From: a virus
Length of the DNA: 22,444 bases
Virus record (IMG/VR): IMGVR_UViG_3300037264_002731
Location: 1 to 22,444 of that record
Strand: one strand, 5' to 3'
Both the position numbers and the translations under genes were made by a program. Under the pieces are notes generated by a model. It saw only the letters and a program-made list of their open reading frames with translations, was not told the DNA's origin and did not search any database. Shown piece after piece: positions 1 to 22,444 of this stretch (positions are counted from its first letter, which is position 1; each line of letters opens with the position of its first letter).

Positions 1-1
1 A

Positions 2-955
2 CGGTATGATTTAGAATCTGGTGGCACTAAAACAGGCTACGCTTTAGATTCCTACCTCTCCCACGTAGGCGACTACCTTCGGCAGAATGTAGACCCTGCC
101 AAGCTCCAGCAGTACGACCTCGTGCGAGCGGTGAAGGAGACCGCCGCCAACGATGCAAGGGTGGCGAAGGAGATGGAGAAGGCAAGTTTGTCTAGCATGA
201 AGGACTTGCCTGTACACAAAGACTACGGGGATGGGTTTAAGTGGGTGGAATTGAAGAAATTAGACAAGCTTCCTGAAAATCAATGGAAGAATGTACGTCA
301 TGCTAAGAAGGGTGAGAATGTTCCTACAGGCATAGAAGGAGACTTTGTTGCTCTTGGACCTGACGGAAAGCCTATAATGAATAATTATACCTCCCAAGTC
401 GCCACAGGTCGCACCCCTGAAGAAGCCCACCTCGCCGGCCAGCTCGCCCAGGAGGGCAACCAAATGGGCCACTGTGTGGGAGGGTACTGTGAGGGAGTTG
501 CGAGTGGGAAGAGCCGCATCTACAGCTTGCGGGATGGGAAAGGGAAGAGTCATGTGACGGTGGAGGTGGAGCCTCCGAATAAAGTAATTGATGCTACTGC
601 CTTCACGGGAGGTCGCATTCGAGGAGAAATGCCAAGAGAAGAACTTATTCGACGACTTCCTGAATTAGAACGTGGGCCTTGGCCTGAAGAAGTAGTTCGA
701 AAGTCTGATGGGACTGTCGATCTTTCTCACTGGAGAGATTCGTTAGAGCAACAGAATATCCTCCAAATCAAAGGCAAGCAAAACCGCGCACCTGTTGCAG
801 AGTACCTGCCGTATGTGCAGGACTTCGTGAAGAGTGGGAAGTGGGGGGAAGTAGGAGACTTGGGGAACGCAGGAATGCTTCGCACCAAGGAAGGCTATAT
901 GACCGCTGAAGAGGCCAAGAAAGCTGGCTTAGATTCCATAGAGGGGAGATTCTAG
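2..955 (+). CDS. PcfJ-domain protein, C-terminal part (5' end outside window)
   Basis: The frame is open from the first bases of the window, so the gene begins upstream and 317 residues are visible. A GTG at 122 exists, but in-frame sequence before it reads as normal protein. A PcfJ-like domain occupies roughly residues 145-290: a His-Cys-Val-Gly-Gly-Tyr-Cys motif near residue 157, then an Ile-Tyr-Ser-Leu-Arg-Asp strand, a Thr-Val-Glu-Val strand and a Gln-Ile-Lys-Gly-Lys-x-Asn motif. PcfJ was named from a conjugative plasmid. Similar domains occur in phage proteins, where their role is unknown. It lies directly upstream of the head-tail adaptor in the virion operon. Codons at about 190-400 and 570-770 are more A/T-rich than the flanks, suggesting mosaic origin. 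Domain call fairly sure; role unknown. Confidence 0.7.
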   Translation, partial: RYDLESGGTKTGYALDSYLSHVGDYLRQNVDPAKLQQYDLVRAVKETAANDARVAKEMEKASLSSMKDLPVHKDYGDGFKWVELKKLDKLPENQWKNVRHAKKGENVPTGIEGDFVALGPDGKPIMNNYTSQVATGRTPEEAHLAGQLAQEGNQMGHCVGGYCEGVASGKSRIYSLRDGKGKSHVTVEVEPPNKVIDATAFTGGRIRGEMPREELIRRLPELERGPWPEEVVRKSDGTVDLSHWRDSLEQQNILQIKGKQNRAPVAEYLPYVQDFVKSGKWGEVGDLGNAGMLRTKEGYMTAEEAKKAGLDSIEGRF

Positions 956-1950
956 TGGCGACTTCTGGTAGCTGGAATTACTCAGTCACAGCCTTGCAGG
1001 TGATAACCTCCGCCGCTGAGGACATTGGCGTGGTGGCCAATGGCCAGTCCCTTGACAGCAATGACTTGGCAACTATGCTCCGCACCCTCAACTTGCTGGT
1101 GAAGCAGTGGCAAGGCACCTCCGACAAGTTCCCCGGCCTCAAGGTGTGGACTCGCCAGCGCCTCGTCATCTTCCCAGTGGCGAGCCAGATCCGCTACCTT
1201 GTGGGACCCGCGAGCACAGATGACAGGGCCAGTGTGAACTCCCTCGCCACAGTCAGCACAGCCGCGAAGGCCGCGAACGCTACAGCCCTCGTAGTAAGCA
1301 GCACCACAGGGATGACCGCCGCCGACATCCTGGGCATCGTGTTGGACAGCGGGGCCATCGGCTGGACTACTATCACCACAGTGACAAACGGCACAGACCT
1401 CGTGCTTCCAGCAAACACCCTCGGGGCCGCGGCCTCCGGCAAGGCAGTATTCACGTACACCTCCAAGGCCCAGAGGTTCGTGGAAATCGAGTCTGCGAGC
1501 CTCCGAGACAACAGTGCCGTGGGCCAGCCAATAGACATTCCCCTTGACATCTACACAGATGTCCAGCAGTACGAGTCCCTCGCGCAGAAGTACGCCTCCG
1601 GCGACCCCACAGCTATCCTCGTGGAGCCTGGAAGGATCAACACAGCGGTGACTTGCAACTTTGCCCCGGCGAACATGTATAAGACCCTCCGAGCGACTGT
1701 CATCTACCCGGCGGAGGACTATGATGATGCAGCCGGCGCTGATGACATTGCCTACCCCCAGGAGTACTTCGCGGCCATTGAGTGGGAGCTTGCGTTCAGG
1801 AGCGCACCGAAGTTCGGCAAAGAGTGGACAAAGGCCATGAGTGATGTGTACCAAGTGGCTGTGAAAGACGCTGTGTTCTTGAATCCTGGAGACACTCCTC
1901 TGCACTTCGAGCCGGGGAGAGACTCCATTGTGGGCTCCACGAGACCCTGA
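955..1950 (+). CDS. P22 gp4-like head-to-tail adaptor (tail accessory factor)
   Basis: 331 residues, GTG start sharing one base with the upstream TAG (TAGTG), with GAGGGGAG seven bases before it. The N-terminal helical part, residues 1-75, has the pattern of P22 tail accessory factor gp4 homologues: a paired-helix segment with Leu-Arg-Thr-Leu-Asn-Leu-Leu-Val-Lys-Gln-Trp, then an aromatic strand. In that family the protein binds below the portal and starts tail assembly. Residues about 95-165 form a Thr/Ala-rich beta insertion (Ser-Ser-Thr-Thr-Gly-Met, Val-Leu-Asp-Ser-Gly) seen in many environmental podovirus versions. The C-terminal part carries a Pro-Gln-Glu-Tyr-Phe-x-Ala-Ile-Glu-Trp helix. 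Its place immediately before gp10-like sequences supports the call, which rests on pattern and synteny. Confidence 0.65.
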   Translation: MATSGSWNYSVTALQVITSAAEDIGVVANGQSLDSNDLATMLRTLNLLVKQWQGTSDKFPGLKVWTRQRLVIFPVASQIRYLVGPASTDDRASVNSLATVSTAAKAANATALVVSSTTGMTAADILGIVLDSGAIGWTTITTVTNGTDLVLPANTLGAAASGKAVFTYTSKAQRFVEIESASLRDNSAVGQPIDIPLDIYTDVQQYESLAQKYASGDPTAILVEPGRINTAVTCNFAPANMYKTLRATVIYPAEDYDDAAGADDIAYPQEYFAAIEWELAFRSAPKFGKEWTKAMSDVYQVAVKDAVFLNPGDTPLHFEPGRDSIVGSTRP

Positions 1951-2204
1951 TGGCTGATTCCATCGGCAAGCGGATGAGTATGATCTTTAACCTTGAGTCT
2001 CGGGCTGGAGGCCTCACGAAGGACTGCTTCATTACTAATGGCTTCGCGGAGCCAGAAGAGAACGCAGTTTATATGAGGCCGGGGGTCACGCTCTACAAGA
2101 CTTCCGCCGGGACTCGTGGGCAGGCTGTCCTCACGGGCACAGCCACGAACTCCGCTGGAATGTGGGTTGTGACAGATGCCAAGCTCTTCAGCGGAGTCGC
2201 CTAG
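1950..2204 (+). CDS. Truncated gp10-like N-terminal fragment (packaged-DNA stabilisation / tail hub)
   Basis: 84 residues. The ATG shares one base with the previous TGA (TGATG). Residues 14-62 match the beginning of gp10-type packaged-DNA stabilisation proteins: Leu-Glu-Ser-Arg-Ala-Gly, then Ile-Thr-Asn-Gly-Phe-x-Glu, a Met-Arg-Pro-Gly strand and Gly-Gln-Ala-Val-Leu. The protein stops after what would be the first strands of the propeller (Trp-Val-Val-Thr-Asp-Ala-Lys-Leu-Phe). The missing body is found 1.8 kb downstream at 4014-5408. Either this is a remnant of a gp10-like gene broken by insertion of the adhesin gene, or a short protein that still docks to the tail hub. No frameshift visible here would rejoin it to the body. 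Confidence 0.6.
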   Translation: MADSIGKRMSMIFNLESRAGGLTKDCFITNGFAEPEENAVYMRPGVTLYKTSAGTRGQAVLTGTATNSAGMWVVTDAKLFSGVA

Positions 2205-4012
2205 TGGCGAGGAAGCCCTTCCCTGTGCCTGAGGCCCAAGAAGCGAAGCCCGCTACGAGGGTGCTGCTTGCCCAGAAGCTTGAATCTCGCGCGGGGGAGA
2301 TAGACTCCGGCGGCCTCATTACAAATGGCTTTGTGGAGAAGAGGAGAGGGCGCTTTGAGCTTGCCCCCCGCCCAGGCCTCGACATCGCCTTTGATGCCAC
2401 ATTCACTGGAGGCTTCGTGAGTGGGCAGGGCCTCCTTATGGGAGATCCTGATGGGACTTCAACCTCAGGTTCTTACATCATCGGAGCTGGCACAGGGGGC
2501 ACAGGGGGCACAGGGGGCACCTTCCTCCGGCGGCTCCCGAATAAGCTTACCTTCACTGTCCAGCCTTCTAATGTAGGTTTAGACACCGCAATCTCCCCTT
2601 CTATTCAAGTGGCCCTGCAAGACTGGGCAGGGAATACTTTAACCGCCGCGAAGAGCTATGTAACTCTCACGCTTGACTCGAACCCAGGGTCAGCCTCCCT
2701 TGGGGGAACTCTCCGTGTAGCAACTGTTGATGGTGTAGCTACGTTCAGCGATATTGAGCTTGACCAACAAGGAGCTGATTATACGCTTAAAGCTTCTATT
2801 CCTGGAGCGTCTAAGATAAGTAGCTCTTTCAATGTGGATGCGGAGCTTGTCTTTACTCAGCAGCCTATTGACGTCGACCCCAGTATAGCTATCTCTCCCG
2901 CTGTGACTGTGGCAATGTATGCTAATGGAGTGCCACTTACCACTTGGACTGGAAATGTCTCAATAAGTATAAGCACGAATCCTGGAGGGGGAACCCTCTC
3001 TGGTACTACTACTGTGGCTGCTGTTGCGGGAGTGGCTACTTTTAGTAACCTTTCTATAAACAACGCAGGAGACGGATACACGCTTGCGGCAAGCACCTCA
3101 GGGGCAGATTCTGTCACAAGCGATTCCTTCAACATAGCCACGGCTCGCCTAGTTACGATTACGGGCGGCTCCAATGTAGATGTTTACACTCAGGCTCTTG
3201 CAGCCTATGCGGATGCTGGGACGGCCTCAGCATTGTATAGGGTAAAGGTTACAGGAAATGTAGTTACAATGACCTGGGACTCTGGGGGTCAATTCCCTGT
3301 GGGGGCTACGTTTAGATTTGTACCCTTAGCCACTATCTACGGAATTGGGGGCTTAGGAGGTATATCTTCTAATAGCGCTACTGCTGGAGGAAATGGTACA
3401 GCTGGAACAAATGCACTTACTTTGAACTCTAAAAATGTTTCCATAAGTAACGGGTCAGGAAATATCTGGGGTGGAGGTGGAGGAGGTGGAGGAGGTGGAG
3501 GAGCTAACTCTAATGGCGCTGGGCAAGTGGAGGTTTGTGGGGGCGGTGGAGGTTCTGGTGCTGGTGGCACAACACGAGCAGGAGGTGTGACTGGTACAGG
3601 TGGTTTTAAAGCCAGAGCCGTAACTAACTCTGGTACTCCTATCCAAGATACTTTAGGGACTGTATCAGATGCTTCAGGGGCTGCGACTCTATCCTTTATA
3701 AGCACTAATGGTGGGGATGGCACAGCTTCTGGACCTGGTGCAGGAGGAGCATTGTCTGCAGGAGATGCCTCAACTGTGGGAGGAAAGACTATTTCTTCAG
3801 AAGGGGGCCTTGGAGGTGCAGGGGGTGACTTTGGAGCTGTAGGGGTTGCAGGGGCTGTGAGTACAGGAAGCGCTGTTGGTTCAGGCCCAGCTTTTTTTGT
3901 GGCTAATGGAGGTACTGGAGGAGCTGCTGGAAAGGCTATTTCCCTTGGTGGAGGCACTGCGAGCTTCACCTCTGGCAATACCGCGGCCCGCGTGAAAGGA
4001 GCAGTGAGCTAA
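2204..4012 (+). CDS. Chimeric adhesin: gp10-like N-terminus, two Ig-like domains, polyglycine-rich tip
   Basis: 602 residues from the GTG at 2204, which shares a base with the upstream TAG (TAGTG); an in-frame ATG at 2162 would lie wholly inside the previous gene. Residues 20-80 repeat the gp10-type start (Leu-Glu-Ser-Arg-Ala-Gly, Ile-Thr-Asn-Gly-Phe-Val-Glu, Arg-Pro-Gly, Gly-Gln-Gly-Leu-Leu). A Gly-Thr-Gly linker near residue 96 leads to two tandem bacterial Ig-like repeats, about 113-213 and 214-316, each with an Asn-Pro-Gly strand and Gly-Val-Ala-Thr-Phe-Ser. From about 380 the chain is Gly-rich, including eleven consecutive glycines, and ends with Gly-Gly-Ala-Ala-Gly-Lys-Ala-Ile and a short beta tail. 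Polyglycine-II bundles form the receptor-binding tip of T-even gp38 adhesins, so a receptor-binding role is inferred. The stretch from about 2540 to 3960 is richer in A/T-ending codons than its neighbours, consistent with separate acquisition. Confidence 0.7.
   Translation: MARKPFPVPEAQEAKPATRVLLAQKLESRAGEIDSGGLITNGFVEKRRGRFELAPRPGLDIAFDATFTGGFVSGQGLLMGDPDGTSTSGSYIIGAGTGGTGGTGGTFLRRLPNKLTFTVQPSNVGLDTAISPSIQVALQDWAGNTLTAAKSYVTLTLDSNPGSASLGGTLRVATVDGVATFSDIELDQQGADYTLKASIPGASKISSSFNVDAELVFTQQPIDVDPSIAISPAVTVAMYANGVPLTTWTGNVSISISTNPGGGTLSGTTTVAAVAGVATFSNLSINNAGDGYTLAASTSGADSVTSDSFNIATARLVTITGGSNVDVYTQALAAYADAGTASALYRVKVTGNVVTMTWDSGGQFPVGATFRFVPLATIYGIGGLGGISSNSATAGGNGTAGTNALTLNSKNVSISNGSGNIWGGGGGGGGGGGANSNGAGQVEVCGGGGGSGAGGTTRAGGVTGTGGFKARAVTNSGTPIQDTLGTVSDASGAATLSFISTNGGDGTASGPGAGGALSAGDASTVGGKTISSEGGLGGAGGDFGAVGVAGAVSTGSAVGSGPAFFVANGGTGGAAGKAISLGGGTASFTSGNTAARVKGAVS
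2489..2515 (+). repeat. Three tandem copies of GGCACAGGG
   Basis: A nine-base unit is repeated three times exactly and followed by a partial copy (GGCACC). It encodes the Gly-Thr-Gly linker between the gp10-like start and the Ig-like repeats of the adhesin, i.e. the probable fusion joint. Slippage here would lengthen or shorten the linker by whole Gly-Thr-Gly units without breaking the frame. Confidence 0.85.
3470..3502 (+). repeat. GGWGGA-type low-complexity run coding for polyglycine
   Basis: A purine-rich run of GGT and GGA codons encodes the eleven-glycine segment of the adhesin tip. It opens a longer glycine-rich stretch that continues to about 3950. Confidence 0.8.
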
Positions 4013-4013
4013 C

Positions 4014-5408
4014 ATGCCCATAAACCCAGGCTCCGCCCTCACTGGTATCACCACCACAGAGAAAGTGGATAGCGCCCTTGTGAAGGACGCGAATGTGGCT
4101 ATGCTCAAGGGCTTGGCGGCCGCCTACAGCATCGCTATGAGCACAGGCATCGCCACAGCCATCACCACGAACTACCCCGCCTTGACTGTTCGAGGCGTCC
4201 AGTACCTCGATGGCCTCTTCTATGTCATGGAGCCAGATGGCACAATCTGGAACACCCTGAATGACGATGACCCAGCCACCTGGGACACCCTTGGCTTCAT
4301 CACAGCGGAGTTCGAGCCAGACAATGGAGTCTTCCTTGGGAAGTTCCTCAATCGCCTTGTGGCCTTCGGACAGTGGAGCACAGAACTCTTCTGGGACGCG
4401 GGGAACAGTCCAGGCTCCCCCCTCAGTCCTGTAAGCAACGGAGTCCTTCTCATCGGCTGTGCCCACGCAGACAGTGTGGCGCAGACAGAGAGCACCCTCA
4501 TCTGGATGGCCCGTCGGAAAGGGCAGGGCTCAACTGTCCACAAAGGCCGCTTCATCGCAATGATGGAGGGAGAGTCTTACATCACGATCTCCACGCCAGA
4601 TGTGTGTAGAGTGCTGGACGCAGATGACCTCGCGTCTGTGTACTCTGCAACGATAGAGCTTGCAGGCCACACGTGGTATATCCTGAGCCTTGGGACCACA
4701 GGTGTGAGCCTTGTGTATGACTTGAGCACGAAGTTCTGGTACATCTGGACACGCCTCACAGTGGGGAGCCCAGTCACCCTCACAACCCTCACCCAGAGTG
4801 GAGGCCTCGCCACCGCCACGAAGGCTGGGCATGGCTTCAGTGATGGAGACCCTGTAACGATTGCGGGGGCCACGCCCTCAGGCTACAACCTATCTCGCAT
4901 AAATGTGAATGTGCTCAGCTCCTCAGTGTTCACGTATCCTGTGAGCTCGGCCCTCACTACGCCGGCCACTGGCACGATCACAGCCACTGGTTGGACAGAA
5001 AGCTACTTCAATGCTGTGACGAGCTGCGGGTTTGGAGACACGCAAGTTATCCTTGATGCCGCCGGGAACCTTCTCTCCTTCGGTCTCGACTCCGCGGATG
5101 ACCTTACCACAAGCCCGATAAACTGGAAGATCCGCACTTCCACCCAGGACAATGGGAATAACAATAACAAGTTCTGCGCTGGGGTGACCCCCATCACAGA
5201 CAAGGTAGCTGCCACTGGTCTCCTCCGCTATACAGACGATGACTATGTGACTTACTCCTACTTTAGGAGATTCGACCTATCTCTGGATAGACCCCAGAAC
5301 CAGAGGTATGGGAAGTATAGACGTAGAGCCTGGGAATGGCGCTACACCGCGGCCCTCAGAACGAGGATTGAAGCGTTGGAGTTGGACTTGGCCCAAGGCC
5401 AGAAGTAA
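4014..5408 (+). CDS. P22 gp10-like packaged-DNA stabilisation / tail hub protein, propeller body
   Basis: 464 residues; AAAGGAG precedes the ATG by 12 bases and overlaps the adhesin's end. Gp10-family signatures run in order: Val-Gln-Tyr-Leu-Asp-Gly-Leu-Phe with Glu-Pro-Asp-Gly-Thr-Ile-Trp at residues 62-79, Leu-Val-Ala-Phe-Gly-x-Trp-Ser-Thr-Glu with Asp-Ala-Gly-Asn near 108-128, Ile-Gly-Cys-Ala near 146, and Ile-Ser-Thr-Pro-Asp near 197. In P22, gp10 forms a hexameric hub below gp4 that closes the DNA channel and carries spikes and needle. An insertion at about 246-325 has the His-Gly-Phe-x-x-Gly-Asp-x-Val-x-Ile-x-Gly-Ala pattern common in phage beta-domains. The usual N-terminus (Glu-Ser-Arg ... 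Arg-Pro-Gly) is absent and is found instead in the genes at 1950 and 2204. Confidence 0.8.
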   Translation: MPINPGSALTGITTTEKVDSALVKDANVAMLKGLAAAYSIAMSTGIATAITTNYPALTVRGVQYLDGLFYVMEPDGTIWNTLNDDDPATWDTLGFITAEFEPDNGVFLGKFLNRLVAFGQWSTELFWDAGNSPGSPLSPVSNGVLLIGCAHADSVAQTESTLIWMARRKGQGSTVHKGRFIAMMEGESYITISTPDVCRVLDADDLASVYSATIELAGHTWYILSLGTTGVSLVYDLSTKFWYIWTRLTVGSPVTLTTLTQSGGLATATKAGHGFSDGDPVTIAGATPSGYNLSRINVNVLSSSVFTYPVSSALTTPATGTITATGWTESYFNAVTSCGFGDTQVILDAAGNLLSFGLDSADDLTTSPINWKIRTSTQDNGNNNNKFCAGVTPITDKVAATGLLRYTDDDYVTYSYFRRFDLSLDRPQNQRYGKYRRRAWEWRYTAALRTRIEALELDLAQGQK

Positions 5409-5420
5409 AGGAGCACGACA

Positions 5421-6512
5421 ATGGACGATGACTATAGCTGGGATATGGACTGGGGAGCGGCTGCGCAGCCTACCTTCGCAGGTAGCTTTAACATAGGCCA
5501 AGCTGGCTCAGGTTATAACCAGTACAGAATCTCGCCGGAAGCAGACTTGAACTTGAGCCCGAGTGATCCCGCAAGTGCGTACTACCAGCCTCCTTACAAC
5601 CCCGCCTCAGGGATTGACCCTCGCACTCTTCCCCAGGGAGGGGGCTTGTACTCTGTGGGGGATAATGCTTGGAATTCTCTCTATGCCCCAGGAGGGGGTT
5701 CTAGTAGCTTTAGTCCAGAGGCTTACCAGCCCGCAAGCTATGCTCAGCCTCCTGCCGGTCAGACTTATACTAGCATGTTGGAGCAGCAGAAAGAGCAGGC
5801 ATCAGCTGCTCTTATGTCTTTACTACCTCAAGGCGCCAGCAGCGGTGGTGGCTTCACTGGGGGAGGCACTCAGGCTGGAGGAGGAAGCCGCCCCTCTAGT
5901 GGAGGGGGAAGCAGCAGCTCCTACACTCCCCAACCCTACCAACGCATCCAGCTCGGTGCCCCCGAGCGCACGCTCTACGACCGTTACAGTAGCCTCCTCC
6001 AGAACCCTGAGGGCATGTCCCTTGATCCGGCCTACAAGTTCCTCTTCAACCAAGGGATGCAGGCTTTCAACCGCTCGGCGGCCGCCAAGAGAATGAGAGG
6101 GGCAGGAAACAGCGCGGCTGGGGCTACTTCCTTCGGCCAAGGCCTTGGCTACGACTACATGAACAAGATGCTTCCCCAGTACCAAGCAGGGGCGCAAGAG
6201 GAGCTCCGACGGTTCATGGGGCCGGCGGGCTTGCTCCCCCAGTACACCGGAGCCAACAACCAAGTGACCTCCAAGGAAGGCTCAGACGCCGCGAGCAAGG
6301 ACCTTCTCCCTTACTACCAGCGGATGCTTGAGCAGGGGATGGGAGGGGGCAGCCAGCCAACAGGCGCAAGTTGGGGAGGCCTGACTGAGAGGCCTGCTTA
6401 CACCCAGCCTCGACTGCAGGCGGGTATGGCTCTGGGCGGCTCTCCAAGCTACAGTCCTCCTCCCTTTGATTGGCTCGCCTTCAACGAAGGTGACTATGGG
6501 CAGAACTTCTAG
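5421..6512 (+). CDS. Probable internal virion / DNA-ejection protein
   Basis: 363 residues, ATG with AAAGGAG seven bases upstream. The first 170 residues are low-complexity and rich in Gly, Ser, Pro, Tyr and Gln. Residues about 178-270 form a helical domain with Tyr-Asp-Arg-Tyr, Asn-Pro-Glu-Gly and then Asp-Pro-Ala-Tyr-Lys-Phe-x-Phe-x-Gln-Gly-Met-Gln-Ala-x-Asn-Arg-Ser-Ala-Ala-Ala. That pattern recurs in small ejection-type proteins of podoviruses (P22 gp7-type position). The C-terminus is again disordered-looking. It lies between the tail hub and two larger helical proteins, the usual place for ejection proteins. Function is inferred from motif and order; no catalytic motif is visible. Confidence 0.5.
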   Translation: MDDDYSWDMDWGAAAQPTFAGSFNIGQAGSGYNQYRISPEADLNLSPSDPASAYYQPPYNPASGIDPRTLPQGGGLYSVGDNAWNSLYAPGGGSSSFSPEAYQPASYAQPPAGQTYTSMLEQQKEQASAALMSLLPQGASSGGGFTGGGTQAGGGSRPSSGGGSSSSYTPQPYQRIQLGAPERTLYDRYSSLLQNPEGMSLDPAYKFLFNQGMQAFNRSAAAKRMRGAGNSAAGATSFGQGLGYDYMNKMLPQYQAGAQEELRRFMGPAGLLPQYTGANNQVTSKEGSDAASKDLLPYYQRMLEQGMGGGSQPTGASWGGLTERPAYTQPRLQAGMALGGSPSYSPPPFDWLAFNEGDYGQNF

Positions 6513-6521
6513 GAGAGTGTG

Positions 6522-7550
6522 ATGCCGGGCTACAATGAGACGATGCTGCAAGGAATGCAAGGTGTGCTCCCCCAGATCATGGGGCAGAGGCGCTTGCAGG
6601 AGCAGCAGCAGCAGCGAGCTTGGGAGAGGCAGCTGCAGGCTGCCCAGCTCCAGCGCCAGTATGAAGTGATGCAGCTCCAGGAGCAGAACAGGGCCCAGCA
6701 GCTCTCCATGCAAGAGGCCAACCAGCGGAGGCTGCAACAAGGGATGCAAGATGCTGGCTCGCAGAGGAACCTCGCCAATGAGATGAGGATGATGGGCCTG
6801 CGGCTGCAGGAGAGGGGACAGAATCAGCCTTCCTATGGGGCACCGGAGAACCTGGTGACGGAGGGTGGGGAGCCCATGCGAGTCTTGCGAGATAGCAAGA
6901 CAGGTTCCCTCATTGAGGAGGGGAGTAGGCAGCCAGTGCCGACAACCCGGCGCTTGCTCTCTCCTATGCGGGAGGATGAACTGAAGGACATCAAAGGAAG
7001 CTTTGATGAAGTGCAAGCAGCAGTGGACGCACTAGCCCTTATGAAGGGGAGGAAGGTTGGAGGGCAGAGGGGAGACCCCACCGCCACAGGCTGGGAGGGC
7101 TACGTGCCGGAGGCCGCCCAGACCCTCCTCACACCAGAGAAGGGAGGCATCCTGAGCAAGCTCACTGGTGGAGGCCTCATCGGAGCGATGGGGGGAGAAG
7201 CTGGAGTAGCTACTCGGTCCTCCATAGCGAACCTCTCCACAATGAAGACGAAGGAACGCTCGGGTGCCACAGTGACTCCCTCTGAGTGGGCTCGCCTCAC
7301 CCCTTACATCCCTACAGACAAGGACAACGCAGATGTGGCAAGGGTGAAGCTCCAGCGGTTCATCACAGAGTATGCGAACTTGCTGGAGGGGAAGATGTCC
7401 ACGTACAAGGCAGCAGGCCGGCCCATCCCCAAGCCGATGGCTCAGCTCGCCAACCGCGTGGTGTCCCAGGCTCGCCTCACTGCGAAGGGGGAGCAAGGCT
7501 TGAGCCCCTCAGACCTTAGGGCCCTGGAGAGCATCTATGGAACCCAGTAG
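6522..7550 (+). CDS. Probable internal virion / ejection protein with coiled-coil N-terminus
   Basis: 342 residues from the ATG at 6522; AGGAGAG at 6511-6517 suits this start better than the GTG three bases earlier. Residues 20-105 are almost entirely Gln, Arg, Glu, Leu and Met in heptad-like order, predicting a long coiled coil. A short middle segment (Arg-Val-Leu-Arg-Asp-Ser-Lys-Thr-Gly) resembles a hairpin found in phage internal proteins. The C-terminal half is helical, with Gly-Ala-Thr-Val-Thr-Pro-Ser-Glu followed by Tyr-Ile-Pro and an Arg-x-Lys-Leu-x-x-Phe helix, a pattern shared by large podovirus ejection proteins. It overlaps the next gene by 14 bases. Exact role not recognised. Confidence 0.5.
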   Translation: MPGYNETMLQGMQGVLPQIMGQRRLQEQQQQRAWERQLQAAQLQRQYEVMQLQEQNRAQQLSMQEANQRRLQQGMQDAGSQRNLANEMRMMGLRLQERGQNQPSYGAPENLVTEGGEPMRVLRDSKTGSLIEEGSRQPVPTTRRLLSPMREDELKDIKGSFDEVQAAVDALALMKGRKVGGQRGDPTATGWEGYVPEAAQTLLTPEKGGILSKLTGGGLIGAMGGEAGVATRSSIANLSTMKTKERSGATVTPSEWARLTPYIPTDKDNADVARVKLQRFITEYANLLEGKMSTYKAAGRPIPKPMAQLANRVVSQARLTAKGEQGLSPSDLRALESIYGTQ

Positions 7551-9693
7551 CCTAGAGGGGAAGAGAGAGATTGCCAAGCAAGCTGGCTTCTCTGAGGAGC
7601 AGATCCAGGCGTATGAGCTGAAGATGCAGGGGGGAGCCAAGCCTGGGGGAGGCTGGGGAGCCCCTGCCACCACGGAGGAAGATGTCCGTCGGAGCACTGA
7701 GCTTGTGAACCCAGAGGCCGCCGGTGCCCCCTTCAAGGTCCGTGCAGTAGACAGTCTCATGCGGGGCTTGTGGGAGCCAGAGCAACGCCTCAACTACATG
7801 CAGCGCACGTTTGGACCTGAGAAGGTAAGGGTATCCCAAGGAGGGGATATCATCTGGAAGGATGAGCAGGGCGGGGAGCACCCCATAAGTGGGAAGAACT
7901 GGGAGGCCGGGGATCTGGGTGCGGTGGTGGGATACTTGCCAGAACTCGCTGGGATGGTGATAGGCCCCCTTGGGAAGGCGAAGTGGGGGGAGAGAGTGAA
8001 GGGGGCGGTTGTTGGGGCTACTGTGGGGGATGTGGCTCGGCAGGTGGCTGGCAGGGTGTCCTCCGGCGAGCCCATAGAGGAAGAGAAGTCCTTCCAGAGC
8101 TTGCTGGGGGCAGCAGCTGCTGGTGGAGTGGGGCAAGTGATGGGAGAGGCCGCCAGTGTTCCCTCCATGAACCCTGTGAAGATGCTTGCCCAAGCTGCCA
8201 ACCGCCGGGTCCAGACTAGCGAGCATAGCGCCTTCTCCGAGAAGATGAAAGGGATGCAGGAGAGGCAGGAGTTCCCCCTCTCCTTCTACCAAGAGACTGG
8301 TGGGGACTTCGCCAAGATGCTGGAGGGCTTCACTGGTCGCACAGCCTTTGGCCGCCTCGCTGCAGAGAAGCTCCCCCACGAGCAGAACACAGCCGCCTTC
8401 GCTCGAGCCCAACGCTTCATCGAGCTGCTGGGGAAGAGGCCAGAGGCCTTGGCGGATGAGAATGTGGGGCTGGCGCTAGCAGAGACTGGTCGCAAGGCTG
8501 TGGATGATGTCCTGACTGGGATGCAAGACACAGCAGCCCAGTACTTCAACTTCCGTTCCAAGGTACTAGGGAAGGATAAGAACATTACCCCAGGGAACTG
8601 GAGCCAGACTCTGCGCGAACGCGCGAAGGAGTACCGCCACTATGGAGACAGGGCGAGCCTCAGCACAGCGAAGGAGCTGGAGGCGATGGCTGAGGACCCA
8701 GCCTTCGCTCAAGGGATGAGCGCGGCCACCATCCAGCACAAGCTTGCCCAGTACAACGCTCGCAGCTATGGGAAGGAAGGGGATAAGCTGTTCCAGACGT
8801 TGGACACTGCCGCGAGTGTGGAACTGACCAAGAAGCTGCATGAGGCCCTCAAGAAGGACTTGCTGGAGGAGGTATCGCCGGCGGCTGGCAAGCCAAACCT
8901 CGTACCCAAGACTGCGAGCCTCGCCCTCCAACAAGGCCTCCGCAAGTATGGGGAGGAGTCTGGACTCCTCCACCAGCTTCGGGCCACTCCCATCCTCAGC
9001 TTGCTGGACAAGCGGGGGCTCCTCAAGAGGGATGCTCCCCAAGTAGGTGCAGAGGCTGTGCCCCAGGCCCTGAGGGAGGGAATGAAGACTGGGAAGATCA
9101 CTCCCTCTGAGATGAGGAACACGATACGGCTGCTGCAAGCCACAGACCCCTCCCTTGCAGATACATTCACTGGGAGCATCATCCAGGATGCCATCCAAGC
9201 CGGGCTGGAGAAGGGAGCCACCCAACCTTGGAAGTTTGACAGGGAGGCCTTCCAGCAGGCTCTCCCTCACCCCCGCTACCTTGAGGCGCTGTATGGGGAT
9301 GTCTGGAACCGAGGAAGAAAGACTCGCGGCCTTCAGATTGTGAGTGACTTGAACGAGCTGAGCCAACTCATCAGGCGGAGTGCAGAGAAGATTGGGATAG
9401 GCATACCAGAGACTCCTACCACGACTATAGGTTCTATGCTGCACCGGATGCTCACTTCTCCCATCAGTGCTATAGGGCAAGCTTCCTACAAGCTCGTGGC
9501 CCCCTACGAAATCTCCAAGGTGATGACGAATCCGAAGGCGCGGAGAGAGACAATGGAGTGGCTGGAGAGGGCCGCCAGCGGACAAGTCTCCACAGAGGCT
9601 AGAGTGCGTAGGCAACTAGGGAGGGGAGCTGCCCCAGGAGCCGAGGCCCTCCTCCGCCCAGGCATCCCACCAGCCCCCTCCGAGGACCAGTAG
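7537..9693 (+). CDS. Large probable internal virion / ejection protein
   Basis: 718 residues; the ATG lies inside the end of the previous gene, with a GGAGAG core about seven bases upstream. The protein is mostly amphipathic helix. Residues about 121-174 are the least polar part, rich in Gly, Ala, Val and Leu (Leu-Pro-Glu-Leu-Ala-Gly-Met-Val-Ile-Gly and a Gly-Ala-Val-Val-Gly-Ala helix). Such a segment could insert in or cross a membrane, as ejected P22-type gp16/gp20 and T7-type core proteins do. The rest has long charged helices, and the tail is Pro/Ala-rich. No lytic transglycosylase or peptidase motif was found. Length, composition and position before the tail fibre support an ejection role, but this is inference. 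Confidence 0.5.
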   Translation: MEPSSLEGKREIAKQAGFSEEQIQAYELKMQGGAKPGGGWGAPATTEEDVRRSTELVNPEAAGAPFKVRAVDSLMRGLWEPEQRLNYMQRTFGPEKVRVSQGGDIIWKDEQGGEHPISGKNWEAGDLGAVVGYLPELAGMVIGPLGKAKWGERVKGAVVGATVGDVARQVAGRVSSGEPIEEEKSFQSLLGAAAAGGVGQVMGEAASVPSMNPVKMLAQAANRRVQTSEHSAFSEKMKGMQERQEFPLSFYQETGGDFAKMLEGFTGRTAFGRLAAEKLPHEQNTAAFARAQRFIELLGKRPEALADENVGLALAETGRKAVDDVLTGMQDTAAQYFNFRSKVLGKDKNITPGNWSQTLRERAKEYRHYGDRASLSTAKELEAMAEDPAFAQGMSAATIQHKLAQYNARSYGKEGDKLFQTLDTAASVELTKKLHEALKKDLLEEVSPAAGKPNLVPKTASLALQQGLRKYGEESGLLHQLRATPILSLLDKRGLLKRDAPQVGAEAVPQALREGMKTGKITPSEMRNTIRLLQATDPSLADTFTGSIIQDAIQAGLEKGATQPWKFDREAFQQALPHPRYLEALYGDVWNRGRKTRGLQIVSDLNELSQLIRRSAEKIGIGIPETPTTTIGSMLHRMLTSPISAIGQASYKLVAPYEISKVMTNPKARRETMEWLERAASGQVSTEARVRRQLGRGAAPGAEALLRPGIPPAPSEDQ

Positions 9694-12116
9694 TGGCCTA
9701 CCAGATACCCCCGCCACCTGAGGGACGCTTCGGTAAGTGGGCCTACCAGATGTGGGACTATATTGCTAAGAATAGAGGGGGGTACGCAGGGAACCTCGTA
9801 GGCTCCAACCCCATCACTGTGGGGACAGGAACCACTGGCACGTTCACCCTCGGCCATGATACCTCAGGAGTAGGGGCAGGCACCTTCGGCACAGGGCTCA
9901 CCTGGCCTCGTTTCAGCGTGGATGCAAGGGGCCACCTCGTCACAGCCACAGCCGGGGGCACCCTCGGTACATTCGCAAGTTTCGCTTCCCTTGTGGGGGC
10001 TGGAGACTTGCTTGGTACCACTACAACAAATACTTTCACTGGCGCACTGAGCACTACAGGAGTGGTAGCAGGCACTTATGGGAATGGAACCTCTGTGTCT
10101 CAGGTCACTGTGGACGCGAAGGGGCGCCTCACAGCTGCAACTGGAGTGAGCATAAGCTTCCCCACTCCTCGGGCTTTGGAGGCCACTGCTCCAGTAGCCA
10201 TAGCCACAGCTGCAGGCACCTACACAGTCTCCCACAACACAAGTGGAGTGGGAGCAGGGACCTACGGTGGAACCTTGGGGTCTCCCTCCCTCGTAGTGGA
10301 TGCGAGGGGACACCTGACAAGTGGCACTTCAGTACAGCTCCCAGCAGCAAGGGTATCTGTTCCCTACTTGGGGTCTGCAACTTACCAAGACGCGGATGAC
10401 ATGCTTCGCTTTGTGGCAACTGCGGGCCTCATCATGGGGGGCACTTTAGCCGCAGCAGGTACAGCAGCCTTCACTGTGGGTACTGGTCAAGGAGCCATTC
10501 GTACCTCCAACAGCATCACAGCGGAAATAACCTTCTTCGACTTTCCAGCCCTGAGTACTACAGCTATCCCAGTGAACGCTGTTCGTTATGTAGGGGTGGA
10601 GTACAACGCAGGCACTCCCCAAGTAGTAGTCCACACAGTAGATGATTGGAATTACTACAGTGACTTCCCAGTGGGGATGGTGGCGAATCAGGGGAATGTC
10701 ATCCATGTTAATCAAGATGGAAGGCTGCTTCCAGACCAAGTAGGTCGCCTCATCCGCCGGTTTTATGGGACACTCCCCTATGCAAGGGATGAGAGGCAAG
10801 GGGGGCTTGTGTTGGGGGAAGGTGGTACTAGGAACTTTACACTCAGCGCAGGCACCTTGTGGGATCGCTCAGTGGACTTCACCATCGCGGCCCTTAACAC
10901 AGCTGTGGCCGGCTCCTTTGATGCGTACTACAGGGATGGAGTGGGAGGCTGGACTGGAGACCTCGCCCGCACTCAGTGGCCGAACACCCAGTATGATGAT
11001 GGTAGTGGTACACTTGCCACCCTACTGAACAACAACAGATGGGCGGTGCTGTGGTTCTACTTGGAGACAGATGGACAAGTCGTGATGTTGTATGGGCAGG
11101 CTGAGTATACTACGCAAGCTGCTGCAGCTGCAGAGGGCTCTCCCTCCACAGTACCAGCTCGTATCACAGCCAGTGGCCGCATCCTTGGTAGGTTCATCTT
11201 CCAGAAGTCGGCCACTACTGCTCACAGTATTGAAAGTGTATGGAACGTGGAGTTTACTGCAGCTGGAGTATCTGAGCATGGAAACCTTGCGGGGCTGGCT
11301 GATGACGATCATACACAGTACCACACAGATGCGAGGGCCCTTACTTGGGCCACCACGAACCTTGTGGGGACAGCTCCGATTGTTGTCAGTACAGTAGGAA
11401 CTACGGGCCTTATCTGGTCGCATAGCACAAGTGGAGTAACTGCGGGTACTTATGGGAACGGCACAGCTGTCAGCCGAGTAACAGTAGATGCTCTGGGGCA
11501 TCTCGCTGCAGTCTCCGCTGTTGACATAGCCTTCCCAAGTCCCCGAGCCCTTGAGGGAGCAGCTCCCATTGCGATAGCCACAGCTGCGGGGACGTACACA
11601 GTCAGTCACGACACAAGTGGAGCCAGCGCAGGAACCTATGGGGCCGCGATGGTCACAGCGCAGCTCGTAGTGGATGCCCTCGGCCACGTCACCAGCGCAG
11701 CTAACTCAGGAACCTTGGGAACCTTCGCAGGGTTCAACAGTCTTGCAGCTGCAGGCTACATTACAGGCACCACCACTACAGGCACCCTCACGGCAGCCTA
11801 CGCTGGTACACTTGTGGGAGCTGGAGACGTGCTCGGCACAAGCACCACAGGTACTTTCACAGGAGCCTTGAGCACCACAGGAGTGGCAGCAGGCACCTAT
11901 GGAGCAGCCTCCCTAGCAGCCCAGCTCGTAGTGGATGCTAAGGGACGACTAACCTCTGCCACAACTGTGGCAATAGCAGCGTCTCTTCCAGATAACCTAA
12001 TTGCCGCTTCTGGTACTGTGGGGAGCAACAAGAGCTACATAGTAGGTCACCGCCTGGAAATCTCCAGCGGTATTAACTGGGAAATAGGGAGCGCAGGCAT
12101 TGCGATGATACTATGA
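9693..12116 (+). CDS. Tail fibre protein with repeated beta motifs
   Basis: 807 residues; the GTG shares a base with the upstream TAG (TAGTG) and GAGG lies about eight bases before it. Six copies of a tail-fibre repeat are present (Ala-Gly-Thr-Tyr/Phe-Gly, about nine variable residues, then Val-Asp-Ala-x-Gly-x-Leu/Val) near residues 59, 122, 182, 579, 642 and 729. Between the two sets lies a 350-residue module with Val-Arg-Tyr-Val-Gly-Val-Glu-Tyr-Asn, Arg-Asn-Phe-Thr-Leu-Ser-Ala-Gly-Thr and Tyr-Asp-Asp-Gly-Ser-Gly-Thr-Leu-Ala. It closes with His-Gly-Asn-Leu-Ala-Gly-Leu-Ala-Asp-Asp-Asp-His-Thr-Gln-Tyr, a recognised element of phage fibre and appendage proteins. The short N-terminus (Trp-Ala-Tyr-Gln-Met-Trp) probably attaches to the tail. 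Receptor specificity cannot be read. Confidence 0.8.
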   Translation: MAYQIPPPPEGRFGKWAYQMWDYIAKNRGGYAGNLVGSNPITVGTGTTGTFTLGHDTSGVGAGTFGTGLTWPRFSVDARGHLVTATAGGTLGTFASFASLVGAGDLLGTTTTNTFTGALSTTGVVAGTYGNGTSVSQVTVDAKGRLTAATGVSISFPTPRALEATAPVAIATAAGTYTVSHNTSGVGAGTYGGTLGSPSLVVDARGHLTSGTSVQLPAARVSVPYLGSATYQDADDMLRFVATAGLIMGGTLAAAGTAAFTVGTGQGAIRTSNSITAEITFFDFPALSTTAIPVNAVRYVGVEYNAGTPQVVVHTVDDWNYYSDFPVGMVANQGNVIHVNQDGRLLPDQVGRLIRRFYGTLPYARDERQGGLVLGEGGTRNFTLSAGTLWDRSVDFTIAALNTAVAGSFDAYYRDGVGGWTGDLARTQWPNTQYDDGSGTLATLLNNNRWAVLWFYLETDGQVVMLYGQAEYTTQAAAAAEGSPSTVPARITASGRILGRFIFQKSATTAHSIESVWNVEFTAAGVSEHGNLAGLADDDHTQYHTDARALTWATTNLVGTAPIVVSTVGTTGLIWSHSTSGVTAGTYGNGTAVSRVTVDALGHLAAVSAVDIAFPSPRALEGAAPIAIATAAGTYTVSHDTSGASAGTYGAAMVTAQLVVDALGHVTSAANSGTLGTFAGFNSLAAAGYITGTTTTGTLTAAYAGTLVGAGDVLGTSTTGTFTGALSTTGVAAGTYGAASLAAQLVVDAKGRLTSATTVAIAASLPDNLIAASGTVGSNKSYIVGHRLEISSGINWEIGSAGIAMIL
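9867..10320 (+). repeat. Tail-fibre repeat block 1 (three Ala-Gly-Thr-Tyr-Gly motifs)
   Basis: Three diverged copies of the fibre repeat lie here, joined by Leu-Val-Gly-Ala-Gly-Asp and Thr-Ala-Ala-Gly-Thr-Tyr-Thr-Val-Ser-His segments. The same linkers recur in 11427-11970, so the two blocks derive from one ancestral array, although the bases have drifted. Confidence 0.75.
11427..11970 (+). repeat. Tail-fibre repeat block 2 (three Ala-Gly-Thr-Tyr-Gly motifs)
   Basis: This is the second block. The part at 11541-11632 corresponds to 10166-10258, and 11818-11903 corresponds to 9998-10083, so the shared units occur in a different order in the two blocks. Confidence 0.75.
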
Positions 12117-13276
12117 GCCAACTTACACTGAATGAAGCAGCAGCTCCAGGGACGCCTTCCACGGGGAAGGTCACAGTGTACGCCAAGTCTGATGGGTTTA
12201 CTTACCAGAAAGATGATGCAGGGGTGGAGACCTGCTTTATAAGGGAGTTGCACCGCCCCAACCTCCTCATCAACCCGAACTGGCAGATCGACCAGATCAA
12301 CGAGGGGGCGCTGTATACAATTAATGCTGGCGTGCAAGGGCCGGATGGTTGGGGCGGTAGCGTAACGGGTGCTGGTGTTTTCAAACTGCGAACTCTTGTG
12401 GACCCGGATAATACGGCGCTGAAGTGCTTGGAGATTACGTGCACAACCGCAGATGCTTTGATGGCGGCATCAGATTACTATGGAATATCTACACTAATCG
12501 AGGGCTACGATGCAGCCGCCCTCATGGCTGGTACTTCCTCCGCTTTGCCAATTACTATACAGTTCAAGTTCAAGACGAACGTGACTGGTGTGTATGGGGT
12601 CGCTATTAGAAACAGCGCGGCTAATCGCTCTTATGTAGGGATCATTACTGTTGCCGATACCGCCGAGAACGAATACTCAGTCACACTCACGATGGACACG
12701 GCTGGGACGTGGCTCTACACGAATGGTGTGGGTTTAATTCTTAACTTAACATTGGCTGCGGGGACAGACGCTAACGCGACTGCTGGTTCTTGGCAGGCGG
12801 GGGGCTTCCGCACCACTTCCGCCCAGTGCAACTTCATGTCCTCAACAAGCAACATTGCTTACCTGAAGCGCATCCAGTTGATACCCGGCAGCGTGGTGCA
12901 GGCGTACAAGCCTGCGGATATTCAGCGGGAACTGGCGAAGTGTCAGCGGTATTACGCTAAGACCTTCGCTCAGGGAACGGCCCCCGCTCAAAGTGCGGGC
13001 GTTGTCGGGACCGTGAACTCCCTAGCTGAAGTTGCCAATTCCTCCAGCAGGGATTGGAGATTCCCCTGCACCATGCGAGCCTCTCCTACGATAGTCAGCT
13101 ACAACCCAAGCGCGGCAAACGCCAATGTACGGGATATAACAAATGGCGCAGACAGGACTATTACGGTCAACGCTGGCTCACAATTGTCCCCCGATGTAGT
13201 GAATTTCCAGTTTCAGGCAGTAAGCGCTCCGTGTAATAACGCCATTCACTTTACGGCAAACGCGAGGCTCTCATGA
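12113..13276 (+). CDS. Receptor-binding-type tail fibre / appendage protein
   Basis: 387 residues; the ATG overlaps the previous TGA (ATGA). The start has the phage-fibre pattern Leu-x-Glu-Ala-Ala-Ala-Pro-Gly-Thr-Pro-Ser-Thr-Gly-Lys, then Val-Tyr-Ala-Lys-Ser-Asp-Gly and Lys-Asp-Asp-Ala-Gly-Val-Glu. Next comes Asn-Leu-Leu-Ile-Asn-Pro-Asn-Trp-Gln-Ile-Asp-Gln and a beta-rich region resembling a carbohydrate-binding jelly roll, about residues 75-265. A Leu-Ala-Lys-Cys-Gln-Arg-Tyr-Tyr segment near 278 opens a C-terminal domain often found at the ends of fibre and appendage proteins. Base use changes after about 12250: more mixed third positions than in the preceding fibre. That fits exchange of the receptor-binding part while the N-terminal anchor stayed. 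Confidence 0.7.
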   Translation: MSQLTLNEAAAPGTPSTGKVTVYAKSDGFTYQKDDAGVETCFIRELHRPNLLINPNWQIDQINEGALYTINAGVQGPDGWGGSVTGAGVFKLRTLVDPDNTALKCLEITCTTADALMAASDYYGISTLIEGYDAAALMAGTSSALPITIQFKFKTNVTGVYGVAIRNSAANRSYVGIITVADTAENEYSVTLTMDTAGTWLYTNGVGLILNLTLAAGTDANATAGSWQAGGFRTTSAQCNFMSSTSNIAYLKRIQLIPGSVVQAYKPADIQRELAKCQRYYAKTFAQGTAPAQSAGVVGTVNSLAEVANSSSRDWRFPCTMRASPTIVSYNPSAANANVRDITNGADRTITVNAGSQLSPDVVNFQFQAVSAPCNNAIHFTANARLS

Positions 13277-13554
13277 CCTACAAACTCACGAAGAACGGAG
13301 TGCGGCGCCTCACCGATGGCGCGAGCATTCCGGCGACGATGGACAATATGGACTGGGTTGCATATCAAAAGTGGCTGGCCGAGGGCAACACGCCCAACCC
13401 GCAAGACCCTGATCCCGCGCCGATTGACTTCTCCGACGTGGACAATGTGGAGAAAGCACTCAAGGCGCTCGGCCTTGTCGTCGCGGCGTGGAACGGCAAG
13501 ACGCCCGCGCAACTGAAGGCCGCGTTCAAGGCGGCGTGGGACTCGTTACCGTGA
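13273..13554 (+). CDS. Small tail-region protein of unknown function
   Basis: 93 residues, ATGA overlap with the fibre gene upstream and GTGA overlap with the endolysin downstream. Residues 26-45 contain Met-Asp-Trp-x-x-Tyr-x-x-Trp-Leu-Ala-Glu-Gly-Asn-Thr-Pro-x-Pro-x-Asp, a short pattern seen in small proteins next to phage tail-fibre genes. The second half is a helical Ala/Lys-rich segment. There is no membrane segment, so it is not an obvious holin. Its codons are strongly G/C-ending and CpG-rich, unlike the genes on either side, suggesting transfer together with the receptor-binding gene. A fibre chaperone or capping role is possible but not shown. Confidence 0.6.
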   Translation: MTYKLTKNGVRRLTDGASIPATMDNMDWVAYQKWLAEGNTPNPQDPDPAPIDFSDVDNVEKALKALGLVVAAWNGKTPAQLKAAFKAAWDSLP

Positions 13555-13904
13555 CCCTGGGACAGAAGCAACGTCTCTTCACTCAGCTAGTCGGCCAACT
13601 CATCACTTGGAGCTACGCAAATGGCTACGAACTCACCTTTGGGGAAACTCTTCGAACGCAGGCGCAGGCGGCTGCAAATGCCGCGGCGGGGAAGGGAATT
13701 GCTCGGTCAAATCACCTTGTTCGTCTTGCTGTTGATCTCAATCTCTTCATCAATGGAGAATACAGAACTGACAGCAGTGCTTATACGCCTCTTGGTGAGT
13801 ATTGGGAGTCTTTGAGTACTCCAGACATCCAGTGCTGCTGGGGAGGGCGGTTCAGCAAGCCGGATGGAAATCACTTTTCCTGCCTCCACGAGGGAGTTCG
13901 ATGA
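13551..13904 (+). CDS. Endolysin, peptidase M15 family
   Basis: 117 residues from the GTG at 13551, which overlaps the previous TGA. An upstream in-frame start would bury most of the extra sequence in the preceding gene. The zinc-site pattern of M15 (VanY / D-Ala-D-Ala carboxypeptidase-like) endolysins is visible: Ser-x-His at 53-55, Asp-62 in Leu-Ala-Val-Asp-Leu-Asn-Leu-Phe, and His-108 in Trp-Gly-Gly-x-Phe-x-x-Pro-Asp-Gly-Asn-His-Phe. Such enzymes cut peptide bonds in the peptidoglycan stem or cross-link to release progeny. The short one-domain form without a wall-binding module or signal peptide is usual for phages of Gram-negative hosts. No holin or spanin gene is evident beside it. Confidence 0.85.
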   Translation: MTLGQKQRLFTQLVGQLITWSYANGYELTFGETLRTQAQAAANAAAGKGIARSNHLVRLAVDLNLFINGEYRTDSSAYTPLGEYWESLSTPDIQCCWGGRFSKPDGNHFSCLHEGVR

Positions 13905-14305
13905 TAACGTATAGAGAGGGATACAAGTACCAGCTTGTGAAGCCCTACACTCACTTGCTCAAGACAGCTATCCGACCGGCGGCCTTCGTAAATGCTGGAT
14001 TCCTCCGCTTGGATACAGGAGGAGAACTCTACATCATTGGAGGATATGCCTGGGATGGACCCTCGGGGCCGGCCTTCGACACCCCTAGCTTCATGCGAGC
14101 GAGTCTTGTGCATGATGCGCTCTATCAGCTTATGCGGGAGGGGCACCTTCCCTTGAGCTGGAGGGACGAGGCGGATGAGGAGATGAGGTTTGTGTGCCTG
14201 GAGGCTGGGATGTGGTCCCTCCGTGCGGCGTGGTGCTACCAAGCTGTGCGGAGCTTCGGCGGGCCGGCGGCCTCTGTGCCAGATCCTGTACTGACTGCGC
14301 CATGA
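13901..14305 (+). CDS. DUF1353 family phage protein
   Basis: 134 residues from the ATG at 13901, which overlaps the endolysin TGA and has GAGGGAG about five bases upstream. The family signature is clear: Gly-Tyr-Ala-Trp-Asp-Gly-Pro-Ser-Gly-Pro at residues 48-57, then Ala-Ser-Leu-Val-His-Asp-Ala-Leu-Tyr at 67-75 and a Trp-Arg-Asp-Glu-Ala-Asp helix. DUF1353 proteins are common near phage lysis or tail genes and have no established biochemical role. The conserved His-Asp pair and Gly-Asp loop could be a catalytic or metal site, but that is conjecture. The C-terminal fifteen residues are Pro-rich and not conserved-looking. Confidence 0.75.
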   Translation: MITYREGYKYQLVKPYTHLLKTAIRPAAFVNAGFLRLDTGGELYIIGGYAWDGPSGPAFDTPSFMRASLVHDALYQLMREGHLPLSWRDEADEEMRFVCLEAGMWSLRAAWCYQAVRSFGGPAASVPDPVLTAP

Positions 14306-14706
14306 GCCTCGTCCTCGCAAATGGCTGTTTCGATGTGCTCCACGCCGGCCACCTTGCCCACTTGAAGGAGGCTCGGAGCATGGGAGGGGAGCTGTGGGTG
14401 GCACTTACCCTGGATGAGTTCGTTGGCAAGGGACCTGGGCGGCCTATAAACTCCTGGAGGGATCGAGCAGCCCTCCTCACAGAACTTCGCTGTGTGGATA
14501 GAGTGCTTCCTACAAGGAACGCTGTGGAAGCTATCCTTCAAGTGAAGCCCGCGGTCTTCGTTAAGGGAGTAGACTACGTGGGGGGTCACCGCTTCACGGA
14601 AGATATAGCTAGTGCTTGCTTGCAAGTCGGTGCAAGACTGTGCTATACTACCGCACGGAAGCAAAGTGCCACTGACATCATTCGGCGTTCACTGGAGACA
14701 GCATGA
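14302..14706 (+). CDS. rfaE2: Stand-alone heptose-1-phosphate adenylyltransferase-like protein (HldE C-domain / RfaE2 type)
   Basis: 134 residues, ATGA overlap with the gene upstream. The nucleotidyltransferase fold signature is complete: Ala-Asn-Gly-Cys-Phe-Asp-Val-Leu-His-Ala-Gly-His at 6-17, holding the HxGH site, then Arg-Pro-Ile-Asn-Ser at 47-51, Phe-Val-Lys-Gly-Val-Asp-Tyr at 86-92 and Ser-Ala-Thr-Asp-Ile-Ile-Arg at 122-128. In HldE this domain joins ATP and heptose-1-phosphate to give ADP-heptose. The matching kinase and isomerase lie on the other strand at 19721-20548 and 19327-19734, which makes heptose a likelier substrate than glycerol-3-phosphate or ethanolamine phosphate. It is co-transcribed with late genes. 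Family sure; substrate inferred. Confidence 0.8.
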   Translation: MSLVLANGCFDVLHAGHLAHLKEARSMGGELWVALTLDEFVGKGPGRPINSWRDRAALLTELRCVDRVLPTRNAVEAILQVKPAVFVKGVDYVGGHRFTEDIASACLQVGARLCYTTARKQSATDIIRRSLETA

Positions 14707-14969
14707 GCCTAGAAGGTATAGACACATATGATATGCTTCAAGATGGAGTATGGGCTGTTGACCACTTGGTTACAGACGTGACACAGACAATCCGCGTTAT
14801 TGTTCGCTGTGAAGAAGGCATCCCAGATGACATTCAAGCAAAGTGCCTGTTCGACTTTGAGACTAATCTGCGCCAGCGAAGTGGGCTTGATGTGTGGGTG
14901 CTGAAAGAAAGGATGGCCGACGACAGCCGCCTGCGAGTTGTGACTGATATGAGGCGGGCGAAGAAATGA
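14703..14969 (+). CDS. Small protein of unknown function in the sugar cassette
   Basis: 88 residues, joined to both neighbours by ATGA overlaps, which argues that it is translated. I do not recognise it. It is acidic in the first half and basic at the end, with beta-like segments (Thr-Ile-Arg-Val-Ile-Val-Arg, Leu-Asp-Val-Trp-Val-Leu, Leu-Arg-Val-Val-Thr-Asp) and no membrane segment. The predicted beta-alpha-beta pattern would suit a small partner or accessory domain. Its position between the adenylyltransferase and the radical SAM gene hints at a role with one of them. No motif supports a specific function. Confidence 0.6.
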   Translation: MSLEGIDTYDMLQDGVWAVDHLVTDVTQTIRVIVRCEEGIPDDIQAKCLFDFETNLRQRSGLDVWVLKERMADDSRLRVVTDMRRAKK

Positions 14970-16099
14970 ACGAGGTCGCGCAGGAGATGACAGCAAAGCT
15001 GATCCTTGACTCGACTAAGGTTGGCTGGCACAGGGAGCGAGTGGAGGCTTGGCACAGGGGAGAGAGGGTTGCCCCCATCACGATGGACATAGCCTGGACA
15101 CGTCGCTGCAACGCGGCCTGTGACTTCTGCGCAGCCAAGACGCAGGCTTCCGCCTCTCCCTCTCTGGACATACCCAGGGACGTGGCCTTTCAATTCCTTG
15201 AGGACGCCGCCGAGATAGGAGTGAAGGGGATCAGTCTGATCAGCGATGGAGAATCTTCGCTGGTTGACTACTACGCGGAGAGCATTGAGTATGCGGACAA
15301 GCTGGGGATCAAGGTAGGCCTCGGGACCAACGGCATAAACTTTGACCGTGCTTTGCTAGAGCGCATCTTGCCCCACGTCACTTACATGAGGTTTAACTTC
15401 TCGGCTGGTGAGCGCAAACGGTACTCTGAGATCATGGGGGTCAAGGAACCTATCTACGATCGAGTGATAGGCAACATTAAGGACGCTGTTGATATTGTGA
15501 GGACCGGCGGCCTGCAGACGAACTTGAACATGAACCTTGTGAGTGATCCGAAGGATGGAGACCAGCTCATGCCGTTCTCCAGACTGGCGAAGAAGCTAGG
15601 AGTCCACTACGGCATCATCAAACACTGCTTCGTTGATGATGATGGGATGCTCAAGGTGAAGGTGGAGGACTATCCGAGGGTAGTAGAGATAATGAAGGAG
15701 TGCGAGAAGCTGTCTGAGCCTGATGGGAGCTTCAGGCTGGTAGCAAAATGGAACCGGATTGGGGAAGGCTCCAAGCGAGAATACAAGGAGTGCTATGGGG
15801 CTCAGTTCATCATGCAGATGTCGGGCAACGGCTTGGTTGCGCCCTGCGGGCCCTTGTTCTCTGAGAAGTTCAAGGCCTTCCACATCGGCAACATTATGAG
15901 GACTCGGTTTAAGGACCTTTTCCACTCCGATCGCTACGCTGAAGTGATGAACTACCTTGGAAGCTCCCAGTTCAACGCATCAAAGCGCTGTGCTGAAAAC
16001 TGCCTCCAGCACCACACGAATGACTGGCTTTACAAGTTTAAGGCTGGGCAGCGAACCTTCCCGCTGGCGCCGGCCCCTGCTCACTCCGAGTTTATCTAG
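14966..16099 (+). CDS. Radical SAM enzyme with C-terminal SPASM-like cysteines
   Basis: 377 residues, ATGA overlap with the gene upstream. Cys-48, Cys-52 and Cys-55 in Cys-Asn-Ala-Ala-Cys-Asp-Phe-Cys form the CxxxCxxC site that holds the 4Fe-4S cluster cleaving S-adenosylmethionine. A Ser-Asp-Gly-Glu-Ser-Ser segment near residue 93 is in the place of the usual SAM-binding GGE strand. The C-terminal third has further cysteines near 276, 294, 342 and 346 (Gly-Asn-Gly-Leu-Val-Ala-Pro-Cys-Gly, Arg-Cys-Ala-Glu-Asn-Cys), as in SPASM/twitch domains that bind an extra cluster. Related enzymes appear in bacterial surface-polysaccharide clusters as well as peptide modification. Here its neighbours are sugar genes, so a sugar or lipid-linked substrate is more likely. 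Substrate unknown. Confidence 0.8.
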   Translation: MNEVAQEMTAKLILDSTKVGWHRERVEAWHRGERVAPITMDIAWTRRCNAACDFCAAKTQASASPSLDIPRDVAFQFLEDAAEIGVKGISLISDGESSLVDYYAESIEYADKLGIKVGLGTNGINFDRALLERILPHVTYMRFNFSAGERKRYSEIMGVKEPIYDRVIGNIKDAVDIVRTGGLQTNLNMNLVSDPKDGDQLMPFSRLAKKLGVHYGIIKHCFVDDDGMLKVKVEDYPRVVEIMKECEKLSEPDGSFRLVAKWNRIGEGSKREYKECYGAQFIMQMSGNGLVAPCGPLFSEKFKAFHIGNIMRTRFKDLFHSDRYAEVMNYLGSSQFNASKRCAENCLQHHTNDWLYKFKAGQRTFPLAPAPAHSEFI

Positions 16100-16866
16100 G
16101 CCCCTCTGAAGACTAAGTGGGGCCAGGTCTGCTCCACATGCCTTCCATCCCGGCGGATCACAAGCTCCGCTACAGCTTCAAAGGCCCCAATACAGCTAGA
16201 GGTTAAGGGGTCATCGAAGACGAGGTAGCCCTCTGGGGTAAGGGAGCCACAAGTCCCTTCATAGCACTGGGCCACAGACTGGTACAAGTCACAGTCCACA
16301 TGGGCGAGGAGCAAGGGGCCCAGGCTTGGGAGAACCCGCGGTACAGTTTCCTCAAAGAACCCCTTCACAACCTCTACATGGTGATGCATGTTGCAGCCCT
16401 TGGCGAGGCTCAGCATTTCGTGCTCTGTGTGGGTGAACTGGCCTTTCACATGGGCGTCGAGCTGGGGGTGGGCCGGCGGCATTCCTTGGAAGCTGTCGAA
16501 GCAGAATACCTTAGTCCCCGGGAGAAACTCCATCGCGAGGCGAGTGAGGAAGAGAGCTGAGCCTCCTCTGTCTGTGCCGAACTCCACGATGTGGCCCTTG
16601 CCCAGGCGAGGAAGGAAGAACTTGAACAGGAGGAAGAAGTTGCAGAGCTGGTCGTCCCCCACGGGGCTTTCAAGCTGCCGAGCTAGGGAGTAGGCTTCTG
16701 TGAAGACTGGATCACCTGCGCAGAGTTGCTTGATACCTCCGAACTGTATGCCTGTCCCTCGAAGGTAGCCCTCTCGAAGATTACGTCCTTGGGATAGCAC
16801 ATCTGGCATAGCAGAGATAGCTTCCTCGTGGTGAGCTATGGAGAAAGTCCAGTCACCTAGTTTCAT
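16096..16866 (-). CDS. TylF/MycF-like O-methyltransferase
   Basis: 256 residues from the ATG at 16866, one base after the glycosyltransferase stop; a TTG at 16905 is possible but lies inside that gene. Class I SAM-methyltransferase elements are present: Ile-Val-Glu-Phe-Gly-Thr-Asp-Arg-Gly-Gly-Ser at 93-103, Asp-Ser-Phe-Gln-Gly-Met-Pro-Pro at 124-131, His-Val-Asp-Cys-Asp-Leu-Tyr at 189-195 and Phe-Asp-Asp-Pro at 217-220. These match the macrocin O-methyltransferase (TylF) family, metal-dependent enzymes that methylate sugar hydroxyls. The aspartates at 191, 193, 218 and 219 are candidate metal or substrate ligands. It is the last gene of the leftward operon, and its stop overlaps that of the radical SAM gene. 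Sugar methylation fits the context; the acceptor is unknown. Confidence 0.8.
   Translation of the reverse strand: MKLGDWTFSIAHHEEAISAMPDVLSQGRNLREGYLRGTGIQFGGIKQLCAGDPVFTEAYSLARQLESPVGDDQLCNFFLLFKFFLPRLGKGHIVEFGTDRGGSALFLTRLAMEFLPGTKVFCFDSFQGMPPAHPQLDAHVKGQFTHTEHEMLSLAKGCNMHHHVEVVKGFFEETVPRVLPSLGPLLLAHVDCDLYQSVAQCYEGTCGSLTPEGYLVFDDPLTSSCIGAFEAVAELVIRRDGRHVEQTWPHLVFRGA
16099..16124. repeat. GC-rich inverted repeat at the convergent operon junction
   Basis: GGCCCC and GGGGCC, 14 bases apart, start at the last base of the radical SAM stop codon and lie within the end of the methyltransferase gene. The stem is only six pairs and neither side has a T-run, so terminator function is doubtful. It is the only structure I see where the two operons meet. 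Confidence 0.4.
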
Positions 16867-16867
16867 A

Positions 16868-17767
16868 CTAAGCAGTCTTGAAGGGGATGGGAGGCACTTG
16901 GGCAAAGCTCATCTTCTGGCGGGTGTTCACCCAGCTGGCGCTGCGGTCGAGGATGGCACTTGCGAGGGCCTGGACAGCATCCTCCCTCCGGAGGCCGGCG
17001 GCATACATCTTCGCAAGCGTAGCGTAGTGACCAGCCATCACTTGGAAGTGCATCAGTTCCTCTAGTTGAAGGCGCTGGGGGCTGTTCTCTGGGTGCGCTC
17101 CCCAGATGCTTTCCAGGCCTGTGTTCTGGGGGCCGATGACCCGGCGGTAGCAGTGAGCTCGGGTGTGGGAGTACCAGGCTCCCTTGTCAAGACACGCGAG
17201 GAGGGGGAGGACGACATCTGGACTCCCCACACCACTCAGGCCGCCGACCTTGTGGAAGAACTCTGCGGACCAGGACTGGATGGTGCTCCCTCCCACAAGC
17301 TTGGGGAACATCTCTTCCACCTTGCACCAGCCATCCTCCTGCGGCCAGGGAGTCTCTCCTTGGTACTCCATCTTCTCACTGACGTAGTACATCCCTCCAA
17401 GGACCATGCTGGGCTTGTGGACCTCGAAGGCCGCCGCCACGAGTTCCACCCTCTGGGCGAGGTCGTAGTCATCCGCGCTAAGGCTCACTACCACATCCGC
17501 ATCTGTCTGAGTCATAGCCCAATTTATGTGCTCGTTGAGGCCAGGCATACCCCTAGGGGCCACCACTGGGCATTGTAGGCGACGTACTGTGTGGGGGCCA
17601 CCATAGGTACGGGCGAGGTCATCCATCACCGCCCCGGTGCCATCCACAGAACCCTGGTCGCTGAGGAGGATCTCCAGGGGCTTGTATGTCTGCATGAACA
17701 TGCTCTTCACAGCATCCCCTACGTAGCGTACCTTGTCGCGAGCTGTGAGGAGGTGGGCGATCTTCAT
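16868..17767 (-). CDS. Family 2 glycosyltransferase
   Basis: 299 residues, ATGA overlap with the upstream ThDP gene and no good ribosome site, so probably translationally coupled. A GT-A fold start is clear: Ile-Ala-His-Leu-Leu-Thr-Ala-Arg at 3-10, Gln-Thr-Tyr-Lys-Pro-Leu-Glu-Ile-Leu at 26-34, Ser-Asp-Gln-Gly-Ser-Val-Asp-Gly-Thr at 36-44 and Ser-Ala-Asp-Asp at 97-100 as the metal-binding DXD equivalent. No membrane segment is present, so it is cytoplasmic or peripheral. Such enzymes move a sugar from a nucleotide donor to a growing glycan or another acceptor. The neighbouring genes suggest an ADP-heptose-derived donor, which is inference. Confidence 0.85.
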   Translation of the reverse strand: MKIAHLLTARDKVRYVGDAVKSMFMQTYKPLEILLSDQGSVDGTGAVMDDLARTYGGPHTVRRLQCPVVAPRGMPGLNEHINWAMTQTDADVVVSLSADDYDLAQRVELVAAAFEVHKPSMVLGGMYYVSEKMEYQGETPWPQEDGWCKVEEMFPKLVGGSTIQSWSAEFFHKVGGLSGVGSPDVVLPLLACLDKGAWYSHTRAHCYRRVIGPQNTGLESIWGAHPENSPQRLQLEELMHFQVMAGHYATLAKMYAAGLRREDAVQALASAILDRSASWVNTRQKMSFAQVPPIPFKTA

Positions 17768-18852
17768 GGGAGGAGAGGGCTCATCTGGTCCATCCGCGGG
17801 CGGCTTCCATCAGGCAAGGGCTGCAAGCGGGGGACGAGGGGCTGCTGCGGGTCCATGTGGTACACAACGAGGGCTGGCTCCTTCAGGGCGAAGAGCTGGG
17901 GGATGGCTTTGTTGAAATCTGCCCATGAGTAGATGTCTGCGCTGTGGAGGCCGAAGTCTTGGGCCAGGCGGCGGAAGTCAGGGAGGCTCATCCCACTCCC
18001 TGCATCCACAGAGGTATGCTTGAGCTTGCCAAGCTTCTGCGTGTGCTTGATCATTAAGTATCCGTCGTTCTCATACACGATGATCTTGATGGGGAGCTGG
18101 TGGTGGGCGATGGTCTGCAGCTCCTGCAAGTTGAGCATCATCCCGCCATCTGCGTGGAGGCAGAGGATGTGCTCTGCGCCAGCAAAAGCCGCACCTATAG
18201 CAGCTGGGAGTCCGCAACCCATCTCCCCTAAGCCTCCACTCGTCATGAGGCGCTGGGGAGGTTTGAGACGGAGGACCTGATGGGCAGAGATGAGGGGAGC
18301 TCCCATGTCAGTCACCACAACGTGCTTGGGATGGAGGAAGGGTTCCAAGGCAGCGGTGAAGCAGTAGGAGTTTATCCACTTCCCACTGTCCTTGTGCTCC
18401 AGCCAAGGCCATTGCTTGTTCCATGCCTTGCACTGGGCGAGCCACTCAGGCCGTGAAGCTGGTTCGAGAGCTTGGCGGATGAAGTAAGAAATGTCGCTTG
18501 AGGGATTGGCGGCCCCGAGGCGAGCTGCCTCGCTGGGGTCACAATCCCCCATGAGGACTTGAGGCTTGTGATCGAGGCCTTGCTCAGAGATGTTCCACAC
18601 ACTCAGCCTGTTGCCAAGGGCAAGGATCTGGTCAGCCTCAGAGAAGGCCTTGTTCGCGGCCCTGTTCCCATAGACTCCTGTGCAGCCAAGGAACGCAGGG
18701 TGGTAGTTGTCCACAAGGTCCTTGGCTGGCCAGCTAGCGGCCACTGGGAGGCCAAGGTCTAGGAGCATGGGAGCGAGGTCTTGGCAGCCGGCGGCTCGGA
18801 TGCCGTGGCCCAGCATGATGAGAGGGCGCTTAAGCCAGAGCACTTTGTTCAT
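17764..18852 (-). CDS. Thiamine-diphosphate enzyme, central + PP domains (C-terminal subunit of split acetolactate-synthase-like enzyme)
   Basis: 362 residues from the ATG at 18852, overlapping the PYR-domain gene by 23 bases. A further upstream in-frame start is possible but would overlap more. Residues 1-130 match the central domain of acetolactate-synthase-like enzymes (Lys-Arg-Pro-Leu-Ile-Met-Leu-Gly-His-Gly, Tyr-Gly-Asn-Arg-Ala-Ala-Asn, Ala-Leu-Gly-Asn-Arg-Leu-Ser). Residues 160-340 are the PP domain: Ser-Gly-Gly-Leu-Gly-Glu-Met-Gly-Cys-Gly-Leu-Pro, then Ala-Asp-Gly-Gly at 234-237 and Asn-262 about 25 residues later. The usual Gly-Asp-Gly that binds diphosphate through magnesium is Ala-Asp-Gly; the key Asp and Asn remain. 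YerE in Yersinia, a relative, adds a two-carbon branch from pyruvate to a nucleotide sugar; similar carboligation is a reasonable guess. Confidence 0.8.
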   Translation of the reverse strand: MNKVLWLKRPLIMLGHGIRAAGCQDLAPMLLDLGLPVAASWPAKDLVDNYHPAFLGCTGVYGNRAANKAFSEADQILALGNRLSVWNISEQGLDHKPQVLMGDCDPSEAARLGAANPSSDISYFIRQALEPASRPEWLAQCKAWNKQWPWLEHKDSGKWINSYCFTAALEPFLHPKHVVVTDMGAPLISAHQVLRLKPPQRLMTSGGLGEMGCGLPAAIGAAFAGAEHILCLHADGGMMLNLQELQTIAHHQLPIKIIVYENDGYLMIKHTQKLGKLKHTSVDAGSGMSLPDFRRLAQDFGLHSADIYSWADFNKAIPQLFALKEPALVVYHMDPQQPLVPRLQPLPDGSRPRMDQMSPLLP

Positions 18853-19330
18853 CCTTGGGGAAGTCAAGCCAGACTGGACCTTGGCGGGGGGAGAGGGCAC
18901 ACTGGAGGTCAGCAGCTAGCTCAGGGAGGTGGAGAGGGAGGGCTCGCTTGGTGAAGTGGGCAGCAACATCAGCACTCTCGTATCCCTGGAAGCCAAATCC
19001 ACGACCTTCATCCTTGTAGTACTTGGAGGCCTCGTTGCCGCTTATGACGAGGAGAGGGATGGAGTCCATCCAGGCAGCCATCACTCCTGTGATGACGTTC
19101 GTGCTGCCGGCCCCCGTGGTGACGAGGGTGAGGGCCATACGCCCCGAGGTGCGGAAGTAGTAGGCTGCAGCCATCGCAGCTGCTTGCTCGTGATGGCAGC
19201 ACACGAGGCGAGTGTAGCCTAGCCTGGCCACTGCATCCCAGAGGGTGACGTTCCCTCCCCCAATGATGCCGAAGGAGTGGGTGATCTCCTTGGCCTTGAG
19301 CCAGCGAGCTACAGCTTCTGCTTTCGTCAC
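18830..19330 (-). CDS. Thiamine-diphosphate enzyme, PYR domain (N-terminal subunit of split acetolactate-synthase-like enzyme)
   Basis: 166 residues, GTG start overlapping the SIS gene stop (GTGA). The whole protein is a PYR domain: Phe-Gly-Ile-Ile-Gly-Gly-Gly-Asn at 20-27, Cys-His-His-Glu-Gln-Ala-Ala at 45-51, Thr-Thr-Gly-Ala-Gly-Ser-Thr-Asn and Asp-Ser-Ile-Pro-Leu-Leu-Val-Ile-Ser-Gly. Glu-48 is the conserved glutamate that activates the thiazolium ring. The chain ends Gly-Pro-Val-Trp-Leu-Asp-Phe-Pro, exactly where full-length enzymes pass into the linker before the central domain. The next gene starts within the last 23 bases in the +1 frame. The two products would have to assemble to give an active site. 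A frameshifted single gene is the alternative. Confidence 0.8.
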   Translation of the reverse strand: MTKAEAVARWLKAKEITHSFGIIGGGNVTLWDAVARLGYTRLVCCHHEQAAAMAAAYYFRTSGRMALTLVTTGAGSTNVITGVMAAWMDSIPLLVISGNEASKYYKDEGRGFGFQGYESADVAAHFTKRALPLHLPELAADLQCALSPRQGPVWLDFPKDEQSALA

Positions 19331-19734
19331 GCTGGATTCCCCTGCAGCCAGCGCATCACGCAGTGGCCCTCGTATACTTGCAGCTCCTCGCTGGCCTGCA
19401 TATCGTAGCCTCTCACCGCACCAAAGAGGGGCCAGACTTCCATCCCCTTCTCGGCGGCCTTGCCGAGGGCCTGAAGAATGTTTGGTGACTTCCCACTACC
19501 ACTGAGGGCAAGGAGCAAGTCGCCTGGTTCTCCAACAACATCGAGCCAACGAGCGAACACAGTTTCATAACCGAAATCATTTGCGCTCGCTGTGAGTGTG
19601 GCAGGATCAAGGGTATACGCTTTGACCCCACATGCAAGTAGATCGTTGCAGATGTGCACTGCGTTGGCATACGAGCCTCCATTACCTATGATATAGACGC
19701 GTTTGGCTGCACGTATAGCCTTAGCGAGGTCCAC
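19327..19734 (-). CDS. gmhA: SIS-domain phosphosugar isomerase, GmhA-like
   Basis: 135 residues from the GTG at 19734, chosen because GCGGAGG lies six bases upstream; the gene then overlaps the kinase by 14 bases. SIS signatures are intact: Ile-Ile-Gly-Asn-Gly-Gly-Ser-Tyr-Ala-Asn-Ala at 15-25, Leu-Asp-Pro-Ala-Thr-Leu-Thr-Ala at 42-49 and Leu-Ser-Gly-Ser-Gly-Lys-Ser-Pro-Asn-Ile at 77-86. In GmhA the domain converts sedoheptulose-7-phosphate to D-glycero-D-manno-heptose-7-phosphate. Bacterial GmhA is nearer 190 residues; here the N-terminal helical part is missing, so a different oligomer or an altered site is possible. The neighbouring heptose kinase supports the heptose role, but other phosphosugars are not excluded. 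Confidence 0.75.
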   Translation of the reverse strand: MDLAKAIRAAKRVYIIGNGGSYANAVHICNDLLACGVKAYTLDPATLTASANDFGYETVFARWLDVVGEPGDLLLALSGSGKSPNILQALGKAAEKGMEVWPLFGAVRGYDMQASEELQVYEGHCVMRWLQGNPA

Positions 19735-20548
19735 TGAATACCTCCGCTTCTGTGGCAACAGCAGTGCCGAACTTCCCACAGACAATGCCAGCGGCTTTGT
19801 TGGCGTACTCCACGCTGGTCCTCCAGTTCATCCCCCGGTTGAGGCACACAGCAAGGCAAGCGATGGCAGTATCTCCAGCCCCAGTTACGTCGTAGACTTC
19901 CTTAGTGATGGACTCCACGTGGAAGGTGCTGTTGTCGCTGTAGAGGCTCATCCCACCTGCTCCCCTCGTGAGGAGGACTCGTGCAATATCTGCCTCCCCT
20001 TTGAGAAGGGAGATCTTCGCGGCGAGCTGCTCCTCGCTTCCCCACCCTCCCATAATGTGGCGCATCTCGTCCAGGTTTGGCTTTACAAGGTCAGCGCCAG
20101 CGTACTTGCGGTAGTCATAGCCCTTTGGGTCCACGAGTACGAGCTTGCCGAGGGACTTGGCCTCCTTGATGAGGGTCTGGATGTGGATGAGGGAACCTTT
20201 CCCATAGTCGCTGAAGATCACTACTCCGCACTTGGGAAGAGCGTTGCGGAAAGTTCTCTCCATGCTGTCCACTCCCCTAGGAGGGAAGTCGAAGTCTATG
20301 CGGGCGACTTGCTGGTTACGTGCCACAAGGCGGATCTTGCGGGAGGTGCTGCAGACTGCGGTGTAGACCTCGCAGCCGAGGGCTTGGACGTTGGCTGCCA
20401 CGTTGTCGGCGGCCCCGAAGCGGTCCTCCTGCCTCGTCACGAGCACTACAGGGACGGGGGCCTCTGGGCTGATGCGGGCAACATCCCCAAACCAATACTC
20501 GTCTACCATCGCATCCCCACACACAAGGATAGGCTTAAGGGAGCTCAT
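19721..20548 (-). CDS. rfaE1: PfkB-family heptose-7-phosphate kinase-like protein (HldE N-domain / RfaE1 type)
   Basis: 275 residues; the ATG has AGAGGAA about ten bases upstream. HldE kinase-domain signatures: Val-Cys-Gly-Asp-Ala-Met-Val-Asp-Glu-Tyr-Trp-Phe-Gly at 9-21, Arg-Ile-Ser-Pro-Glu-Ala-Pro-Val-Pro-Val-Val at 25-35, Arg-Asn-Gln-Gln-Val-Ala-Arg-Ile-Asp-Phe at 77-86, Asp-Pro-Lys-Gly at 140-143, Val-Lys-Pro-Asn-Leu at 155-159, and Asp-Val-Thr-Gly-Ala-Gly-Asp-Thr at 220-227 with the catalytic Asp. The family phosphorylates heptose-7-phosphate at C1. Compared with E. coli HldE, about 30 residues are absent between positions 65 and 70, just before the Lys-x-Arg strand. The nucleotidyltransferase half is a separate gene on the other strand at 14302. 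Confidence 0.85.
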   Translation of the reverse strand: MSSLKPILVCGDAMVDEYWFGDVARISPEAPVPVVLVTRQEDRFGAADNVAANVQALGCEVYTAVCSTSRKIRLVARNQQVARIDFDFPPRGVDSMERTFRNALPKCGVVIFSDYGKGSLIHIQTLIKEAKSLGKLVLVDPKGYDYRKYAGADLVKPNLDEMRHIMGGWGSEEQLAAKISLLKGEADIARVLLTRGAGGMSLYSDNSTFHVESITKEVYDVTGAGDTAIACLAVCLNRGMNWRTSVEYANKAAGIVCGKFGTAVATEAEVFSGPR

Positions 20549-20720
20549 AGATCACTTTTCCTCTTTGGTTGTACACACGAGTACCCTCACTGTTCCATCT
20601 ACCATAGTGGGTCCAGAGGCCAGGAGCATCCGCTGGCGCAGCCTCCTTAGCAAATGCTGAGGGCACGCCGTTAGGATACAGCTTTGGGCTTGGTCGCAGT
20701 CCAACATCTCGTTCCTCCAT
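20535..20720 (-). CDS. Candidate small protein overlapping the HTH gene
   Basis: 61 residues from an ATG at 20720, in a different frame from the HTH gene it overlaps. The ribosome site is weak (GCGCAAG). The end reads as plausible protein (Leu-Trp-Thr-His-Tyr-Gly-Arg-Trp-Asn-Ser-Glu-Gly-Thr-Arg-Val-Tyr-Asn, then Lys-Val-Ile-Tyr-Glu-Leu-Pro) and its stop overlaps the kinase start by 14 bases, like other junctions in this operon. The frame stays open back to 20846. It could instead be the shifted end of the HTH gene, or a chance frame. Confidence 0.4.
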   Translation of the reverse strand: MEERDVGLRPSPKLYPNGVPSAFAKEAAPADAPGLWTHYGRWNSEGTRVYNQRGKVIYELP

Positions 20721-20878
20721 CTTGCGCGCCACAGCCTTACTGTCCGGGTATCGAGGCCTAGGCGGGCGGCGAGTAGGACTGTGCGTACCTTGCGGTTCGC
20801 CGCGAAGAACGCTGGAACGCAACAGAAGCCCAAGGGCGGTTGGCATACAAGGTCCTGGAGAGTGATCTTAGCTACCAT
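20552..20878 (-). CDS. Small helix-turn-helix DNA-binding protein
   Basis: 108 residues from the ATG at 20878; a TTG at 20905 would add nine residues, and neither start has a clear ribosome site. A helix-turn-helix is visible at about residues 32-54: Val-Leu-Leu-Ala-Ala-Arg-Leu-Gly-Leu-Asp-Thr-Arg-Thr-Val-Arg-Leu-Trp-Arg-Ala-Arg. Cysteines flank it (Cys-12, Cys-19, Cys-20 before; Cys-61 and Cys-67 after) and may bind zinc. The final forty residues look less like a folded protein, and another frame looks better there. Position between the replication ATPase and the sugar genes would suit a small regulator or a DNA-binding replication accessory. Target unknown. Confidence 0.55.
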   Translation of the reverse strand: MVAKITLQDLVCQPPLGFCCVPAFFAANRKVRTVLLAARLGLDTRTVRLWRARWRNEMLDCDQAQSCILTACPQHLLRRLRQRMLLASGPTMVDGTVRVLVCTTKEEK

Positions 20879-20923
20879 TGTAGGGGGAGCTTGGGTAGGA
20901 GTCAATGGAGTTGTGGGGTATTT

Positions 20924-22174
20924 TCAAGGTTGGGAAGAGGGTGCGGGGTTGGAATCCGAACCCCGCACGGGGACCACCAGCATGAATCGTCCCTCCCCTA
21001 TTTGCTTGAGCGCAAGCAAGCCGGCTCTCACCGCGCCAGACACCACATCCTCCATGTCCTTCTGGCCGGGGAAGTGAGAGTGGAGGAACCTGAAAGCCTC
21101 CTCGTAGCCCACGCCTCCCTTCCCCTTGATGTGGGACACGAGGCGCTCAGCCTGCAGGGCGGCCTCAGACTTGCCTATGCGGGCGAAGACCTGGGGCATG
21201 TCAAGTTCGATGTCACTGATCATCACGTTCGCCGCAGCGAGCGTCTCAGCGCTGAGGGTGAGTTCGTCAGAGCTGGCGGCCGCGAGGACCATCGCGAGCT
21301 TGTGCAAGTGCGTCTGCTTCCGTGCGATATAACCGCCGAAGCGATCATCGTCCAGCGCTGGCGGACGGTTCTCGTAGTGGTGCTTATACCAAGCGTTGCC
21401 CCACTCGACCGCGCTTGGTAGAAGCCTGTAGGGCCCACTGAGTTGCGAAATGCGTTCCAGATCTTGTACCAGACTCCTTTGCGTGTCCGCCATACCAAGT
21501 GGAACTTGTAGCGAGGGATATGCGACATACTTCTCTTTCTCCTCTGCGTAGATGAAGATGCAGCGGGAGGTGAAGCCACCTCCTACCATGTGCTCTGGGA
21601 AGTTGCCTGCGATCCAGCTCGGTGTGGTGCAAGCAATGATGTTGATCCAGGGGTTTGCTATAGTCTCACTTCCTGACATCTTCGTAGTCTTGCTGAACAC
21701 CTTCCTCCCATCCCACAGAGTGATGAGAAGGTCCACCATCTCCCTGTCCTGGGGGTTGAAGAGGTTGCCTAGCTCGGAGGACTCTATGGTTATCTCGGAG
21801 GCCACCATCCTCTCATGCCCATTGATGCTGAACTCTTCTTGAGAGACGCTGAGGGATTGGACAAGGGACTGCCAGGTTGTGACATCGGGTCCGAATTTGA
21901 TGCCAGGGACTTGGCGGAGGAGGTTCATGCCTACGCCAGCGGTGGTGGACTTGGACACGATGCCAGGGGGCGCTACAAGGATGACGAAGAAATTTGGAGA
22001 CCAGTGAAAGTAAGCCATGTCTAGCCATACGCGCCTGCGCAACGCCCCAGCCACAGTGCTGACTGCGACCCAAAAGCGCATCCGTTTGGGGGCCTCCGAG
22101 TACGAGCTGTACTCCAAGAAGGCCTCTATCCAGTCAGCATATGCTCTAGGCACAATCGCCCCACGAGACTTCAC
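20924..22174 (-). CDS. DUF3987-like replicative ATPase / helicase-type protein
   Basis: 416 residues from a GTG at 22174, overlapping the polymerase end by 29 bases; a GTG at 22153 is an alternative. The core is a RecA/AAA-like ATPase: a P-loop-like Val-Ala-Pro-Pro-Gly-Ile-Val-Ser-Lys-Ser-Thr at 67-77, an acidic Ile-Thr-Ile-Glu-Ser-Ser-Glu-Leu-Gly strand, a sensor-like Ile-Ile-Ala-Cys-Thr-Thr-Pro-Ser-Trp and Gly-Gly-Gly-Phe-Thr-Ser-Arg-Cys, whose Arg may be a finger. This layout is typical of DUF3987 proteins, which sit beside phage polymerases and are thought to act as primase-helicase partners. The glycine before the P-loop lysine is serine. The last 100 residues look like a winged-helix end. 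No primase motif is visible here. Confidence 0.65.
   Translation of the reverse strand: MKSRGAIVPRAYADWIEAFLEYSSYSEAPKRMRFWVAVSTVAGALRRRVWLDMAYFHWSPNFFVILVAPPGIVSKSTTAGVGMNLLRQVPGIKFGPDVTTWQSLVQSLSVSQEEFSINGHERMVASEITIESSELGNLFNPQDREMVDLLITLWDGRKVFSKTTKMSGSETIANPWINIIACTTPSWIAGNFPEHMVGGGFTSRCIFIYAEEKEKYVAYPSLQVPLGMADTQRSLVQDLERISQLSGPYRLLPSAVEWGNAWYKHHYENRPPALDDDRFGGYIARKQTHLHKLAMVLAAASSDELTLSAETLAAANVMISDIELDMPQVFARIGKSEAALQAERLVSHIKGKGGVGYEEAFRFLHSHFPGQKDMEDVVSGAVRAGLLALKQIGEGRFMLVVPVRGSDSNPAPSSQP
20941..20968. repeat. Perfect 10-bp inverted repeat (hairpin) at the end of the DUF3987-like gene
   Basis: GTGCGGGGTT and AACCCCGCAC flank an eight-base loop. The hairpin lies in the last codons of the ATPase gene, just before its TGA and upstream of the HTH gene. 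In the direction of transcription it is followed by a C/T-mixed stretch and not a clear U run, so it is not a textbook terminator. It could cause pausing, protect mRNA ends or reduce downstream expression. Confidence 0.7.
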
Positions 22175-22444
22175 TAGTCTTAATACCTACAGGTATCACT
22201 AGGGGGTCTGCGTAGGGCACAGTGACTTGAGCGAGTTGCTTGAGGGCTTGAAGGGAAGTTGCGGTGGTGTGGGTCGGAAACTGTCCGACAAGTGAATCGT
22301 GAACCTGAATGAGTACCTGAATGAAAGGGGCTTGAGCATGGATGCGCTGCCACGCAGTGTTGATGACCCTTCCAACTACGGATTGAGGCTGCCAAGCTAA
22401 AGCGTCAGGTAGGTTCGGCCTGTCAAACAAGTACCACTTGTACC
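22146..22444 (-). CDS. DNA polymerase family A, C-terminal end (5' part outside window)
   Basis: 98 residues are visible and the frame is open to the edge of the window; a TTG at 22430 is not a real start because coding sequence continues before it. The end of the palm domain is recognisable: Leu-Ala-Trp-Gln-Pro-Gln-Ser at 15-21 with the helix after it, and motif C as Gln-Val-His-Asp-Ser-Leu at 46-51, holding one of the two catalytic aspartates (Asp-49). E. coli PolI has His-Asp-Glu here. The protein ends with a Pro-Val-Gly-Ile-Lys strand and Ser-Trp-Gly, as phage PolA proteins do. It would replicate the phage genome and is directly upstream of the DUF3987-like ATPase. T7-type RNA polymerase also has His-Asp-Ser, but the surrounding pattern fits DNA polymerase better. 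Confidence 0.8.
   Translation of the reverse strand, partial: YKWYLFDRPNLPDALAWQPQSVVGRVINTAWQRIHAQAPFIQVLIQVHDSLVGQFPTHTTATSLQALKQLAQVTVPYADPLVIPVGIKTSEVSWGDCA

Follow-up and report, generated by a model that had tools for sequence, protein, structure and literature searches.

A multi-gene cassette carried by a phage contig is predicted, at a confidence that we put at about even, to make a nucleotide-activated, C-branched and possibly heptose-derived sugar, which would be transferred by a GT2-type glycosyltransferase and O-methylated. The window analyzed is the whole 22,444-bp IMG/VR contig, and gene content is given for that contig alone. The evidence comes from the recurrence of the same genes around one radical SAM (rSAM) enzyme in many viral contigs and in bacterial polysaccharide loci, from the relationships of the individual enzymes (Table 1), and from the replacement of one ThDP enzyme by another at a fixed position of the cassette.

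Table 1. Cassette genes in the window, with profile and structure matches (E values).
Feature	Positions	Strand	Matches	Remarks
HldE-C-type nucleotidyltransferase (NTase)	14302-14706	+	PF01467 3.6e-14; TIGR02199 rfaE_dom_II 7.1e-27	134 aa; ATG start
Small conserved protein SML	14703-14969	+		88 aa; motif DDS(K/R)LR; directly 5' of rSAM
Radical SAM enzyme	14966-16099	+	PF04055 2.4e-12; PF13186 3.3e-6	377 aa; SPASM/Twitch C-terminus
TylF-like methyltransferase (MT)	16096-16866	-	PF05711 8.4e-15	start inferred, ATG 16866
GT2-type glycosyltransferase	16868-17767	-	PF00535 2.6e-11	
ThDP carboligase, middle + PP domains	17764-18843	-	PF02775 3.2e-31; PF00205 7.5e-19	JanthE/YerE-like
ThDP carboligase, PYR domain	18830-19330	-	PF02776 3.4e-29; JanthE 8rph 3.1e-57	own chain
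GmhA-like SIS isomerase	19327-19734	-	PF13580 3.9e-11; TIGR00441 gmhA 4.7e-23	135 aa; short C-terminus
HldE-N-type PfkB kinase	19721-20548	-	PF00294 6.4e-27; TIGR02198 rfaE_dom_I 2e-85	275 aa

Gene layout in the window

Profile searches recovered the GmhA-like SIS isomerase, the HldE-type kinase and the HldE-type NTase at the positions where the preliminary description had placed them, with the kinase half on one strand, among replication-side genes, and the NTase half on the other, among late genes. On the plus strand the NTase, SML and rSAM genes lie 3' of the lysis/tail genes and are linked by three successive ATGA overlaps, one of which joins the NTase start codon to the late gene 5' of it. 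The minus-strand arm runs from a DUF3987/primase gene through the kinase, SIS, ThDP, GT2 and MT genes, and the convergent arms meet with their stop codons overlapping on CTAG (16096-16099). The true start of the SIS gene is GTG 19734, 14 nt within the kinase gene, in preference to TTG 19785, which is an over-extension. A scan for promoters and terminators gave results near chance and was discarded.

Host contamination is ruled out, since the cassette is surrounded by lysis/tail, primase, polymerase and portal genes. Comparison with relatives indicates purifying selection on the kinase, the SIS, both ThDP chains, the GT2, the NTase, SML and the rSAM (pN/pS 0.24-0.45), which together with the high significance of each alignment shows that these genes are not chance reading frames.

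It had been suggested that the division over two strands might time the synthesis of the activated sugar to late gene expression. As a general feature this does not hold: in the sister phage L002 a single strand carries the entire cassette together with the replication genes, and L005 and L006 have it between a terminase-like and a portal gene. The strand split is a peculiarity of the window phage, in which the two arms also differ in their nearest relatives, the NTase being closest to those of L114, L110 and L109 (57-61%) and the GT2 being 69% identical to the one at the end of the L002 cassette; hence the cassette of the window is read as a re-assembled mosaic.

The cassette as a conserved unit

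Among 45 viral contigs that carry the rSAM gene, kinase/NTase genes were found in 37, a SIS gene in 33, a ThDP gene in 41 and the small protein in 37, with all four present in 29. The subset flanked on either side by 6 kb or more (n=25) gave 24, 22, 23 and 23, respectively, and all four in 20. Of 50,697 phage records, less than 0.1% have a match to the kinase, and the same is true of the ThDP middle/PP domains. Bacterial polysaccharide loci carry the same gene set, together with SDR epimerases and DegT aminotransferases.

The cassette had been described as an ADP-heptose pathway that lacks only GmhB. The missing phosphatase was borne out, as no gmhB gene was found in the window or in 24 related viral records, in a search that detected the GmhB controls, bearing in mind that the records may be fragments and that the host may supply GmhB. 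The unit itself proved larger, with ThDP carboligase, rSAM and small-protein genes as constant members. The same 24 records contained no HAD phosphatase (HAD_2) and no confident SDR epimerase or nucleotide-sugar dehydratase. A search of open PMC papers found no description of the gene set.

Putative activation enzymes of the heptose type

The solved structure nearest to the kinase is HldA (4e84, E=3.5e-91), with respect to which about 30 residues are absent, a gap visible in the 4e84 alignment and common to the viral relatives. The SIS protein finds phosphoheptose isomerases (GmhA) without exception as its nearest solved structures (about 2e-27); residues H44, D48 and H141 are invariant across four phages, and the structure alignment leaves the C-terminal part uncovered. 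The best solved matches of the NTase are cytidylyltransferases, and therefore ADP is not secured as its nucleotide. All three enzymes score under the curated equivalog cut-offs (kinase, TIGR02198, 287 vs 345 bits; SIS, TIGR00441, 82 vs 209; NTase, TIGR02199, 94 vs 181.5), hence the heptose assignment holds at the level of family only.

A carboligase in two chains, and its exchange

For both ThDP chains the YerE-like enzymes are closer in sequence than acetolactate synthase (ALS) is: the middle/PP chain matches JanthE (8rph) with E=1.3e-114 vs 1.5e-49 for ALS, and the PYR chain with 3.1e-57 vs 3e-32. JanthE, itself YerE-like, ligates acyl groups to ketones and has CDG instead of GDG (PMC12188165); in the cassette enzymes the ThDP motif likewise reads CDG or ADG, then N, in place of GDG. 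The PYR chain keeps the catalytic Glu region, HHEQAAA, of which HHEQ is invariant. A JanthE-type relative in L158 lies in a cluster that resembles those for CDP-3,6-dideoxy-4-keto-hexoses, with adjoining genes that, read by eye, resemble RfbF/G/H.

The middle/PP chain starts at GTG 18843 (alternatively ATG 18852) and thereby overlaps the upstream gene by 14 nt. This overlapping two-gene split is found in the window, L002, L004 and L005, and the enzyme is a single chain in L100, L101, L106 and others. A frameshift or assembly error is ruled out by the overlapping start, which lies 14 nt before the upstream stop at the same place in four contigs that are 50-67% identical. Since the homologous position always holds a start codon, ATG or GTG, the second chain is more likely to be initiated separately than to be made by a +1 programmed frameshift at the stop.

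In cassette relatives the ThDP slot is occupied by a YerE-like enzyme, an E1 alpha/beta pair or a split transketolase (TK), transketolase being found in Campylobacterota relatives. The type switches 11 times on the rSAM tree, 6 of these among viruses. One case is L005 vs L006, which are 86% identical over the terminase-like gene, the kinase and the SIS, then carry unrelated ThDP genes, and regain identity at the rSAM. The superfamilies of the YerE-like, E1-type and TK enzymes are the same three for which acceptance of ketones and branching of sugars are listed (PMC12247030). It should be noted that the physiological substrate of JanthE is not known and that a ketone role of TKs is a proposal (PMC12188165, PMC12247030).

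The radical SAM enzyme and SML

Seven cysteines of the rSAM enzyme are invariant in 37 sequences, three at positions 48, 52 and 55 (CxxxCxxC) and four, at 276, 294, 342 and 346, of the auxiliary-cluster type. Its AF2 model (pLDDT 91) gave Foldseek matches to SuiB, DesII, SkfB, BlsE and BtrN. The best is the peptide-modifying SuiB, with the nucleotide-sugar enzyme DesII nearly tied, so the fold does not settle the substrate class; BlsE also acts on nucleotide sugars.

SML belongs to a family of about 60-90 aa whose members lie upstream of the rSAM gene in about 30 viral contigs, and it has no family match in Pfam, PHROG or NCBIfam. It matches the C-terminal part of a bacterial protein of about 360 aa encoded beside the same rSAM (E=1.6e-9, one-sequence search). 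The predicted fold is beta-alpha-beta-alpha; the fold search returned no significant match, and a role as PqqD/RRE-like partner is unsupported.

Proposed route and alternatives

In the route that we propose, the SIS, kinase and NTase would act like GmhA and HldE, with a ketose phosphate as substrate, judging by family probably sedoheptulose 7-phosphate, and a nucleotide-linked aldose as product. Because no GmhB was found to finish the heptose 1,7-bisphosphate route, the proposal calls for either a phosphatase of the host or a different substrate. The rSAM/Twitch enzyme and its small partner would then act on the sugar, probably creating a ketone or deoxy position. The two-chain ThDP enzyme, whose class is given by its sequence, would decarboxylate a 2-oxo acid, for example pyruvate, and join the acyl unit to that ketone, yielding a branched higher sugar. 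Finally, the GT2 would transfer the product and the TylF-like enzyme would O-methylate it, a glycan of the host surface or a virion protein being the most likely target. LPS remodelling, virion glycosylation and DNA modification, the uses suggested at first, are each compatible with the data. In its boldest form, which we hold to be less likely than not, the proposal is an undescribed route to C-branched sugars in which activation is of the GmhA/HldE type, the rSAM/Twitch enzyme and a new small partner replace an SDR dehydratase as the source of the acceptor ketone, and the branch is added by any one of three ThDP carboligases that can stand in for each other, the phages carrying a compact module whose parts, even of different origin, can be re-assembled.

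The ThDP step could instead come first, with the enzyme joining a 2-oxo acid such as hydroxypyruvate to an aldose phosphate, and the SIS, kinase and NTase turning the resulting ketose phosphate into an ordinary or unusual NDP-sugar on which the rSAM acts later, branching not being required. The SIS does require a ketose phosphate, the ThDP genes lie immediately 3' of it in the window, and transketolase, which occupies the slot in Campylobacterota relatives, is the canonical maker of ketose phosphates; moreover, no separate ketone-forming step is needed, in line with the lack of a confident SDR in the viral records. However, pyruvate as donor would give a 1-deoxyketose, not an expected substrate for an aldose-ketose isomerase of the GmhA type, and the nearest solved ThDP relative has been characterised as ketone-accepting (PMC12188165). 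We regard this order as unlikely.

Plain supply of ADP-heptose, as first suggested, would boost or restore heptose for the host LPS core with GmhB from the host, the remaining genes being unrelated neighbours. The constant co-occurrence of the ThDP, rSAM and small protein genes in viruses and bacteria makes this improbable, as do the scores below cut-off, the shortened kinase and the absence of GmhB and HAD phosphatases from all 24 viral records, even though the family assignments of the three enzymes agree with it and cyanophages have the kinase, NTase and SIS without this rSAM. Least credible is a RiPP-like system in which a peptide is the target, first of the rSAM with the small protein and then of decoration by the sugar genes: the bacterial context is one of nucleotide-sugar clusters, and the small protein, with its predicted beta-alpha-beta-alpha fold that matches nothing significantly, has its counterpart in one domain of a large protein of bacteria. 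What speaks for a peptide substrate is that SPASM/Twitch enzymes are often peptide maturases, that the top fold matches include SuiB and SkfB and that a small protein is encoded directly 5' of the rSAM.

Relation to known systems

The cassette shares with the ADP-heptose pathway (GmhA, HldE, GmhB, HldD) the homologous, clustered SIS isomerase, PfkB kinase and cytidylyltransferase-fold NTase, but differs in having no detected GmhB or HldD, in encoding kinase and NTase as separate genes, in a kinase about 30 residues shorter, and in its ThDP, rSAM and small protein partners. With C-branching of the YerE/JanthE type (yersiniose, erwiniose; ThDP decarboxylase superfamily) it has in common that JanthE is the nearest solved structure for both phage chains, the CDG/ADG replacement and a bacterial relative in a dideoxy-sugar-like cluster, whereas the two overlapping genes, the HldE-type activation instead of RfbF/G/H and the rSAM set it apart. 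The alpha-KADH2 enzymes (AviB1/AviB2, KbDH) and the split transketolases of antibiotic clusters have counterparts in the E1 alpha/beta-like pair or split TK in the same slot of cassette relatives, although the latter have HldE/SIS/rSAM genes as neighbours and are found in phages and surface-sugar loci instead of antibiotic clusters. Cyanophage sugar clusters (P-SSM2, S-CAM1, S-SM2, P-TIM68) likewise have a short kinase, an NTase and a short SIS close together, and in S-SM2 and P-TIM68 these three, together with epimerase and ADH genes, adjoin an E1-type ThDP gene; however, epimerase and ADH genes take the place of the rSAM, and these genes are on one strand.

Sugar genes of phages tend to be interpreted as spares for the pathways of the host. 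Here the conservation of several genes together, among them an rSAM and a ThDP carboligase open to exchange, points to a defined product common to many phages and surface-polysaccharide loci. JanthE-type enzymes would thereby gain a natural setting, the pair L005 and L006 would be a natural replacement experiment on the functional equivalence of ThDP superfamilies, and SML would stand for an uncharacterised protein family tied to the rSAM. Should the sugar end up on the host surface or on the virion, it would bear on superinfection exclusion and host range.

Gene content and layout

The preliminary description read this phage as carrying an ADP-heptose-type pathway, divided between two convergent operons, with only a GmhB-like phosphatase missing from the window. 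The window spans the whole of a single viral record of 22,444 bp, and ORF and domain searches confirm the kinase, SIS protein and nucleotidyltransferase (NTase) at the positions first noted. Their scores all fall short of the curated equivalog thresholds, which places them in the broader families without certifying them as heptose enzymes. Apart from ~30 absent residues, a gap common to its viral relatives, the kinase can be aligned with HldA (4e84) along its full length. The HldE/GmhA-family part of the pathway reading stands; the low scores and the constant extra partners, i.e. a radical-SAM/Twitch enzyme (rSAM), a ThDP carboligase and a small protein, speak against ADP-heptose as such.

Cassette features located in the window
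Feature	Positions	Strand	Basis
HldE-C-type nucleotidyltransferase	14302-14706	+	ORF and domain searches
ThDP middle and PP domains, separate gene	17764-18843	-	domain searches
ThDP PYR domain, separate gene	18830-19330	-	domain searches
GmhA-like SIS protein	19327-19734	-	ORF and domain searches
HldE-N-type PfkB kinase	19721-20548	-	ORF and domain searches

On the plus strand, ATGA overlaps link the NTase, a small ORF, the rSAM gene and the gene directly before the NTase, which matches a PHROG tail-assembly chaperone. On the minus strand, a DUF3987/primase gene is followed by closely spaced kinase, SIS, two ThDP, GT2 and methyltransferase genes, and the two arms converge tail to tail with overlapping stop codons. 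Positions 9693-12116 encode a tail-fibre-like protein with repeated GTYG-type segments, whose N-terminus is common to the fibre of the sister phage, L002.

Purifying selection acts on both arms. L002 is closest for the kinase, SIS, ThDP and GT2 proteins (63-73% protein identity), L127 for the rSAM (69%) and small protein (61%), and L109, L110 and L114 for the NTase (57-61%), L110 also showing the NTase-small protein-rSAM order. Since the closest relatives of the arms differ and L002 has its entire cassette on a single strand, the strand split is peculiar to this phage and resembles a re-assembly from two sources. L002 also encodes a family A DNA polymerase fused to a uracil-DNA-glycosylase-family domain (L002:6119-8458).

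Recurrence of the cassette

Using the rSAM as query, 44 viral loci and the best 80 of 101 bacterial loci were recruited. Neighbours were scored with our own profiles, built from six family members and which divergent versions could escape; among the 25 viral contigs flanked by 6 kb or more on either side, kinase/NTase was found in 24, SIS in 22, and ThDP and small protein in 23 each. The 50 equally flanked bacterial loci from the best 80 of 101, whose counts are not population frequencies given their recruitment through the rSAM, gave 42, 30, 44 and 44, respectively. SDR epimerases and DegT aminotransferases are additional genes of the bacterial loci. One 'Sulfuricaulis' MAG contig (L057:7704-11493) carries a virus-type cassette with its rSAM inside the viral clade, and is thus probably a phage or prophage contig.

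Seven rSAM cysteines are invariant across 37 sequences, and the AF2 model (pLDDT 91) matches SuiB, DesII, SkfB and BlsE. The small protein belongs to no Pfam or NCBIfam family, and most viral contigs encode a homologue upstream of their rSAM. A ~360 aa bacterial family (e.g. L030:8810-9973), also without a match in Pfam or NCBIfam, occurs in 59 of the best 80 of 101 rSAM loci, directly before the rSAM in those closely read. In locus L003, two different rSAM/SPASM genes (8986-10017 and 14607-15707) flank the cassette.

The ThDP slot

The split of the carboligase, with the second start 14 nt ahead of the first stop, is identical in L002, L004 and L005. For both chains, JanthE (8rph) is a much nearer relative than acetolactate synthase. 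JanthE is a YerE-like, ketone-accepting carboligase whose physiological substrate is not known and in which CDG replaces GDG (PMC12188165); the motif is ADG in the window and CDG in L004 and L005. In L127, an ORF reading as an HNH endonuclease (8274-8942) interrupts the ThDP gene between the middle and PP domains.

The slot is occupied by YerE-like enzymes (13 viral, 5 bacterial), E1 alpha/beta (27 and 41) or a split transketolase (1 and 11), bacterial figures being from the best 80 of 101 loci. On the rSAM tree, which was quickly built and has unresolved forks and several long branches, 11 type changes are required, 6 of them within viruses, against a shuffle mean of 28; ThDP types are therefore inherited, yet repeatedly replaced. 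One replacement is seen directly in L005 and L006, which share 86% identity over a terminase-like gene, kinase and SIS and again 76% in the rSAM, with unrelated ThDP genes in between. These three superfamilies are exactly those listed in a review as ketone-accepting or sugar-branching (PMC12247030). In L158, a bacterial JanthE-type gene lies in a cluster resembling, by eye, RfbF, RfbG and RfbH.

Proposed product

Among 24 viral records of 23-96 kb, which may be fragments, neither GmhB nor a HAD_2 phosphatase was found, and SDR gave a single weak match. If the route is heptose-like, the phosphatase step would have to come from the host; should a ketone be required, the cassette's own candidate for making it would be the rSAM, an assignment that is the weakest link of the scheme.

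HldE/GmhA genes on phages are not new, since cultured phages have them: in P-SSM2 and S-CAM1 NTase, kinase and SIS are adjacent, among tail-fibre genes, and S-SM2 and P-TIM68 additionally have a ThDP gene of the E1 type, accompanied by genes for an epimerase and an alcohol dehydrogenase. To judge from the library searched, what is new is the rSAM/ThDP/small-protein unit. Overall, the original observation holds and its interpretation does so only in part: the putative product of the cassette is most likely a nucleotide-activated C-branched sugar.
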